DNA of 64,000 bases, taken from assembly GCA_029552745.1 (NCBI GenBank), contig JAKPDK010000152.1, positions 186,001 to 250,000 of the forward strand, given 5' to 3'. This document shows positions 1-64,000 of the stretch, one piece after another. The position numbers and the translations under genes were made by a program. How positions within the stretch are numbered: the first letter of the stretch is position 1; every line of letters begins with the position of its first letter. This stretch comes from Candidatus Hydrogenedentota bacterium (GTDB lineage Bacteria > Hydrogenedentota > Hydrogenedentia > Hydrogenedentales > SLHB01). The notes below the pieces were generated by a model. It did no database searches. It was not told where the DNA came from and saw nothing but the letters and a program-made list of their open reading frames with translations.

Positions 1-473
1 AGGCGATAATGGGAATCGCTGGGCTAGACCGAAATAAGCTGTTGCTATTTGGAGGATGGGAGTCGGCTTCCCGTGGTGCCGGTTCGACTCTTCAGATCTT
101 GGGAGAAATGCTGCAGATTCATGATCAATTTCAGGGCGTGGATGAGTGCACAGTAAACCCGGATGGCTCGTTGCAGATATTGGAGCGCGTTGAGGGAGGT
201 AACCACCAGGTTTCTGTTTGCAAAGGGCCGCCCGTCGTTCTAGGCTGGGCAACAGGTAACTTGCCGGAACCTCCCAACAATCCTCAAATCGGTATGTCAA
301 ACATGCGAACGATCATGCCGGCATTGCAAAAAGCAAAAACCGCCAAAATAGGTGCCGATGGCGTTTTCTTTGGTTCTGTGGAATTGCCGAAGCAGTTGCG
401 ACAAACCCGTGTTGTGAAGGATGCACAAGTGGACGAGATCGCCCGCGAAATACTCGAGTGGATTCGTAAATAA
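1..473 (+). CDS. etfB: Electron transfer flavoprotein beta subunit, 5'-truncated by window edge
   Basis: EtfB/FixA-type subunit that carries electrons from a flavoprotein dehydrogenase together with EtfA. The frame is open to base 1 and the first in-frame ATG is at 9, so roughly the first 100 residues of a usual ~250-residue subunit lie outside the window. The visible part has the late-family pattern: a conserved GGWESASRGAGST stretch near the start, a short acidic/GG loop, and MSNMRTIMPALQKAKT, the R-x-IM-x-A-x-K-A-K segment that follows the G-L-x-E-P region. It ends with TAA 13 bp before etfA, as expected for a two-gene ETF operon. The identification rests on this pattern and on the neighbour. 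Its electron donor cannot be told from the window. Confidence 0.8.
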   Translation, partial: AIMGIAGLDRNKLLLFGGWESASRGAGSTLQILGEMLQIHDQFQGVDECTVNPDGSLQILERVEGGNHQVSVCKGPPVVLGWATGNLPEPPNNPQIGMSNMRTIMPALQKAKTAKIGADGVFFGSVELPKQLRQTRVVKDAQVDEIAREILEWIRK

Positions 474-486
474 GGAAGGTCATCTT

Positions 487-1530
487 ATGGAAACTATATT
501 GGTTGTCTTAAACGTGGATGAAAATGGAAACCTTTCTAAACATGCCTTGGAAACCGTTTCCGCGGGGGTAAAACTTTCAAAAGGGTTATCGAGTCCGTTC
601 ACAGTGGGCATTGTAGGCCCGAAACCCGAGCTTGCGGCAGAATTGATCGGCGGCTGCGGCGCGACGCATTTCTTAGGAGTCTCAGCGGAGGCGTTTCAGA
701 TTCCCCGTTACGTTACAGACAGCGTTTTAATTGAAAACCTAGCAAATAAAAGTCAAGCCACGCTCATTTTGGCGCCGGGTTCCAGCAGATGGAACCGCGT
801 GCTGCCCGGAGTAGCCCATCGCCTCGGTGGCAGAGCAGATTTACACGTAGGAGAATTAAAGGTCGCAGAAGGAAAACTCTCCATTACGAAATGGTATTAC
901 CGTCAACGAATGGAGGCTGTCCTACAACGCGCTCACAGGCCGTGGTGTCTGGGGTTGGACTCCGGAGCCGATGCCCCGTGGCAAGGGGAAAGAGGACAGG
1001 TGTCTGTGGAAATCCTGGATATTCCTATAAATCCCGCGGAAATCCGTACACAAGTTCAGGGCGCAAAGTCGCCGTCAACTAGTGAGCAGACGATACGTCC
1101 CGATGCTGAACTACTGTTTGTTGCCGGAGCCGGTTGGACGAAGAAACAGGCGGACGGTCAGGCACACCCCGACAGGGCAGCCGAGTTGATTCTCCGTTTC
1201 CTACAACTTTCTGGGGCATCTCTGGGGGGCAGCAAGTCTCTGGTGGACCTCAGTTCCGAAGGTCAGTCGGTGTTGCCGTTCATGACCCACTTGAACCAGG
1301 TTGGTCAAACAGGTGCCACTCCAAGACACCCGAAAGGACTAGCAACTTGCTGTCATGGGGAGGAACCTCACGTGGTAGGATGGCGGTTCATCAACGAGCG
1401 GCGGGCTGTGAACCTCGACCCGAACTGCGGATGGGCACATGGCAAGGCTGATGTGCTTTATGTTGCAGACGCCTTCCAAGTAATGGAACGCCTGAACGCA
1501 CTTCTCGAACAAGAAAAACAAAGCAAGTAG
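487..1530 (+). CDS. etfA: Electron transfer flavoprotein alpha subunit, divergent FAD-binding region
   Basis: A 347-residue EtfA/FixB-type protein, the FAD-carrying partner of the upstream etfB. The ATG at 487 follows AAGGAAGG at 473-480. An ATG at 421 is open in the same frame but would overlap etfB and lacks a ribosome site. Residues 1-190 form the nucleotide-binding-fold domain. The C-terminal FAD domain is recognised by VGQTG (272-276) and the terminal N-x-D...VAD pattern (309-328). The usual G-I-S-G-A-x-Q-H segment after VGQTG is replaced by a Cys-, His- and Glu-rich stretch around 288-298, and the upstream G-x-S-R motif reads GGSKS. Family assignment is firm because of length, VGQTG and the etfB neighbour. 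Whether FAD is bound normally is open. Confidence 0.8.
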   Translation: METILVVLNVDENGNLSKHALETVSAGVKLSKGLSSPFTVGIVGPKPELAAELIGGCGATHFLGVSAEAFQIPRYVTDSVLIENLANKSQATLILAPGSSRWNRVLPGVAHRLGGRADLHVGELKVAEGKLSITKWYYRQRMEAVLQRAHRPWCLGLDSGADAPWQGERGQVSVEILDIPINPAEIRTQVQGAKSPSTSEQTIRPDAELLFVAGAGWTKKQADGQAHPDRAAELILRFLQLSGASLGGSKSLVDLSSEGQSVLPFMTHLNQVGQTGATPRHPKGLATCCHGEEPHVVGWRFINERRAVNLDPNCGWAHGKADVLYVADAFQVMERLNALLEQEKQSK

Positions 1531-1534
1531 GTTG

Positions 1535-1585
1535 GCCGAGGTTGGGAGTGTGGGCAATCTCCCGTTCGAGAAAAAAGATCTCGGC
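1535..1585. other. Nested inverted repeats between etfA and aminotransferase
   Basis: GCCGAG at 1535-1540 is complementary to CTCGGC at 1580-1585. Inside this pair GGGAG (1544-1548) matches CTCCC (1559-1563), and CGAG (1567-1570) could alternatively pair with CTCG (1580-1583). No T-tract follows, so this is not a clear intrinsic terminator. It could be a structured leader of the downstream gene or chance. Confidence 0.3.
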
Positions 1586-1629
1586 TGTGCTATTCTCTCG
1601 TTTCTAGGTAATATGAGGAGATGTTCCCT

Positions 1630-2829
1630 ATGTTTGAAAAGCTGGATATTTGTCCTCCTGATCCTATTCTTGGTTTGACAGAAGCCTTCAAAAAGGATCC
1701 CAATCCCAAGAAGATCAATCTGGGCGTGGGGGAGTATAAGGACGCGTTTGGAAAAACCCCCGTTCTTGAGACCGTGAAAAAAGCAGAAAGAATTCTTACC
1801 GACGAGGAAACGGATAAATTGTATTTGCCTATCGATGGCCATGCCGGATACAAAAGACATGTGCAACTCTTGGTTTTCGGCGAAGCCCATCCTGTCATTC
1901 AATCTCAACGTGCCGTCACAGTTCAGACCCCAGGTGGAACAGGCGCCTTACGCGTCGGTGCTGACTTTTTATCAAAAGTCAACCCCTCTGTAACCGTTTG
2001 GGTAAGTGAACCGACTTGGCCCAATCATCCGGGCATTTTTGCTGCGGCAAACATAATCACAAAATCATATCCTTACTATAACGCGGCACAAAAGACTCTC
2101 GACTTTGAGAACTTGATGTCAACTTTAGAAAAAATACCCGCGGGAGAAGTTGTTTTGTTCCACGGGGGATGCCACAACCCAACTGGTGTAGACCCGAGTC
2201 CGGCGCAGTGGGAAGCCATCGCCAACATGGCAGCAGCAAAAGGCTGGATACCGTTCGTAGACTTTGCATATCAAGGGTTCGCGGAAGGGATCGACTCAGA
2301 CGCAACCGGCGTTCGCACGCTCGCTGCCACCGTTCCGGAAATGCTGATTGCTTCCTCTTTTTCTAAGAACTTCGGACTCTACAATGAGCGGGTAGGCGCT
2401 TTAACGTTGGTCGCAAGTTCTGAATCGCAGGCTCAAACGGCGCTAGGACATATCAAGAGGTGCATCCGCACCAACTACTCCAACCCGCCTGCCCACGGGG
2501 CCATGTTGGTTTCCATGATATTGGACACACCTGAACTTAAGAAACAATGGGAGAGTGAAGTACGTCAGATGCGAGAACGTATTGCGCGTATGCGGACGCT
2601 TTTTGTGCATACCTTGCAGAGTAAAGGTGTGACACAAGATTTCTCGTTTATTGAAAAACAGAAGGGTATGTTCTCCTTCTCGGGACTCTCCCCAGAACAT
2701 GTGAAACTACTGCGTGAAAAGCACTCCATCTATATTGTGGGTAATGGACGTATCAACGTTGCGGGTATGACAGAACAGAACATGGACGCCCTCTGTTCGG
2801 CTATTGCAGAAGTGCTGCGACAAGCATAA
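1630..2829 (+). CDS. aspC: Aspartate/aromatic aminotransferase (AspC/TyrB type, PLP-dependent)
   Basis: A 399-residue class I aminotransferase that very likely interconverts aspartate or aromatic amino acids with 2-oxo acids in the cytosol. It is strikingly close in length and motifs to enterobacterial AspC: DPILGL near the N-terminus, INLGVGEYKD, QTPGGTGALR, the NPTGVDPS loop, the aspartate-tyrosine DFAYQGFA that contacts the cofactor ring, the PLP lysine in SSFSKNFGLYNERVG, and SNPPAHGA and GRINVAGM towards the C-terminus. ATG 1630 sits 9 bp after GAGGAG (1615-1620). The in-frame ATG at 1621 directly abuts that site and is less likely. AspC and TyrB cannot be separated by eye, so substrate preference is unsettled. 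Confidence 0.93.
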   Translation: MFEKLDICPPDPILGLTEAFKKDPNPKKINLGVGEYKDAFGKTPVLETVKKAERILTDEETDKLYLPIDGHAGYKRHVQLLVFGEAHPVIQSQRAVTVQTPGGTGALRVGADFLSKVNPSVTVWVSEPTWPNHPGIFAAANIITKSYPYYNAAQKTLDFENLMSTLEKIPAGEVVLFHGGCHNPTGVDPSPAQWEAIANMAAAKGWIPFVDFAYQGFAEGIDSDATGVRTLAATVPEMLIASSFSKNFGLYNERVGALTLVASSESQAQTALGHIKRCIRTNYSNPPAHGAMLVSMILDTPELKKQWESEVRQMRERIARMRTLFVHTLQSKGVTQDFSFIEKQKGMFSFSGLSPEHVKLLREKHSIYIVGNGRINVAGMTEQNMDALCSAIAEVLRQA

Positions 2830-2893
2830 AATGTATTGCCGCTGGACGAGTCTTGAGTTGTCGGACTCGGTACTATTCGAAAGGAGGCAAAAC

Positions 2894-4312
2894 ATGCGCG
2901 GGCGTTGCAGATTATTCGCAGTCTGGGCATGTTTTTTGATTCTTTCTTATCAAGTCGACGCACTTAACGTTGACACATCCTCGTGGAAACATGTTTTCCC
3001 TTTTTCATATGACTATGTTGCCCGAGAAACAGCAGGAATTGAGCGCAAATACGAGCCTGTCGAGCTGACGTTAAGTGTTCCCGGTCCTACGGACAAAAAT
3101 TGGCAGAACGACATTCGCGTTGTCCGATTGTCTGATGACAACATGGGAGAATTGATACCCCATCAGCTTTTGGGTAAAGCGGAGTCCATTTACACGCCCA
3201 ACGAAACGGCTGTCCAGCCTGCGTCTGCTGAAAGTGCGAATATCTTATTCTTTGCGTCATGTCCTGCCAATGGTACCGTCTGTTATCGGCTGTTTTGGGG
3301 ATCTCCCAAGAATAAGGAAAAAACAGCGACGTTGCCTGATGCGGAAGACCCCAACCCACTACAGGTGAGTGGCGAACCGCCGGCGCTCCATATCGTCAAT
3401 GAATTCTATGATGTGACATTAGACCCTAAATCCGGGGGGATTTTGCACACCCGCCTCGCAAACAGAGATGAGTCGGAAAAGATGTTTTATCACACCATAC
3501 CGATGCATTTCGGGGTTGACGTGTGGAGCCCTCCCCAGGGTTGGGACCACGATTACGATTGGCCAGCGCCCCCTAACCAACGCCTAGAAAAGGGACCTCT
3601 GGCATTGCGCTATTTTCGTTGGGGGCCTCTTTCTAGATATTCCGATGTCATGGTGTCGGTAACCTACACATTTTATGCCCACATTCCGTGGGTTGATATT
3701 TCTAGCACAATCCATTTTACGCAGAACCGGTCGGCACGCGCCGTTCGTATTGGAGAAATCGTTGTCAGTCATACCCACAAACCAACGCCAAATGAAAAAG
3801 ATGCCGATGGAAAATCGCCCGATGTATTGACACATTATGCGTGGCCGGATGAACACAGGAACATCGTTTCCATCGATATAAATGCCCACCGAGACGAGGA
3901 AGGCAGGGCAAATCTTCAAGGGGTAGAACCCGGTGCGCTCGGTATCTTGGACTGGAATGTGCCCTGGGTTGCAGGCTGGAATGCCTATCGTAACTACGGT
4001 ATAGCCACGTTACGAAAACGAGACTTCGTTGGAAACCTCTCAGGCAATCCGACACCCAAAACAGTCCCTTGCACGTATGTTGCAAACTATGGCTGGGGAT
4101 TTACATATTGGTCAAGGCCCGCTGTGTACCCCTTTGGCGCTCGAACAACCCCCGAAGACCAGAATACGGTTGTGTCGGCGGGGACACTGTTCGCATCCGA
4201 AGATGCGTTGCTCTTCTTCGAGCCGGATGAGAACCTGAATCAAGTCATTACGTGCTACACGCGCTACACAAAGCCTCTTCGACATGAATTTCGGGGGACG
4301 GGGCCGTGGTAA
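2894..4312 (+). CDS. Secreted protein of uncertain family, possibly carbohydrate-active
   Basis: A 472-residue protein with a clear signal peptide (basic MRGRCR, hydrophobic core, probable cleavage after QVDA near residue 23). The ATG at 2894 has AAGGAGG at 2881-2887 six bases upstream. The first ~150 residues follow a pattern of beta-sandwich proteins that begin by treating a polymer or sugar-like ligand (PVELTLSVPGP, then DIRVVRLSD with IPHQLL, then FFASCPANGTVCYRLFWG). I recall this opening from rhamnogalacturonan-lyase-like and related planctomycete proteins but cannot confirm membership. The centre is rich in Trp, Tyr and His. No catalytic motif is certain. It lies 64 bp after the aminotransferase and is convergent with the next gene. 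Confidence 0.6.
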   Translation: MRGRCRLFAVWACFLILSYQVDALNVDTSSWKHVFPFSYDYVARETAGIERKYEPVELTLSVPGPTDKNWQNDIRVVRLSDDNMGELIPHQLLGKAESIYTPNETAVQPASAESANILFFASCPANGTVCYRLFWGSPKNKEKTATLPDAEDPNPLQVSGEPPALHIVNEFYDVTLDPKSGGILHTRLANRDESEKMFYHTIPMHFGVDVWSPPQGWDHDYDWPAPPNQRLEKGPLALRYFRWGPLSRYSDVMVSVTYTFYAHIPWVDISSTIHFTQNRSARAVRIGEIVVSHTHKPTPNEKDADGKSPDVLTHYAWPDEHRNIVSIDINAHRDEEGRANLQGVEPGALGILDWNVPWVAGWNAYRNYGIATLRKRDFVGNLSGNPTPKTVPCTYVANYGWGFTYWSRPAVYPFGARTTPEDQNTVVSAGTLFASEDALLFFEPDENLNQVITCYTRYTKPLRHEFRGTGPW

Positions 4313-4339
4313 TTACGTTGCCGAACGCCTAGTTCGAAA

Positions 4340-5407
4340 TCACCCTTCTATTCGAGCAATTCTTCCGGATTTTGCAGACTTGTAGATCGCCTCCACAACG
4401 CGGAGTGCTGCTACGGCGTCGTCGCCGGAAATGTCGGGTTGCTTTTTTTTCAGGACGGCTTCGGCAAAACGACGCACATACGTCATGCCCATGATGCCGC
4501 CGTAGCCAGGTGTTCGGTCCAACTCAAACTCGACTTTCCGTAGAGGGGACCCGGCAAATTCTGGAGCGTCGCTGCAAACGAGAAGAACATCTCTTTCCCC
4601 CTCAAACGCAGGTGCCCAAGAAAGACAGCCTTTGGTGCCACGAACAGAAATATAAAGATCTCGACTGTACGGATAAGCGTTAGGAACCGTGTAACTGATA
4701 TCAAGCGCCACAACGGCACCTTTTGAAAATCTGATGTGGGCAAAGGAATTGTCTTCAATGTCATATTGCTTGTTGACCTTGACGTTTTGTCCACTTGCTT
4801 CAGTTGGCTCGTCTCCTAACATCCAACGGAACAGATCAATCCAGTGGACACCCAAATTGAAAAGTGGTCCCCCGCCGGAATGCCTCTTTTGAAGCATCCA
4901 CGCGGAATTACCCTTAAGATAACGTTCCACTCGTCCCGCAGCGCATCTGCCTTCCCCACCTACCACCGTACCCAATATGCCGCTTTCAATTAATCTCTTA
5001 CATTCCCGAGCCACAGGATGAAAACGCCAGCAATACCCTGTTGTGAAAAGAACGCCCGCCTCCTGCGCGGCTATCCGAATGCGGGCGGCTCCTTCGGCAT
5101 GGGTGGCAGTGGGCTTTTCAACCATTAGATGGACACCTTGTCGTGCCAAGACGATTGCTGTATCGGGACATTCATCGTGTGGAAGAAAAATGGCTGCTAT
5201 GTCCGGCTTATCCGCCCGTAACAGGTCGTCTATGCTGGCATATGCTTTCACTCCAAATTCGCCGGAAAACTGATTTCTCAGCGCGGGGTCTTTTTCCACA
5301 ACAGCAATTACATCGGTCAGACCGGATCCACTGAAATGCGGCATGTAAAGTCTGGGGTGAAGATGTCTCAAGCCTACAATCGCCACGCGCAAACGTCTTG
5401 ATGTCAT
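4340..5407 (-). CDS. Gfo/Idh/MocA family NAD(P)-dependent oxidoreductase
   Basis: A 355-residue predicted dehydrogenase acting on a sugar, inositol or related polyol. The N-terminal Rossmann fold starts at RLRVAIVGLRHLHPR. The family's EKP dinucleotide/catalytic motif appears as MVEKPTATH, and the C-terminal half carries the substrate-site pattern GGGPLFNLGVHWIDLFRWMLG with its His and Asp. The start at 5407 gives MTSRRLRVAIVG and has GGGAGA 8 bases upstream. Longer in-frame starts (5476, 5443) would place 12-23 residues without homology before the Rossmann fold. It is divergent from the hybrid kinase at 5698. A second, shorter family member lies at 29702. Substrate cannot be predicted. Confidence 0.87.
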   Translation of the reverse strand: MTSRRLRVAIVGLRHLHPRLYMPHFSGSGLTDVIAVVEKDPALRNQFSGEFGVKAYASIDDLLRADKPDIAAIFLPHDECPDTAIVLARQGVHLMVEKPTATHAEGAARIRIAAQEAGVLFTTGYCWRFHPVARECKRLIESGILGTVVGGEGRCAAGRVERYLKGNSAWMLQKRHSGGGPLFNLGVHWIDLFRWMLGDEPTEASGQNVKVNKQYDIEDNSFAHIRFSKGAVVALDISYTVPNAYPYSRDLYISVRGTKGCLSWAPAFEGERDVLLVCSDAPEFAGSPLRKVEFELDRTPGYGGIMGMTYVRRFAEAVLKKKQPDISGDDAVAALRVVEAIYKSAKSGRIARIEG

Positions 5408-5607
5408 TTGTGTTGTCTCCCGCAAGATAGTTTTCTGTGACATGCAGGTGTCTTGGCAAAATATTTCCAGCCCCAATATAGTAGGACGAAGCGATGGACA
5501 ACAGCAATTTTTGAGTTGGTTCCCTCAATACTAAAAAAGAAAATAATGACGATAGATAAATAAATCAAATAATAATTGATTAGCGTACTGTATTTTAGGT
5601 GTATTTG

Positions 5608-5616
5608 TGCTATAAT
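5608..5616 (+). promoter_or_regulatory. Extended -10 promoter candidate for the signalling cluster
   Basis: TATAAT at 5611-5616 is preceded by TG at 5608-5609, giving the extended -10 form TGnTATAAT inside an AT-rich stretch of about 110 bp. No good -35 hexamer lies 16-18 bp upstream, which extended -10 promoters tolerate. Predicted initiation near 5623 would leave a leader of about 75 nt containing a small hairpin (GTGCT at 5632-5636, AGCAC at 5642-5646) before the kinase start at 5698. Confidence 0.42.
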
Positions 5617-5697
5617 ATTTTTGATAATATCGTGCTTTCGTAGCACAAGTTCTAACAAAGTCGGCACCGCTGAGACGGTAAAATGGGGGTATGTGTA

Positions 5698-7659
5698 ATG
5701 AGTAGTAAGACGCGCGTTTTGGTGGTTGATGACGACAAGAATACCGCAGAGGCAGTTGCAAAAGCTTTACATTTAGAGGGTTATGAGTCGGCTTTCGAAT
5801 TGGATGCCGTAAGTGCTCTTCGCCGATTACATGGGGAACCATACGATATCACGCTTGTAGATTTAGAAATGCCTGGCATGAATGGTTTGGAATTCCTTTC
5901 GGCACTAAAAAAAGAACGTATTTCCACCATTCCTATCGTGCTGACCGTATATAACGACGCGGCGCATGCCGTTGGAGCAATGCGTCTGGGTGCTTTTGAT
6001 TACATCACGAAGCCAGCTGAAATTAGACGCATCGATTTCGTTATCCAGCGGGCGTTGGCACACCGCGACGCCATTGAAAATGCCAGAGAGCAGGAAAGAG
6101 TCACCCGTGAATGGCAAAGTTTATTTGACGCCTATCCCGACTGTGTCCTTGTGGTTGATTCTGACCACAGAATTGTGAGAGCAAACCGGGCGACTGCGAC
6201 TTCTTTGGGTACATCCCCTCAAGAACTTTGTGGAAAGTGCTGTTTTGAGGTGATCCATCAGACAAAAATGCCACCGGACTACTGCCCTCTGGAAAAATTG
6301 ACCCAAGCACAAAATGATGAGTTTGTGTCATATTGGGAGATACATGGTCGTCCTTATCATGTAGTAACTAGGGCATACAAGAACAATGACGGCGGGGTGG
6401 CGGGCGTGATACATGTGGCTCGAGAGATGTCACAAGAGTTCAAGTTGAGATCAGAACTCCTAAAGGCGAATGAGGAAACGGAACTTCTACTAAGTTCGCT
6501 GTCTTCGTTTCTTATTGGCCTAAATGAAGAGTTGCGGATTACGCGATGGAACGCAGCGGCGGAAACTCTTTTTGAAATCACTGCCAAGGATGCTCTGGGC
6601 AAAGATTTGAGGGAACTTGCAATACCTTGGGACATTTCCGAGCATTTCAATTGGGCTGTATGGACAGCGCTGAGAAAGCCTCACAGACTACCGCACATAC
6701 ATCTTACAACACCTGAGGGCAAAGAAAGGATTCTCGGGGTTACTATTCACCCTATCCAAGATAACGAACAGAAGATTCGGGGAATATTTTTGATTGGCGC
6801 GGACATTACGGACCGTCTAAACATGGAAGCGCAATTAGTACAATCGCAAAAACTGGAATCCATAGGACAATTAGCCGCGGGGATCGCACACGAGATCAAT
6901 ACACCAACTCAATACGTAGGAGATAACGTCGCCTTTCTGTCGGATGCATTTAGCCAGATAACGCAGCTTCAACAAGCCTATGAAGAATTACTGGCAGCTG
7001 CGCGTTCCGATTCAACTCTTGCACCGTTTGTGCAAAAAATCGACGAACTCAAAACAGACGTCGATTTCTCGTTTTTGGAACAGGAGGTTCCTAAAGCAAT
7101 CCAACAATCTCAAGAAGGAATTCGACGTATCGCTTCCATTGTGTTGGCAATGAAAGAGTTCTCCCATCCTGACGCCAAAGAGAAGCATCGCGTCGATCTG
7201 AACCACTGCATCCAAAACACCATTACCATATCACGCAACGAATGGAAATATGTGGCAGATGTGTTTACTGACTTTGACCCCTCTTTGCCGGCTGTCAACT
7301 GCTTAGAAGGAGAATTCAATCAAGTTATTCTTAATATAATTGTAAATGCGGCACATGCTATACGTGACGCAATAGGAGATGGCTCAAAAGAAAAAGGTAA
7401 GATTACTATCTCTACACGTCGGGACGGAGATTGGGTCGAAATACGAATCAGCGATACAGGAACCGGCATACCTAAGGCAATCCGAAATCGGGTTTTTGAC
7501 CCATTTTTTACTACGAAAGAAGTTGGCAAGGGCACCGGCCAAGGTCTCGCGATTGCACGAAATGTCATTGTTGATAAACACAAAGGTACCATCACGTTTG
7601 AAACCGAAGAGGGGCAAGGGACAACGTTCATCATTCGAATACCGATTGACGGAGAATAA
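5698..7659 (+). CDS. Hybrid sensor histidine kinase: REC-PAS-PAS-HisKA-HATPase
   Basis: A 653-residue cytosolic-looking kinase without membrane segments. Receiver domain at 1-120 with phosphoacceptor Asp55 (LVDLEMPGMNG) and Lys105. First PAS domain about 135-245, carrying a Cys-rich CGKCCF...CPL segment. Second PAS about 265-375. The H-box has His398 in GIAHEINTP, followed by a long helical stretch. The ATPase has NIIVNAAHA (546-554), DTGTG (586-590) and GKGTGQGLA. The N-terminal receiver means the kinase is itself phospho-regulated or receives phosphate. ATG 5698 follows GGGGGT with a 7-base gap. ATG 5683 lacks a ribosome site. It heads a run of three REC-containing genes on the same strand, its probable partners. 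The signal sensed is unknown. Confidence 0.92.
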   Translation: MSSKTRVLVVDDDKNTAEAVAKALHLEGYESAFELDAVSALRRLHGEPYDITLVDLEMPGMNGLEFLSALKKERISTIPIVLTVYNDAAHAVGAMRLGAFDYITKPAEIRRIDFVIQRALAHRDAIENAREQERVTREWQSLFDAYPDCVLVVDSDHRIVRANRATATSLGTSPQELCGKCCFEVIHQTKMPPDYCPLEKLTQAQNDEFVSYWEIHGRPYHVVTRAYKNNDGGVAGVIHVAREMSQEFKLRSELLKANEETELLLSSLSSFLIGLNEELRITRWNAAAETLFEITAKDALGKDLRELAIPWDISEHFNWAVWTALRKPHRLPHIHLTTPEGKERILGVTIHPIQDNEQKIRGIFLIGADITDRLNMEAQLVQSQKLESIGQLAAGIAHEINTPTQYVGDNVAFLSDAFSQITQLQQAYEELLAAARSDSTLAPFVQKIDELKTDVDFSFLEQEVPKAIQQSQEGIRRIASIVLAMKEFSHPDAKEKHRVDLNHCIQNTITISRNEWKYVADVFTDFDPSLPAVNCLEGEFNQVILNIIVNAAHAIRDAIGDGSKEKGKITISTRRDGDWVEIRISDTGTGIPKAIRNRVFDPFFTTKEVGKGTGQGLAIARNVIVDKHKGTITFETEEGQGTTFIIRIPIDGE

Positions 7660-7738
7660 GAAGCGGTTTTTGGATAAAATTGCCTACCGAGAAATCTATT
7701 CTGCCGCTGACTTGAGTTATGCTTTGGGGAGATAGAAT

Positions 7739-8956
7739 ATGCGGAAGATTCTCTTCGTAGATGATGAACCCAATGTTTTGGAGGGACTTCAGCGTATGCT
7801 GTTTCCTTTGAGAAAAGAATGGAAAATGGCATTCGCTAACAGCGGGCAAAAGGCGCTAGAAATTCTGGCACAAGAGGAGTTCGACATTATTGTCTCTGAT
7901 ATGCGCATGCCGGGAATGGACGGCGCAGAGCTTCTTTCTATCGTCAGAGAACGTTTCCCCAGAATGGTGCGTTTCGTGCTTTCCGGGCAGTCAGACAGGG
8001 AAACGATTTTTCGTTCTGTGGGTGCAGCCCATCAGTTTATGTCAAAACCGTGCGATCCCAAAGCATTAAAGTCCACTGTGGACCGCGCATTTGCCCTTCG
8101 CGACATTTTCAATAGTCCCACAGTATCCGAGACGGTTTCTCGAGTTGGAACCCTTCCTGCACTCCCGGAGACTTATGCAAAGTTAGTAAAAAAGTTGCAA
8201 GACCCGGAAAGCTCCGTTGCAGATGTTGGGCATATTATTGAATCGGATGTAGCTATGACCGCTAAAGTGCTTCAGTTAGTGAATTCAGCTTTTTTTGGAG
8301 TTCGTCGCCAAGTAAATACGGCAGTTCAAGCCGTCGGGCTTTTGGGCTTAGATACCATTCGAAGCCTGGTGTTGGTAGCAGGAGTTTTTCAAAGCGCCAG
8401 CGGTAAGAAAATGCCACCGGGTTTTTCGATGGAAGCGCTGTGGCATCATAGTATGATGGTCGGCGGATATGCTCAGACGATAGCTAAGGAAATGGGACTT
8501 GGCGAAGGAATAAAAAGTGAGTGTCTGACTGGTGGTTTGCTGCATGATATCGGTAAACTCCTTCTTGCTTCTGGGCTTCGTGACGAATACGGCACGGCGA
8601 TCAAACGAGCGACTCAGGAAAAACGAGAGCTTTTCTGCATTGAACAAGAACTTTTTGGAATCACTCATGCAGAAATAGGCGCCTATCTTTTGGGCATTTG
8701 GGGGTTGCCTGACCCGATCGTGGAATCTGTGGCTTTTCACCATAAACCAGGAGAATGCCAGGGCTCTGGTTTTTCTGCGTTGACTGCGGTACACGTTGCC
8801 AACGTGTTCGCTAATTGGGAAAAGGCGAGAGATGAAACATCTCCTACGTTATCCTTTGATCAAAACTATCTCGAACGCGCTGGAGTACAGGAATCGCTGT
8901 CCAAATGGGAAAATGCTTGTCGACAGCTTAATCCGAAACAAGAGGGAGACACATGA
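7739..8956 (+). CDS. Response regulator with HDOD output domain
   Basis: A 405-residue protein. The receiver domain (1-120) has Asp54 in SDMRMPGMDG and Lys103 in MSKPC. An HDOD domain (about 130-330) begins GTLPALPETY, includes SDVAMTAKVLQLVNSAFF, and keeps an HD pair at 269-270 (GLLHDIGKL). HDOD domains are relatives of HD phosphohydrolases; most act in signalling and many are catalytically silent. The final ~60 residues show no recognisable domain. GGGGAGA lies just before the start. The gene follows the hybrid kinase by 79 bp and overlaps the next gene by ATGA, so the two regulators are probably translationally coupled. The output is likely protein-protein regulation rather than DNA binding, since no HTH is visible. 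Confidence 0.9.
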   Translation: MRKILFVDDEPNVLEGLQRMLFPLRKEWKMAFANSGQKALEILAQEEFDIIVSDMRMPGMDGAELLSIVRERFPRMVRFVLSGQSDRETIFRSVGAAHQFMSKPCDPKALKSTVDRAFALRDIFNSPTVSETVSRVGTLPALPETYAKLVKKLQDPESSVADVGHIIESDVAMTAKVLQLVNSAFFGVRRQVNTAVQAVGLLGLDTIRSLVLVAGVFQSASGKKMPPGFSMEALWHHSMMVGGYAQTIAKEMGLGEGIKSECLTGGLLHDIGKLLLASGLRDEYGTAIKRATQEKRELFCIEQELFGITHAEIGAYLLGIWGLPDPIVESVAFHHKPGECQGSGFSALTAVHVANVFANWEKARDETSPTLSFDQNYLERAGVQESLSKWENACRQLNPKQEGDT

Positions 8957-10113
8957 ACGAAAAGATTCTTTTTGTAGACGATGACCAGAACGTTTTGGAT
9001 GCCTACCGGAGAAAGCTTCGGGGAATTCTGCATGTAGAAACTGCCCAAGGCGGGGCAGAAGGGTTAAGAATCATATCGGAACAAGGCCCGTTTGCTGTTG
9101 TGGTGGCTGACATGCGCATGCCAGGCATGGATGGGGTGGAATTTCTTGCTCGCGTAAAGGAAATTGCGCCCGACACGGTGCGGATGATGCTGACGGGAAA
9201 CGCTGACATTAATGTGGCAATGCAAGCAGTTAACGAAGGTAATATATTTCGATTTCTGACAAAACCTTGCCCGCCGGACGTCTTGGGCAACTCCCTGATT
9301 GCGGCCATCAATCAATATCGCTTGGTCACCGCGGAGAAAGAACTTCTGGAAGGAACCCTGAAAGGCGCCGTGGAACTCTTGGCAGAAATTTTGTCCTGGG
9401 TTGATCCGGAGGCATTCGGGCGCACTGTTTTGTTGCGTAACCACGCCAAGAGTTTGGGTGAAAAACTTCGAGTGGATGACCTTTGGGAGTTGGAACTTGC
9501 CGCGACATTGTCCCAGATTGGTTATATGGCGATCCCTCACGAGGTCCTTGTTAAAGCCTACACGGGGATGAAACTGACACAAGAGGAAGAAGAGGCAATC
9601 GCTACTGCTCCGATCGTAGCCCATGAGTTAGTGTCTCGCATTCCACGACTGGAAGCCGTGTCTCGGATCATTTTGTATCAACACAAGCTTTTCAACGGAA
9701 ACGGGGTTCCGAAAGACAATGTTGCTGGGAAAGATATTCCTCTGGCCTCCCGTATTCTGAAGGTCATTTTGGACATGCTGAAACTCGAGGCGGAGGGACA
9801 CTCAAGAAAAGATGCACTCAAAGAAATGCGTCAGCGGGATGGTTGGTATGATCCGCGGGTTCTATATGCCGCCGTCGAGATTTTTGGAGAACACAAGGAA
9901 AAAGACGAAACCATACTTCTCCGCGAAATGCCCATAGCGCTTTCGGACTTACGGCCGGGTTTGATTTTGACGGAAGATGTTATCACAGTAGACGGAAGAC
10001 TTTTGGTACGCGAGGGTTCCCTGATAACAGATAATTTACTCCTTCGTATCAAGAAGTTTGCCGACTTGGTAGGAATTAGAGAACCGATTCGCGTGAGACT
10101 TTCCCGCGAGTGA
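8953..10113 (+). CDS. Response regulator with degenerate HD-GYP domain
   Basis: A 386-residue protein with a receiver (Asp53 in ADMRMPGMDG, Lys104 in LTKPC) followed by a region that aligns by pattern with HD-GYP c-di-GMP phosphodiesterases, about 140-320. Catalytic features are gone: the HD pair of LLHDIGKIGIP is Ser187-Gln188 in TLSQIGYMAIP, the GYP triad is GVP (251-253) within FNGNGVP, and the late Asp of the VADxYDAL segment is not conserved (ILKVILDML). The last ~60 residues (MPIALSDLRPGLILTEDVITVDG) resemble the extra C-terminal part of some HD-GYP-like proteins. It overlaps the upstream REC-HDOD gene by 4 bp (ATGA). Most likely a non-enzymatic binder or adaptor. Contrast with the intact REC-HD-GYP at 42020. 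Confidence 0.85.
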   Translation: MNEKILFVDDDQNVLDAYRRKLRGILHVETAQGGAEGLRIISEQGPFAVVVADMRMPGMDGVEFLARVKEIAPDTVRMMLTGNADINVAMQAVNEGNIFRFLTKPCPPDVLGNSLIAAINQYRLVTAEKELLEGTLKGAVELLAEILSWVDPEAFGRTVLLRNHAKSLGEKLRVDDLWELELAATLSQIGYMAIPHEVLVKAYTGMKLTQEEEEAIATAPIVAHELVSRIPRLEAVSRIILYQHKLFNGNGVPKDNVAGKDIPLASRILKVILDMLKLEAEGHSRKDALKEMRQRDGWYDPRVLYAAVEIFGEHKEKDETILLREMPIALSDLRPGLILTEDVITVDGRLLVREGSLITDNLLLRIKKFADLVGIREPIRVRLSRE

Positions 10114-10141
10114 ATTTGGAAATCCTAGTGGGGGCTGTTTT

Positions 10142-10750
10142 ATGCAAGTACTTGTCGCAGATGACGACGCCGTAACTCGGAAATTACTCACCGCATCACT
10201 CACCAAATGGGGATATACAGTTATCGAAGTGTCTAATGGTATCGAAGCCCTCAATGCCTTAGAGGCAGAAAAGCCGCCGCCGTTGGCTGTAATTGACTGG
10301 ATCATGCCGGGCATGGATGGCGTGGATATCTGCAGACGTGTGCACCAAACGCAACGCGACGAGACTTGTTACATCATCCTCCTCACAGCCCGAAGTACGA
10401 CCCAGGACATTATTACAGGGCTCGATGCGGGCGCTAACGACTACATCATCAAACCATTTGACTCCGGTGAACTGCAGGCAAGAGTGAATGTTGGCAAAAG
10501 GGTGGTGGAACTGGAAGTTGCCTTGCGACAGCGGGTGACCGAGCTAAAAGATGCTCTGAAACACATCAAGACCTTACAAGGAATTTTGCCCATTTGCATG
10601 TATTGCCACCGGATTCGAACTGATGAAGAGTCCTGGCAAAAACTGGAGCATTACATTCAGGAACACTCGGAAGCACAATTTAGCCACAGCCTTTGTCCGG
10701 AATGCCTTGAAAAATACTATCCAAAACCGCAAGACTATGACACCAGATAA
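10142..10750 (+). CDS. Response regulator with C-terminal Cys4 knuckle
   Basis: A 202-residue protein. The receiver (1-118) has phosphoacceptor Asp52 (AVIDWIMPGMDG) and Lys104 (IIKPFD). A heptad-like helix (120-145, rich in Leu, Glu and Lys) is followed by a compact C-terminal module with two CxxC pairs, Cys152/Cys155 (ICMYCHRIR) and Cys185/Cys188 (SLCPECLEK). This module, with its conserved aromatic and FSH residues, is known from many standalone regulators and probably binds zinc or another metal. No DNA-binding fold is visible, so the output is presumably protein interaction. It lies 28 bp after the degenerate HD-GYP gene and is likely cotranscribed. Confidence 0.88.
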   Translation: MQVLVADDDAVTRKLLTASLTKWGYTVIEVSNGIEALNALEAEKPPPLAVIDWIMPGMDGVDICRRVHQTQRDETCYIILLTARSTTQDIITGLDAGANDYIIKPFDSGELQARVNVGKRVVELEVALRQRVTELKDALKHIKTLQGILPICMYCHRIRTDEESWQKLEHYIQEHSEAQFSHSLCPECLEKYYPKPQDYDTR

Positions 10751-10821
10751 TGATTTTTGTATTTCTGAGGTTGTTTCGGCTTAGATTGATGTGTCGGGTC
10801 TGAACGGGCAACGAGAAGCCT

Positions 10822-11307
10822 ATGCAAGTAAGTGCAAAACATGAACGAATAATAGAAGCTGTTCGTCGCGGGTTGGAAGGTGATAGTGCCGTTGCTTTTA
10901 TTCGGGAAAGCGGCTATGCCATGACAATACGGGGAATTGCCCGGCATCTCCACGCTATGGGGGGACGAGGAAAAATACAGGAGCTCATCGCTGCCGGCTT
11001 GTCAAATCGTGAGGTGTTGGAGAAAGTCTTTCCCGAAGGAGATATGTCGCAGCTGAATCTACCTCCCCCGGAACAAACATATCTATTCGATGATGCTTTG
11101 GTTGAATCTGAGTCTGAGGAGACGGATTCGCTTCGTTCGCCACTCTATGAAACCCGAAAAATGGCGATTAAAGTTCCAGCAGACCTATTTGAAGCCATTC
11201 GTCTCGCAGCAAAAGCTGAGAATAAAAGTCAAAACAGTCTTATTGTGGAGATCCTGACAGCGGCTCTTTCTCAGATGCCCCGTCAAATTCCTGATATAAC
11301 GGAATAG
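10822..11307 (+). CDS. Small ribbon-helix-helix protein
   Basis: A 161-residue protein in three parts. Residues 1-70 are helical, with TIRGIARHLHAMGGRGKIQE and SNREVLEKVF suggesting an HTH-like or other small helical fold. A Pro/Glu/Ser-rich linker spans 78-108. Residues 110-152 (RKMAIKVPADLFEAIRLAA, then NKSQNSLIVEILTAAL) match the Arc/MetJ ribbon-helix-helix pattern of a short strand and two helices, which normally dimerises to bind DNA. It sits 71 bp after the REC-Cys4 gene on the same strand and could be the transcriptional output of that cluster, an inference from position only. Its last 68 bp overlap the 3' end of the convergent queG gene. Confidence 0.72.
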   Translation: MQVSAKHERIIEAVRRGLEGDSAVAFIRESGYAMTIRGIARHLHAMGGRGKIQELIAAGLSNREVLEKVFPEGDMSQLNLPPPEQTYLFDDALVESESEETDSLRSPLYETRKMAIKVPADLFEAIRLAAKAENKSQNSLIVEILTAALSQMPRQIPDITE

Positions 11308-12229
11308 ACTGTCCGCGATTTTCTAATATTTTCAAGACGTTCTTCTTAATTCTCGCAAGGCCGGCGCGCGAAATTGGTGTATTGGTGAACTCGTGAGCGA
11401 AAGACTCAGCGGTCAAACCAAGAAGTTCCTGGGGATCAGGGTTTGCATGTTTGGGTATGGGGTGAAATTGTCGTTCCGATGTTTTTCTGACATCACGATT
11501 CCATGGACAAGCTTCTTGGCATATGTCGCAGCCAAAAACCCACGGGTCGATGTGTTTCGCAATGTCAGAATCTAGCTCCTTGCGATTTTCAACCGTTTGA
11601 TACGAAATGCAGCGACGTGCATCCACAACCCCTGCTTCAACGATTGCTCCAGTGGGACAAGCATCCATACACGCCTTGCATTCCCCACAGCGATTTTCCA
11701 AAGGGACATCCGGTTGGAGCGGCAGGGTGGTCACAACACAACCGAGAAAAAACCATGACCCAAGTCCTTCGCGAATTACCAAGCTGTTCTTGCCAATCCA
11801 CCCGACACCAGCCCTTGCCGCCCAGAATTTCTCCAAGACAGGACCGTTATCGATGGAAAGAAAGGTCCTTGTCTCAGGCGCCAAAGAACGGATATAGGCT
11901 GCCAGACTCTCCAGAGGACGCCGGAGAACGTAATGGTAGTCCAGACCCCAAGCATATCGTGACACGCGCACAGCATGGAGTGGCACCGTGGGTCTTGGCG
12001 CGTAATAATTCCTCGCGACAACCACGACTGACTGAGCCCCGGGCAACCTTCGTCTAATATCTAAGCGAATTTCTGCGGTTTTTATGAGCCAATTCATTTG
12101 AGCATGGAAGCCCTGCTCCAACCACTTCTTGAAACGGCCAGCTGGATCGATACACTCCACGGCGGCAATACCACAGGCATCGAAGCCTAAAGTCTCTGCA
12201 TATTTGCGGATTTTTTCTGAATAGTCCAT
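11240..12229 (-). CDS. queG: Epoxyqueuosine reductase QueG
   Basis: A 329-residue cobalamin- and iron-sulfur-dependent enzyme that makes queuosine from epoxyqueuosine in tRNA, the last step of queuosine synthesis. Diagnostic features: Asp127 in SIDNGPVLEKFWAARAG (the catalytic acid region), GWIGKNSL, and two [4Fe-4S] sites built from Cys181/184/187/191 (CGECKACMDACPTGAI) with Cys207, and Cys234/237/241 (CDICQEACPWN). The protein is shorter than the E. coli enzyme because it lacks a long C-terminal repeat region, as in many other bacteria. It converges on the ribbon-helix-helix gene, with the 3' ends overlapping by 68 bp. No other queuosine gene is in the window. Confidence 0.93.
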   Translation of the reverse strand: MDYSEKIRKYAETLGFDACGIAAVECIDPAGRFKKWLEQGFHAQMNWLIKTAEIRLDIRRRLPGAQSVVVVARNYYAPRPTVPLHAVRVSRYAWGLDYHYVLRRPLESLAAYIRSLAPETRTFLSIDNGPVLEKFWAARAGVGWIGKNSLVIREGLGSWFFLGCVVTTLPLQPDVPLENRCGECKACMDACPTGAIVEAGVVDARRCISYQTVENRKELDSDIAKHIDPWVFGCDICQEACPWNRDVRKTSERQFHPIPKHANPDPQELLGLTAESFAHEFTNTPISRAGLARIKKNVLKILENRGQSIPLYQEFDGASEKEPLSGSPQ

Positions 12230-12282
12230 TATGCGCTCTCGACGGAAGAATCAATTAGAGGCAAAAGAGAAACGCGCTCCAA

Positions 12283-13011
12283 TTATCGAAGCTTTCCTCG
12301 GTCGCGATATTGGGAAATCATTCGTGCGTTCCATTCGTCTCCACCCGGAAGATTTGCAGATTTGAAAAGCGGAGGTTCTTTCCCTTCCCTCACAAAAACG
12401 CAACAAACTTGATAAACAATTTGCTCTACGATAGCAATCGCGGCAAGACTGGAGGTAGGAGCTGTCCTTAAAGATGTTCCCGGGACCGGCAGCGCTGCAT
12501 CTCCGGGTTCGCCACACGTATCGATAACTATGTCGCAAATTTCGAAAAGTTTTTTCCCGATGCCGGGTGTGGACGTTGCCGCTTTCGACTGGTTCAACGA
12601 GGTCAACGCTATGGTTTTCAAGCCTTTTTCTTTGGCAAGTAATGCCATTTCAACGGGCACGGCGTTTTTCCCGCTGGTCGAAACAATCATCATGACGTCG
12701 ATCGGACGAATGTCCTCCCTTTCAAAAACGACCTTAGCCAAACCGGACATCCGTTCAAGTTTCGTGCTTGTTACAGGACCTTCATGTTGCATCAACGGCG
12801 GGAAAAGAATGGCATTGACTGCGGCCAAGCCTCCCGCGCGGAAATATAGTTCTTCAGCAATAAAATGGGAGTGTCCTGTACCAAACACATGCCATATACC
12901 TCCTCGACGAAGAGAGGTAGCAATGACCTCCGCCGCCTGTGTTATGTTCGCCGCTTGTGTCTTCTCTATTTGATCAAGGAGCTTATGGGCACAATCGAAA
13001 AATTCAAGCAT
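12283..13011 (-). CDS. SIS-domain phosphosugar isomerase-like protein (UPF0309 type)
   Basis: A 242-residue single SIS-domain protein. It shows the UPF0309 opening (hydrophobic MLEFFDCAHKLLDQIEKTQ, then GGIWHVFGTGHSHFIAEELYFRAGGL) and the later STSGKNAVPVEMALLAKEKG, the phosphosugar-binding Ser/Thr-rich loop of SIS folds. Likely substrates are phosphorylated sugars or amino sugars. Start 13011 has AGGAGGT six bases upstream. A further in-frame start at 13068 would lie upstream of this excellent ribosome site and is rejected. It is separated by 53 bp from queG in the same direction and is divergent from the membrane-protein gene at 13133. Confidence 0.85.
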   Translation of the reverse strand: MLEFFDCAHKLLDQIEKTQAANITQAAEVIATSLRRGGIWHVFGTGHSHFIAEELYFRAGGLAAVNAILFPPLMQHEGPVTSTKLERMSGLAKVVFEREDIRPIDVMMIVSTSGKNAVPVEMALLAKEKGLKTIALTSLNQSKAATSTPGIGKKLFEICDIVIDTCGEPGDAALPVPGTSLRTAPTSSLAAIAIVEQIVYQVCCVFVREGKEPPLFKSANLPGGDEWNARMISQYRDRGKLR

Positions 13012-13132
13012 AGTCTGACCTCCTCCAATCAAGATACCACGAACGAGGAACCTTCCCAAAAGCGGCACACGGCAAAGCAGTTTTTTCTCTTTCTAAGATT
13101 CTGGTAATCTATTGAAACGTGGGGCTGAACCA

Positions 13133-15046
13133 ATGAATGTTACGTTTCGAAGTATTGCACTCGGCCTATTGTTGATACCCGTTAATGCCTTCTGGTTAGC
13201 CCTTTCTGAAATAGTCTGGTACTCGGGCGAACCCACAAGCATCAGCCTCTTTTACAACGTCGTTTTTATTCTTTTTCTGCTTGTGTTAGTTAATCTAATC
13301 CTCAGCAAAATACGGCCGGACATCGCCTTAACGCCGCAAGAACTGCTCGTAGTCTATACCATGTTGGCGATTTCTAGCGCTCTTGCCGGACACGACATGA
13401 TACAAATACTTGTGCCCACACTATCCCATTTGCACCGGTTTCAACCCATCGAACACCGTTATGATGACGTAATGCCCTATGTTCCAGATTGGTTGGTAGT
13501 ACAAGATCCTGATGCCTTGCAAAGCGCGTATCTCGGACAAGAATCTATTTTTGACCTCCGCAATCTGATGCCATGGATTGTGCCTATCCTTTATTGGTAC
13601 GGTTTTATCATAGCCCTGTGCGCCGTTATGTGGGGACTGAATCTTCTCTTACGGAAGCAATGGGTTGAAAATGAAAAGCTTTCTTACCCTGTCCTTCAAG
13701 TTCCGTTTGCCCTTGCTGTAGAAACACGCAGTATTTTGCGTAGCAGATTTTTTTGGACAGGGTTTGCTATTGCCGCGGCTATCGACCTTATAAACGGAAT
13801 TAATGTCCTGTTCCCCTTAATGCCCAAGATCCCCATCGTGCATATTCTGAATATCCAGGAACTATTCCCTGAAAGACCCTGGCGTGATATGGGACCCGCA
13901 TGGGTATCTTTTTATCCTTTTGCAATCGGGATGTGTTTTTTCATGCCGACGGATCTTGCGTTTTCGTGTTGGTTCTTTTTTGTTTTTTGGAAATTGCAGC
14001 GCGTTTTTGCCAGTCATATCGGGATACAAGGTATGATCGGCTTTCCATTCGTGGAAGAACAGACAGCTGGGGGATATTATGCGATCGCCCTAATTGGGCT
14101 CTGGATATCCAGGCGTCACATCGCTCGCGTGGTGGGAATGGCTTTTGGAAAAGCAACCGTTGACTGCTCGAAAGAAGACATCCTAGAGGCGAGAACGGCG
14201 TTGTTACTCACTATCTTTGGTCTGGGATTTCTTTATTGGTTTTGTATCACTGCGGGAATGTCGGCATGGATAGTAAGTTTGTTTTTTCTCATGTATTTTT
14301 TGATATCCCTTGCAGTAACGCGGATGCGTGCTGAGTTGGGACCGCCGTGTCATGATTTGCACGCAATAGGTCCTGAACGACAAATAACGCGGTTCTTTGG
14401 TGCGGCATGGCTCCGTCAACATTATCCGACCGATCTTACCATGTTTGGTTTCTTGAACTTTTTTAACCGAGCCTATCGCAGTCACCCCATGCCACATGGA
14501 TTGGAAGCCTATCGGGTTGCCGAACGCCTGAAAATGAGTAATTGGCGGTACACGTGGGCGATGGGACTGGCAATTTTGACTGGCACTGGCTGGGCATTCT
14601 TTGCCTTACTGTGGGCGTTTAATAAGTACGGTGCCTCGGCTGAGATAATTGGGCCGGGAGAGTGGTTCGGACGGGAGACATGGGACAATATCTACGTTCA
14701 GTTTACGGCGCCGCCCGCTTACCAGCGTGCGAACCTTATCGCCGTTTTTGTAGGGATTTTGACAAGCCTCGGACTCGCCGTACTTCGCATGAACCTCGCT
14801 TGGTGGCCCTTTCATCCTGTCGGTTACGCTACAAGCGGTTCGTGGTCCATGGATCAACTTTGGCTATGTGTGTTCCTTGCTTGGGCAATCAAAGTCATCT
14901 TGCTGAAATATGGGGGAACCCGCGCTTATAGGCCGGCAGCCCCCTTTTTCATTGGCCTAATTATAGGGGATTTCTGTATCGGTTCGGTGTGGAATCTCTA
15001 CGGGATTATCATGGAAACACAGGTCTATCATTTCTGGCCTTACTAG
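13133..15046 (+). CDS. Large polytopic membrane protein (DUF6785-like)
   Basis: A 637-residue inner-membrane protein with about 12-14 hydrophobic segments, beginning SIALGLLLIPVNAFWLALSE and ending in a VIL-rich helix pair. I recognise the general look of the DUF6785/DUF6784 family, common in Planctomycetota and relatives and often beside carbohydrate genes: the early LTPQELLVVYTML and the conserved RMRAELGPPCHDLHAIGPE cytoplasmic loop. Function is not established; a transporter is plausible. ATG 13133 is chosen because the only upstream in-frame start is TTG 13112. The ribosome site is weak (GGGG about 9 bases upstream). The gene converges with the SGNH hydrolase, separated by 33 bp. Confidence 0.78.
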   Translation: MNVTFRSIALGLLLIPVNAFWLALSEIVWYSGEPTSISLFYNVVFILFLLVLVNLILSKIRPDIALTPQELLVVYTMLAISSALAGHDMIQILVPTLSHLHRFQPIEHRYDDVMPYVPDWLVVQDPDALQSAYLGQESIFDLRNLMPWIVPILYWYGFIIALCAVMWGLNLLLRKQWVENEKLSYPVLQVPFALAVETRSILRSRFFWTGFAIAAAIDLINGINVLFPLMPKIPIVHILNIQELFPERPWRDMGPAWVSFYPFAIGMCFFMPTDLAFSCWFFFVFWKLQRVFASHIGIQGMIGFPFVEEQTAGGYYAIALIGLWISRRHIARVVGMAFGKATVDCSKEDILEARTALLLTIFGLGFLYWFCITAGMSAWIVSLFFLMYFLISLAVTRMRAELGPPCHDLHAIGPERQITRFFGAAWLRQHYPTDLTMFGFLNFFNRAYRSHPMPHGLEAYRVAERLKMSNWRYTWAMGLAILTGTGWAFFALLWAFNKYGASAEIIGPGEWFGRETWDNIYVQFTAPPAYQRANLIAVFVGILTSLGLAVLRMNLAWWPFHPVGYATSGSWSMDQLWLCVFLAWAIKVILLKYGGTRAYRPAAPFFIGLIIGDFCIGSVWNLYGIIMETQVYHFWPY

Positions 15047-15079
15047 TTCGGCGTGCGCCCAATCAAAGAGGGAAACGTC

Positions 15080-15706
15080 TTAAAGACGAAACTCAATGTC
15101 ACCCTCAAACACGCCGAGAATAAATGCGGCAACCCGCTCTCCAACAACAGTCTGCCCTTTAGAATTCAAGTGAACTCCATCTTCAGCAAAGTATTCCGGG
15201 TGGTCTGCCACCAGAGAAAAGAGGTCATTGACAGGTACATTACGGGTATCGGCGATTTCTCGGGCTATACGGTTTCGTTCGCGAACTCGAGCAGTTTGTG
15301 GGTGGAACTGCGAGAGGTCGGTCGGTTGTCGCATGGGAGTCGTCTGTGCCCAAATAACTCTGCAGCCCGGGCAGTGATTCTCAATGACTCGAAAAACCCT
15401 TGGAAGATGTGCCGCATAAGTACGATCGTCATAGTCAAGTCCATGCAGTCCATTGTTAATATGAACCACTTGGAAACGATAGGTGCTGAGCAAGAGGTCA
15501 AGCTCTTTAAAGAACAGGGGGTCTGTGAGACATTTGGACGTCGTGAGACGGGCGCATTGGAGCTTATCGCCAAGGACTTTTTGCACGATGGGATAATAAG
15601 ACCTTGCAATAGAATCCCCCACAAGAAGCACCCGAGGCAGTGTCGTCGACGCGTTAGCGCCTTCCACCCACAAGTCCAGCCATTCAATCTTCTCGCGTCT
15701 GATCAT
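15080..15706 (-). CDS. SGNH/GDSL-family hydrolase
   Basis: A 208-residue esterase-like protein with the standard SGNH blocks: Ser32 in LLVGDSIARSYYP (block I), Asn85 in HINNGLHGL (block III), and the Asp176/His179 pair in AEDGVHLNSKG (block V). Such enzymes hydrolyse ester or acyl groups, frequently on glycans. No signal peptide is seen, so it is likely cytoplasmic. AGGAGT lies 9 bases before the ATG and overlaps the stop of the SAM-hydrolase gene 12 bp upstream, so the two are probably cotranscribed. It is the last gene of a minus-strand run starting at the FHA-GGDEF gene. Substrate unknown. Confidence 0.86.
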   Translation of the reverse strand: MIRREKIEWLDLWVEGANASTTLPRVLLVGDSIARSYYPIVQKVLGDKLQCARLTTSKCLTDPLFFKELDLLLSTYRFQVVHINNGLHGLDYDDRTYAAHLPRVFRVIENHCPGCRVIWAQTTPMRQPTDLSQFHPQTARVRERNRIAREIADTRNVPVNDLFSLVADHPEYFAEDGVHLNSKGQTVVGERVAAFILGVFEGDIEFRL

Positions 15707-15718
15707 GCATTGATACTC

Positions 15719-16531
15719 CTATGTGACCTTGGGTTTTTGATGCGGTTGCGAGAAGCAAACTTTCACAGAGTCGCCAACCTTTACACCCAATCGTTTTGCT
15801 GCGTCCCCTGCGTTGACTGCGATTTCGATAAAGCCACTACTGCCCGCAAGCGCCAATGACTCACCTTCGGGGACATCGGCATACGTTTGACCAAGTTTAT
15901 CAATTATCGTATCACCAAACAGGACTTTTCGCACAACGCGGCCGGCTATCAGCTCCTCCGGCAGGTTTGTGATGATATTCCCAAAACGGTCTATGTGAAT
16001 TACCGTACACAAAAGTGTGTCCGAGGATATAAATTCAGGTTCCGGAAACTCAAAACATACCGGTGCGGTAACAAGGGAACCAATGTCGGACGGGACTTTG
16101 TTTTCTTTTGAAATGTGCGCTGCTACTGGAGCGAACAGGTCTCTGCCGTGAAAGGTCTTGCATACAGTGGGTCTTGTAAAACGGGCATTTTCGATACAAC
16201 GAATCTCCTCCAAACCGAATTTTCTAAATAGAAATGTCAAAATTCCGTTGTCCGGACATACAACAAATTGGCCGTTTAAACTAGCCACCAGGGCGCGTCG
16301 TGCCGTACCCACGCCAGGATCCACCACTACAACATGGACGGTTCCTTTTGGAAACCATGGGAAAACACAGAAAAGAAAATAGGCGGCTTCGTGAATGTGA
16401 TGAGGTGGAATTTCATGAGTTAGGTCGACAATACGCGCTTCGGCATAGGTTGACCAAATAACTCCTTTCATTGCAGCCACATAATGATCCCGTGTGCCAA
16501 AATCCGTAATGAGAGTGATCAATCCTGCCAT
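15719..16531 (-). CDS. SAM hydrolase / SAM hydroxide adenosyltransferase (DUF62)
   Basis: A 270-residue member of the DUF62 family, which splits S-adenosylmethionine into adenosine and methionine using water and is related to fluorinase and chlorinase. Visible features: Asp10 in LITDFGTRDHYVAAMKG, DLTHEIPPH, Asp71 in VVDPGVGTARRA, PDNG (93-96) and His128 in TFHGRDLFAPVAA. Asp71, one of the Arg at 78-79 and His128 correspond to the Asp-Arg-His triad that activates water in hydrolase members. The start codon is one base after the stop of the FHA-GGDEF gene, so translation is likely coupled. Why a SAM hydrolase should be joined to a cyclic-di-GMP-type regulator is unknown. Confidence 0.9.
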   Translation of the reverse strand: MAGLITLITDFGTRDHYVAAMKGVIWSTYAEARIVDLTHEIPPHHIHEAAYFLFCVFPWFPKGTVHVVVVDPGVGTARRALVASLNGQFVVCPDNGILTFLFRKFGLEEIRCIENARFTRPTVCKTFHGRDLFAPVAAHISKENKVPSDIGSLVTAPVCFEFPEPEFISSDTLLCTVIHIDRFGNIITNLPEELIAGRVVRKVLFGDTIIDKLGQTYADVPEGESLALAGSSGFIEIAVNAGDAAKRLGVKVGDSVKVCFSQPHQKPKVT

Positions 16532-16532
16532 A

Positions 16533-17462
16533 TTAGTCCGCGGCGGTCTTTACACAATTCCTACCTGCCGCTTTCGCACGATAAAGTGCGGCGTCTGCAG
16601 CTGCGATGATTCTTTCAGGAGTCGCACCGTGAGTAGGCCATTGTGCCAAACCCTGACTGATGGTAACGCCGAAGGTATGCTCGTTATATTGGAACGTGCG
16701 CGACTTGATCACATGGCGCAATCGTTCCGCGACCTCACAAGCCTCTTCCAATCCTGTTTTTGCATACAAGATCACCGTCTCATCGCCGCCGTAGAGGGCG
16801 GGGATATCGGTAGACCGTAATGTATCCCGTATCATTTGCCCCATGGCTTCGACAACCATGCGTCCTGCCAAGTGCCCATATGTATCATTCACTCGTTTCA
16901 AACCGTCCAAATCGGTCATCGCCAACGTAAACACCTCGCCCGGTTGGGCACAATGAATCGTATCCTCCAAAACGCGTCGGAAAGACTCCATCGTCATCAG
17001 TCCCGTGAGCCGGTCATAATGAATAAGACGGTGAATTTCTTTGTGGAATTGCGCATCAAATGCGTCTTGATATCCAAATTTAAATACAACTTCGCCTATT
17101 TGAATCTTGTCTCCTTCTTGCAGCTCAGCCGATTTCACAGGATTGTTATTGAGCAACGTACCATTCATGCTTTCTAAATCAACGACGACATAACGCTCCA
17201 TGTTCTTTTCAGTGATCCGACGAATGGCGGCGTGACGGCGTGAAACGAGTCGGGAATTGATTCGAATATCCGCAGTATCGCAGCGGCCTATAACAACTTC
17301 ATCGCCAACCACTTCATATTCCCTTCCGATTTCACCTCCCGTGACGACGATCAGGGAGGCTCTTCGTCTTTCTGGAGATGCTCGGCGCAATCTTTCCATC
17401 TCTTCTTCGGAAATGAGTCGCGTCGTGTCTTCTTGCTTTATCTCTTCGTGGCTGTTGGACAT
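16533..17462 (-). CDS. FHA-GGDEF protein (candidate diguanylate cyclase)
   Basis: A 309-residue protein. An N-terminal FHA domain (35-130) reads phosphothreonine: Gly59-Arg60, Ser74-Arg-Arg-His77 and Asn100-Gly101 are the binding residues. A GGDEF domain (about 145-305) has AMTDLDGLKRVNDTYGH with Asp184 and Asn192-Asp193, an inhibitory I-site RxxD at Arg216-Asp219, and the signature GGDET at 225-229. The last signature position is Thr rather than Phe; the metal-binding Asp-Glu pair remains, so activity is plausible but not assured. The first ~30 residues (KQEDTTRL) offer a Thr pair that could be a phosphorylation site read by the FHA domain. It heads an operon with the SAM hydrolase and SGNH hydrolase. 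Confidence 0.9.
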   Translation of the reverse strand: MSNSHEEIKQEDTTRLISEEEMERLRRASPERRRASLIVVTGGEIGREYEVVGDEVVIGRCDTADIRINSRLVSRRHAAIRRITEKNMERYVVVDLESMNGTLLNNNPVKSAELQEGDKIQIGEVVFKFGYQDAFDAQFHKEIHRLIHYDRLTGLMTMESFRRVLEDTIHCAQPGEVFTLAMTDLDGLKRVNDTYGHLAGRMVVEAMGQMIRDTLRSTDIPALYGGDETVILYAKTGLEEACEVAERLRHVIKSRTFQYNEHTFGVTISQGLAQWPTHGATPERIIAAADAALYRAKAAGRNCVKTAAD

Positions 17463-17505
17463 ACGTCACGCCTCGCAAATAAAAACGTCTATGTTTAGAA
17501 TTGCG

Positions 17506-17534
17506 ATTATATTATGCTACAAACCATTTCAGAA
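17506..17534 (-). promoter_or_regulatory. Weak promoter candidate for the FHA-GGDEF operon
   Basis: On the minus strand TATAAT reads from 17511 to 17506, about 45 bases before the ATG at 17462. The hexamer 17 bp upstream is TTCTGA (17534-17529), a poor -35 match. The -10 is good and the distance sensible, but support is limited. Confidence 0.33.
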
Positions 17535-17562
17535 AACACAATCCTAGCAGGAAATATGGAGT

Positions 17563-18879
17563 TCAAGGCTGCGCCAGGGGTAGCGGAGGTTCTGTGGGAG
17601 AGACTCCATCCGGGTCGTTCACGCGCGCCCTACGAGGGGCTGGTATCTTCCCAAATCGGATTGGGTCAGCGGTCTCTTCCATCCAATGCCAAAGCAAAGA
17701 CTTCAATTCTTCCCGTACAGCCGCATGCGAAACCGAATAGATAAGATTATTAGTTTCGTGGGGGTCAAATACCAGATCATATAGTTCTTCTTCAGTATAG
17801 ACTTGTTCTTTCCATCCACAAGACATCCACAATGTCTTGCTTTCGGAATCATCGCAATTGGGCAACACCGGACGTAACCGAGGATCAAACCTACGTAGGT
17901 ATTTCCATCTTTCGGTTCGAACGGCTCGCACCGGTTCATAAGCCGCGTGATAATTTATCTCGAAGAAAAGATTATCATGTATCTTTTTGTGGCTGCCTTC
18001 GATAAGGGGCAACAAAGATTTCCCTCGCAACCAGGGCGGGGCTTGACTTTCCAAAATGTCGCATATCGTGGGGAATATGTCTAAATGACTTGTCAAAACG
18101 TCAACTACCTTGCCCCCAGTAAAGCCTCGGGGACCACGCATGATCAGCATGACTCCTATCCCACCATCATATAAATTGCATTTCATCTTAGGAAAAGCAA
18201 TGCCATGATCAGTAGTGCATATTACTAGTGTATTATCTACAAGGCTGGATTGATGAAGGGCGTCCAACACACGTCCCATTCTTTCGTCAAGACGTTTGGC
18301 TGCCTTCTTAAATGCTGCCATATCACGCCGTGTCTCTGGGGTATCAGGAAGTGGCGCAGGTGGAATACAGTACTTCACGTCGTCTGCATTTGGATCGACC
18401 TCTGGGAAAACCCTGTGGGTCTCGAAAAAGCCCACATCCAAGAAAAAAGGCTGGTCTGTAGCGCGCGAGAGAAATGCACAGGCAGCCTCATCCGCTTTTC
18501 CTGGATCAGCAAGGTAATGCTCGTAGCCAATGACTTGCCAGGCCTTTTTGTCCTCGCTATCGGATGCGACATGCTGAACTCCTGCAAGGGCTGATGTATA
18601 GCCGTGCCTATGCAAATAGTGCACAACATGTTGATTGTAATCATTCAGTCTGAAACCACGATGAGCCAAACCCACCATACCGTTCTCGTGAGGATAAGAG
18701 CCCGTGAGCAAAGAGGCACGGCTTGGGCTGCATGTGGGATTGACGCAAAAATGCTGACGAAAGAGTACCCCTTCCTGTGCGAGCCTTTGCAAATTAGGAG
18801 TCGGTACTGCATAGCCATACGGTTGAATATAACGTCCTGTGTCGTGGGAATGGATGTATAGAATATTCGGCCTGTTCAT
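17563..18879 (-). CDS. Sulfatase (formylglycine-dependent, arylsulfatase family)
   Basis: A 438-residue sulfatase of the alkaline-phosphatase superfamily. Cys50 in NPTCSPSRASLLTG matches the C-x-P-S-R sequence that FGE-type enzymes convert to formylglycine. NILYIHSHDTGRY supplies the N-terminal metal ligands, and the second metal-site pair appears in VICTTDHGIAFPKMK. The DTGRY opening and overall length recall heparan N-sulfohydrolase-like members. No signal peptide is visible, so it would act in the cytoplasm or be exported by another route, unlike most polysaccharide sulfatases. No formylglycine-generating enzyme lies in the window. The ATG has GAGG about 10 bases upstream. It is divergent from the TIM-barrel isomerase gene, with a 281-bp gap. 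Confidence 0.92.
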   Translation of the reverse strand: MNRPNILYIHSHDTGRYIQPYGYAVPTPNLQRLAQEGVLFRQHFCVNPTCSPSRASLLTGSYPHENGMVGLAHRGFRLNDYNQHVVHYLHRHGYTSALAGVQHVASDSEDKKAWQVIGYEHYLADPGKADEAACAFLSRATDQPFFLDVGFFETHRVFPEVDPNADDVKYCIPPAPLPDTPETRRDMAAFKKAAKRLDERMGRVLDALHQSSLVDNTLVICTTDHGIAFPKMKCNLYDGGIGVMLIMRGPRGFTGGKVVDVLTSHLDIFPTICDILESQAPPWLRGKSLLPLIEGSHKKIHDNLFFEINYHAAYEPVRAVRTERWKYLRRFDPRLRPVLPNCDDSESKTLWMSCGWKEQVYTEEELYDLVFDPHETNNLIYSVSHAAVREELKSLLWHWMEETADPIRFGKIPAPRRARVNDPDGVSPTEPPLPLAQP

Positions 18880-19160
18880 GAGTTGGTTTCCTCACCTGTT
18901 GGCTTTGTAAGCCGTTGATTCGATTGCTTTCACGCCATGTAATATTTCACAGTGCTCTATGTTTTTCAAAAAGACACTCCCTGCACGAAATTCTGAAGCA
19001 GCATGCTTGAAAAAGTAAAAGGATAAAGACAGTTTCGCAGTTATAGAGTAGCGTAATAGAATATTCAAGACTTTGCCGGCATTTGGCAACAACAGTAAAA
19101 CTTTTGTACAATTTAATTTCAAACATATTTTGTAGACAACTTCCGAAGGACATGGCTTAT
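18880..19160. other. Divergent intergenic region, sulfatase / TIM-barrel gene
   Basis: 281 bp with no convincing coding frame. A tentative plus-strand promoter is TTGTAC (19104-19109), 16 bp, TATTTT (19126-19131), close to the gene at 19161. AGCATGCT near 18999 is a short palindrome. Nothing else is recognised. Confidence 0.25.
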
Positions 19161-20039
19161 ATGTTTAAACTTGGTGCGTTTACCGATGAGATTTCAACAG
19201 ATTTAGCAAGGGCTTGCAGTGTCATGAATGAGTTCGGCGTGGAAGGCGCTGAGTTAAGAAAAGTGTGGGACACAGTAGCCCAGAATTTCACTCCTGCACA
19301 GATACAAGAGGCAAAAAGGATCTTAGACGACCATAACGTGGTGGTTTGCAGTATGGGAACCAACTTTGGCAAATGCGATCTGGACGATCCTTCTCAACTG
19401 AGAGAACACTTGGACATCCTAAGGCGAGCCGCAGACGTTGGACTTGAGCTCGGCTGTAACCTCATTCGCGGGTTTGCGTTTTGGGATCACAATCAAGTGA
19501 CAGAAAAGCCTTGGGATGCTATGCTGAAAGCCTATGAGCCCGTACCCGAGATCTTGGAGGAAAAAGGCGTCATCCTGGGCTTGGAGAACGAAGCGGCATG
19601 CTACGTAGGCACCGCGCGGCATTTGCGATATTTCCTTGACCGGTTGGGTTGTAGCCGAATAAAAGCCGTGTGGGATCCCACTAACCATATCCAGGATCCC
19701 CAATCAGATGATTGTCCCCCGTATCCGGATGGCTACGAGTTAGTGAAGAAAGACATCGTACACATTCACGTCAAAGATGCCAAAGTGGAACCTGACGGCA
19801 GTAGGCCTAACGTATTCTTGGGCGAAGGTCTTGCTGATTGGAAAGGTCATCTGGCAGCGCTGCGACGTGACAACTATAGCGGTTTTTTGTCATTAGAAAC
19901 ACATGTCAATCCTGAAAGAATACCGCCGTCTTTGCTTGCTAAGTACGGTAAATTCATGCAAGGAGAAGGGCGGGAACCAGCCAGTCGGGTATGCTTGGCG
20001 TGGCTACGAGATGCTGTGGCTGAAATCTTAAACGCCTAA
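19161..20039 (+). CDS. Sugar phosphate isomerase/epimerase-like TIM barrel (xylose-isomerase-like)
   Basis: A 292-residue member of the AP endonuclease 2 / xylose-isomerase-like TIM-barrel family, whose members isomerise or epimerise sugars and polyols with a divalent metal. Metal-ligand positions are visible as GLENEA, AVWDPTNH (Asp and His), HIHVKDAK (His) and FLSLETH (Glu). The start at 19161 (MFKLGAFTDEIS) lies 10 bases after GAAGGA (19145-19150) and fits the family's usual beginning. ATG 19152 is too close to that site. It is cytosolic, without a signal peptide. It begins a plus-strand run with the pseudopilin (63-bp gap) and the large secreted protein, suggesting carbohydrate use. The exact substrate is unknown. 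Confidence 0.88.
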   Translation: MFKLGAFTDEISTDLARACSVMNEFGVEGAELRKVWDTVAQNFTPAQIQEAKRILDDHNVVVCSMGTNFGKCDLDDPSQLREHLDILRRAADVGLELGCNLIRGFAFWDHNQVTEKPWDAMLKAYEPVPEILEEKGVILGLENEAACYVGTARHLRYFLDRLGCSRIKAVWDPTNHIQDPQSDDCPPYPDGYELVKKDIVHIHVKDAKVEPDGSRPNVFLGEGLADWKGHLAALRRDNYSGFLSLETHVNPERIPPSLLAKYGKFMQGEGREPASRVCLAWLRDAVAEILNA

Positions 20040-20102
20040 AGTCTATCCTAAACCCTTTTTGAGACCGTTAATCCCTTAAATATTGAAAAGCGGAAGATTT
20101 GC

Positions 20103-20807
20103 GTGCCTGTTCTTGCGATGAAGCCCAAACAACATGCTTTTACCTTGGTGGAGTTGCTGGTAGTGGTTGCCATTCTATCTGTTCTTGCCGCGTTACTTCT
20201 GCCCGTTTTGGCACGAACAAGAGAAGCGGCTAAAAGGACCTCATGCCTAAACAATCTTCGCCAAATTGGAATGGCTTTTGAAATGTACTTATTGGAAAAT
20301 CGGGAGACTTATCCGGCAGCGCAGGACCCGGTGAGCACCTCTCCGTATTATTGGTTATGGATGGGGAGAGGGTGGAGAAAACTTATCGAAGAATACGTCC
20401 CTCGAGGCGGCGAATCGGGCGTATTTTGGTGTCCAAGTGACCCCCGTTCGGAAAAACAGTATGATTCAACCTCCTATGCTTATTCCATGGCATTTTATCA
20501 TTCGCCGGAGCAGATAAACTCGCTTTCAACAACGCAAGATACGTACATGAACCCTTTGCCCACCATTCTCCAAAAAGCTTCGAACGTTCTACACCCAACG
20601 CGCAAAGTACTTGTCGGTGAATGGTACGCAAACCACACGGCGTTCTCAACGGATAGAGGCTGGTTCGGCAAGGGCGGAAAACGTTTATATTTATTTGCGG
20701 ATGGACATGTTGAATATTTGGACTGGCGCGATATACTACCTGCACGAGACGGGATGCCGAATCCTAATGTGACGCTGGATGGCATTCGGGGATTCGACGT
20801 TCGTTAA
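20103..20807 (+). CDS. Prepilin-like protein (type II secretion/pilin family, DG-motif group)
   Basis: A 234-residue protein with a type IV prepilin-type N-terminus: a basic leader ending KPKQHA, then [33 protein letters not shown] with Glu at +5. Position -1 of the predicted cleavage site is Ala instead of the usual Gly. The C-terminal half is globular and ends with the [13 protein letters not shown] pattern of the large pseudopilin-like families expanded in Planctomycetota and Lentisphaerota. GTG 20103 is favoured because GGAAGA lies five bases upstream (20092-20097). ATG 20118 is the alternative and would shorten the leader to about eight residues. Probably exported and membrane-anchored. 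Its role beside carbohydrate genes is unclear. Confidence 0.85.
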
Positions 20808-20881
20808 CGCGTGGCGAAGGCGTGAAGAAGGCTTTTCTTCGCGAAAACGTCAAAAGAGCGAGAATTTGCAGAAGACACCAA

Positions 20882-23800
20882 ATGAACAAGCCGCCTTACA
20901 TAGTATTTTGCTGCATTCTTCTATTCTCCGTTTTTCCGACAGCTTATGGAGCTCCCTCAAAAGATTCGGTACCAAATTGGGAAAAACGATTGCCCCCACC
21001 TTGTCCATGGGCAAAGCCCCTTGTCGACGGTCCTATAAATCTTTTGGTCATCTGTCCGGCACAATGTCAAGGCGATCTCGATGATCTATCACGTCGCATT
21101 GATGTGGTTATCACCACAAGCTTTTTCCCGCTAAAAGGGGATGCAGACGAACATTCGTTGCTTGAAATCGAAAATGCGCTAGAAAAAAAACACGATGTCA
21201 TCATCTTAGGCAATGTGGACGCTTCCTGTATCCCCAAACATATCATGGAAAAGATTATCGCCAAGTCAAAAACCGGCACAGGAGTTCTTATCATTGATTT
21301 TCAAGACAAAGGCATGCCCGGAGTTTTTGAAGATCTATTGATGCAAGTATTTTCTCCTATGGACAATAGCCCCATAGTGCGGGGAATAGGACATCCCTTA
21401 AATCCAGAGTGGGGACAGAAGATAGACTTTGTCTCCGCATTTTCAACAAAGGAAGGTGAGGGCAGACTCGCACGGTTTTTCTTTCACGCACCTGCACCCA
21501 AAACTCATATCTTCATGCCATCCTTCCCTTGGTCGATCGATAGAGACCGCGACTTTTGGGAGTGTTATTACTTGCTGATTGCCCGAACTTTGTTTTGGTT
21601 ATCAGGCAGAAAAATCGAGACACAAATCACGTCCGTAGAGCCCGAGGCGCTTCCCCGTCCAGATCCATCAGAGATCCCTCCCGACTTTCCAAAGGAGTAC
21701 ATTGAACTCCTCGAAAAAGGAGTCTTCTTTCAATCTTATCAGTCGTACATCGTAAATCTGGAAGGACAGACTAAAAAAAACGTAGAAATAGTCGCTCAGC
21801 TTCGGACCCCGGGACGGAATTGGCAAGCCACGATGCCTGTGAGACGGGACGGTTCGACTCCGAAGGTGACCGTGTTTGCGGGACCCGGTAATCACCTTCT
21901 GGACATTTGGTTGCGCAACAAGAAGAAGCAAGTCATCGATTGGTATTCGGAGCCTATTAGCATACGGGGTTTCCCGGAGATCAAGAGTTTTCATCTCTCA
22001 AAACCCTTTCTCCATCCACACGATGAACTGCAAATCACGGTAGACATAAAAGGCATACCGACAGGCCAAGTACCAACTTCTCTGTACGTGCGAGCATTCG
22101 ATAGTTATGGACGTTTGGTTGCGGAAAGTTTTGTGCCTGTAATCAGCGATACAGAGCCGACGATCTGCAAGCTCGGTTTTCAAGATCTTCTGGCCACCAA
22201 GATTAAGGTGGAATTGTTCGGTGTATTTAGTGACGCAAAAGAACCTAGCGAATGGAATTTGCGCCGTTCGGCATACGCCTTTTGTTATATCCCCGTTATC
22301 AAGCCTGCACCGCTGAACAAGTTCCGTGTTTTACTCCGAGAACCTATCCTTTCTGAATACCATCATCTGGCACGTCTGACAACACTCTCCGAAATGGGGA
22401 TTGACGAAATATATACCCAACCTTCCGATGTCGCGATGTATGTCCTCAATGAGATAGGGCTGTCGCCGGTGTTTGAGATTGCCCATGTAGTTCCAGAAAC
22501 AGTGCTTAACGGTACGGTTCGTGTCCCGAGCCTTTCAGATTCCGAATACATGGACAGTGAAGTGCGTCGCCTGATCGAAGTGACACGACAATTGAGCGGC
22601 TTGCCTTCTCCTGTGTTCTCCTTAGGCTGGGAGAGTTGCCTCTCTGCAAAAATGGAAAACGTCTGTCAGTCAAAGGCATCTCTTCAAGAGTTCAGAAAAG
22701 ACTTGATACAAACGTATCAGGATCTCTTGCATCTCAATGACGTGTGGCATACTCAGTTCTCGGACTGGTCTGAAGTAGTCCCTGCCTCTGAAGACGTTGC
22801 ACGAACCTTGGGACCCATAGCGCCTTGGATGGATTTTAGATGTTTCATGGATAGGCAATTCTCAAATGCCCAGATTTCGCTTGCAAATGCTGTGCGGCAA
22901 GTGAGGCCTGATGCGAAAGTGGGAATTGGTGCACCCTCTGAATACAATCCGTATATAGGGTATGACTGTGGGAAACTTCTTCCACACTTGGGAATGTTTG
23001 CAGTACCGACTGACCCCCTCTGGGTTGCAAAGACACGCTCTTATCTGCCGCACGAGGCATATGCTGCGCTTATCCTCAAAACGGACGGTAAACAGCCCAA
23101 TACCTCGGCAATTTGGTATCCGTGGTATGCTTTGTTTCATGGTTTCAACGCTCTTTGGTTGGAACCGGATCCGCTGAGTTTTCCCTGTAGATCCGAAAAA
23201 ATCGCAAAGACCGTTCCAGATTTCGAACAGACAGTTCTGCTGACCGCCGCTTCGATCAATCGCGGTTTTTCCGAGTTGCTTCGCAAAGAAAGAGAAATTG
23301 ACCCGCAAGTGGCTATATACGATAGTCAAACAAGCCGGTATTTCTCATATGTTGCTCCAGAAACCTCTGTTAAGACTACTGAATCAGAACGAGCATTCAT
23401 ACGTCTCTTAGAAGACATGGGAGTATCATATCGGTTTATTGACCCGGATACATTCGTTTCCCAGTCATCTAATTTTATAAAGTTGCTAATACTACCTGCC
23501 TGTTACGCCCTGGAAGAGAAAGAGATAGGTGCTTTGGCAGATTTTCTTCGCCAAGGTGGGTTTATTGCGGCAGATGTACTTCCTGGCAAGTACGATGAAC
23601 ACGGAACCCCTCGCGAAAAGTTTGTACTTTGGCAGTCCTTTGTTGCAATGCCACCCATTGAAGACAAAACCGCATCAGAAGCCAATACCGAGGGAAATAC
23701 GCAAGCTTTCTTACTTGGAGAAGAATTGTGCCACTATCCGGAAACAAGGACAGAATCTGTTGGTGCAGATATACGAAAGAAGTTTTTCGACATACTCACC

Positions 23801-24385
23801 CGTGCGTCATTCAACCCGCCCGTAAGGTTAAGATCAAGAGATTTTCAGAGACTGCCCGGCGCAGAATTGAGGGTCTGGCAATGGGACAATGCTGTTATTT
23901 TCGGGTTGCTTGCTGATCCAACAACTTCTACCCGTGCGGCGCGATGTACTTTGGAGTTTTCTAACAGGCTTAAGACCTACGATATGTTCAGTGGAAAGCA
24001 ATTCCCCTCTTCAACGAAGTTATCTGTCTCGGTTGCGCCGGGTAAAGTGGCACTCTTCAGTAGGCTGCCTTACGAACTCAAACAGTTCACTTTGGAAACA
24101 CCAAAACGGGTCACTGCTGGCAACCGTCTGCCTATCAGGTGCGCCATGAAGACAACTAAAGGGGAACCGGGGCGACACCCCGTTTTCTTGGAAATCATGC
24201 GTCCCCAGGGAACTGCGATGAAACATTACGACTGCACCTTTGACTGCGATCGCGGTGTTGGAGAAACCTACATTCCGTTAAGTCTAAATGAAGCTCCGGG
24301 ACCCTATATAATCAGAGCTCGGGATATTTTGACGGGGCTCACGGCAGAATCGGTTGTGCTGGTGGATAAAGAATTTACAAAATAG
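20882..24385 (+). CDS. Large secreted multidomain protein, glycoside-hydrolase-like
   Basis: A 1167-residue exported protein. A signal peptide (MNKPPYIVFCCILLFSVFPTAYGA) supports ATG 20882 over the longer GTG frame at 20822; the ribosome site is poor. The N-terminal ~250 residues form an alpha/beta region (VITTSFFPLKG, VIILGNV, GVLIIDFQDKG) like a glutamine-amidotransferase fold. Beta-rich domains follow. A central segment (about 490-770) looks like a TIM barrel of the GH42 or related type (LGWESCLS near 580; IWYPWYALFHGFNALWLEPD near 745). A second amidotransferase-like domain (LLILPACYALEEKEIGALADF near 865) and C-terminal beta domains complete it. This arrangement recalls beta-galactosidase-type enzymes, but no catalytic Asn-Glu pair can be assigned. 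It lies 74 bp after the pseudopilin gene. Confidence 0.72.
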   Translation: MNKPPYIVFCCILLFSVFPTAYGAPSKDSVPNWEKRLPPPCPWAKPLVDGPINLLVICPAQCQGDLDDLSRRIDVVITTSFFPLKGDADEHSLLEIENALEKKHDVIILGNVDASCIPKHIMEKIIAKSKTGTGVLIIDFQDKGMPGVFEDLLMQVFSPMDNSPIVRGIGHPLNPEWGQKIDFVSAFSTKEGEGRLARFFFHAPAPKTHIFMPSFPWSIDRDRDFWECYYLLIARTLFWLSGRKIETQITSVEPEALPRPDPSEIPPDFPKEYIELLEKGVFFQSYQSYIVNLEGQTKKNVEIVAQLRTPGRNWQATMPVRRDGSTPKVTVFAGPGNHLLDIWLRNKKKQVIDWYSEPISIRGFPEIKSFHLSKPFLHPHDELQITVDIKGIPTGQVPTSLYVRAFDSYGRLVAESFVPVISDTEPTICKLGFQDLLATKIKVELFGVFSDAKEPSEWNLRRSAYAFCYIPVIKPAPLNKFRVLLREPILSEYHHLARLTTLSEMGIDEIYTQPSDVAMYVLNEIGLSPVFEIAHVVPETVLNGTVRVPSLSDSEYMDSEVRRLIEVTRQLSGLPSPVFSLGWESCLSAKMENVCQSKASLQEFRKDLIQTYQDLLHLNDVWHTQFSDWSEVVPASEDVARTLGPIAPWMDFRCFMDRQFSNAQISLANAVRQVRPDAKVGIGAPSEYNPYIGYDCGKLLPHLGMFAVPTDPLWVAKTRSYLPHEAYAALILKTDGKQPNTSAIWYPWYALFHGFNALWLEPDPLSFPCRSEKIAKTVPDFEQTVLLTAASINRGFSELLRKEREIDPQVAIYDSQTSRYFSYVAPETSVKTTESERAFIRLLEDMGVSYRFIDPDTFVSQSSNFIKLLILPACYALEEKEIGALADFLRQGGFIAADVLPGKYDEHGTPREKFVLWQSFVAMPPIEDKTASEANTEGNTQAFLLGEELCHYPETRTESVGADIRKKFFDILTRASFNPPVRLRSRDFQRLPGAELRVWQWDNAVIFGLLADPTTSTRAARCTLEFSNRLKTYDMFSGKQFPSSTKLSVSVAPGKVALFSRLPYELKQFTLETPKRVTAGNRLPIRCAMKTTKGEPGRHPVFLEIMRPQGTAMKHYDCTFDCDRGVGETYIPLSLNEAPGPYIIRARDILTGLTAESVVLVDKEFTK

Positions 24386-24485
24386 ATTCTTGTTTCACTC
24401 AGTTCCAAACGTATCTCAAGTCATTGATACTTAACGGAGCACGCTGAAAGTCGATGTGGACGGGGCTTCTCCCCTGATGAAGTCG

Positions 24486-24514
24486 TTGTATTATGTTGCC
24501 ACATGTGCTAGATT
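24486..24514 (+). promoter_or_regulatory. Sigma-70-type promoter candidate upstream of zinc-finger membrane protein
   Basis: TTGTAT (24486-24491), a 17-bp spacer, and TAGATT (24509-24514) lie 82 bp before the GTG at 24596. Both hexamers match the consensus at four of six positions or better. A weak GGGG/CCCC hairpin at 24462-24474 lies just upstream. Confidence 0.42.
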
Positions 24515-24595
24515 GAAAGGAGATGGGGGTGCTGTTTGTGTCGCACCCGGGTTTGCCGACACGTTGAGTGAATAGTAGCCAGAGGAGGACTTTCG

Positions 24596-25351
24596 GTGAA
24601 TTGCTCGGTATGTAACATCCGTGGGTCTGTCGGTTATTGCGTTGAATGTAAAACCTTGCTGTGCGAAGAGTGTGGTATCGTTTGCGAACGGTGCGGCAAA
24701 ATGGCGTGCTCAAAACATGTCTACGTGACGAGTAGCGGGCGACAAATCTGTACAGTCTGTCAAGCCGAACGACGCGAAAAACGCAAGCAACAAACGGGTG
24801 AAAGTGGCACCTCCCCCTCGCGACAACCTGCGGAGTCGACGAGTTTTGAAGCACTGGGAGGCGAACAACCTTTGGCGCCAACCGCGGCGGCAGGTGCCGA
24901 ACTCCCTGTCAGTGCCGAAGCTCTCACGATGAGCGGACGAGCGCCAATCCCCCCTTGGAAGCTTAGTTTGTACTCTTCTTTAGGGAGCCTTGTGAGCGTA
25001 ATAGTCATTCTTCTGATTCCGGCATTTTGGAGTATGTTGTTAGGTGCGAATACCAGCGGGCTATTGCCTTTTTTGATCATTCTCGTTCCTTTGTTGCCGG
25101 CTTTTTTGAGCATCTTATGGGCAATCGGTGGATTATTTACGTCCCCTTACATTGAAGACAGAGCAAAATGTCTGATAGGTCTTGGAATTAGTATTGTTGC
25201 CATTATCTTGGGTAGCATTGCGGCGGCGCGAGCGCCCGCCTACATAGAATCCATACAGCCGGATATCCTTAAGGGGACAAGAACAGAAGACATGACCCCC
25301 GAGCAGCTCGAACAGTGGCGCAAAGAGCAACTGCGCCGCTTTTCCCAATAA
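24596..25351 (+). CDS. Membrane protein with N-terminal B-box-like zinc finger
   Basis: A 251-residue protein. The first ~60 residues hold many Cys and two His in CxxC pairs (CSVC, CVECKTLLCEECGIVCERCGK, CSKH, CTVC), the look of a treble or B-box-type zinc finger. A polar Ser/Pro/Gln-rich linker (65-120) follows. Three to four membrane helices span about 125-225 (LGSLVSVIVILLIPAFW; PFLIILVPLLPAFLSILWAIG; LIGLGISIVAIILG), then a charged tail. GTG is the start, with AGAGGAGG 7 bases upstream. No function is known for this architecture. It is 37 bp upstream of the symporter and probably cotranscribed with it. Confidence 0.75.
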   Translation: MNCSVCNIRGSVGYCVECKTLLCEECGIVCERCGKMACSKHVYVTSSGRQICTVCQAERREKRKQQTGESGTSPSRQPAESTSFEALGGEQPLAPTAAAGAELPVSAEALTMSGRAPIPPWKLSLYSSLGSLVSVIVILLIPAFWSMLLGANTSGLLPFLIILVPLLPAFLSILWAIGGLFTSPYIEDRAKCLIGLGISIVAIILGSIAAARAPAYIESIQPDILKGTRTEDMTPEQLEQWRKEQLRRFSQ

Positions 25352-25388
25352 ATCCGATGCAGATTTCGACGATTTGGGCATCGACAAG

Positions 25389-26816
25389 ATGCTGAAAGAA
25401 ATACCTCCAACAAAACAAACGGTATCGTTTCTTGTTTTGTCCTTTTTTTTAGCCGTGGTTTCTTCCTGGCCGCCAGCAGACCACATTCCATTCGTTAGAA
25501 CAATATTGTACGCTCTCTTCTCTTTTGCTATTTTTCTCGTGTTTGGATATATCCTTCCTCGTCGACTCTCTCTTGCGGTACAAATTCTGTTTGCATTGAT
25601 TAGCGGTATAATCGCAGGCCAATTTCTAAGAATTACAGACCATTCTAGGCTAGCGACGGATGGATGGGGCATAATCGGAACACTTTTTTTGCTGGTATTG
25701 AAACTCCCGATCTTGCCGCTGATTTTCGTTTCCATCGTGTGCGGCGTTGTCGGTATTGGCGATTTCAAAAGGCTGGGCGCCGTTGGGACAAAAACAATTT
25801 TGTATTATCTCGGAACAACAGCCCTAGCCATTCTACTCGGTTTAGTTTTGGTAAATATTGTCCCATTTGATAAAGTTCCAAAAGATAACACTCATACCGT
25901 GTCGAGTCCCAACGATTCATCCCCGCAATCCTTTGGAAGAAAGATTCAGAAGGAAATTCTGCCCCATTACCTAAAAAGTCCCATCATGACCGACCAAAAT
26001 CCCTTAACAGTTATTTTATTTGGGATCATGATGGGAATCGCCCTTGGGGCTACCGGCACAAAGGCGCAACCTGTCATAGAGGTCTTCAGAGGCTTGGACA
26101 CAGCCTTTGCCTATTTAATTCAAGGGATCATGCAGTGGGCGCCCTTAGGTGTTTTTGCCTTAATGACTCATTCCATTACAGAACAAGGCATAGAGTACCT
26201 TATCGTACTTGCACGTTGTTTCCTGACCGTAATAACAGGCCTTCTATTGCATTTTGGGATTCTCATATTTGTGCTTTTGCCTGTCTTGGGTAAGTTTTCA
26301 CCGCGGCAATTTTTGAAGGGCATCGCACCTGCGATTGAAATGGCTTTCAGCACATCTTCAAGTAATGCCACACTGCCCGTAAGCCTCGAATGCATGGCAC
26401 GCCGGGTCGGGACGGACTCAAGCGTGACTCATTTTATGTTGCCACTAGGAGCCACAATAAACATGGACGGCACAGCCCTTTATGTAGCGGTGGCATCCGT
26501 ATTTGTGGCGCGAGTATATGACGTTCCTTTGGGTTTAAGTGGTCAGCTTGTGATTTTTTGGACGGCACTCCTCGTTTCAATAGGTACCGCCGGAGTGCCT
26601 GGAGCGAGCATTGGCTTACTTGGTGTCATATTCCAGGCAACAGGTATTCCTTTGGAAGGTATCAGCATTATTCTGGGAGTGGATCGGATTTTGGATATGT
26701 GCCGTACCGTTGTCAACATTACGGGGGATTGTGTGGGAGTAGTCGTTGTTTCACATTCAGAAGGTTTGGCGATTAGCCCAAGGCGAGACACCGTTGAGGA
26801 GAACCATCGAGAATGA
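25389..26816 (+). CDS. Dicarboxylate/amino acid:cation symporter (DAACS family)
   Basis: A 475-residue secondary transporter of the GltP/DctA/SstT type, taking up glutamate, aspartate or C4-dicarboxylates with Na+ or H+. Family motifs are clear: the Ser-rich re-entrant loop FSTSSSNATLPVSLECM, the NMDGTALY motif in the next helix, the second loop with GTAGVPGAS, and ITGDCVGVVVVSHSEG at the C-terminus, which contains the conserved Asp for substrate binding. About eight membrane helices are present. ATG 25389 is taken as start; the only longer frame begins with TTG at 25374. Its stop overlaps the start of the HAD gene by 4 bp (ATGA). Confidence 0.9.
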   Translation: MLKEIPPTKQTVSFLVLSFFLAVVSSWPPADHIPFVRTILYALFSFAIFLVFGYILPRRLSLAVQILFALISGIIAGQFLRITDHSRLATDGWGIIGTLFLLVLKLPILPLIFVSIVCGVVGIGDFKRLGAVGTKTILYYLGTTALAILLGLVLVNIVPFDKVPKDNTHTVSSPNDSSPQSFGRKIQKEILPHYLKSPIMTDQNPLTVILFGIMMGIALGATGTKAQPVIEVFRGLDTAFAYLIQGIMQWAPLGVFALMTHSITEQGIEYLIVLARCFLTVITGLLLHFGILIFVLLPVLGKFSPRQFLKGIAPAIEMAFSTSSSNATLPVSLECMARRVGTDSSVTHFMLPLGATINMDGTALYVAVASVFVARVYDVPLGLSGQLVIFWTALLVSIGTAGVPGASIGLLGVIFQATGIPLEGISIILGVDRILDMCRTVVNITGDCVGVVVVSHSEGLAISPRRDTVEENHRE

Positions 26817-27505
26817 TTCGAACACAACCTGAAGTTCTAATATGGGACTGGAACGGTACCCTTCTTGACGACGTCAATTTATGCGTGAGGGCTGTAAATG
26901 CGCTTTGCCAAAAACGGAATTTGCCAGAAATAGGTCTAAAGGAATACCAAGAAAAATTCACATTTCCAGTGATTGATTATTACCGCGCTGTGGGTTTCGA
27001 TTTTGTGAAAGAACCGTTTGAGATACCTGCACTTGAGTGGATTACATTTTACTCAAACCGAGTGAAACATGAAGCATTTTTATATCCAGATGCGCTAAAC
27101 GTCTTACGTTGGGCAAAAGAAAATGGTCTGAAGCAAATCATACTTTCCGCTCATCAGAAAGAGATGTTATTAGTGCTTTTGGAACACTTTGGGATCACAC
27201 CTTTTTTTGATTCCATTTGGGCGCTTGAGACCTATGAGGCGAAAGGGAAAACGCACCTGGCGCATGAGATGTTCAACCATTATGAGTTCACTCCCGACTC
27301 GGTCGTACTGATAGGGGATACGCTGCACGATCACGAAGTCGCGCAGGAATTACAGATTCCGTGTTTGCTGGTGGCGCAGGGCCATCAATCTCGGGAAAGA
27401 CTTCTGCAGGCGCGGGTACCGGTTTTGGACAGTCTCAAAGATGTTCCTCCGTATATTGATGCGTGGAGCCGCGACCGGAAAACTCCTCGCATTGTTGACA
27501 AATAA
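26813..27505 (+). CDS. HAD-superfamily phosphatase (phosphoglycolate phosphatase-like)
   Basis: A 230-residue haloacid-dehalogenase-type hydrolase. Motif I is DWNGTLLDD (nucleophile Asp, general-acid position occupied by Asn in this variant), motif II is the Ser of IILSAHQK, and motif III/IV is VVLIGDTLHDHEVAQ. An alpha-helical cap sits between motifs I and II, as in phosphoglycolate and other small-substrate phosphatases. The Asp-to-Asn change at the +2 position of motif I is seen in some families and may lower or alter activity. It is translationally coupled (ATGA) to the upstream symporter. Physiological substrate unknown. Confidence 0.87.
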   Translation: MIRTQPEVLIWDWNGTLLDDVNLCVRAVNALCQKRNLPEIGLKEYQEKFTFPVIDYYRAVGFDFVKEPFEIPALEWITFYSNRVKHEAFLYPDALNVLRWAKENGLKQIILSAHQKEMLLVLLEHFGITPFFDSIWALETYEAKGKTHLAHEMFNHYEFTPDSVVLIGDTLHDHEVAQELQIPCLLVAQGHQSRERLLQARVPVLDSLKDVPPYIDAWSRDRKTPRIVDK

Positions 27506-27521
27506 CATAAAATGATATAGT
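27495..27521 (+). promoter_or_regulatory. Promoter candidate for Tat-exported TIM-barrel gene
   Basis: A perfect TTGACA (27495-27500), partly inside the end of the HAD gene, is followed after 15 bp by TATAGT (27516-27521). The spacer is short, so strength is uncertain. It lies 60 bp before the start at 27581, which has AGGGAGAA upstream. Confidence 0.4.
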
Positions 27522-27580
27522 AGAACAATGTATGTTTGGTAACTGCGAGTGGTTGCCAATTCATTCAAGGGAGAAAAACC

Positions 27581-28393
27581 ATGAAGCGTTTTCTTAGCAG
27601 AAGGGAGTTTCTTGTTTCAAGTGCGGTCTCCGTGCCATTGGTGTCAGGCATTGCCCGCGCAGCACAACAACCGGGAGAAGTGAAAATGGGTGCACAAAGC
27701 TACAGTTTCAGGAAATTTAGTTTCGAAGACTCTATTAAGTGCTTAAAAGAGCTGGGCCTGAACGTCATGGAGTATTGCGGCGTACATTTCCCGTGCGACG
27801 CTACTCATGAAAAATTTGACTACGTAAAGAAGACAATTCTGGAGTCCGGCATTCAGGTGCCATCTTATGGCGTGGAGGGCTTTAGTGGGGACGAAGCGGC
27901 AAACCGGAAGAAGTTCGAGTTTGCAAAAGCGCTGGGAGTTGGCATCTTGACGGCCGATCCAACACCGGATGCCTTTGATAATTTGGAAAAACTGTGTAAA
28001 GAATTTCAGATCAAGATCGCCATCCACAACCATGGTCCCGGTGCCCGATATGACAAAGTCGCTGACACACTAAAGGCTGTGGAAGGACGAACGCCTCTCA
28101 TCGGCGCCTGCGTTGACACTGGCCACGCCATTCGTTCGGGCGAGAAACCCCACGAAGTGATTCGTGCTCTGGGCTCGAGGGTGATCTGTCTGCACCTTAA
28201 AGATTGGGTGCACGGTGGCAAAGAACAAATTCTCGGGGAAGGCGATATCGATTTGTTGGAAGTCGCAAAAGCATTAAAAGCCATCCATTTTTCCGGCCCG
28301 ATCGTGATGGAATATGAAGAAAGCCCAGACAACCCTGTACCAGACATGAAAAAGGGTTGGGCAAACTGGATGAAAGCCTGGAACAACGCCTAA
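27581..28393 (+). CDS. Tat-exported sugar isomerase/epimerase-like TIM barrel
   Basis: A 270-residue xylose-isomerase-like TIM-barrel protein with a twin-arginine signal (SRREFLVSSAVSVPLVSGIARA), so the folded enzyme is likely exported to the periplasm. After cleavage near residue 28 the barrel begins VKMGAQSYSFRKF. Metal-site residues can be traced as IAIHNHG, CVDTGHA (Asp and His), VICLHLKDW (His) and IVMEYE (Glu). ATG 27581 is preferred: AGGGAGAA precedes it and the Tat motif then sits at residues 6-13. The longer ORF from 27536 adds nothing recognisable. The gene ends just before a strong terminator and converges on the alcohol dehydrogenase. Substrate unknown, probably a sugar or sugar acid. 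Confidence 0.88.
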   Translation: MKRFLSRREFLVSSAVSVPLVSGIARAAQQPGEVKMGAQSYSFRKFSFEDSIKCLKELGLNVMEYCGVHFPCDATHEKFDYVKKTILESGIQVPSYGVEGFSGDEAANRKKFEFAKALGVGILTADPTPDAFDNLEKLCKEFQIKIAIHNHGPGARYDKVADTLKAVEGRTPLIGACVDTGHAIRSGEKPHEVIRALGSRVICLHLKDWVHGGKEQILGEGDIDLLEVAKALKAIHFSGPIVMEYEESPDNPVPDMKKGWANWMKAWNNA

Positions 28394-28410
28394 TACCTTG
28401 AGCAAGTTGT

Positions 28411-28444
28411 GGGCGTCTTTGCAAAAGCAGAGACGCCCTGTTTT
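28411..28444 (+). terminator. Rho-independent terminator
   Basis: A 12-bp stem with one G-U pair: 28411-28422 (GGGCGTCTTTGC) pairs with 28427-28438 (GCAGAGACGCCC) around an AAAA loop, followed by TGTTTT. The T-tract lies on the plus strand, so it ends transcription of the TIM-barrel gene. The convergent dehydrogenase gene has no matching T-tract here. Confidence 0.85.
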
Positions 28445-28448
28445 CGGT

Positions 28449-29495
28449 TCATTGTCCGTTAGGGTGAAGTATGATTTTCATCCCTTCCCGTCTTTCCATG
28501 ACTTCAAATGCCTCATGAATTCTATCCAAGGAAAAAGAATGAGTTATTAGAGGTTTGACCCGAACGCGACCTCTTTCCAAAAGTCTTACAGCCAGTTCGT
28601 GGTGACGTGGCACACTCCCGTGAGAACCAGTGACAAAACATTCTTTGTAGTGAATCGTATTTGACAACACAGACAAAGGTCTGGCGTCTTTTCCAAGTCC
28701 GCCGAAAAGATTCACATAGCCTCGATGGGCGACCATTTGAATGGCTTGTTCGTGAGACTCAACGGAGCCACAAGTCGTCAAAACAATATCGGGACCTTCT
28801 CCCTCTGTCTCTTCCAGACATCGTTTCACGACATCTTCCTCTTCAGAGGCTATGTAGACATCTGCCCCGTAGGTTTTAGCTATCTCCATTCTCAGTCGGC
28901 TCCGCTGCACGGCAATGACTTTGACCGCCCCCATAGCCCTAGCGAGATCTATCATCATGCACCCGATGGGTCCCAGGCCAATGATGACGACAGTTTTCCC
29001 TAAACACATATTCACAATTTCCAACCCGTTGATGGCGCAAGCCAACGGTTCCGCTAATGCCGCCTCATCAAAACTAAGACTATTGTGAAAAGGTGTGACG
29101 GGACCTTCCTTCAAAAGTAAGGGCGGCAGGAGCATATATTGGGCAAACCCGCCCGGAATTTGATAACCGACGGCGTAATTGATTTTACAGTTGTTACCCA
29201 TTCCATTGCGACACCATTTGCAAATCCCGCATGGCACATCCGCACCGATAGCAACTCTTTGACCTTCTTTGAATTTAGAGACGGCACTACCGGTTTTGAC
29301 AATGGTCCCTGATATCTCATGGCCAATGATTGCAGGAAGTTTGACCCTAGGGTTTCCATGTCGCAATATTCGTAAATCTGAACCACAAAGCGCCACAGAC
29401 TCTACACGGAGTAATGCAGAATCGCTTGTGACTTCAGGTATCGGCATCTCTTCTAATTCAATAGTGTTAGGGTTCTTCAAAACGGCTGCAAGCAT
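28449..29495 (-). CDS. Zinc-dependent medium-chain alcohol/polyol dehydrogenase
   Basis: A 348-residue MDR-family dehydrogenase resembling sorbitol, threonine and galactitol dehydrogenases. The catalytic zinc site is seen in CGSDLRIL and GHEISG, and the structural zinc Cys4 cluster in PCGICKWCRNGMGNNC. The NAD(P)-binding fold has IIGLGPIGCMMIDLARAMGA. Without database comparison the substrate (polyol, sugar alcohol or threonine-like) is open; the surrounding sugar enzymes favour a polyol. It is divergent from the Gfo/Idh/MocA gene at 29702, with a 206-bp gap that holds an inverted repeat, and convergent with the TIM-barrel gene. Confidence 0.9.
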   Translation of the reverse strand: MLAAVLKNPNTIELEEMPIPEVTSDSALLRVESVALCGSDLRILRHGNPRVKLPAIIGHEISGTIVKTGSAVSKFKEGQRVAIGADVPCGICKWCRNGMGNNCKINYAVGYQIPGGFAQYMLLPPLLLKEGPVTPFHNSLSFDEAALAEPLACAINGLEIVNMCLGKTVVIIGLGPIGCMMIDLARAMGAVKVIAVQRSRLRMEIAKTYGADVYIASEEEDVVKRCLEETEGEGPDIVLTTCGSVESHEQAIQMVAHRGYVNLFGGLGKDARPLSVLSNTIHYKECFVTGSHGSVPRHHELAVRLLERGRVRVKPLITHSFSLDRIHEAFEVMERREGMKIILHPNGQ

Positions 29496-29509
29496 ATAGA
29501 CCTCACGTG

Positions 29510-29550
29510 AAAAAGTGGCTTGTTTTTGGGTAGTGTATTATGCACTTTTT
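29510..29550. other. Inverted repeat in the dehydrogenase promoter region
   Basis: AAAAAGTG (29510-29517) and CACTTTTT (29543-29550) form 8-bp arms with a 25-bp gap, just upstream of the dehydrogenase start. This could be an operator or spaced half-sites. The arms are A/T-rich, so chance is possible. Confidence 0.3.
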
Positions 29551-29701
29551 GAGAACAAAAACGAAATACAAAAGAAAAATAGATACTTGATTACAATGGT
29601 GTTCAAATATTGAAAATAGGGGTTCATGCCAAATAAAGTAGAGATTCTTGTATTGGTTGCCTCTAAACAATAAAGGAGTGTAGATACAGAAGGAGTAACC
29701 T

Positions 29702-30577
29702 ATGTTTCGTTTGGGGATTGTAGGTTCCGATAACAGTCACGCCATTCAATTCGCATCATTGGCTAATCTGGAAGAAGGAGTTGGCGGCTTTCGGATTCCT
29801 GATGTTCAGGTAACCCACATTTACGGTATTGATCCCGAACGGACAAAAGAGGTTGCTGAAAAATCTCGTATACCCCATATCGTAGAAAATCTGAAAGACA
29901 TGATTGGCGCCGTTGATGGTATTGCTTGTGTATGGCGACATGGGAGTCGACACCTCAAAGATACGCTACCGTTTCTCGAAGCGGGAATCCCTGCCTTTGT
30001 AGACAAGCCGCTCGCTGCGAGCGTAGAAGATGCAGAAAAACTAATCGAGGCAGCTCAAAAAGCCGGGGTGGGGTTTACCTCTTTTTCGACCTTACGCTAC
30101 GCCGTATCCACAGTTCAATTTATAAATCATCTTTCGGAAACCGTGGGGGAGATCAGAGCCGGCGTCAGCACGGGACCCGCCGACCGTTCTAGTGAATACG
30201 ACGGTATCTTTTTCTATGGTATTCATGCTGTGGAGATGATGCATGCCGTGTTTGGATACGGGTGTACAAGGGTCACGGCAGTGGAACACGGCAAGAACGT
30301 GATGGCGGTGTGTCAATTGCCTCAAGAGGTTCTTGTAACATTGAATTTCTTAGGTAACGCCACCTATGTTTTTAATGTCACGGTGTTTGGCACCAAAGGT
30401 TGGCAGTCCCACGCGGTGGACTCCAGCACGTGTTATTACGAAGGGATGAAGACGTTCCTTGATTGTTTGCGCACGGGCAAATGGCCACTATCAGCAGAAC
30501 AACTCCTCGAACCGGTCAAAATCCTCGCAGCTGTAGAGGAATCTATCAAGACAGGGAAACCTGTTCTTCTAGGCTAG
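29702..30577 (+). CDS. Gfo/Idh/MocA-like oxidoreductase, short form
   Basis: A 291-residue Rossmann-fold oxidoreductase. The dinucleotide fold starts LGIVGSDNSHAIQFA; the family's E/D-K-P motif appears as FVDKPLAAS. The C-terminal domain, including FYGIHAVEMMHAVFG with the conserved His, is about 70 residues shorter than the 355-residue paralogue at 4340. AAGGAG lies six bases upstream of the ATG. The neighbours (zinc dehydrogenase divergent, UroD-like protein convergent with a 9-bp gap) suggest a small catabolic locus. Substrate unknown. The second residue of the usual G-x-G-x-x-G is intact but the third Gly is Asn-Ser, a common variant. Confidence 0.84.
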   Translation: MFRLGIVGSDNSHAIQFASLANLEEGVGGFRIPDVQVTHIYGIDPERTKEVAEKSRIPHIVENLKDMIGAVDGIACVWRHGSRHLKDTLPFLEAGIPAFVDKPLAASVEDAEKLIEAAQKAGVGFTSFSTLRYAVSTVQFINHLSETVGEIRAGVSTGPADRSSEYDGIFFYGIHAVEMMHAVFGYGCTRVTAVEHGKNVMAVCQLPQEVLVTLNFLGNATYVFNVTVFGTKGWQSHAVDSSTCYYEGMKTFLDCLRTGKWPLSAEQLLEPVKILAAVEESIKTGKPVLLG

Positions 30578-30586
30578 TTTCGAGCG

Positions 30587-31708
30587 TCACTCCTCCGGTG
30601 TAACCGTGCGGATTGCAATTTCTGCCGCTTCAGCAAATTCCAAGACCCGCTGATCCGGTGTACCGTACTCAATATCTGCCATAACAATATCACAGGGACT
30701 CAATTCTTTTCGGATACGGAATATATCGTCCTGAATTTCATCAACGGTTTTTGAAGTAAGGTCTTTGGGATTGTACATTACTGCTCTACGTGTATTGGGG
30801 CAAAACTTCTTCACCCTCGCCAAATCTGAGTCCAACCCCATATCTATGTATCCAAGAGTGCGAATACTAGCATAGTATGGAATGTATGGGTCGACATTCC
30901 AAGCGCAATTGTGGATGCCGAAGTAGTCAAAGGAATCGGATATTCTCTTATCATACGGCATGATGAATTCGCGGTATTGTTCACCCGAAATCATGTTTAC
31001 AAGACAGTTGCTCACTGAGGCATGCCGTACAATAAATCCTGTTGCCGCTTGCCGTCGGTAGACAAGTTTCATGCCTTCTATCATTGTTAGCGTTACAACT
31101 TCAAACACATGATGCGCCAAGTTTGGATTGGTCATTATGTCCAAAAAAATGGCTTCTCCACGAAGACGCTGAGCGTTGTTTAGAACTCCTTGCCAATTTA
31201 AGTAACCTGTAACACGCCCGAATTCGCGTTCTATCCAATCGATTTGGTCCATGATATTCGCGAAAACGGGGGAGGAGGACAGGTCTGGCACTCCGAGACG
31301 AGCCGCTGCCTGGTCATCCAGATATTCGTGTCGCGCCACAGGCCAATTGTCCGGAAAGAATTGTGCCGATACACCAAAAAGCATGGAAACTGTAAGGGCG
31401 CCAAAAACGCCGTCTATGGTTGCGGGCTGCTCCTCCGGATTTGGTCCTCCCAATCGCAGTTGCGGAAACCTACGGTTCAACTCCTTCCTCATGCATATTA
31501 CCGTCGCGTATCGGTACTCCGGGTCGGTATGCCACTTTTCTCCAAAGTCAATTCCACAATGCTTGTGGAACCACCGTGGTGTGAAGCCGAACTCGACCCG
31601 CATTTCAGACTCTGTGCCGTCACACGGGGCACGAGTAGCAGGAGCGGAAGGGAAGATATAGCTTCGCAACTGATGTTGAAAGTGTTTTTCAGCGGGCGTG
31701 TCCGACAT
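30587..31708 (-). CDS. Uroporphyrinogen decarboxylase-like protein
   Basis: A 373-residue protein with the TIM-barrel outline of the UroD/MtaA/CmuA superfamily (MTNPNLAHHVFEVVTLTMIEGMKLVYRRQ; VSNCLVNMISGEQYREFIMPYDKRI; FGIHNCAWNVDPYIP). In this superfamily the SPxxYxxFxxPYxK segment and the following HxCG/C region shape the active site. The GIHNC Cys could hold a metal, as in corrinoid methyltransferases. True heme UroD is unlikely: the N-terminal Arg/Asp substrate motif is missing. Start 31708 has GGAGG five bases upstream; 31720 is a longer in-frame ATG. Members like this are abundant in Lentisphaerota and Planctomycetota, often beside sugar enzymes, with unknown function. Confidence 0.75.
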   Translation of the reverse strand: MSDTPAEKHFQHQLRSYIFPSAPATRAPCDGTESEMRVEFGFTPRWFHKHCGIDFGEKWHTDPEYRYATVICMRKELNRRFPQLRLGGPNPEEQPATIDGVFGALTVSMLFGVSAQFFPDNWPVARHEYLDDQAAARLGVPDLSSSPVFANIMDQIDWIEREFGRVTGYLNWQGVLNNAQRLRGEAIFLDIMTNPNLAHHVFEVVTLTMIEGMKLVYRRQAATGFIVRHASVSNCLVNMISGEQYREFIMPYDKRISDSFDYFGIHNCAWNVDPYIPYYASIRTLGYIDMGLDSDLARVKKFCPNTRRAVMYNPKDLTSKTVDEIQDDIFRIRKELSPCDIVMADIEYGTPDQRVLEFAEAAEIAIRTVTPEE

Positions 31709-31742
31709 AAGCTCCTCCATTCCGTCAGGTAACGTTTCGAAA

Positions 31743-34025
31743 CTAGTTTTGAGCTGAATCTAACGCGAACTTCGCCAGCAGTAATGCTCCATTCTTGGCA
31801 TGCTCGCCGACCTCAAGGGTGGGACCTACGCAGCTGGGACAGCCCTCTTTGCATTCACATCCACTTACTAGCGAAACCGCAGCGCTCAACAGACGGTCGC
31901 AATGTGTGAATATTTTTTCACTGAATCCCACACCTCCCGGATAGGTCTCGTAAATGAAAACAGTAGGCTTTTGCGATAGTGGCGCCCGCAACATTCCTGT
32001 CGCCCGCACATCGGTTAGATCACACAGTATATGCACGGGCGCCACTTGTCTTAATGTATTTGCTAAACCGTGAAGAGCTTCTGTCAGTTGGCTTTGGCTT
32101 AACTTCAGGAGTTCGGAGATTTCTGCAGGAAACTCCAGCCAAAATGCCGCCGTGTGCATGGTGGTTTCCGGTAAGTGAATCTCTCCCCAACCGACGTTTT
32201 CGTGAGTTCCAAACTTAATTTTCTTGTAAATGGTGGGCAACCACGTGACACTGACTTCACCCGTATACTTATTTACCCGATTCAATTCTCCCTGATTCAA
32301 GGAGTGAATAACTCGCACGTCCGCTTTCACTTCGGCATCTGTATAATAGTCCACCTCGACAGGGCGGGCATAGGCTTTCCGATCCTCCAAGTCCAACCGT
32401 TCGATTGTGTATTGTTCGCTCTGGTGAATATAGATAGCGTTCTCGTATACCTCAACGGGTGCGGAGAATAGGTCGACTTCCCCAATTACGCGGCCTCCCT
32501 GAGTCACATCCAAAATGACTACATTACCGGGAGCAGCTGTACGCAAACTGATATCCTCTGCCGGATAGGCGTCGGCACTCCAATACCATTTATTTCCCGT
32601 GTGACGAAGAATTCGCTGATCGGCAAGGTATTGTAAAATCTCGCGAGTGGATACAGGATCCAAACCAAACGACTCGTTGTCCTCAAAGGGCATTTCGAAT
32701 GCCGCACATTTGATGTGGTTGGTGACAATGATTAAATTGTTTGTATCCACGGTGGCATTTTCTGGAGCCTGCTCAAAAAAGTACTCTGGATGACTGATGA
32801 TGTATTGATCGAGCGGGCTACTAGAAGCAACCAGAATGATCAAGGAAACGTCTGAGCGCCTTCCGGCACGCCCCGCTTGTTGCCATGTACTGGCAATACT
32901 ACCTGCATAGCCGGTCATGATGCACACATCGAGAGAACCAATGTCAATACCCAATTCCAGCGCATTTGTGCTGACGACCGTCAGAATCTCGCCGGTACGT
33001 AGTCCTTTTTCAATGGCACGACGCTCTGTCGGAAGATACCCACCTCGATAGGCGCGCACAAGGTTAGGGTCTCTTCCTGTGCGTTGGACTGCCTCTTTGA
33101 GATAGGTCGCCAGTATCTCCACACGAAGGCGGCTTCTCGCAAATACGATGGACTGGACTTCTTTGGAGAGCATCAGAGCGGCGAGTCGACTGGCTTCTTT
33201 AACAGAAGACTGACGAATACCAAGTTCTGCATTCACCACGGGTGGGTTATAAAAAAGAAAGTGCTTTTCGCCTGCGGGAGCCCCGTTCCGGTCGATAAGG
33301 GTGACCGGCTCTTCTATCAGTTTTTCTGCTATTTCCTTTGGATTGTTAATCGTCGCGCTACAACAGATAAAGTGCGGTCGAGAACCGTAAAAAGAACATA
33401 TTCGTTTCAGGCGACGGATGACGTTCCCCAAATGACTTCCAAAAACCCCTCTATAATGGTGAATCTCATCGATCACAACGTATTTGAGGTTTTCAAAAAG
33501 CTTCATCCAGATTGTGTGATGAGGCAGAATACCTGTGTGAAGCATATCCGGATTTGTAACCACAATGTGTCCGGCATTGCGCACAGCTTGCCTGGCAGAA
33601 GAAGGCGTATCCCCATCAAACGTGTAAGCTCCAATGCGTACGTTAAGCCCCTCAATCATTTCCTGTAATTCGTTCAGCTGGTCTTGAGCAAGTGCCTTTG
33701 TAGGAAAGAGATACAGGGCACGGGACTCCGAGTCTTCTAGTAAAGCGTTTAAAACCGGCACGTTGTAACAAAGCGTCTTTCCTGAGGCAGTTGGAGTGAC
33801 AACACAAACATTCTCCCCGCGTAAAACGTTTTCAATGGCTTCCGCTTGGTGGGTGTAAAGGTAGTGAATATTTCTACGTTCAAGAGCCTTCTTGATTTTT
33901 GCGTTCATGCGCGGTGGAAACTCGGCAAACTCTGCCGGTTTTGCCGGTACGGTTTTCCACGCGGTTAGATGTTGCGTGAATGCAGGATCAGACCTTAGTT
34001 TATCAATAATCTGTGATACGTTCAT
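31743..34025 (-). CDS. mrfA: DEAD/DEAH-type helicase with C-terminal zinc domain (MrfA/YprA family)
   Basis: A 760-residue superfamily 2 helicase. Walker A is TPTASGKT, Walker B VIDEIHHYRG, motif III SATI, motif VI QQAGRAGRR. A C-terminal DUF1998/MZB-type domain holds four Cys in CECKEGCPSCVG. This layout matches Bacillus subtilis MrfA (YprA), which repairs mitomycin C adducts and acts with the nuclease MrfB; no MrfB-like gene is visible here. The start at 34025 (MNVSQIIDKL) has AAGGG about nine bases upstream. The longer frame from 34121 adds 32 residues with no family match. It is divergent from the FHA-GAF kinase and followed 35 bp later by the UroD-like gene. Confidence 0.9.
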   Translation of the reverse strand: MNVSQIIDKLRSDPAFTQHLTAWKTVPAKPAEFAEFPPRMNAKIKKALERRNIHYLYTHQAEAIENVLRGENVCVVTPTASGKTLCYNVPVLNALLEDSESRALYLFPTKALAQDQLNELQEMIEGLNVRIGAYTFDGDTPSSARQAVRNAGHIVVTNPDMLHTGILPHHTIWMKLFENLKYVVIDEIHHYRGVFGSHLGNVIRRLKRICSFYGSRPHFICCSATINNPKEIAEKLIEEPVTLIDRNGAPAGEKHFLFYNPPVVNAELGIRQSSVKEASRLAALMLSKEVQSIVFARSRLRVEILATYLKEAVQRTGRDPNLVRAYRGGYLPTERRAIEKGLRTGEILTVVSTNALELGIDIGSLDVCIMTGYAGSIASTWQQAGRAGRRSDVSLIILVASSSPLDQYIISHPEYFFEQAPENATVDTNNLIIVTNHIKCAAFEMPFEDNESFGLDPVSTREILQYLADQRILRHTGNKWYWSADAYPAEDISLRTAAPGNVVILDVTQGGRVIGEVDLFSAPVEVYENAIYIHQSEQYTIERLDLEDRKAYARPVEVDYYTDAEVKADVRVIHSLNQGELNRVNKYTGEVSVTWLPTIYKKIKFGTHENVGWGEIHLPETTMHTAAFWLEFPAEISELLKLSQSQLTEALHGLANTLRQVAPVHILCDLTDVRATGMLRAPLSQKPTVFIYETYPGGVGFSEKIFTHCDRLLSAAVSLVSGCECKEGCPSCVGPTLEVGEHAKNGALLLAKFALDSAQN

Positions 34026-34138
34026 CGGGAGAATACCCTTGCGAATCTCTTTGGTCTTCACTATACCATCGACGTTCAACAGCTGACAAAAGTACGTGAC
34101 AATCTGATGTTGGCGCAACAATACTTTCTAAGAAATAT

Positions 34139-34168
34139 TTGTTAAGACATACTTTAAAACTTTACTAT
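34139..34168 (+). promoter_or_regulatory. Promoter candidate for FHA-GAF histidine kinase
   Basis: TTGTTA (34139-34144), an 18-bp spacer and TACTAT (34163-34168) lie about 50 bp before the ATG at 34217, which has a strong AAGAAGGGGG ribosome site. Good hexamers in an A/T-rich 95-bp divergent gap. Confidence 0.5.
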
Positions 34169-34216
34169 ATCATTGCAGTTACAGAGTAACCTTACAGAAT
34201 AAGAAGGGGGAACGTT

Positions 34217-35815
34217 ATGTCCCGTTTCGCATTAACTTTCTGCAAGGAGGGGGTTTTTGTCTCTTCGGCGATCATTGCGGACAAGCCTCTCATTGTCGGA
34301 CGAGCGAACGAGTGCGATGTTCGACTATTAGACAATATGGTCTCGCGAAAACACGCCCGTCTTTGGATTGAAAATGGTCAGCTTTTCATAGAAGATTTAG
34401 GTTCAAGAAATGGAACCTATCTGAACCGCGAGCGAATAACCAAGAGCCAACTTCATCCTGGTTCCGAAGTCACCTTGGGCACCCATACCTTATCCGTAGA
34501 GTCTGAGGAGGAACAGAAGACTTTAGTGGATACAAGTTCTCTGATTCCGTTCGACAAAGCCAGCGATATCTACGTTAAAGCCACCCAAGAGGAAGGCAAG
34601 GGGTATCTCCCAATACTGTATCGCGCTGCGCAGCTCATGGGAACTGTGTCCGACCTGGACACGCTCCTCCGAGAGGTGCTCAAAGTAATATTGGATTCGA
34701 TGCATATCCGCAGAGGTTTCATTTTGACCTTATCGCCCGACAATCGAGAACCTAAAATTCGCGCGGCCCTTCCGGAAGGGGAGGTATCTGCTTGTCCGCC
34801 GTTAAGTCGAACGTTGCTGCGCAGTGTGTTTGAAGAAAAATCCGCGATTCTCACAGTTAATGCTCTGGAGGACAAGCGGTTTGACTCTTCCGAGAGTGTG
34901 ATCGCTCATAACATCCACAGTGCGATGTGCGTGCCTTTGTGCGGTCGAAATGACCTTCTTGGCGCGCTGTATGTAGACTCGGGAAAAGACACGATTGTAT
35001 TTACAAATGATGATCTCGAGTTACTCACAGCGTTGGGACGCGTAATCGGAATGGCCATTGAGAACAGTCTACTTCAGGAAGAGAAATTACGAAATGAGCG
35101 GCTAGCGGCGATCGGTCAGGCTACTGCGGGCATTGGACACTGCGTGAAAGGCCTCCTGGCAGGTTTGAAAGGTGGTGCTGAGTTCGTGGAACGAGGCGTG
35201 AAAGACTCCGATTGGGAATGGGTGAGGAAAGGCTGTGACTTAGTGAATCGGGTTTCGGATCGTATAGAAGAGTTGGTAATGAACCTAATGACGTTCTCAC
35301 GCGATCCCAAGCCTCTCTTTGGCCCGGTGAACCTGCCAGCACTTGTGGAAGAAGTCTTCTCGGCGATTCGCCCCCGCGCAGAGAAACGAAATGTCTCGTT
35401 GGAATTACAAATCAAAGAGGAACTGCCAGAAGTGTATGCGGACAACCAGGATATTTTTCGTGTTCTGATGAATCTCGTAAACAACGGCGTCGATGCCTGT
35501 GAGGGGAAAGGCGGCAAGGTTTCTGTTCTGTTGCGAAAAGATGATGACGGTTTTTACATTGAAGTATCAGATACGGGTTGTGGAATCCCTCCGGAAGTGG
35601 CTGATAGACTATTTCAGGCTTTTGTCAGTACCAAAGGCTCGCGTGGGACGGGACTAGGCTTGGCATGTTGTGACAGGCTGGTACGCGCACATCATGGGGA
35701 GATTTGGGTGGAAACTTCACCCGGAAAAGGCACAACGTTCACTGTCTTTTTGCCACAAAAACCCTTACAGGCAGGGCAAAACCACCCGCATCGTCCCACT
35801 TTGCTAATGAGATAG
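34217..35815 (+). CDS. FHA-GAF histidine kinase
   Basis: A 532-residue cytosolic kinase. The FHA domain (22-95) has Gly28-Arg29, Ser43-Arg-Lys-His46 and Asn65-Gly66 for phosphothreonine binding. A GAF domain spans about 135-285. The dimerisation/phosphorylation helix is ERLAAIGQATAGIGHCVKG with His308; the residue after the His is Cys, where most kinases have Glu. The ATPase has NLVNNGVDA (419-427), DTGCG (452-456) and RGTGLGLA. Kinases with the FHA-GAF-HATPase order usually pair with sigma-54 activators; an NtrC-type regulator lies at 39965 but is not adjacent. The link to Ser/Thr phosphorylation comes from the FHA domain. No Ser/Thr kinase is in the window. Confidence 0.9.
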   Translation: MSRFALTFCKEGVFVSSAIIADKPLIVGRANECDVRLLDNMVSRKHARLWIENGQLFIEDLGSRNGTYLNRERITKSQLHPGSEVTLGTHTLSVESEEEQKTLVDTSSLIPFDKASDIYVKATQEEGKGYLPILYRAAQLMGTVSDLDTLLREVLKVILDSMHIRRGFILTLSPDNREPKIRAALPEGEVSACPPLSRTLLRSVFEEKSAILTVNALEDKRFDSSESVIAHNIHSAMCVPLCGRNDLLGALYVDSGKDTIVFTNDDLELLTALGRVIGMAIENSLLQEEKLRNERLAAIGQATAGIGHCVKGLLAGLKGGAEFVERGVKDSDWEWVRKGCDLVNRVSDRIEELVMNLMTFSRDPKPLFGPVNLPALVEEVFSAIRPRAEKRNVSLELQIKEELPEVYADNQDIFRVLMNLVNNGVDACEGKGGKVSVLLRKDDDGFYIEVSDTGCGIPPEVADRLFQAFVSTKGSRGTGLGLACCDRLVRAHHGEIWVETSPGKGTTFTVFLPQKPLQAGQNHPHRPTLLMR

Positions 35816-35888
35816 AATAGTTCTTCCTACGTACGACCGACAAAAGAAGAGAACACAGAATGATTCTACGTGGAAGAATTAAGTCTCA

Positions 35889-37214
35889 TTACGGCGATGG
35901 CCAGTGTTGCCGCAAAAAATGCACAGCCTGTTCTTTGGTCTGCACAATTCCTTCGAGTTGGGCATCTTCTATTCGGTCCAAAATCTCTGTAAAAACAGGA
36001 CCGGGTTTGTAACCCAAAGCAATCAAGTCGTTCCCGGTCAGTAGAGGTGCAGGGCGTAAAGTCTCCTGCTTCTGCTCGCTAATATACTGCTGAATCTGCC
36101 GAATAACCTCCAACGAACGATGGCTGGCTAAACAATCCAACCTTCCCAGTTCCAGCAGTTCAGGAAAACCCTCTTCGCGGATAAATCGTTTGCGTTTGCT
36201 TTCTTTCATTTCTAAAACGCGGGGGAGTTTCATGTGGTTTTTGACCAACCAAACGATCCGTTCTGTTTCCCTGTTGGACATTCGCAGACGAGCACAAATC
36301 TCCGCGGCAATTTCAGCACCAATCTTGTCGTGATTGTTGAAACGTATGCGATCTCCCAACGACCAGGTTTTAGGTTTGCCTATGTCATGAAGCAACACAC
36401 CAAAAGCCAGTGTGACGCTCGGGTTTTGCATAAACTCCAACATCAGGAGCGTATGGGTAAAAACATCGCCTTCTGGATGAAACTCAGCGGGTTGGGTGAC
36501 GCCCTTCATGGCAGACACTTCGGGCAAAAGATGAGGCAGTAATTCCGTACGATCTAGGAGTTCGAAACCCGACCGTGCGTTCCCTTCCGTTAAGATCTTT
36601 ACGAGTTCTTCGCGTATCCTTTCCGGACTTGTCTTTACGATATTTGCCGCATACTTAAGAATAGCCTCTTCCGTGACGGAATCTATCTGAAAGTCAAGAC
36701 GCGCCGAAAAACGAACTGCACGCAGTAACCTTAGGTAATCTTCTTCAAATCGTTTTTCGGGCGCTCCAACCGTCCGGATTATCTTCATCTGGAGGTCTTG
36801 TTTGCCCCCAACATAGTCCAAAACTTCATTCGTTTCGGGGTCAAGAAACATTGCATTAATAGTGAAGTCCCTACGAAAAGCATCCGCTATCTCGTCAGAA
36901 AACTTTACAAAACTGGGGCGCCGCCCATCCTCATAGGGTCCGTCCGTACGAAACGTCGCCACTTCAAAGATTCCCTCTGGACAGACGACTTTTAGGACCC
37001 CGAATTCCGCTCCAACCGGGATTGTTCTCGGAAAGAGATTTGCCACCTCTTCAGGACGAGCATTTGTAGCAATGTCGTAGTCCTTCGGGGAGATTCCCAT
37101 AAGTAAATCGCGCACACAACCGCCTGCCAACAAGGCGCGAAAACCGGCATCGCGAAGACGCCGGCAAATTTGTTCCGCGGTTCGTCGTCTGACGTCGTCA
37201 GGTAGGTCAATCAT
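35889..37214 (-). CDS. cca: tRNA nucleotidyltransferase/poly(A) polymerase family protein with HD domain
   Basis: A 441-residue class II nucleotidyltransferase. The catalytic head has LAGGCVRDLLMGISPKDYDIAT with the two metal-binding Asp, then RRDFTINAMFLD, followed by the neck segment EDYLRLLRAVRFSARLDF. An HD domain (LLHDIGKPKTW) and a C-terminal tail complete it. Family members add CCA to tRNA 3' ends, add only A or CC, or polyadenylate RNA; these cannot be told apart by eye. The HD domain in bacterial CCA enzymes has phosphohydrolase activity. ATG 37214 (MIDLPDD) is favoured over the longer in-frame start at 37283. It overlaps the end of the giant membrane-protein gene by 8 bp, so translation may be coupled. 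Confidence 0.9.
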   Translation of the reverse strand: MIDLPDDVRRRTAEQICRRLRDAGFRALLAGGCVRDLLMGISPKDYDIATNARPEEVANLFPRTIPVGAEFGVLKVVCPEGIFEVATFRTDGPYEDGRRPSFVKFSDEIADAFRRDFTINAMFLDPETNEVLDYVGGKQDLQMKIIRTVGAPEKRFEEDYLRLLRAVRFSARLDFQIDSVTEEAILKYAANIVKTSPERIREELVKILTEGNARSGFELLDRTELLPHLLPEVSAMKGVTQPAEFHPEGDVFTHTLLMLEFMQNPSVTLAFGVLLHDIGKPKTWSLGDRIRFNNHDKIGAEIAAEICARLRMSNRETERIVWLVKNHMKLPRVLEMKESKRKRFIREEGFPELLELGRLDCLASHRSLEVIRQIQQYISEQKQETLRPAPLLTGNDLIALGYKPGPVFTEILDRIEDAQLEGIVQTKEQAVHFLRQHWPSP

Positions 37215-39651
37215 CCGTGTGGTTCTTTTGTTGCACTCTGGCCGAAGACGCAGGCCATTTCCCCCAAAACTTCCATAATACACTAATGATTAAGAGAACC
37301 ATACAACCTATAGCAATGATCTGATAAACAAGAGGAAGCATAGGCAAGTCATAAAGAATAACGCGTATGCCTGAGATACCTAGCACGAACAGAGCACTCC
37401 AAACATACCTTGCTTCGTGAAAGACCGAACCTAACGCAAGGATCAGCGCTGCCTCCGCAACCCATAACAGAGTCACATGTTTCGGAGCGCCAATCTCATT
37501 GAGAACAAATACTCCGAGAATCCCCGGTAAGGCAATCAGCACTGTGCGCGCCGGCTGGAAAACATCTCGGAACGCAGGCCAACGCTTGGAGGCAACAAAC
37601 AACATACGCTCTGCCAGAATATATGTAGCCAGCATGGTTCCCAAGAAAAACAGCGAGGTTCGCAACTCTTCAGGAGTCTCAGGCATGTAGCGTATATGAC
37701 CAAAATAGGAGACCGTACCGTGCCCCATCGCAAAAGCGCCCGCAACGCCGGCGCCGGTGGTCCGGGTCAATAAACCGAAGCCGAGCAATCCAAGCGCTAA
37801 AAGGTTTTCACCCAAAGCAGTATATGGATGTACCAATACCACCCGTAGAACGAGAGTCGCAGAAAAAGACACGTAAAGAGCAGGCAAAGACCTCAATATG
37901 TAATTAACAAAAGTCGGTTCTTGATAGGTTCCTTTGATCAATCGTTCCCAAAAAACACCACAAAACAAAAGCGACAGACACAAAAAAGCCGATAAACTAA
38001 CAAACTGGGATTGGTTCGTAAACTCGCCGGAACGCACAAAAATCCTAACCCAGAAGGCGGCATGCGCGCCGAATAGAATAAGAACACCGCAGACCTTCTC
38101 CGTAGTGCTGCGTGACAAGAAACCTAGAAGAAAAAGGACAATGCCTAATGCAGCCAGCATAAATGGGATATTCATTTCACGATGGAAATCTTTGAGAACA
38201 AGAAACACTAATAAACTCGATGCGAGCCCTGAATGAAACACCGCGAACGTATCACCAAAGGGAAGAGTTTGCGCTTCAACTTGCGGCAAATTACCCTTTA
38301 ATGATCTTCGGAGAGACCATTGATACATCCTTGCAATGAAAAGGAAAAGAAAGGCAACCAGACCCAAATGAAACCAGTTCGCGGGCACCGAAAACCCCAA
38401 TAGGTTCAATCGTCCGCTGTAACTGACCTCCGGCAGACATCCCAAAAACACGATCAAAGAAAGAAAAAGGTTCAATGCTCGGAAAAAAAGAAAACCGCTA
38501 TACACATAAAATCCAGCAATAGCAAGGCTTTCAAATGCCAGAACAAGCCAAAGATACCGTAGTCCCAAATACCCTACCACGCCGTAACTTGTCAGGATCA
38601 CTCCAAGCAATGTCAGAACGCGGGTACCCCAATTCATGCGAGACAGGTCCCTGCTCATGTAAGATGCCATGAGGAGATCGTTTAAGCCTAGAATAACACC
38701 ATATGAATAAAGAAAAACCGGGTGGATAAATTTGATAACAGTGAAGACTGAACCCAAAAAGAACAGGGTGAGTAATGGCAACATGCTTTGGGCAAATATG
38801 GAAGAGTGGCTCATGCTATTCAGATGCCTGGCGCCAAGATTCTTCAGTAAAATTGTTGAACTAAGGAGGAGAAAAAGAAGCCCGTATTGGTACGCGAGTT
38901 GTCCCTTCTGCGCCGCCTCTCCACATAATAACCCGCCAAATAGATAAACAATAGCGAGATTTACAAACAGTGAAACCCTCCATTTGGGATGAATGTAGGT
39001 TAAGAATGACGATACAAGTGCAAGACCAAAACCAAGATAAATGTAAGATTTCGGTATAATTGCCTCATGAATAAAAAATGCATCACAAAGAGAAACGAAG
39101 ACCCCCAAGGAGACTATCGCTGCTGCCATACGAAACCCGAGCAAATAAGGTAGGGCGTAGCACACAACAGTGGAAAAGGCAAGGGCGGCACGAATCACAT
39201 GGAACTTGTATTCTTGCTGAGGCACGTGCAACGCGAACCAGTAGACACATCCGTGGAAAAACACCAACGAAAGCCCTAGAAGCATCTTGGCTATCGGTTC
39301 TGTCTCCGTTCCACGTCGTAACGCCAAAACAAGACATAAAAAGGCAACTGTAATTATCGCTGCTGTAAGAGAAATTGACCTTTCTGGAAAGGCTCGGGTC
39401 GAATAGATGCTACCCAAACCACCCAAAACGATCATAATTAGAACAATAAAAACACCCGACAGAAAACGCGCCGAGTGAACGTCCTCCTTTTTATCCTGAC
39501 TGGTTGAAGGGTCTTGAGAGGTAGTAGTCTGCGTCAACTGAGAAACAGGAGACTTCACGCTTTCTCTCTTACGTTCGATGAAGGAACGTAACTCGGTATT
39601 TTCGGTACGCAACCGTTGAATCTCATTTTGCATTTCGTGAAAAGTATTCAT
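37207..39651 (-). CDS. Very hydrophobic polytopic membrane protein with N-terminal coiled coil (DUF2339-like)
   Basis: An 814-residue integral membrane protein with roughly 22-25 hydrophobic helices. The N-terminus is a short heptad coil (MQNEIQRLRTENTELRSFIERK) and a Ser/Thr/Gln-rich linker, then helices fill the rest. The closing helices (GIRVILYDLPMLPLVYQIIAI and the following VLLIISVLWKF) resemble the end of DUF2339 membrane proteins, and the early coiled coil fits the same family. No transport or catalytic motif is evident. ATG 39651 is used; only a TTG (39666) lies further upstream. The ribosome site is weak. The 3' end overlaps the cca start. Confidence 0.72.
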   Translation of the reverse strand: MNTFHEMQNEIQRLRTENTELRSFIERKRESVKSPVSQLTQTTTSQDPSTSQDKKEDVHSARFLSGVFIVLIMIVLGGLGSIYSTRAFPERSISLTAAIITVAFLCLVLALRRGTETEPIAKMLLGLSLVFFHGCVYWFALHVPQQEYKFHVIRAALAFSTVVCYALPYLLGFRMAAAIVSLGVFVSLCDAFFIHEAIIPKSYIYLGFGLALVSSFLTYIHPKWRVSLFVNLAIVYLFGGLLCGEAAQKGQLAYQYGLLFLLLSSTILLKNLGARHLNSMSHSSIFAQSMLPLLTLFFLGSVFTVIKFIHPVFLYSYGVILGLNDLLMASYMSRDLSRMNWGTRVLTLLGVILTSYGVVGYLGLRYLWLVLAFESLAIAGFYVYSGFLFFRALNLFLSLIVFLGCLPEVSYSGRLNLLGFSVPANWFHLGLVAFLFLFIARMYQWSLRRSLKGNLPQVEAQTLPFGDTFAVFHSGLASSLLVFLVLKDFHREMNIPFMLAALGIVLFLLGFLSRSTTEKVCGVLILFGAHAAFWVRIFVRSGEFTNQSQFVSLSAFLCLSLLFCGVFWERLIKGTYQEPTFVNYILRSLPALYVSFSATLVLRVVLVHPYTALGENLLALGLLGFGLLTRTTGAGVAGAFAMGHGTVSYFGHIRYMPETPEELRTSLFFLGTMLATYILAERMLFVASKRWPAFRDVFQPARTVLIALPGILGVFVLNEIGAPKHVTLLWVAEAALILALGSVFHEARYVWSALFVLGISGIRVILYDLPMLPLVYQIIAIGCMVLLIISVLWKFWGKWPASSARVQQKNHTDD

Positions 39652-39766
39652 TTCTACCAATGCCAACCGCTAAAAACTCTAGGGGGTCATACGCATTGAA
39701 CACCTCCAATGAAGCTGATTATACTCCAAAAGCATTAGAATAAGGCTTCAAATGGAGAGAAGGCAT

Positions 39767-39934
39767 ATGACGTTCCTAGGCATTATTTTGACGCTTATCG
39801 GTATTTTGGGCGCATTGATTGTATTCGGAGGCTTTTATCGTTTCCCGTCACCAATGAACAACCTGCAGTCTTGGATCATCGTTGCGGTAGTTGGTGTCGT
39901 TCTTTATATTCTCACGAGACGTCCGATGGACTGA
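39767..39934 (+). CDS. Small membrane protein, two helices
   Basis: A 55-residue protein: MTFLGIILTLIGILGALIVFGGFYRF forms one membrane helix, then a short loop, then SWIIVAVVGVVLYILTRR. A purine-rich stretch (GGAGAGAAGG) precedes ATG 39767; ATG 39752 would add five polar residues. Nothing is known about function. The size and hydrophobicity pattern make it more likely real than a chance frame. It lies alone between two minus-strand genes. Confidence 0.55.
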   Translation: MTFLGIILTLIGILGALIVFGGFYRFPSPMNNLQSWIIVAVVGVVLYILTRRPMD

Positions 39935-39964
39935 CGAACAACGCTTAGGTCATTGCCGTAACCC

Positions 39965-41323
39965 TTATTCCAGACCATACTTCTGTATCTTGTATTGAAG
40001 CGTGGTGCGCTTGAGTCCCAAGTGCTCGGCCGCCTTCGTTTTGTTCCAACGGAAACGTTCTAGGGCGGCGTAAATCATCTGAGATTCCAACTCATCTGTC
40101 CGCTCGATCAAAGAAGCTGTCTCCGGCGGCTGTCCAGGTTCCTCCTCGGGTGGTTCTTGGACAAAAGCCATATCGGGAGGGATTTCCTGCATTGTAATGA
40201 TATCTCCCTCGGCCAACACGGCTGCGCGCTCCAGGATGTTTTCCAATTCCCGGACGTTTCCCGGCCAGGGATATCTCATGAAAAAGCTCATCACGTCATC
40301 GCTCACACCGACAATTCTTTTACCTGTTTCGGAACTAAACTTCTTCAAGAAATGCTCCACGAGAGCAGGGATATCATCGGGACGTTTTCTGAGGGGCTCC
40401 AATTTGATCGAGAATACGTTTAATCGGTAAAAAAAATCCTCCCGAAAACGACCTTCGGCAATTGCCTCTTTCAGGTCACGGTTCGTTGCTGCAACTACCC
40501 TAACGTCTACTCGAATCGGTTCCGAACCGCCGACCCGTTCAAATTCTCCTTCTTGCAATACGCGCAGTAACTTCGTTTGAATCGCCGGATCAATTTCGCC
40601 GACCTCGTCAAGGAATAATGTTCCCATATGCGCGCGTTCGAAGCGCCCTATTCGTCGTGCAGACGCCCCCGTAAACGCACCACGTTCATGACCAAAAAGC
40701 TCGCTCTCTAAAACGCCTGGAGCAAGAGCAGCGCAATTTAAGGCAATAAATGGTTTTGTTCGGCGGGGACTACACTCGTGGATGGCACGGGCCACAAGTT
40801 CCTTTCCTGTCCCGCTGGGTCCTGTAATCAAAACCGAACTTTTGCTCGGACCGATTTTTTCTATCATTCGCAAAACCTGTTTTGTGTGGGAACTTTCCCC
40901 AATAATGCGTCGAGACACGGGAGACGGAGAAAAACTGGGCTCTTCCTCAGGTTTTGACTTCAGGATTTTGTCCACTTTAAGTTCTATCTCAGCCAACTTG
41001 AACGGCTTTGCAATAAAATCATGCGCCCCCAGCCTCATGGCTTCCACAGCGGTTTCAATACTTCCATACGCAGTAACTATGATGACGCTGGTATCTGGGG
41101 AAAACTGCCTGGCAGCCCGTAACACCCCCAAACCGTCGCGCCCTGGCATCCGCAAATCCGTAATAACGATGTCAAAAGACTGGGTTTGAATTAGTTCGAT
41201 AGCAGCATCGCCATTCGATGCGGTCGAGACACTGAATCCACGGTCCCGAAAGGCAGATTCTAATAGCTGCCGCATCCCTGCCTCGTCGTCGACAACCAAT
41301 ATTTTGTAGCTCTTTTCAGTCAT
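39965..41323 (-). CDS. Sigma-54-dependent response regulator (NtrC family)
   Basis: A 452-residue activator with three domains. Receiver (1-120): Asp56 in ITDLRMPGRDG and Lys106. AAA+ domain (about 138-370): Walker A GPSGTGKE (168-175), the sigma-54 contact loop GAFTGA (215-220), Walker B TLFLDE (235-240) and the sensor/R-finger region RFREDFFYRL. C-terminal Fis-type HTH: WNKTKAAEHLGLKRTTLQYKIQKYGL. Once phosphorylated it should form a ring that opens sigma-54 promoters. No cognate kinase lies beside it; the FHA-GAF kinase at 34217 and hybrid kinase at 5698 are candidates. The product of a sigma-54 gene must be encoded elsewhere. Confidence 0.95.
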   Translation of the reverse strand: MTEKSYKILVVDDEAGMRQLLESAFRDRGFSVSTASNGDAAIELIQTQSFDIVITDLRMPGRDGLGVLRAARQFSPDTSVIIVTAYGSIETAVEAMRLGAHDFIAKPFKLAEIELKVDKILKSKPEEEPSFSPSPVSRRIIGESSHTKQVLRMIEKIGPSKSSVLITGPSGTGKELVARAIHECSPRRTKPFIALNCAALAPGVLESELFGHERGAFTGASARRIGRFERAHMGTLFLDEVGEIDPAIQTKLLRVLQEGEFERVGGSEPIRVDVRVVAATNRDLKEAIAEGRFREDFFYRLNVFSIKLEPLRKRPDDIPALVEHFLKKFSSETGKRIVGVSDDVMSFFMRYPWPGNVRELENILERAAVLAEGDIITMQEIPPDMAFVQEPPEEEPGQPPETASLIERTDELESQMIYAALERFRWNKTKAAEHLGLKRTTLQYKIQKYGLE

Positions 41324-41461
41324 CTGAGGCCGTCCAACCCTCCAACGGAGAAAGCTGTCATCGTTTAAGTCTCTGACTCAACTAGACTTTACCACTTAAA
41401 ACCCCTTATCGTCAAAGAATATTTACAAAATGAACTGATTATCTCATAATTCATATATTTA

Positions 41462-41755
41462 TCACTCTGTGCCGAACAGTCTTTCAAAGTTTTTTATGGC
41501 ATCATTACGGACATCTTTGCTTCGGACTTCCTCGTCAGAGTCCCGAAACTCAAATTCGTCGCAAAAGTTGGCGCCGGTTTTGTCGGAAACCCACTCGGTA
41601 TTGGGAATAGCGCACTCATTATGAAAGGCTGGATTGTAGAATCGACAGTTTCGACAACAGTGTAGATACGCTGAACAACGCTCGCAGTATTCTTTAACCC
41701 CCGGTGATTTTTTCTCACTTATCCAGGGATGTCCGCATGCATGACATTTTTTCAT
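41462..41755 (-). CDS. Small Cys-rich protein, probable zinc ribbon
   Basis: A 97-residue protein with nine Cys in its first 65 residues: an N-terminal CxxC (CHACGHPW), a second CxxC (EYCERC), then HCCRNCRFYNPAFHNEC and a final Cys in ANFCDEFEF. The spacing suggests two zinc-binding knuckles. The tail (66-97) is acidic and unstructured-looking. ATG 41755 has AAGGG seven bases upstream; the frame from 41776 lacks one. It is 138 bp upstream of the NtrC-type gene in the same direction. No function known; I recall similar short Cys-rich proteins in anaerobes but cannot name a family. Confidence 0.7.
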   Translation of the reverse strand: MKKCHACGHPWISEKKSPGVKEYCERCSAYLHCCRNCRFYNPAFHNECAIPNTEWVSDKTGANFCDEFEFRDSDEEVRSKDVRNDAIKNFERLFGTE

Positions 41756-42019
41756 GAGTCGACCCTTCATCAACACGTGTGATCAACGCCTTGATTATAT
41801 CATCCTATGTCAGGAGATTCCCGTTGCGACGTTTCACAGTCTCTACACTAAACAGCAACATTTCAGAAAAGCTTGGGTGGTGGCTCCCAAACCTTCTTGA
41901 CTTACGTTCACACGTTGGGCATTCTACTGATCAGCCTAAAACCTGTTTTTACATATTATGAATATTGTCATTGCATTCTCATAACAAAAACAATTAGCGG
42001 TAGCAGAGACCAAAGCAAA

Positions 42020-43180
42020 ATGACCGAGGAACCCCCAAAAATACTGATTGCAGACGATCAGGAAGTCAATATTGAGGTGATGCGCCACTTCTTGGCTCCA
42101 AAAGGCTATGAGATTTTTGCCGCTCTGGGAGGAAAAGAAGCGCTGGACGTTGTCACCAAAATCATGCCCGATGTTATCATATTGGACCTGGTCATGCCGG
42201 ACATGAACGGCTACGAAGTGTGCCAAGCTATTAAAAATAATCCACAGTCCCGACACATTCCGGTAATCATTTTAACGGGGGCACCGCAAGAAGAAGCCAA
42301 CATTCGTGCCTTGGATTCGGGTGCAGATGATTTTCTGCAGCGACCCTTCAATGCGTCTTTTCTCGATGCAAGGATACGCAACTGCATACGCACAAAAAGG
42401 CTTCAAGACAATCTTTTGAAATACAAAGAGCAGCTTGAGGAATACAATACGTTGCTTGAAGTACGTGTCCAAGAAAGGACTCAACAGGTTGAACGTACAC
42501 AGTATGCTCTGCTCTTTTCGCTGGCAAAACTCGCGGAGTCCCGAGACCCGGAAACAGGCCGCCACCTGGAACGCATCAGGACTTATGCGAAGGAATTGAC
42601 GGCTGAATTAAAGAAAGATGCCTTCTTATCCGACGTACTAACGGATGATTTTTCTCAGACCTTGTTTCACGCATGTCCCTTGCACGACATCGGCAAAGTG
42701 GGAATCCCCGACCGAATCTTATTGAAACCGGGTAAATTGACCACCGAAGAATTCGAAATAATGAAAATGCACACGGAAATCGGGGGCGATACTCTCCTAT
42801 TGGCAGAAAAAGAAGCCGGAGGTAGCTCGTTGATAGCCATGGCACGCTCCATTGCCTATTACCATCATGAGCGGTGGGACGGTTCAGGATATCCAAAAGG
42901 ACTTGAAGGAGAAAACATACCTATCGAGGCTAGGATCGTCGGTCTTGCGGACTGCTACGATGCGTTAGTTTCCAGACGTGCTTATAAAGAGCCCTTCTCG
43001 CATGAAAAAGCCAGGGATATCATTCTTTCAGGAAGAGAAACTCAGTTCGACCCGAAAGTGGTGGATGCCTTTTTGAAGCTTGAAGATGTATTCCAGAACA
43101 CTAGAGAAGTTTTAACCGACACCGGAGAGACTCCTTTAATCCAACAAATCATGAGCCGTCTGGGCGTGACAGAATTTTAG
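42020..43180 (+). CDS. Response regulator with intact HD-GYP phosphodiesterase domain (RpfG-like)
   Basis: A 386-residue protein expected to hydrolyse cyclic-di-GMP (or cGAMP). The receiver (1-125) has Asp56 in ILDLVMPDMNG and Lys-equivalent region GADDFLQRPF, where the usual Lys is Arg108. A coiled linker (125-165) leads to HD-GYP: His182, His222-Asp223 (LHDIGKVGIPD), His251, His282-His283, GYP triad 290-292 and Asp311 (ADCYDAL). All recognised metal ligands are present. ATG 42020 begins MTEEPPKILIADD; the ORF from 41873 adds an unrelated stretch. The ribosome site is weak (AGAG about ten bases upstream). It provides the hydrolytic counterpart to the FHA-GGDEF protein at 16533. Confidence 0.92.
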   Translation: MTEEPPKILIADDQEVNIEVMRHFLAPKGYEIFAALGGKEALDVVTKIMPDVIILDLVMPDMNGYEVCQAIKNNPQSRHIPVIILTGAPQEEANIRALDSGADDFLQRPFNASFLDARIRNCIRTKRLQDNLLKYKEQLEEYNTLLEVRVQERTQQVERTQYALLFSLAKLAESRDPETGRHLERIRTYAKELTAELKKDAFLSDVLTDDFSQTLFHACPLHDIGKVGIPDRILLKPGKLTTEEFEIMKMHTEIGGDTLLLAEKEAGGSSLIAMARSIAYYHHERWDGSGYPKGLEGENIPIEARIVGLADCYDALVSRRAYKEPFSHEKARDIILSGRETQFDPKVVDAFLKLEDVFQNTREVLTDTGETPLIQQIMSRLGVTEF

Positions 43181-43347
43181 GAGGGGTCCTAAGAACTTGC
43201 CTTTGGCCCGTTGCGTTTCACCTGTCACGTCTTGAAACCGATGCGGACAAATACGGATTGTACAAGGATGAAAGCATTAAGCCCAACGATGTCGCGCTGG
43301 GATAACTGCTTGACTTACGTCCGCAACAAAAGAAAGGAGGTCATTGT

Positions 43348-44316
43348 ATGTTACGCGTAAAAACGGCGCGTCTTCTTCTGCCAGTTTTCGCTTTGGTGAT
43401 GGCAAATAGTTTTGTTTCCTCAGCGGATACTCCTACCATGTTGTTGCGCGTAGAACCAACTGAAGTCACCTTCCATAAGATGGAAAACGTCGGTGTGATT
43501 CGTGTGTTCTTGGGCGGAAAACCGGCCGCGAAGTCCCAGATCGAGTCTTTGTCGATTGAAGGATCCTATGGACGCATGTTTTTCATAGAACAGCCTGAGG
43601 GACAACTCGGGACAGTCCTTGTGAGAGCGAATCCTTCCCAGCTCGAAGTGGGCACATATAAACTTTTAATAAGAGCAGCCAAACAGCTGGCGGAAGTTAC
43701 CATTCATGCGCCGCTCGATACGCTGGAAAGCGTGATTGATATTGAATCCAAACTTCAGTCGTCGGACCCTACGGATGTAAAGCTGCAATATGGACTCGCT
43801 CAATATTTTGGACAGGAGAAGGTCGAGATAAGTTTACCGGAGAAAGCCTACGAAGGGTATGTCTTGAAGATTCCGCTCCCCAAACATGACGACCGCCTTT
43901 ATACGTGGTTTATCAACGATGAACCGGTATTAAGCGGCAAAGGAGAAAGCACGTTACGTTTGCCTTTGAAAGAAGAAGGGTATATTTCTATACGGGTTGA
44001 GATCAAAAAAGAGGGGATTCCGCCTGTATCCTGGCAAGGAAACCTATCAGTCCTATCGGAGCCCGAAATTAGGACGGATTGTATACTCGGAGAAACTGTG
44101 AGTTTGACGGCGCCGGATGGGTTTAAACAATATCAGTGGGAAATAGATGGGAAGTCGGTGGGACACGACAAAGTATACCGTTTTAAGCCATCGGAACTAG
44201 GTACAATCCGTGTGCAGTGCTATGCGTCGATTCCAACTCAAGAAGAGAGTGACTACGTTTTTCGGCGTATCACATGGATAGTAAATGTCACAGAGAAAGA
44301 AAAGGGCGCTTTCTAA
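43348..44316 (+). CDS. Secreted beta-rich protein, function unknown
   Basis: A 322-residue exported protein. The signal peptide is MLRVKTARLLLPVFALVMANSFVSSA with cleavage near residue 26. The mature part looks like two or three Ig-like or PKD-like beta-sandwich domains: repeated alternating hydrophobic strands, RVEPTEVTFHKMENVGVIRV, and the late QYQWEIDGKSVG, a strand pair typical of PKD/Ig domains. A very strong AAAGGAGG ribosome site sits seven bases before ATG 43348. It ends overlapping the convergent isochorismatase-like gene by 4 bp. No enzymatic motif is visible; a surface or binding role is likely. Confidence 0.75.
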   Translation: MLRVKTARLLLPVFALVMANSFVSSADTPTMLLRVEPTEVTFHKMENVGVIRVFLGGKPAAKSQIESLSIEGSYGRMFFIEQPEGQLGTVLVRANPSQLEVGTYKLLIRAAKQLAEVTIHAPLDTLESVIDIESKLQSSDPTDVKLQYGLAQYFGQEKVEISLPEKAYEGYVLKIPLPKHDDRLYTWFINDEPVLSGKGESTLRLPLKEEGYISIRVEIKKEGIPPVSWQGNLSVLSEPEIRTDCILGETVSLTAPDGFKQYQWEIDGKSVGHDKVYRFKPSELGTIRVQCYASIPTQEESDYVFRRITWIVNVTEKEKGAF

Positions 44317-45233
44317 CAGCACAAGGCATTCAGAAAATCCGGAACGTCGAACACAAATCCGTAAGATAAGGCGACACGCCAGAGCGCGATGCGTTTCGCC
44401 AATTCTTCCCGCGCTGTCTCTCGGTTTTCAATGGCTGTCGTGGCTTCCCGCAAAACCGAACATAAGAAACCATATCGCTGCATGTCAGCCATCCCTCCCG
44501 GAGACAATAGCAAACATCCATCTACAGTGAAACCACAATAGATAAGGTGGTTGATTCCGCGAGCTTTGCACTGTGCGAAAAGCTGCGCGCCGTTTTCTGC
44601 AATTCCCTCACCGTCTTGTGGCTTCGCTCCCTCAGGAAAATCCAAGTTTTGAAATCCCCGCAAGATATCGTCTTGATTGTGATCTCCGGGGAACACGTGG
44701 ACTTTGTGGAATTCTTCCAACCTCTCTTTGGTGACATCTGTTAGAATTGTGGTATCCAAATTGTTTGAAAGCGAAGCAGTTTGCTGGTAACCAGAATAAG
44801 ATTTGTAGTACTTGCCTTCGCTGACGACATGGAACAAGGAGACACCAGACGCACGCACCTTTGAAAAAAGAACAGGAAGTTCTTCCTCTACGATTTTTTG
44901 GGCGCGTTTTGCCCACGGAACCACCCGCCACCAGCCCGGATACTTCTCAAAAGTCCCCATTTCCCAAATGTGCATTGCTACGACGCCGACCCGGTTCAAA
45001 TCAAGCTCGATAGGTTCTTTGCGCCAACCTCCAAATCCTTCTTCCGGCACATCTCTTTGGAAGTCGGCGTCAAAGTGTTGGTAATACCACGCGGGGATGG
45101 GAACAACGCGGGGACGATAGGGAAGACTCTCGTGAAAATAGGAAGCTTCCGCTCTCAATTTGGACATCCCCAACATTGGGGCACCGAGTATTGAGGCAAT
45201 CCCTTGAATAGCCGTTCGCCGTTTGATACGCAT
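44313..45233 (-). CDS. Isochorismatase-like cysteine hydrolase with Tat-like signal
   Basis: A 306-residue protein of the isochorismatase fold. The catalytic Cys is in IYCGFTVDGCLLLSPGGMADM, which also has the G-x-x-T/S-x-x-C-V/L pattern. The position of the usual first Asp (normally LLVIDMQNDF-like) reads GVVAMHIWEMG, with Met-His in place of Asp. The N-terminus KRRTAIQGIASILGAP looks like a twin-arginine signal, so export is possible. ATG 45233 is used; the longer frame starts with TTG at 45239. The family includes nicotinamidases, carbamoylases and isochorismatases; the substitution makes ordinary activity uncertain. The extra ~80 N-terminal residues set it apart from core-size members. 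Confidence 0.78.
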   Translation of the reverse strand: MRIKRRTAIQGIASILGAPMLGMSKLRAEASYFHESLPYRPRVVPIPAWYYQHFDADFQRDVPEEGFGGWRKEPIELDLNRVGVVAMHIWEMGTFEKYPGWWRVVPWAKRAQKIVEEELPVLFSKVRASGVSLFHVVSEGKYYKSYSGYQQTASLSNNLDTTILTDVTKERLEEFHKVHVFPGDHNQDDILRGFQNLDFPEGAKPQDGEGIAENGAQLFAQCKARGINHLIYCGFTVDGCLLLSPGGMADMQRYGFLCSVLREATTAIENRETAREELAKRIALWRVALSYGFVFDVPDFLNALCC

Positions 45234-45313
45234 GGGCAAGATTTTCCGTAGTCTACAAAAAGAATACTACGTCAGAAGACGGACGGCAATTTTGTAATAA
45301 ATACCTTAAAGGT

Positions 45314-48300
45314 TCAACCTTTATGGTTGTCCGAATTTCGAGTAAACATTTCATATAGGATAGGAAAAACTACAAGGGTGAGAACCGCAGACACCAAGAT
45401 ACCACCAACAGAAGCGACTCCCACGGACGTTCGCATCTCACTTCCCAGACCTCGCCCAAAGGCGAGTGGCAACATACCGAGGATAGCCGCCAGCGTGATC
45501 ATAAGGATTGGACGGAACTGATCGATTGCGGCATGTTCCATCGCACGATGTCTCGAAACACCCGCACGTATCTGCTGATTGACCTCATCCATGATGAGAA
45601 TGGCATTATTGACGACAATTCCCACCAACATGACCGCCCCAAGAAGCACAAACATGGAGATACTCTCGCCCGCAAGATAGAGAGACCATAACACACCAAT
45701 TAATCCCAGCGGGACCGTGACGAGAATGAGAAACGGCTGTGTGAAAGACTCAAGTATCGCGGCCAATGTCAAATAGGTGAGCGCAATAGCTAATATGCCG
45801 GCTTCCAAGAATTCGCCTATAGCCTCTTGCATGATTTCGTATTGTCCGGCAAATCGGTAGGAATATCCTGGGGGTAATTGCGCTTTTTGATCTATGAGGC
45901 CACTAAGCTCTTTGACGGCATTTCCCAAAGGTTTTGTCGAAGCAAGGTTTGCGTAAACCTTCGTTATGCGCCGCTTGTCGTTGCGGGTAATCTGAATAGG
46001 CGCCGTTGTTTCGTGAACATTGGCGAGCGCCGTTAAATTAACGGGCGAATCTGGGGAACCGGGCAATAGAAAATCCGCAACCTGGTCTTTGCCAAATTCC
46101 TCAGCTAACTTAACTCGGATATCATAGGTTCGACCGCTTTGCTTGAATACACCCGCTTTCAAACCTTCCAGATTGGCTCGCAAGGTCATGCCCAACCCCA
46201 GCGCCGGGGCATTTAAATCAGAAAGGACTTCACGTTTCGGCTTGACGCGCAATTCCGGTTTGCCTGCCCGGACACTCGTATCGGGAGCGAGAAATCCCGG
46301 AATGTTGCGGGCATAGTCAGCGATTTTCAGAGCAAGTTGCTCCAATTCTTTGATTTCATCTCCAGCAATCTCAAGCTCCACTGCGTAACCTTGCCCACCA
46401 ACCACTTTGCTGACGTTAGCGGTTACAATGCTGTCGGTGTATCCTTTAAGTCGCTCGTTGACTTTTGCTAGGAGATCATCCATGGTGTCCGATCGTTCTG
46501 TCTTCTGGACGAATTTCAAAAGTATCTGTGCCAAATAGACTCCTTCCGAAGACTGGCCAATGATCCCCTCCACTTTTCCGATTGTAGTGAACATGTGCTC
46601 CAAGCCTTGCATGTCGCGCAGGGCATTTTCTGCTTCATGAACGCGGTCTATTGTGCGCTCAAGACTATAATAGGTGGGATACTCTAGACGTACAAAGATT
46701 TCTCCCCTGTCGGGATCACGAAAGAAACCAAAACCTATGCGAGGCACCAAGCTTAATGCATGAATTAAGAGAACAACCGTCACAACCAGAACAGCCGCCC
46801 CGATTGTGCGATGTTTTGCTACCGTATGCAAAACCAGCCCGTAACCCCCGGCAACTTTTTGCAGCGCCTGGTTGAATGCCGCCTCCACCTTCGCAAGCAT
46901 CCCTTTGCTCGTACCGCGTTTTAACAAAACAGCCGACATAATGGGGGTCAATGTGAAAGAGATAAACAGAGAAACCGCCGTGACAATAACCATGGTGATC
47001 GCAAAGGGTCTGAAGAAAAACCCGACCAGACTACCCATCATGGCTACTGGAAAGAGCACGACAATGTTCGTACCAGCGCTTGCAAGAACTGCGACGGCAA
47101 CTTCACCGGTGCCGGTACGAGCAGCCTCACGAGGTTCAACGCCCTCAGAGACCTTTCGAACAATACTCTCTAACACCACAATAGAATTTGTGACTAGAAT
47201 ACCCACAGACAAAGCCAAGGAAGTCAATACCGGCGTATTAAGGGTGTATCCAAGCAAATAAATAAAAAAGAGACTGATAACCACGCTTAACGGCATCGTC
47301 ACAGCAACAATCAAAGTAGAACGAAAATTGTAGAGGAAAAAGAACAAAATTGCGCCAGTGAGCAGAACCCCTTGAAAAATGTTGCTTGTGGCGCTATCGA
47401 CTGTTGATTGAATGAAAGCGCCGGCATCAGAAACCCACGTGAGGTCCATGCCCCCGGGAAGACTTTTCCGCAAGGAATCCAACGCCGCGCGGACATTATT
47501 GACTACTTGCACGGCATTCGCATCTGCCTTCTTAACAACTCGTATTGCAACACAAGGCTTACCATCTAAAAAGGCAGCCTGGCGTGATTCAGCCGATGCC
47601 ATACGTAACTCGCTGACATCGTGCAGGTAACACCGCGCCCCGTTACGATTCGCAATTTCAAGAGTCCCGAGATCCGAAACAGTAGCATAATCGGCGTCAA
47701 ACTTGACGGTATACTCTGTGCCCGATTCCTTCACATGCCCAGAAGGGATCGTGCGCACGTTATTTTGAATAGCCAAAACCACATCGTGCGCTGTGAGACC
47801 CCGCTGCCCGAGTTTTTCACGGTCGAGAAGCACTTGGACCTCCCGCTCCTGCCCTCCGATGAGCTGCACTTCAGCGACCCCCGGTAAAACAGAAATGCGA
47901 TCCCGCAAGGTGTTATCCGCGTAATCATACAATTCATCAAGGGGAACGTCCCCCGTCAAGGCCAGATTGATAATGGGTTGGGCGTTGATGTCAAATTTGA
48001 GAATTTTGGGCTTTTCAACATCTGCGGGAAGGTCATTTTGGATTAAATCGATTTTTTCCCGAACATCGGTGGCGGCGATGTCTACGTCGACGTTAAGATG
48101 AAACTCTAACAAGGTTTGGCAGACATTCTCCATGCATACGGATGAGACATGTTTGAGTCCGTCGATCGTGACAACGGCATCTTCAATACGTTTCGCTACA
48201 TCCGTTTCTAGTTCGTCTGGAGACGCGCCCGGATATACCGTAACCACGGTAATGAAGGGCATGTCCACTTTGGGCATCAGTTCAAGCCCTAGCTTACGAT

Positions 48301-48385
48301 AGGCATTAATCCCAAGTCCTGTCAGTGCTATGATAAGACACACCATAGCCACCGGACGCCGAATAGAAACGTTCGACAAAAACAT
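45314..48385 (-). CDS. RND-family efflux permease (HAE1 type)
   Basis: A 1023-residue inner-membrane transporter with the duplicated RND layout: helix 1 (VAMVCLIIALTGLG), a large periplasmic loop starting PGASPDELETDVAKRIEDAV, a six-helix bundle, a second loop, and a second bundle. It should form a tripartite drug or metabolite pump with the adjacent adaptor and an outer-membrane channel encoded elsewhere. In helix 4 the sequence reads VGILVTNSIVVLES: Thr399-Asn400 occupy the positions of the usual Asp pair or single Asp. In helix 10 VGIVVNNAILIMDE has Asn where AcrB has Lys. Its start codon overlaps the adaptor's stop by one base (TAATG). Confidence 0.94.
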   Translation of the reverse strand: MFLSNVSIRRPVAMVCLIIALTGLGINAYRKLGLELMPKVDMPFITVVTVYPGASPDELETDVAKRIEDAVVTIDGLKHVSSVCMENVCQTLLEFHLNVDVDIAATDVREKIDLIQNDLPADVEKPKILKFDINAQPIINLALTGDVPLDELYDYADNTLRDRISVLPGVAEVQLIGGQEREVQVLLDREKLGQRGLTAHDVVLAIQNNVRTIPSGHVKESGTEYTVKFDADYATVSDLGTLEIANRNGARCYLHDVSELRMASAESRQAAFLDGKPCVAIRVVKKADANAVQVVNNVRAALDSLRKSLPGGMDLTWVSDAGAFIQSTVDSATSNIFQGVLLTGAILFFFLYNFRSTLIVAVTMPLSVVISLFFIYLLGYTLNTPVLTSLALSVGILVTNSIVVLESIVRKVSEGVEPREAARTGTGEVAVAVLASAGTNIVVLFPVAMMGSLVGFFFRPFAITMVIVTAVSLFISFTLTPIMSAVLLKRGTSKGMLAKVEAAFNQALQKVAGGYGLVLHTVAKHRTIGAAVLVVTVVLLIHALSLVPRIGFGFFRDPDRGEIFVRLEYPTYYSLERTIDRVHEAENALRDMQGLEHMFTTIGKVEGIIGQSSEGVYLAQILLKFVQKTERSDTMDDLLAKVNERLKGYTDSIVTANVSKVVGGQGYAVELEIAGDEIKELEQLALKIADYARNIPGFLAPDTSVRAGKPELRVKPKREVLSDLNAPALGLGMTLRANLEGLKAGVFKQSGRTYDIRVKLAEEFGKDQVADFLLPGSPDSPVNLTALANVHETTAPIQITRNDKRRITKVYANLASTKPLGNAVKELSGLIDQKAQLPPGYSYRFAGQYEIMQEAIGEFLEAGILAIALTYLTLAAILESFTQPFLILVTVPLGLIGVLWSLYLAGESISMFVLLGAVMLVGIVVNNAILIMDEVNQQIRAGVSRHRAMEHAAIDQFRPILMITLAAILGMLPLAFGRGLGSEMRTSVGVASVGGILVSAVLTLVVFPILYEMFTRNSDNHKG

Positions 48386-49599
48386 TAGGCTGCGTTCTCC
48401 TGAATCGTCACAGGGGTACCGTCGTCAAGCAAGAATTGTCCCATAACTACAAGGGGCATACCCTCTGAAACTTGGTCTCCAAGAATCTCGACCCACCCGT
48501 CTGTCTCTAACCCTTTCTCAATGGTCAGTTTCCTGGCAACATTGTTTTCAACTGTGAACACGACAAAGCGACCTGCGCGGGTCTGAATTGCCTTCGCAGG
48601 TATTCCAAGTCCCTCGTGCTGTTCAAGAACGATCGTAGATTGAGCAATGGCACCCGGAACAACCGTTGGTGGTGGGTTTGTAAGAACCGTTTTAACCTCG
48701 AAAGTCCTCAGGCGCGGATCAATCACGGGACTCTTATACGATATGACTTGTTCTCCCAAATCGGTGTGATAGACTTGCAACTTGATTTTTGTTTCACCTG
48801 GCGTGACGAGATCGTAATATTCCGCTGGCAAAAGGGCGGATATCTCTACGACCGAGGGATCATCTATCCGCAACACGGGTTTCCCCAATTCTCCCATCTC
48901 GCCTTCTTCCACAATAATACGACTAACCTTACCGCTGATTGGGGCGTATACTGTACAATCCCGCAGATCTTTCTCAGCGATCGCCAACGCCGCTTTTGCC
49001 TGGGTCTCCAGTTCCGCGCCGCTTTGTAACGCAGTTTCCGCTTGCTTCACAACCGCAGTCAACTGCTTAAACCGAGACTCTTGTTGTTCTAACGCATCCT
49101 CAGACACCGCGCCCTTAGCACGAAGTTTTCGAAAACGTTCCACATCTGCCTTGGCTTTTTCATAGTCTGCTCGCACTCGCTCCAAATTCGCCTCCTGCTC
49201 TCTGCGAGTACAACCGGCCAACACGAATTCCTGTTTCCGAATCTGGACAAGCTTCTCGAACTTCAAAGGGTCAGATTCAAAAAGTTTGGTTTCTCCGGCG
49301 ACAACAGTATCTCCTTCGTCAACATAGAGCTTCTTAATCGTACCGCCTACTAGAGCAGGGACGGCTACATAGTCCTTGGCTTTGACATTTGCTTGAACCA
49401 CAACCCGGTTTTCGAACTGACGTTTTTGAACAGGCTCTAAAACTACTGGAATAGATGACACTGCGGACTCAGGCGGTTGAGACGCGTTCGTCTTTCCGGT
49501 AAGTCCTTTGCCCACAAAACCGAATATAGAAAACACCAAGAGAAACCCAAAGAACCAAAATAACTTAGACTTAGCAAAAGCAAAGCGAAACCTCGGCAT
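48385..49599 (-). CDS. RND periplasmic adaptor (membrane fusion protein)
   Basis: A 404-residue HlyD/AcrA-type adaptor. An N-terminal anchor helix (LFWFFGFLLVFSIFGFVG) precedes the lipoyl half-motifs (VVQANVKAKDYVAVPALVGGTIKKLYVDEGDTV and RDCTVYAPISGKVSRI), with a long alpha-helical hairpin between them (about 120-210, RVRADYEKAKADVERFRKLR). Beta-barrel and membrane-proximal domains follow. GAGAGGAG lies about nine bases before the ATG. It lies between the tetR-type regulator (39-bp gap) and the permease (1-base overlap), in the same orientation, forming a typical three-gene pump operon. Confidence 0.93.
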   Translation of the reverse strand: MPRFRFAFAKSKLFWFFGFLLVFSIFGFVGKGLTGKTNASQPPESAVSSIPVVLEPVQKRQFENRVVVQANVKAKDYVAVPALVGGTIKKLYVDEGDTVVAGETKLFESDPLKFEKLVQIRKQEFVLAGCTRREQEANLERVRADYEKAKADVERFRKLRAKGAVSEDALEQQESRFKQLTAVVKQAETALQSGAELETQAKAALAIAEKDLRDCTVYAPISGKVSRIIVEEGEMGELGKPVLRIDDPSVVEISALLPAEYYDLVTPGETKIKLQVYHTDLGEQVISYKSPVIDPRLRTFEVKTVLTNPPPTVVPGAIAQSTIVLEQHEGLGIPAKAIQTRAGRFVVFTVENNVARKLTIEKGLETDGWVEILGDQVSEGMPLVVMGQFLLDDGTPVTIQENAA

Positions 49600-49638
49600 A
49601 TTTCATTACTCCTCTCGTAAAAACATGAAGGGTGTCCG

Positions 49639-50271
49639 TCATCGCAAATCAAGAGACGCCAGCAACGCATTCGAAACAAAATCTGAAACAGAATCAAGGA
49701 ATTCTCTGGAGTAGTCTTGTCGCCCAAGCAACATGAGAATTGGTGCGCGAGCAAAAACATAAATGGCAACCGCGCCAAACAACAAGAATCCCCATAGATG
49801 CGCAGTTGCCTCGTCCATCTCTGGCTTAATATGCCTCACAATTTGAGTGATGGCATCGTGTTCCGGTTTGAAAACGTTTTGGACTACCTCGGCAAGGCTA
49901 GGACTAGGATCAAGCAAACTGCGCAACATAAGCGGCCAAAACCAGCTGGGGGTATTTTCCGCAAAAATCACACGGAACTTTTCCGCAACAATCCCACGTA
50001 TCGCCTCTATCTGCCCTTCACGCGTCTGCAGGCGTGTTTCATCCTTCCAAAAACGTACCGCCGGATAGGTCTCTCCGTACCTCGCGACATACAGCAATGT
50101 CTCTTTATAAAGATTCTCTTTGCTACCAAAATGATAATTGACTGCGGCAATATTGGAGCTTGCTTTTTCAGCAATGGCGCGAACGCTGGTGCCCTCTAGT
50201 CCATGCTGGGCAAACAATTCACCAGCCGCTTGAATAAGAGCCGTTTTTGTATCTAATTCGTGTGTATTCAT
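49639..50271 (-). CDS. TetR-family repressor (CecR-like)
   Basis: A 210-residue regulator. The N-terminal HTH is clear: IQAAGELFAQHGLEGTSVRAIAEKASSNIAAVNYHFGSKENLY. The C-terminal half resembles the CecR/DUF1956 ligand domain (FWPLMLRSLLDPSPSLAEVV and the following helix), a group that controls efflux pumps and responds to toxic small molecules. ATG 50271 is chosen; the longer frame begins with TTG at 50298. The ribosome site is not obvious. It is the first gene of the operon with the adaptor and RND permease and lies just downstream of a 26-bp palindrome that covers its own -35 box, so autorepression of the pump is very likely. Confidence 0.93.
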   Translation of the reverse strand: MNTHELDTKTALIQAAGELFAQHGLEGTSVRAIAEKASSNIAAVNYHFGSKENLYKETLLYVARYGETYPAVRFWKDETRLQTREGQIEAIRGIVAEKFRVIFAENTPSWFWPLMLRSLLDPSPSLAEVVQNVFKPEHDAITQIVRHIKPEMDEATAHLWGFLLFGAVAIYVFARAPILMLLGRQDYSREFLDSVSDFVSNALLASLDLR

Positions 50272-50281
50272 TCTAGAAATA

Positions 50282-50311
50282 AGTATAGCACAAACCAAAC
50301 GTCCGTTTCAA
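50282..50311 (-). promoter_or_regulatory. Promoter of the tetR-adaptor-RND operon
   Basis: On the minus strand TTGAAA (50311-50306), an 18-bp spacer and TATACT (50287-50282) form a good sigma-70 promoter eleven bases before ATG 50271. The -35 box lies inside the palindrome at 50305-50330. Confidence 0.65.
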
Positions 50312-50330
50312 ACAAATGTTTGTTTGAAAC
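50305..50330. promoter_or_regulatory. TetR operator, 26-bp palindrome
   Basis: Twelve-base perfect arms: GTTTCAAACAAA (50305-50316) and TTTGTTTGAAAC (50319-50330) around a two-base TG centre. Size and symmetry fit a TetR-family dimer-pair site. It overlaps the -35 box of the repressor's own promoter, so binding would block RNA polymerase. It is 154 bp from tyrS on the other side and probably does not control it. Confidence 0.82.
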
Positions 50331-50419
50331 TATCTTCTGCCGAGATTTTTTTGAGAATATTGTTGATGCAGATTCTACACCCTGTGTTGCTAAGAACTCT
50401 GTAATTCTGGTAGATTTGA

Positions 50420-50435
50420 CTATACGCTCGTATAG
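50420..50435. other. Short palindrome upstream of tyrS
   Basis: CTATACG (50420-50426) and CGTATAG (50429-50435) flank a CT centre, 50 bp before the tyrS start. It includes TATAG, usable as a -10, but no -35 at a suitable distance is seen. Confidence 0.35.
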
Positions 50436-50484
50436 AAGAGCGAAGGTTTGTTTGCATTAGGATTATCCCCTGGGGAGAGCCCGT

Positions 50485-51756
50485 ATGAAACTTTTTGAAG
50501 AACTTGTCTGGCGTGGATTTGTGAATCAGACAACCCATCCTGAAATTGGCGAAATCATTGACAAAAGCCCATTGACACTTTATTGCGGTTTCGATCCCAC
50601 TGCAGATAGTTTTCATGTGGGGCAGTTGGTTCCGCTCATGGCGCTGCGACATTTTCAACGTGCCGGACATGCCTGTATCGCCCTAATAGGCGGAGCGACA
50701 GGCATGATTGGTGACCCGAGCGGTAAGAAGGAGGAGCGACAACTTCTTTCCAAGGACCAAATAGAACGTAACCTGGAAGGTCAAAGAAGACAAATTGAAC
50801 GTTTTTTGAACTTCCCTGAGGGTATTGGTCCCAAGTTGGTCAATAATGCCGATTGGCTTTGTCATTACAAACTAATTGATTTTTTGAGGGACATAGGCAA
50901 ACATTTCTCGGTAAATGCACTAATTGCTCGGGAATCTGTCCGGAGACGTTTGGAAGACCGGGAACATGGTATTTCCTACACGGAGTTCTCGTACAACCTT
51001 TTACAAGCCTACGATTTTTTATATTTATACGAAAACTATGGTTGTACCCTGCAAGTTGGCGGCAGCGACCAATGGGGGAATATTGTCGCCGGTATTGACC
51101 TGATACGGCGCATACATGATGCTGACGCCTATGGGTTGACTTTCCCGTTACTGACAAAATCCGACGGCAGTAAGTTTGGTAAAAGTGAATCGGGCAATAT
51201 CTGGTTGGATGCGCGCTACACGTCACCGTATAAATTTTATCAGTTTTTTATAAACCAGGCAGATGCGGATATGCCTCGACTTCTCCGTTTGCTCACTGAA
51301 TTACCCAAAGAGGAAATCTCCGTTCTTGAGGAAAGTGTTCGGGAGACGCCGGAGCAACGTGCCGCACAAAGGCGGCTCGCGTTTGAACTCACTTCCCTGG
51401 TACACGGCAAAACAGAAGCGCTCGAGGCCGAACGCGCATCGCAGGCAATGTTCGGAGGTGACCTGGCTGGCCTGTCCGAAAAAGTATTAGAAGAGGTCTT
51501 CAGTGAGGTCCCATCGGCTTCCTTCCCCAAGGCTTACTTGGACGGACAACGGCTTTTGGCTGATCTATTAGTGGAAGCCCGTGTATTTTCTAGCAAAGGG
51601 GAATTCCGCCGAATGGTTCAAAGTGGGGGATTGTACATAAACAATGTCCGGCTTCAGAATACCGACATTCGAGTAACTCCGGAATGGCTATGTCATGAAA
51701 AGTTAATGGTAATACGAGTTGGGAAAAAACAATACTATTTGCTTCGCTTTGAATAA
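50485..51756 (+). CDS. tyrS: Tyrosyl-tRNA synthetase
   Basis: A 423-residue class I aminoacyl-tRNA synthetase that charges tRNA(Tyr). The HIGH motif appears as FHVG (43-46), the KMSKS loop as KFGKS (230-234), with tyrosine-recognition residues in LTLYCGFDPTADS and the YNLLQAYDFLYLY and QVGGSDQWGNI segments. A C-terminal S4 RNA-binding domain (about 355-423, DLLVEARVFSSKGEFRRMVQSGGLYINN) is present. GGGGAGAG lies upstream of the ATG. Essential housekeeping gene. It lies 37 bp before rfbF, probably coincidental readthrough rather than a functional link. Confidence 0.97.
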   Translation: MKLFEELVWRGFVNQTTHPEIGEIIDKSPLTLYCGFDPTADSFHVGQLVPLMALRHFQRAGHACIALIGGATGMIGDPSGKKEERQLLSKDQIERNLEGQRRQIERFLNFPEGIGPKLVNNADWLCHYKLIDFLRDIGKHFSVNALIARESVRRRLEDREHGISYTEFSYNLLQAYDFLYLYENYGCTLQVGGSDQWGNIVAGIDLIRRIHDADAYGLTFPLLTKSDGSKFGKSESGNIWLDARYTSPYKFYQFFINQADADMPRLLRLLTELPKEEISVLEESVRETPEQRAAQRRLAFELTSLVHGKTEALEAERASQAMFGGDLAGLSEKVLEEVFSEVPSASFPKAYLDGQRLLADLLVEARVFSSKGEFRRMVQSGGLYINNVRLQNTDIRVTPEWLCHEKLMVIRVGKKQYYLLRFE

Positions 51757-51793
51757 ATAAATAGAGCATGATCCAAATCTTAAGGGGCATTTT

Positions 51794-52597
51794 ATGAAAG
51801 TCTTGATTCTTTGTGGGGGTATTGGGACACGCCTGCGCGAAGAAACTGAATTTCGTCCGAAACCCATGGTCCCGATCGGTACACAGCCAATTTTATGGCA
51901 TATTATGATGCACTACAGTTACTACGGATACCGGGATTTTGTGTTGGCTCTCGGGTATAAGGGCGAAATGATTCGCCAATACTTTTTACACTACAGGCTC
52001 ATGGTACACGATTTTACTATCGATATGAGTGCAAACGACGCAGTCACCTTGCACCCTTGTATCGCTGCTGCAGAAGACTGGAAAGTGACGTGTGTTGATA
52101 CGGGAGAACGCGCCCTGAAAGGGGCACGTATGAGACGGGTAAAACACTTCCTGGATGAGGACAATGACGATGTCTTTCTGATGACCTATGGTGACGGTGT
52201 TGCTGACGTCAATCTTGATGCCCTTTTGCGATTTCACCGTGCTCACGGGAAGCTTATTACGGTAACAGGTGTTATCCCCACCATGCGATTCGGAGAACTT
52301 AAGACCCGCGCTGATGGAACAGTGAGTTTTTCTGAGAAAAAAACTGCGGGGCCAGCGATGGTTAACGGTGGATATTACGTCATTAATAAAAAAGTTCTTG
52401 ATTTATTGAGTACAGAAGACTCCTGCGATTTTGAGATAGGCCTGCTCGAAGAACTGGCAGAACAGCGTCAGGTGATGATGTTCCGACATGAGGGCTTTTG
52501 GCATTGCATGGATAACATTCGAGACATGGATGCCCTTAATGAAATGTGGCGTAGCGGCAAACGTCCGTGGGCGATTTGGGAGAAAGGTTCCCCTTAA
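51794..52597 (+). CDS. rfbF: Glucose-1-phosphate cytidylyltransferase
   Basis: A 267-residue nucleotidyltransferase that makes CDP-glucose, the entry to CDP-linked deoxysugars of surface polysaccharides. The N-terminal signature LILCGGIGTRLREET (nucleotide loop) and FRPKPMVPIG are present. Family-specific features, beyond generic NTP transferases, are ILWHIMMHYSYYGYRDFVLALGYKG, VTCVDTGERALKGARMRRV, TYGDGVADV (metal-binding Asp) and MVNGGYYV. AAGGGG precedes the ATG. It starts a five-gene plus-strand run. No CDP-glucose 4,6-dehydratase of the usual type is identifiable next to it. Confidence 0.93.
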   Translation: MKVLILCGGIGTRLREETEFRPKPMVPIGTQPILWHIMMHYSYYGYRDFVLALGYKGEMIRQYFLHYRLMVHDFTIDMSANDAVTLHPCIAAAEDWKVTCVDTGERALKGARMRRVKHFLDEDNDDVFLMTYGDGVADVNLDALLRFHRAHGKLITVTGVIPTMRFGELKTRADGTVSFSEKKTAGPAMVNGGYYVINKKVLDLLSTEDSCDFEIGLLEELAEQRQVMMFRHEGFWHCMDNIRDMDALNEMWRSGKRPWAIWEKGSP

Positions 52598-52620
52598 CCT
52601 ATTCCAGGGATCAACATGAT

Positions 52621-53643
52621 ATGAGAGTACTGGTTACCGGTAGTGGCGGATATATTGGTGCCGTTCTTTGCCGCTTATTGCAAACCATGAACTATGAAAT
52701 TGTGGGACTTGACACAGGCTACTTCAAATCGTGTGACTTTTGCGATAGACCATCAAAAATTCCTACGATTAAAAAAGACATCCGTTCTATAGAAAAAGCA
52801 GACATTCAGGGTTTCGACGCCGTGATACACCTTGCGGCCCTGTCCAACGATCCCCTAGGCAGTCTTGATGCTACACTTACAGACGATATTAATACCTGCG
52901 CGAGTTTACGGTTAGCCGCGATAGCGAAAGAGCAACAGGTCAAAAAATTCCTGTTTTCCTCTTCTTGCAGCATTTACGGTGCTGGAAAAGACTTTTCCCT
53001 TAACGAGGAAGCACAATTTAATCCACAAACGCCCTATGCGCGGTCAAAGGTGGACGTCGAAGCAGGCCTTCGTGAATTGGCAAGCGATACGTTCTCTCCT
53101 GTCTTCCTAAGAAATGCTACGGCTTTCGGGTTTTCACCCAGGATGCGATTCGATTTGGTTGTGAACAATTTGACGGGCTGGGTGTTCACGACGGGTAAAA
53201 TCAAGATGGCCAGTGATGGTACCCCATGGCGTCCCTTGGTGCACGTTAATGATATTGCGAGGGCATTTCTCTTTGTCTTGGATGCGCCTCAACAGACTGT
53301 GAATCTACAAGCCTATAACATTGGATACAATGACCAAAACTTCCAGATTAAAGACATTGCGTTTTCGCTTCAAGAGTTCTTTCCTCACTGCAGTGTAGAA
53401 TTTGGCCAGCCTTCGGGGGATACGAGGACCTATCATGTCGACTTTACAAAGTTCAATACTTCGTTTCCGTCATTTCAAAAGGGAAGGAAAACGCTTAGAG
53501 AAGGCGTAAAAGATTTGTTGGAGCACTTTGCGAAAACTGCACTAAGTGAACCAACTTTCAGAAGCCGGCTCTACACACGACTCGAACAAATCAGATATCT
53601 TCAACTAGTGGGAAAACTTGACGAAAAGCTATATTGGAAATGA
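52621..53643 (+). CDS. NAD-dependent epimerase/dehydratase (extended SDR)
   Basis: A 340-residue nucleotide-sugar SDR. NAD-binding GSGGYIG (7-13), catalytic Tyr139-x3-Lys143 in TPYARSKVDVE, and SSSCSIYG with the active-site Ser. C-terminal substrate-binding segment PLVHVNDIARAF. Such enzymes epimerise, dehydrate or reduce NDP-sugars; the reaction is not decidable by eye. Members of this subgroup are commonly found between rfbF-like and C-methyltransferase genes. ATG 52621 (MRVLVTGSGG) starts the fold; the longer ORF from 52567 overlaps rfbF. Its stop overlaps the methyltransferase start (ATGA). Confidence 0.9.
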   Translation: MRVLVTGSGGYIGAVLCRLLQTMNYEIVGLDTGYFKSCDFCDRPSKIPTIKKDIRSIEKADIQGFDAVIHLAALSNDPLGSLDATLTDDINTCASLRLAAIAKEQQVKKFLFSSSCSIYGAGKDFSLNEEAQFNPQTPYARSKVDVEAGLRELASDTFSPVFLRNATAFGFSPRMRFDLVVNNLTGWVFTTGKIKMASDGTPWRPLVHVNDIARAFLFVLDAPQQTVNLQAYNIGYNDQNFQIKDIAFSLQEFFPHCSVEFGQPSGDTRTYHVDFTKFNTSFPSFQKGRKTLREGVKDLLEHFAKTALSEPTFRSRLYTRLEQIRYLQLVGKLDEKLYWK

Positions 53644-54875
53644 CGCCTATGTCACCGTGTAGATGTTGCGGTTCCTTCAATTTACTCGAAGTGCTTTCCC
53701 TCGGGGTAAGCCCGCTAGCAAACAGCTACCTTACGCCCGAGGAACTCCAGAATCCAGAGCCCTTCTATCCCCTCGACCTGAAACTATGTGCGGATTGCTA
53801 TATGGCGCAGCTGGAAGTCTGTGTTTCGCCCAATGAAATCTTCACGGAATACGCCTACTTCTCTTCCTGGTCAACTTCTTGGCTGGAGCATGCTCGACAA
53901 TTTGCAGAAAAGACCATCGCACAGTTTGCATTGAACCAAAACACACGGGTAATTGAGATTGCTAGCAATGACGGATATCTGCTGCAATACTTCAAAGAAA
54001 GGGGGATCCCTGTCCTGGGGATTGAACCAGCTACAAACGTCGCTGCCGCCGCCATAGAAAAAGGAATCCCCACTGTCACTGCTTTTTGGAATCTGGAACT
54101 TGCTGACACGCTTGTGCAACAGGACAAGAAAGCCGATTTCATTGTGGCAAACAACGTTCTCGCTCATGTGCCTGACCTTCACGGCTTCGTCGAGGCATTG
54201 AGTCGAGTGATGAAGCCGGAAGGCATTGCCACATTGGAGTTTCCTCACCTCTATCAAATGATTAACCAATGCCAGTTTGACACCATTTACCATGAACACT
54301 ATTCCTATTTTTCTCTTTTCGTTGTTTGCAGGGTTTTTGCTGCCCATGGCCTTAAAGTATTTGACGTAGAGGAACTAAGCACGCACGGGGGTTCCCTGCG
54401 GATTTATGTTGCCCTCGATAGGAATTCTCGTTATGAGATCTCACCAAGAGTAAACCGTGTCCTTCAAAAAGAACGGGATGCGGGTATGATGACGTCGGCC
54501 TATTACCGAGATTTTGCCAAAAAGGCGAGTAAGGTAAAACGCGATTTATTGACATTTCTTATTGATGCGAAAGAAAAGGGGAAGAGGTGTGTAGGGTATG
54601 GAGCAGCGGCCAAGGGGAACACCCTCCTAAACTACTGCGGGATTCGTACGGATTTTATCGAGTATGTCGTTGATCGGAGTATAGCAAAACAGGGCAAATT
54701 TACCCCGGGGACTCGAATTCCGATCTTCTCGCCGGAAAGGATAGCGGAAGGCAAACCGGACTATGTGTTAATTCTGCCGTGGAACCTTCGCGAAGAAATC
54801 GAAGAACAAATGGGACATATTAGAAAATGGGGAGGTAGATTCCTCACTGCGATCCCGAAACTGACAGTGTTTTAG
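53640..54875 (+). CDS. Sugar C-methyltransferase (NDP-hexose 3-C-methyltransferase type)
   Basis: A 411-residue SAM-dependent methyltransferase resembling TylCIII/TcaB9 enzymes that C-methylate NDP-4-keto-6-deoxysugars. An N-terminal zinc knuckle uses Cys7/Cys10 (CRCCG) and Cys50/Cys53 (CADC). The SAM domain carries VIEIASNDGYLLQYF (104-118). Catalytic His-Glu-His (218-220) lies in TIYHEHYSYFS. The C-terminal ~100-residue domain (GYGAAAKGNTLLNYCG and VDRSIAKQGKFTPGT) completes the standard three-domain enzyme. It implies a branched-chain sugar in the product polysaccharide or glycoside. Start 53640 overlaps the preceding stop by ATGA. Confidence 0.93.
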   Translation: MTPMSPCRCCGSFNLLEVLSLGVSPLANSYLTPEELQNPEPFYPLDLKLCADCYMAQLEVCVSPNEIFTEYAYFSSWSTSWLEHARQFAEKTIAQFALNQNTRVIEIASNDGYLLQYFKERGIPVLGIEPATNVAAAAIEKGIPTVTAFWNLELADTLVQQDKKADFIVANNVLAHVPDLHGFVEALSRVMKPEGIATLEFPHLYQMINQCQFDTIYHEHYSYFSLFVVCRVFAAHGLKVFDVEELSTHGGSLRIYVALDRNSRYEISPRVNRVLQKERDAGMMTSAYYRDFAKKASKVKRDLLTFLIDAKEKGKRCVGYGAAAKGNTLLNYCGIRTDFIEYVVDRSIAKQGKFTPGTRIPIFSPERIAEGKPDYVLILPWNLREEIEEQMGHIRKWGGRFLTAIPKLTVF

Positions 54876-54907
54876 CAAGTATTGCCAGGGAAGTAAACTC
54901 TTTTAAA

Positions 54908-56242
54908 ATGGGCCAAACTAAATTAATGAGCTTTGAGAAACATCACGAGGAGAGTCTCGCGGCAATCGGCGAATCGATGTACGGCTTGATCGCAGACCTT
55001 TATCCCATTTGTCGTAGTATTACAGGGAAAGGTGTGCAACAAACGCTGGAACGGATCAGCGTCGAAATCCCACTCCATGTAGAAAAGGTGCCATCGGGAA
55101 CGCGAGTTTTCGACTGGACAGTCCCGAAGGAATGGAATATCCGAGACGCTTTCATCAAGAATTCGAAAGGCGAAAGAATCGTTGATTTCAAGAAGTGCAA
55201 TCTGCATGTCGTAAGTTATAGCCAGCCTGTTCACGCGCATATGTCTCTGGAGGCGTTACGTCCTCATTTGCATTCGCTTCCCGATAAACCTGATTGGATA
55301 CCTTATCGTACGTCGTATTACGAGGAATCTTGGGGATTTTGCGTATCACAACGTTTTTTGGAAGGTTTGCAAGAGGACCAATATGAAGTCTGCATTGATA
55401 GCTCGTTCACCGACGGTAACCTGTTGCTCGCTGAATGTAACCTCCCCGGGGAAACGGAAGACCAAATAGTAGTGACCTGCAACATATGTCATCCTTCGCT
55501 GGCGAACGATACCCTTTCCGCTGTTGCTTTGACGGTTTTCCTCGCAAAACATTTTTTGAAAGTGTCGCGAAGACATTCGTTCCGTTTCCTTTTTTTACCG
55601 GCGACGATCGGAACAATCGCCTGGTTAGCTCTTCATGAGCAGGAAGCAATACAGATTAGACATGGTCTGGCTTTGTCCAACGTCGGAGGCCCTGGGCATA
55701 TTCATTACAAGAGAAGTCGTCGAGGTAATGCGCCCGTGGACAAGGCTGCCGAATACGTGCTGAATAAAACAGTAAACAAATTCGAAATCAGAGATTTTGT
55801 ACCCTATGGCTATGACGAGAGGCAGTTTTGTTCTCCTGGATTCAACATACCGATGGGTTGCCTTTCCCGGACACCGTTTGGTGAGTATCCTGAATATCAT
55901 ACTTCTGCAGACGATTTGAGCTTCGTGAAGGCTGAATACTTGGCAGATTCTTACCGTGTATGCCTTGATATATTGTACGTTCTTGAAAAGGACGGCTTCT
56001 ATGTCAACACAACGCCAAAGTGTGAACCGCAATTGGGACGAAGAGGACTCTACCGCGGTCTGGGGGGGAGAATGGGAGGGCAATCTTTGGAGTTAGCGTT
56101 GTTGTGGGTACTCAACTACGGCGACGGACACCACTCCCTATTGGATATTGCCCAAAAATCAGGTTTCCCATTTGAAATGATATACAAAGCAGCGCGGGTC
56201 CTCGAGGAACACGGATTATTACGACGTCAAGATTCACCATAG
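54908..56242 (+). CDS. DUF4910/DUF2172-type aminopeptidase-like protein with winged helix
   Basis: A 444-residue member of a family that occurs in surface-polysaccharide loci. The M28-like core shows CNICHPSLANDTLSAVAL (His and Asp metal-ligand region near 195-205) and a late GFNIPMGCLSRTPFGEYPEYHTSADD. Where many family members have PETIG, I read PATIG (FLFLPATIGTIAW near 235), so one acidic ligand may be missing. A C-terminal winged-helix-like segment (SLELALLWVLNYGDGHHS and following) is present. The proven activity of the family is unknown to me. ATG 54908 is followed by an alternative at 54926; neither has a good ribosome site. It closes the rfbF run and converges with the glycosyltransferase. 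Confidence 0.85.
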   Translation: MGQTKLMSFEKHHEESLAAIGESMYGLIADLYPICRSITGKGVQQTLERISVEIPLHVEKVPSGTRVFDWTVPKEWNIRDAFIKNSKGERIVDFKKCNLHVVSYSQPVHAHMSLEALRPHLHSLPDKPDWIPYRTSYYEESWGFCVSQRFLEGLQEDQYEVCIDSSFTDGNLLLAECNLPGETEDQIVVTCNICHPSLANDTLSAVALTVFLAKHFLKVSRRHSFRFLFLPATIGTIAWLALHEQEAIQIRHGLALSNVGGPGHIHYKRSRRGNAPVDKAAEYVLNKTVNKFEIRDFVPYGYDERQFCSPGFNIPMGCLSRTPFGEYPEYHTSADDLSFVKAEYLADSYRVCLDILYVLEKDGFYVNTTPKCEPQLGRRGLYRGLGGRMGGQSLELALLWVLNYGDGHHSLLDIAQKSGFPFEMIYKAARVLEEHGLLRRQDSP

Positions 56243-56256
56243 TGTGTCTGACGGTA

Positions 56257-57363
56257 TTACTCTTCTTGTGCCACAACAGTCTCCGCAATGCGCCGAAGCT
56301 GGTTTTGTCTTTCCAAATTGGATGGTAATGGTTCCAAATTTGCGAGACGAAGGATTTCATTCCATCGATACACCCAGTCATGTCGCAGTAGGGAATTTAC
56401 GACGTTATTTCGCCGCGCTTCTGCAATCCGTTCGGGCTGGCAATCCAAAGACTTCAGCGTATTCAGAATCTCTTTGGAATCATAAGGGACAGGGAAAAAA
56501 GCATCCGGCCAGTTAAAAAGCTTGGAAAATTCGGGGATTTCAGGTGGGTCGCCAACAAGAATCGCGCCGCCTGCCGCTCCTTCAAAAAACCGAAAACCCA
56601 CCTCGTGTTGGTTTTCGGTTTGTTCCGGACTGTCAATTTTCGCCCGATTAGCTATAAAGTATCGCGTCCTTTTGATCCACTCTGCCAGAAGAAATCGGTG
56701 CTGACGATAGTCGTATGCCGCCTCAGGCTTGACGGTGTCAAATAAATAAAAAATCTCGCCTTTTAAGGCTGCTTCGTAGAGCACATCGTGGGCAATCGAA
56801 GACCTTCTTCCCATGTAGTAGACGTCAATGCACCGCTGAGGAGAATTAGGATAAGGGCAGAAACTTAAAGCATCAACTGCCGGCGGGAGATACCAGCACG
56901 TAACTCCCAGTAGATGTTTCAAGGGTTCAACCGTTTGGCTACAATTAAGCACCACATGATCAAACCATTTGAGAGGTCCACAAAACTTGTGCCACTTGAG
57001 AGAACTTTTCCAAAGTTCCTCCACCCAACATATGGCGGTGCGGCACTTATCGCGCCAATTGGGTATATAACGAAGAAACTCTAAATCGGTAGGGTCTTGC
57101 ACCATGACAAAGAGCAGATCATAAGAAGAAGTGAGTTTCTGAGCGGTCACAATAGGAGTAGGGGTCATCGTAATATGCATTTTCCTACTGACATGATGGA
57201 ACACGCGCGAAAACAACGTCACACCGTGACGGTGAGGAGTCGTTTCAGGAACCACAATGTCGGCGGAATCCAACTCTTTGATAAGATCTTCAAATTCGTA
57301 GACACAACAGCGCGACAGTTCCCTGCGAAAACTTCTTTGAGATAAAACACAAACCCTTGACAT
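56257..57363 (-). CDS. CgeB-like family glycosyltransferase
   Basis: A 368-residue protein likely to transfer a sugar to a surface glycan. The C-terminal half carries the family pattern QHEVGFRFFEGAAGGAILVGD and PFPVPY-like contacts with the conserved Glu in FEGAAGG; the N-terminal half has DLLFVMVQDPTDLEFLRYIP and an invariant-looking HDVLYEAALKG. Start 57363 (MSRVCVLSQ) has GACGGAA upstream; the longer frame from 57402 is possible. It faces the DUF4910 gene convergently (15-bp gap) and its upstream region contains a 9-bp inverted repeat. Donor and acceptor sugars cannot be identified. Confidence 0.78.
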   Translation of the reverse strand: MSRVCVLSQRSFRRELSRCCVYEFEDLIKELDSADIVVPETTPHRHGVTLFSRVFHHVSRKMHITMTPTPIVTAQKLTSSYDLLFVMVQDPTDLEFLRYIPNWRDKCRTAICWVEELWKSSLKWHKFCGPLKWFDHVVLNCSQTVEPLKHLLGVTCWYLPPAVDALSFCPYPNSPQRCIDVYYMGRRSSIAHDVLYEAALKGEIFYLFDTVKPEAAYDYRQHRFLLAEWIKRTRYFIANRAKIDSPEQTENQHEVGFRFFEGAAGGAILVGDPPEIPEFSKLFNWPDAFFPVPYDSKEILNTLKSLDCQPERIAEARRNNVVNSLLRHDWVYRWNEILRLANLEPLPSNLERQNQLRRIAETVVAQEE

Positions 57364-57395
57364 AGAAATTCCGTCCCCATTCACAATCGTCAACA

Positions 57396-57448
57396 GACAC
57401 ACTGTGATTCTTCGCAGTCTACTAAGGTAAAATGCTACGCAGTGTGTC
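57396..57448. other. 9-bp inverted repeat flanking a -10-like box
   Basis: GACACACTG (57396-57404) and CAGTGTGTC (57440-57448) are perfect complements separated by 35 bp. A TAAAAT at 57428-57433 lies inside. CGCAG occurs twice within the loop. Could be an operator around a weak promoter; unproven. Confidence 0.35.
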
Positions 57449-57607
57449 GGCGACTCTTTCTTTCACGAAAACAATAGTGCGGAAACGTAAGGGGATTCAA
57501 GTGAAGGTTTAAAGAAACACTGAGTATGTCAAATAAGACTGACAGGGCTCTTCATACTGGATGTGGAAGGTCGTGGATCCGATGAGGACAAAAGGAGATG
57601 GGTACTA

Positions 57608-58600
57608 ATGAGCGATTGGTGGCCTCAACAGAAGGTGCTTGTGATTGGGGGGCTGGGGTTCATAGGAAGCAATTTGGCGCTTCGTTGTGCAGAGCAAGGC
57701 GCGGAGGTCACCGTTTATGATTCGTTATTCTCTCGGGGCGGCGGCAATGTGGCAAATGTGCAAGACAAGAAAGATCAAATTCGGGTTTTCATTAATGATA
57801 TAAGAGACCTTGAAATGCTTCGCCCCGTTATTGCTGACAAAACAATAATCTTCAACTGTGCTGGTCACACTTCGCATACGTATTCGGTGCAGAATCCTCA
57901 TTTTGACATTGACACCAATTGTAAAGGAGTTATAAACGTATTGGAATGCGTGCGCACAGAAAATCCATCGGCGATCGTTGTTTATCTTGGTACGAGCACT
58001 CAATGCGGTAGAATGATCCGAACGCCGATCGATGAACTGCACCCGGAATTCCCCTTGGAAATATACTCGGCTAACAAAAGTGCTGCAGAAAAGTACCACC
58101 TCATTTACCATCACGTTTTTGGACTAAAGACCGTAGTGATCAGACTGGCAAATGTTTTTGGTCCCCGAGCAAACATAAAGAGCAGTGCTTCGGGCGTACT
58201 CAATTTCTTTGTGGGACAGGCACTTCAAGACAAGGAATTGACCGTCTTTGGAGAAGGTGCCCAAAGACGGAATATCTTGTATGTGGACGATTGCGTCGAA
58301 GCGCTGATGATGGCGGCTTCGAGCCCCCATGCGGTTGGACAAGTTCTTTTTGCAGCTTGTGATGATGAACATTCTATAGTCGAATTTGCCAACATGGTCG
58401 TTGAAACCGTAGGCAAAGGCACTGTTCGTCATGTGGAGTGGCCTGAAGAATGGATGAACCTCGACGTGGGAGACGTGGCTATATCGAATTCCAAAATTAA
58501 AAGTATTTTGGGTTGGCGACCAAGGATTCCCATCCGCGAGGGACTTGAAAGAACGCGGGATTATTATTTGTCCAGGTGGCACGCTTATTTAACCAGTTAA
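57608..58600 (+). CDS. NAD-dependent epimerase/dehydratase (extended SDR)
   Basis: A 330-residue nucleotide-sugar SDR. NAD-binding GGLGFIG (14-20), catalytic Tyr153-x3-Lys157 in [13 protein letters not shown], with Ser/Thr in GTSTQCG, and the substrate-site pattern [12 protein letters not shown] and [13 protein letters not shown]. It is closer in look to UDP-glucose 4-epimerase and dTDP-glucose 4,6-dehydratase-type enzymes than is the SDR at 52621. AAGGAGATGG precedes ATG 57608; the ORF from 57563 adds a polar stretch. It lies 27 bp upstream of gpsA and may be cotranscribed. Function within the sugar locus is presumed, not shown. Confidence 0.9.
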
Positions 58601-58627
58601 TACGACGTTCGCCAAGAGGTTTAAAAG

Positions 58628-59605
58628 ATGAAGATTCAGGTTATTGGAGCCGGCAGTTGGGGCTTGGCGCTTGCAAGACTACTCGCACTCAGTGGTCATG
58701 CCGTTCGACTTTGGTGTCGGGAAGAAGATGCCCCTGAGGAACTGCGCAAAAACAGAAAGAGCAAATTCTACTTACAACATGTCACCATTCCCGAGTCAGT
58801 ATCTATTTCGACGTCACCTGACTCGGACGCAGAGATCGCCGTTTTTGCCGTACCTTCCCACGCCATGCGGACAATTGCCGAAAAACACCGATTCCCATCT
58901 CGCACTGTTAGGGTAAGCGTGGCAAAAGGAATTGAGAATGACTCCCTTTTACGGATGAGCGAAGTTCTGCGTGAAGTTCACGGGAATTGTCCCATAGTTG
59001 CTTTGTCAGGCCCTAGCCATGCAGAGGAAGTTGCCGAAGATAAGCCGACCTCCGTTGTCGTAGCGGGGGACGATCCGCGCATCTGCGAAATAGTTCAAAA
59101 GGCATTTATGAGTCAACGTTTCCGCGTTTATACAAGTCGCGACATCGTAGGGGTTGAACTTGGCGGAGCGCTGAAAAATGTGGTGGCTCTTGCTGCCGGT
59201 GTGTGCGACGGTTTGGAACTGGGAGACAATGCGAAAGCTGCATTGATTACACGAGGTCTAGCCGAAATTGCTCGTCTTGGGACACGTATGGGAGCGAACC
59301 CCTTGACATTTGCCGGTCTGAGCGGTCTAGGCGACCTGGTTGTTACGTGTGCGAGTCGGTTGTCCCGTAATCGCTGGGTGGGAGAGAGGGTAGCCCGCGG
59401 AATTCCCTTAGACGAAATCCTGTCTAAAATGACCATGGTGGCAGAAGGAGTAAGAACAGCACGGTCCGCTTACGCTCTTAGCAAAAAATACGAAGTCGAA
59501 ATGCCTATCACGAGACAAGTGTACCGAACGTTGTTTGAAGACGCTGACCCCGTCCAAGCAGTGACCGAACTTATGTCACGAGAAGCCAAACCCGAATGGA
59601 GTTGA
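58628..59605 (+). CDS. gpsA: Glycerol-3-phosphate dehydrogenase [NAD(P)+]
   Basis: A 325-residue cytosolic enzyme that makes sn-glycerol-3-phosphate from dihydroxyacetone phosphate for phospholipids. The NAD(P) fold is QVIGAGSWGLALARLLA; the active-site Lys is in VELGGALKNVVALAAG; further family motifs are ALSGPSHAEEVA, VAKGIEN and FAGLSGLGDLVVTC. Length is standard. It overlaps nothing but ends 13 bp from the convergent glycerophosphodiesterase gene, giving two glycerol-3-phosphate enzymes end to end. AGAGG lies upstream of the ATG. Confidence 0.95.
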   Translation: MKIQVIGAGSWGLALARLLALSGHAVRLWCREEDAPEELRKNRKSKFYLQHVTIPESVSISTSPDSDAEIAVFAVPSHAMRTIAEKHRFPSRTVRVSVAKGIENDSLLRMSEVLREVHGNCPIVALSGPSHAEEVAEDKPTSVVVAGDDPRICEIVQKAFMSQRFRVYTSRDIVGVELGGALKNVVALAAGVCDGLELGDNAKAALITRGLAEIARLGTRMGANPLTFAGLSGLGDLVVTCASRLSRNRWVGERVARGIPLDEILSKMTMVAEGVRTARSAYALSKKYEVEMPITRQVYRTLFEDADPVQAVTELMSREAKPEWS

Positions 59606-59618
59606 GCGCAAAGGACAT

Positions 59619-60464
59619 TCACCTTTGCTGATTTCGCGTTCTGAGGAACCTAATGAGTTCTTCAGGGTAATTCGTCTGGATGCCACCCGCTCCCCCCTCA
59701 ACGAGCTTTTCCCAACATTCAACGTCCTGAGGTGGAGAAACGTGACCTTCGTCGACAATAAGCACAGCACCCTGTTTCTGACATTCCATCGCCATCTCCG
59801 GAGTGAAGTACTCCCAAACTGCCGCTACAACGGTGGGGTGGAACAGCTCAATTAGTTTACTGAGATTTTCCACGGGGCCTGGGTCGGGCATGACAATACA
59901 TGACGCACATGCAGCCTGTACTTCTTTGAGCTCATTCACATCCGCATACCACAAAACATCATGTTCCATGCCGTATTTCTTGACCAATTGGACAACCCTA
60001 TCGACAGGGGCCTCTTTTAAGTCAAGATAAATACCCACCTTGCCTTTGCAGAGAGAAAAAATCTCATCTAGCGTAGGAATTTTCTCATCCTTCCACTTGG
60101 GATCGATTCTGCTGCCAATGTCAAGGGCTTTCAGTTCTTCCAAAGTAAGCTCATTTACTTTGCCCTTTTTCCCGTCTAGAACATAGGCGTCTACTGAGGC
60201 GTTATGGACGCTCACCAAATGACCATCTTTTGTCTGACGAACATCAATCTCGACAAAATCCACTCCTAACTCAATCGCCCGTTTGTATGCCGCGAGAGTA
60301 TTTTCAGGGATTCCTTGGTGCGCCCCACGGTGAGCCACGACATACACGGAACCGTTCCTTGGGGGCCTTAAAGTGTTTTGCAATTCTGAGGCAAAACAGA
60401 TACCCGCTGATAAAACTACCCCCATAAAAAACAATTCAGATGCCTTACATTTTGTTCTTGTCAT
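59619..60464 (-). CDS. Glycerophosphodiester phosphodiesterase, exported
   Basis: A 281-residue GDPD-fold enzyme that releases glycerol-3-phosphate from glycerophosphodiesters. Catalytic residues are visible as AHRGAHQGIPENTLAAYKRA (His-Arg and Glu), VEIDVRQTKDGHLVSVHN (Glu, Asp, and His), and QTNYPEELI. An N-terminal hydrophobic signal (FFMGVVLSAGICFA) suggests export to the periplasm, as for GlpQ. Its start overlaps the TPR gene stop by ATGA, making it the fourth gene of a minus-strand operon. It converges on gpsA. Confidence 0.92.
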   Translation of the reverse strand: MTRTKCKASELFFMGVVLSAGICFASELQNTLRPPRNGSVYVVAHRGAHQGIPENTLAAYKRAIELGVDFVEIDVRQTKDGHLVSVHNASVDAYVLDGKKGKVNELTLEELKALDIGSRIDPKWKDEKIPTLDEIFSLCKGKVGIYLDLKEAPVDRVVQLVKKYGMEHDVLWYADVNELKEVQAACASCIVMPDPGPVENLSKLIELFHPTVVAAVWEYFTPEMAMECQKQGAVLIVDEGHVSPPQDVECWEKLVEGGAGGIQTNYPEELIRFLRTRNQQR

Positions 60465-61453
60465 TTCATGTTTCCCTCAGAGGGCGTCTCCCCCTCAGCA
60501 GCCGGAGCTTGCTGTGGTAAAGCAAGTGAGGATTCAGAAACGTCGGAGTCTACAGGAGACGCCTTTTCCTCCGATGGTAGCGTCAACTCCAATTTTGGAA
60601 GCGTCTCCTCCTTTTGGACTTCATTCCCCGCCTGTTCCTCACGATTTTGCTCTTGCGCTGCAGGCTGAGACAGCTCCGAACTATTTGTTTCACTTGGCTG
60701 CGCCTGAGAGGGCTCACCCGACTCACCGGACGATTGGGGCGTTTCGGATGTACTATCGGTCTTTTCGTCCTTGAAAAGTTCGGGTTTTTGGAGACGGAGG
60801 CGGTCAAGCGCCTCTTGTGCTGCTTTTGCCGCAGAAGTGGCGGGAGCCATTGCCAACTGGGACCGATAAGCTGCTACGGCATCATTGAAATTGCCCTGTT
60901 TTTCATAACAGCGCCCCACGTTAAGAAATTGCCTCGTGGCGGCAAAACTATCAGGCCAGTCGTTCATCACTTGTTCGTAAGACGCCCGTGCCTTTTCGTA
61001 ATCAGGCGGGTCCAAGGATTCATAGACGAAACCTAACCCCTCAACAGCCTCAGGCGCAAAAGGCGATTTTGAGAATTGTTTGCGTACCTGTTCAAAGGCT
61101 TCTTGTGCCTTCGTATAGTCTTTATTCTTGAAAGCGGCTTCACCGAGCCGATAAAGTGCCTCAGCTTGAACGGGAGACTTTTTCTTGGCTATTCCTTCCA
61201 GCGAAGCGATTTGTTCTGCGGGATCGTCTTTTTCGATAGCACTCATCAATTCAGCAGAAACCCGTTGGGCGCGAGTTTCCGCCTGGGAGCGATATACGAG
61301 GCCGGCAAAAAAGCACAAAGCAACAAAAAGTACTGCCCCTACCGCATGCCAAGGTTTCTCTTCAATCAGTTCCAGGAGAGCGATTATCTCATCCTTTTTG
61401 GGTGCCTCTTCGATTGAACGTTTTGATTTGCTGGATGTTGGTTTGGGTAACAT
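60461..61453 (-). CDS. TPR membrane protein (YfgM/BamD-like)
   Basis: A 330-residue protein with a single N-terminal membrane helix (AVGAVLFVALCFFAGLVY, about 38-56) and a large exported or cytoplasmic part. Residues about 75-225 hold TPR-like repeats (AEALYRLGEAAFKNKDYTKAQEAFEQV and the next two). The last ~100 residues are low-complexity, rich in Ser, Glu, Pro and Gln. This fits YfgM/tol-pal or secretion-associated TPR proteins of the envelope. It lies 21 bp after the NTF2-like lipoprotein gene and overlaps the GDPD gene by 4 bp. Confidence 0.82.
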   Translation of the reverse strand: MLPKPTSSKSKRSIEEAPKKDEIIALLELIEEKPWHAVGAVLFVALCFFAGLVYRSQAETRAQRVSAELMSAIEKDDPAEQIASLEGIAKKKSPVQAEALYRLGEAAFKNKDYTKAQEAFEQVRKQFSKSPFAPEAVEGLGFVYESLDPPDYEKARASYEQVMNDWPDSFAATRQFLNVGRCYEKQGNFNDAVAAYRSQLAMAPATSAAKAAQEALDRLRLQKPELFKDEKTDSTSETPQSSGESGEPSQAQPSETNSSELSQPAAQEQNREEQAGNEVQKEETLPKLELTLPSEEKASPVDSDVSESSLALPQQAPAAEGETPSEGNMK

Positions 61454-61474
61454 ATCTACTTTTCGATCTCCGTT

Positions 61475-61948
61475 TTATTGAATGGGTCCCCATTCGACGA
61501 TTTGCCACATGCCGCCCGTCTTTTCCAGATAGACGGTGACATGTCCTTGCACGTCGATGGGACGTCCGCTTGCAGGATTGATGGGTTTGGCTTGTGTGCC
61601 AAACGTTTCAAAGGCCTTAGCCCGCAAACCTTCCACGATAATTCGTGGGCGGGTACGAGTAATTCGTATTTCTTTGTATTCCTTGAAAAGATAATTCAAA
61701 TAACTTTGTATACCTATGTAGTCTCTGCCTTCTTGGTCATGATAATCTTTTGACACATGGGCAAGTACCTTATAGATTTTCTTGGATTCGATTCCCCGTT
61801 GAACATCATCCAAAACAGCGGCAATAACCTCCTCTTCTGAGACTTTCGAGGTCATCAAGACAGGGATCTCAATATCCGAAAACTGCGGACACCCCGTTTG
61901 GGTTATTGCCACGCCAAGTACAAGAACTTGCAAGAGTCTGTTGTGCAT
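61475..61948 (-). CDS. Lipoprotein with NTF2-like fold
   Basis: A 157-residue lipoprotein. The signal MHNRLLQVLVLGVAITQTGC ends in a lipobox-like TQTGC (Cys20). The mature part looks like a small alpha/beta NTF2-like domain: helix VIAAVLDDVQRGIESKKIYKVLAHVSKDYHD, then strands ending GGMWQIVEWG. The lipobox is not perfect (Thr before Gly) and lipid attachment is inferred. Second gene of the operon, 5 bp after the first lipoprotein gene. Confidence 0.75.
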   Translation of the reverse strand: MHNRLLQVLVLGVAITQTGCPQFSDIEIPVLMTSKVSEEEVIAAVLDDVQRGIESKKIYKVLAHVSKDYHDQEGRDYIGIQSYLNYLFKEYKEIRITRTRPRIIVEGLRAKAFETFGTQAKPINPASGRPIDVQGHVTVYLEKTGGMWQIVEWGPIQ

Positions 61949-61953
61949 AATAG

Positions 61954-62430
61954 TTATTGCGCCGGAGTCATAGTCAAAATTAAAACTCTACCGCGCACCA
62001 TACCAAGGTCTTTGACTGTCACCACGAGTCGTTTTCCGGGTTTTTCGAATACCAGTTCTTTCCCTTCGACCTCGATGGTATGTTTCAACTCCCAGTCAGC
62101 TGCGGGACACTCTTGAATATAGAAATTTGCTAATTCGTTCATCCCCGCTTTCGTGGTATATACCATGCGTCCAATAGCGAGTGAGGCATCTTGATATACA
62201 AAACTCCTGTTGGGGTCTTCCTTAAGTCCTGCGGGAAGAGGTACATCTTTGAATCGTTGCTCTGGGGAGACAGCTAGACCCGATGCGACAGGTGTAGATG
62301 TTGAACCAGACGCTCCCAGAAGATCAGAATCCGGCGGCACAGCAGGCGCCGAACGGCCAAAAGAGGGCATTGACTCACAACCAACAAAGGCTAGAACAAC
62401 GATGGCCATAAAAATTGCACCGTTTCTCAT
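61954..62430 (-). CDS. Lipoprotein with conserved C-terminal domain
   Basis: A 158-residue protein with signal MRNGAIFMAIVVLAFVGC, a good lipobox FVGC (Cys18), a Pro/Ser-rich linker, then a compact domain (about 65-158) beginning VPLPAGLKEDPNRSFVYQD and ending VVTVKDLGMVRGRVLILTM. The pattern V-P-x-P-x-G-x-x-x-D...-Y...W resembles small envelope lipoproteins of Desulfo- and Planctomycete-type genomes; I cannot name the family. First gene of the four-gene operon (gaps 5 and 21 bp, then 4-bp overlap). Confidence 0.75.
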   Translation of the reverse strand: MRNGAIFMAIVVLAFVGCESMPSFGRSAPAVPPDSDLLGASGSTSTPVASGLAVSPEQRFKDVPLPAGLKEDPNRSFVYQDASLAIGRMVYTTKAGMNELANFYIQECPAADWELKHTIEVEGKELVFEKPGKRLVVTVKDLGMVRGRVLILTMTPAQ

Positions 62431-62618
62431 CGTGTGACCCTTTCCAAGTTTTGAAAGAGAATCCTTCTTGAAAAACCTAAAGTATCACCCTACTTAAAAG
62501 GGAATTGACCACATCAACCACAGCGGGCATCCAGTATTTCAATACCATACAACGACAGGAGAACATCATTCAAGTAATTGGCTCTATGCAGAAGACAAAT
62601 TCCTTTATCTCTAAAGTG

Positions 62619-62647
62619 TTGGAAGTGAAAGGCAAATGGGATAAAAT
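62619..62647 (+). promoter_or_regulatory. Promoter candidate for Trm112-like gene
   Basis: TTGGAA (62619-62624), a 17-bp spacer and TAAAAT (62642-62647) lie 48 bp before ATG 62695. Optimal spacing and two good hexamers make this one of the better promoter candidates in the window. Confidence 0.55.
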
Positions 62648-62694
62648 AACCAGCGAATAAGCTGGCAAAAACACAAACAAGGAGTTTAAGAAGC

Positions 62695-62952
62695 ATGGTT
62701 GACCCTGAATTATTGAAGATACTTGTTTGCCCTGAGAACAAAACTCCCGTATCGTTGGCTGAACCATCCTTGGTGGAAAAAATTAATGCAGCTATCGCGG
62801 CTGGGACAGTTAAAAACCGCGCTGGGGAACTTGTCACCGAACCGATCGGGGATGGTCTCGTGCGAGAGGACAAGAAATATCTCTATCCCGTACGCGACGA
62901 TATACCTATTATGCTAATTGACGAAGCAATTCCCCTTGACCAAATCAGTTGA
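62695..62952 (+). CDS. Trm112/UPF0434-like small protein
   Basis: An 85-residue protein with the LLKILVCPENKTPVSL opening and a C-terminal KKYLYPVRDDIPIMLIDEA strand typical of Trm112/YcaR-type proteins. Only one of the usual zinc-ligand Cys pairs is visible (single Cys in LVCPEN), so it probably does not bind zinc in the classical way. Such proteins often partner methyltransferases. An inverted repeat follows the stop. Confidence 0.85.
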   Translation: MVDPELLKILVCPENKTPVSLAEPSLVEKINAAIAAGTVKNRAGELVTEPIGDGLVREDKKYLYPVRDDIPIMLIDEAIPLDQIS

Positions 62953-62957
62953 TGGCT

Positions 62958-62992
62958 AGTGTGTCGCCAAAACTTCTCCAGCGATACACACT
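62958..62992 (+). terminator. Possible terminator hairpin after Trm112-like gene
   Basis: AGTGTGTCGC (62958-62967) pairs with GCGATACACACT (62981-62992) except for a two-base AT bulge. The following bases are TTCC, so there is no true T-tract; function as a terminator is tentative. Confidence 0.4.
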
Positions 62993-63084
62993 TTCCAAAG
63001 GTGGAGACGTAATGGGTACAGACGACGGTTTCTTTTTACCGTGACTCATTTTTTCGCGAATATCTGGGGAGAAGGAAACATACT

Positions 63085-64000
63085 GTGACACCACGAGCGT
63101 TCGGAAAATGCCTCGATAGCTTGGGATACCCACATTTCCAGCTTTGGGAACATGTTCTAAGCCAAACCCTTGCCGCATTAAAGGAACACGATCATCATAA
63201 ACAGATGTGGACTACTGCGGACGAAGTGATTCGTCGTGGCGAGGAAGTCCGCAACTGGTTTTTGGATGCCATCGGCGGAATACCTAGATGCGACGAACCA
63301 GTGCGCGCGACCTTGAGAGGAGTTTGCGAGCGCGAGAAGTATAAAATCGAAAAACTGATCTTGGAAACGATGCCCGCCGTCTATGTACCCGCACTTCTAT
63401 ATGTCCCAAACGATGATACAAGCGCGCATCCTGCTGTTTTATTTGTCTCGGGACATCACTTGGATGCAAAAGCCGCACCCGAGTATCAGCGCGTGTGCCA
63501 CGACCTAGTAATGAACAATTTTGTGGTTCTCGCTTTCGATCCAACCGGACAAGGCGAACGGGTCTCTTGGTATGATCCCGACGCAGAACAAACACCGTCC
63601 TTTTGGGGTGTATGGGAACACGCTTATCAGGGGTTACAGTGCGTTTTGACTGGAACGAGCATCGCTCGCTATTTTCTTTTTGACGCGTTGCGTGCCATTG
63701 ACTACATTCAGAGTCGTCCCGAGGTGAACTCTGATCTTATCGGCATCACTGGTAATTCAGGCGGGGGCACTCAAACCACGCTCGTTTGCATGTCAGGAGA
63801 TCCACGTATTAAAGCCGCTGTGCCTTGCACCTATGTAACCTCCCGAGAGCACTACGTGCAGACCGGTCAGCCTCAAGATGCAGAGCAAATCCAATATGGT
63901 ATGACGAAACATTTTGTTGACTATGACGATATGTTCCTACCCTATGCGCCCAGACCTCTGTTGATCGGTGCGGTGGAAGATGACTTCTTCAACCCCGAAG
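63085..64000 (+). CDS. Alpha/beta hydrolase, acetyl xylan esterase-like, 3'-truncated by window edge
   Basis: At least 305 residues, open to the last base. The start is GTG 63085 with GAGAAGG about nine bases upstream; the frame is closed by a stop at 63010 and offers no ATG before residue 41. The nucleophile Ser lies in GITGNSGGGTQTTL (G-x-S-x-G with N before S). Upstream, FVVLAFDPTGQGER is typical of the AXE1/abhydrolase group, which includes acetyl xylan esterases and cephalosporin C deacetylases; the final stretch LLIGAVEDDFFNPE holds the probable acidic residue. The active-site His would be beyond the edge. No signal peptide is visible, so it may be cytoplasmic. It follows the Trm112-like gene by 132 bp. 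Confidence 0.85.
   Translation, partial: MTPRAFGKCLDSLGYPHFQLWEHVLSQTLAALKEHDHHKQMWTTADEVIRRGEEVRNWFLDAIGGIPRCDEPVRATLRGVCEREKYKIEKLILETMPAVYVPALLYVPNDDTSAHPAVLFVSGHHLDAKAAPEYQRVCHDLVMNNFVVLAFDPTGQGERVSWYDPDAEQTPSFWGVWEHAYQGLQCVLTGTSIARYFLFDALRAIDYIQSRPEVNSDLIGITGNSGGGTQTTLVCMSGDPRIKAAVPCTYVTSREHYVQTGQPQDAEQIQYGMTKHFVDYDDMFLPYAPRPLLIGAVEDDFFNPE

Follow-up and report, generated by a model that had tools for sequence, protein, structure and literature searches.

A predicted 27-bp double operator over the promoter of a tetR-hlyD-RND efflux operon in Candidatus Hydrogenedentota

The window analysed here, viz. the whole stretch of 64,000 nucleotides from a Candidatus Hydrogenedentota genome, carries on its minus strand a gene for a TetR-family repressor followed by the genes for an HlyD-type periplasmic adaptor and an RND permease, and a divergent tyrS gene lies across a 213-bp intergenic region (Table 1). 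The gap between tetR and the adaptor gene is 39 bp, the adaptor and permease genes overlap by 1 bp, and the three genes have the layout of a TetR-RND pump operon, as they share one strand and one promoter that is overlapped by the predicted operator. The same gene order on one strand is found in 17 of the 20 relatives that were fetched with flanking DNA, and in the other three (L137, L149 and L154) the contig or the fetched stretch ends 0.2 to 1.9 kb past tetR. In 8 of these 17 relatives about 1.4 to 1.6 kb separate tetR from the adaptor gene, and the one gap of this kind that was tested (L138:2730-4172) contains a gene for an outer-membrane efflux protein (PF02321), a gene that is absent from the operon in the window. 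An ORF of 308 aa on the same strand (44313-45239), which starts about 75 bp past the permease gene and showed no Pfam match at 0.001, could be co-transcribed with the pump operon.

Table 1. Genes and predicted regulatory features at the tetR-hlyD-RND locus (positions within the window).
Feature	Position	Strand	Evidence
RND permease gene (ACR_tran)	45314..48385	-	Domain match
RND periplasmic adaptor (HlyD-type) gene	48385..49599	-	RND_mfp above cut-off
tetR, TetR-family repressor, 210 aa, TetR_N + CecR_C	49639..50271	-	ORF, domain and profile matches
-10-like TATACT	50282..50287	-	Promoter scan; TATAMT follows the frame in relatives
Conserved 27-bp double operator (predicted), CAAACATTTGTTTGAAACGGACGTTTG on the minus strand	50296..50322	-	Phylum frame CAAAYRYTTG-N7-CAAAYRTTTG
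Box 2 (proximal), GAAACGGACGTTTG	50296..50309	-	Exact match to published PsrA consensus
-35-like TTGAAA of the tetR promoter, at the box 1/box 2 junction	50306..50311	-	Promoter scan; TTGA at or near this place in relatives
26-bp palindrome, arms of 12, centre TG	50305..50330		Sequence inspection, copy count, shuffles
Box 1 (distal), CAAACATTTGTTTG	50309..50322	-	Exact match to published PsrA consensus
tyrS, divergent neighbour, probably outside the circuit	50485..51756	+	ORF, domain and profile matches

The TetR protein combines a sensor domain of the CecR type with a PsrA-like recognition helix. Its TetR_N (51.2 bits) and CecR_C (54.3 bits) matches both exceed the Pfam cut-off of 24, which makes it a TetR regulator of the CecR_C type, whereas its scores against the NCBIfam equivalogs for CecR (65.2 bits, cut-off 365) and for PsrA of Vibrio (67.1 bits, cut-off 300) place it outside CecR proper and PsrA proper. 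The helix region of the window protein, SNIAAVNYHFGSK, is close to that of PDB chain 2fbq, which we take to be P. aeruginosa PsrA. One TetR of this kind is present in the genome at E 1e-10 or better, its best three named relatives are all from Candidatus Hydrogenedentota MAGs, and in a search of the phylum at 1e-20, 28 of 68 genomes were found to have relatives.

The sequence-only reading had described a self-repressing operator consisting of a perfect 26-bp palindrome over the -35 box of this operon, within an interval (50282-50330) that corresponds to the -10 box plus the palindrome. The palindrome itself, GTTTCAAACAAA-TG-TTTGTTTGAAAC, is present as described, with complementarity at 12 of 12 arm positions, and the TTGAAA hexamer does lie in the arm nearer to tetR. 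Together with an 18-bp spacer and TATACT, this hexamer forms a predicted minus-strand promoter agreeing with the consensus at 10 of 12 positions; the promoter scan is by itself weak, since 2 promoter-like sites were found and 2.5 are expected in shuffles. Only 10 bp lie between the -10 box and the ATG of tetR (50269-50287), due to which the tetR message would be nearly leaderless; in most of the relatives compared this distance ranges from 32 to 101 (starts approximate), and in L031 it is 0. The palindrome is not expected by chance: the window has a single copy when up to 3 mismatches are allowed, with 0 expected; 20 shuffled windows contained on average 0.1 perfect repeats with arms of at least 12 and a loop of up to 8; and when the 213-bp intergenic stretch was shuffled 20,000 times, arms of 12 with a loop of up to 2 arose once. 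Two other inverted repeats were observed in the window. One of these, CTATACG-CT-CGTATAG (50420-50435), is situated nearer to tyrS and might be bound by a different regulator or belong to the control region of tyrS, and the other (AAACCGAAAACC, 56587-56621, loop 11) is the window's only other 12-base perfect inverted repeat at a loop of up to 20.

A comparison with relatives indicates, however, that the conserved unit does not coincide with the 26-bp palindrome. In promoters of the relatives from one phylum (Hydrogenedentota-like), the upstream regions show recurrent CAAAC/GTTTG elements, and the pattern CAAAYRYTTG-N7-CAAAYRTTTG is commonly found just before the -10 box. When 30 promoters were aligned on their best -35/-10 pair, most of them had an element with the -35 TTGA at its end and another element within the spacer. 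For the two 10-bp cores in the phylum set the best spacing is 17 bp centre to centre, with a mean score of 17.63 out of 20 as against 12.47 to 15.57 elsewhere. When the window was excluded, a score of at least 15 out of 20 was reached by 27 of 29 relatives and one of at least 18 by 21 of 29, whereas the coding control gave 0 of 29 at either threshold and the shuffles gave means of 0.53 and 0.0, respectively. As the pattern was derived from the very promoters that were scored, these scores measure the strength of the pattern and are no independent prediction; the only locus truly held out, G025:C171, which was not used in drawing the pattern, is a true match.

The window matches this 27-bp frame with 2 mismatches, and its double site can also be described as two [G/C]AAAC-N4-GTTT[G/C] boxes with one base in common. 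These are the only two matches to the PsrA consensus in the 64-kb window, and the two boxes arose together in 0 of 20,000 shuffles of the intergenic stretch. Two adjacent exact matches to the PsrA-type operator, [G/C]AAAC(N2-4)GTTT[G/C], are present in the regulator's own promoter. At 84 other loci a 13-bp tandem of 14-bp boxes fits better than the 17-bp pair (mean z of 2.96 vs 1.45), and in the window the same 27-bp frame scores 18 of 20 as the 17-bp pair and 19 of 19 as the 13-bp tandem. Both registers thus fit the window sequence, leaving more than one possible placement of the predicted dimers. The -35 box and roughly half of the -35/-10 spacer fall within the 27-bp site. The gap between the frame and the -10 box is 8 bp in the window as compared with 3 in most relatives, so that the operator lies 5 bp farther from the -10 box, and the promoter spacer of 18 likewise counts as a difference of the window from its phylum.

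Based on this comparison, the part of the earlier claim that holds is that the operator would serve the adjacent TetR over the -35 box of the tetR-hlyD-RND operon, and the part that does not is its exact extent, as the unit conserved in relatives reaches 9 bp farther toward tetR and ends 8 bp short of the distal end of the palindrome. The distal 8 bp of the palindrome (50323-50330) fall outside the conserved frame, and the segment 50296-50304 was missed, box 2 being absent from the sequence-only reading. The palindrome is very probably a part of the repressor's own predicted operator whose edges were wrongly drawn, and its perfect 12-bp symmetry appears to be partly a product of the repeated CAAA/TTTG units. 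It would be possible to hold that the operator is exactly the palindrome, centred at 50317.5, with both 12-base arms contacted (e.g. by two overlapping dimers); its perfect symmetry, reached in 1 of 20,000 shuffles, and the fact that the distal core of 10 bp in the phylum frame (CAAAC/ATTTG) has the same centre are in accordance with this. However, we regard this as improbable, since the palindrome is in no relative's promoter among the loci listed, the conserved frame does not extend to its outer 8 bp, and it leaves out a proximal box that is conserved. Similarly, although the terminator scan lists the palindrome as a stem-loop and its sequence is composed of CAAA/TTTG units, it is very improbable that it is a hairpin or terminator, a repeat element or a run of such units that arose by chance: the flanking genes are both transcribed away from it, no T tract follows it, the 4.36-Mb genome has it at a single place (unique at up to 3 mismatches), and the double site is found again in front of homologous tetR genes. 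The locus also illustrates that a conserved binding unit need not coincide with the longest perfect palindrome of its promoter.

The double site is found mostly before tetR genes of this kind. In the 68 genomes, CAAAYRYTTG-N7-CAAAYRTTTG at up to 2 mismatches gave 31 and 30 matches on the two strands, vs 4 and 3 for the backwards control. By hand count there are 33 places, of which 23 are within 150 bp before a tetR gene, one is 461 bp before it (G008) and nine are elsewhere, where the tetR set comprises the 31 relatives from the phylum search, inclusive of that in the window; for 8 of these 31, the 150 bp before the gene contain no match with 2 or fewer mismatches. The pattern in G008 (L140:780-806) is separate from a weaker element nearer to the gene. 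A further possibility is that the site acts in addition, or even chiefly, on the divergent tyrS, with which it shares the 213-bp intergenic region. However, no plus-strand promoter-like site was found nearby, the tyrS start is about 155 bp from the site, and in relatives the site accompanies tetR with no tyrS match seen adjoining it (often with little upstream DNA), making such a role very improbable.

The scan of the genome for a regulon proposed earlier was carried out and gave no second 26-mer at up to 3 mismatches and no second tandem double site at 2 mismatches (the backwards control gave one match). Due to the lack of a second tandem site, this looks like local autorepression rather than a wide regulon, and the regulon appears to be one operon. 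No clear excess over control is seen in the genome for CAAACANNTGTTTG at up to 1 mismatch (24 places vs 19) or for the single PsrA box (41 places vs 31). The other exact match to CAAACANNTGTTTG (L122) was taken as chance because of an apparent long coding stretch there (read by eye), and for two further genomic copies of the proximal box (L195 and L196) both stretches are covered by listed ORFs.

From the promoter-like boxes, the encoded domains, the gene order and the double site, we infer that 50296-50322 is the autoregulatory operator of the tetR-hlyD-RND efflux operon (probability of about 0.86), at which bound repressor would block the polymerase until a ligand frees it, so that repressor and pump would rise together. 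According to this model, a TetR/CecR_C dimer, probably two, would occupy the 27-bp double site, and by covering the -35 box and part of the spacer it would block RNA polymerase. A ligand, which may be a substrate of the pump or resemble a lipid, would then enter the C-terminal domain and cause the repressor to leave the DNA, upon which repressor, adaptor and permease would be made together, presumably from a common message. The location of the predicted operator over the -35 box of this operon would thus mean that the repressor represses its own gene and that pump and repressor are controlled jointly. A broader proposal, to which we give even odds, is that Hydrogenedentota-type bacteria have a single-target repressor of an RND pump, with a CecR-type sensor and a PsrA-like helix, that would act at a fixed 27-bp double operator set into the promoter, where the right arm of box 1 forms the -35 box and box 2 makes up the spacer between it and the -10 box. 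In the window the -35 box would have slipped by about 4 bp with both boxes kept, so that its operator could be read equally as a tandem of two PsrA boxes, in front of a nearly leaderless tetR message. For a pump repressor of a phylum that has received little study, the analysis provides a precise predicted DNA target, corrected in its location.

Among known systems, the window TetR resembles E. coli CecR (YbiH) in its CecR_C domain and in that the repressor gene is followed by genes for an HlyD-type adaptor and a transporter (cecR-ybhGFSR). However, the E. coli transporter is an ABC exporter rather than an RND pump, the helix there is NIAAITYYF, and the palindrome before cecR, CTTAATCAATCATTTGATTAAG, is not of the CAAAC type. 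In E. coli K-12 (L120:6600-6900) this CAATC-type palindrome lies just before cecR. Helix residue 45, read from the helix sequences, is N in nearly all proteins whose promoters scored as CAAAC, whereas four proteins that have sites of the CAATC type (L004, L012, L037 and L120) carry S, A or T there; a CAATC score was also obtained, however, for five proteins with N and one with H, and 32 of 115 gave ties or none, so that this residue may track the site type as a lead only. No match was found in the literature for DUF1956 TetR regulators, and for Hydrogenedentota TetR no title about such an operator was among the matches listed (best 10 of 51). The AcrR-type repressors of RND pumps differ from the window TetR in their layout, as in the window the pump operon begins with the repressor gene, and also in that the sensor domain here is CecR_C. 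The likeness to them is that of a predicted local TetR-family repressor of a pump with a palindrome over the promoter, in line with a general statement in PMC6790063.

The closest parallels for the predicted operator are PsrA of Pseudomonas and its likely Xanthomonadales orthologues Smlt2053/Xac2014, whose recognition helix, NIAAVNYHFGSK, is nearly identical to that in the window. According to PMC13104628, PsrA binds [G/C]AAAC(N2-4)GTTT[G/C], which both window boxes match, and its footprint at P. putida rpoS is at TTCAAACN4GTTTGAA. As described in PMC10304680, Smlt2053 of Stenotrophomonas binds its own promoter, which has two such repeats, represses its operon and gives an extra complex at higher protein; by analogy with its two complexes, the two boxes in the window suggest two dimers. 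The relatives of Smlt2053 have the DNA-binding helix of the window protein in common, the Xanthomonadales loci mostly match the window TetR over the DNA-binding part only, and most of them have CAAAC-N4-GTTTG or a near match close upstream of the gene. An exact PsrA box is present before the gene in 4 of 29 cases for close relatives (0.18 in shuffles), in 1 of 8 for weak ones (0.00) and in 44 of 76 for the other loci (0.28), based on 117 homologue loci minus 4 duplicates (last 80 upstream bases), i.e. 113, with the shuffles and the coding control likewise covering 113. Hence, an exact box is not the rule among close relatives, and the window is unusual among these in having two. PsrA and Smlt2053 are sensors of long-chain fatty acids, and the operon headed by Smlt2053 is one for beta-oxidation (PMC10304680), whereas the window protein has a CecR_C domain and heads an RND pump operon. 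Autorepressed TetR-pump operons being already known, the finding is ordinary in kind, with the predicted operator here being double and corrected in its position, and it provides a link between two known types of regulators, viz. a CecR-like sensor predicted to read a PsrA-like box.
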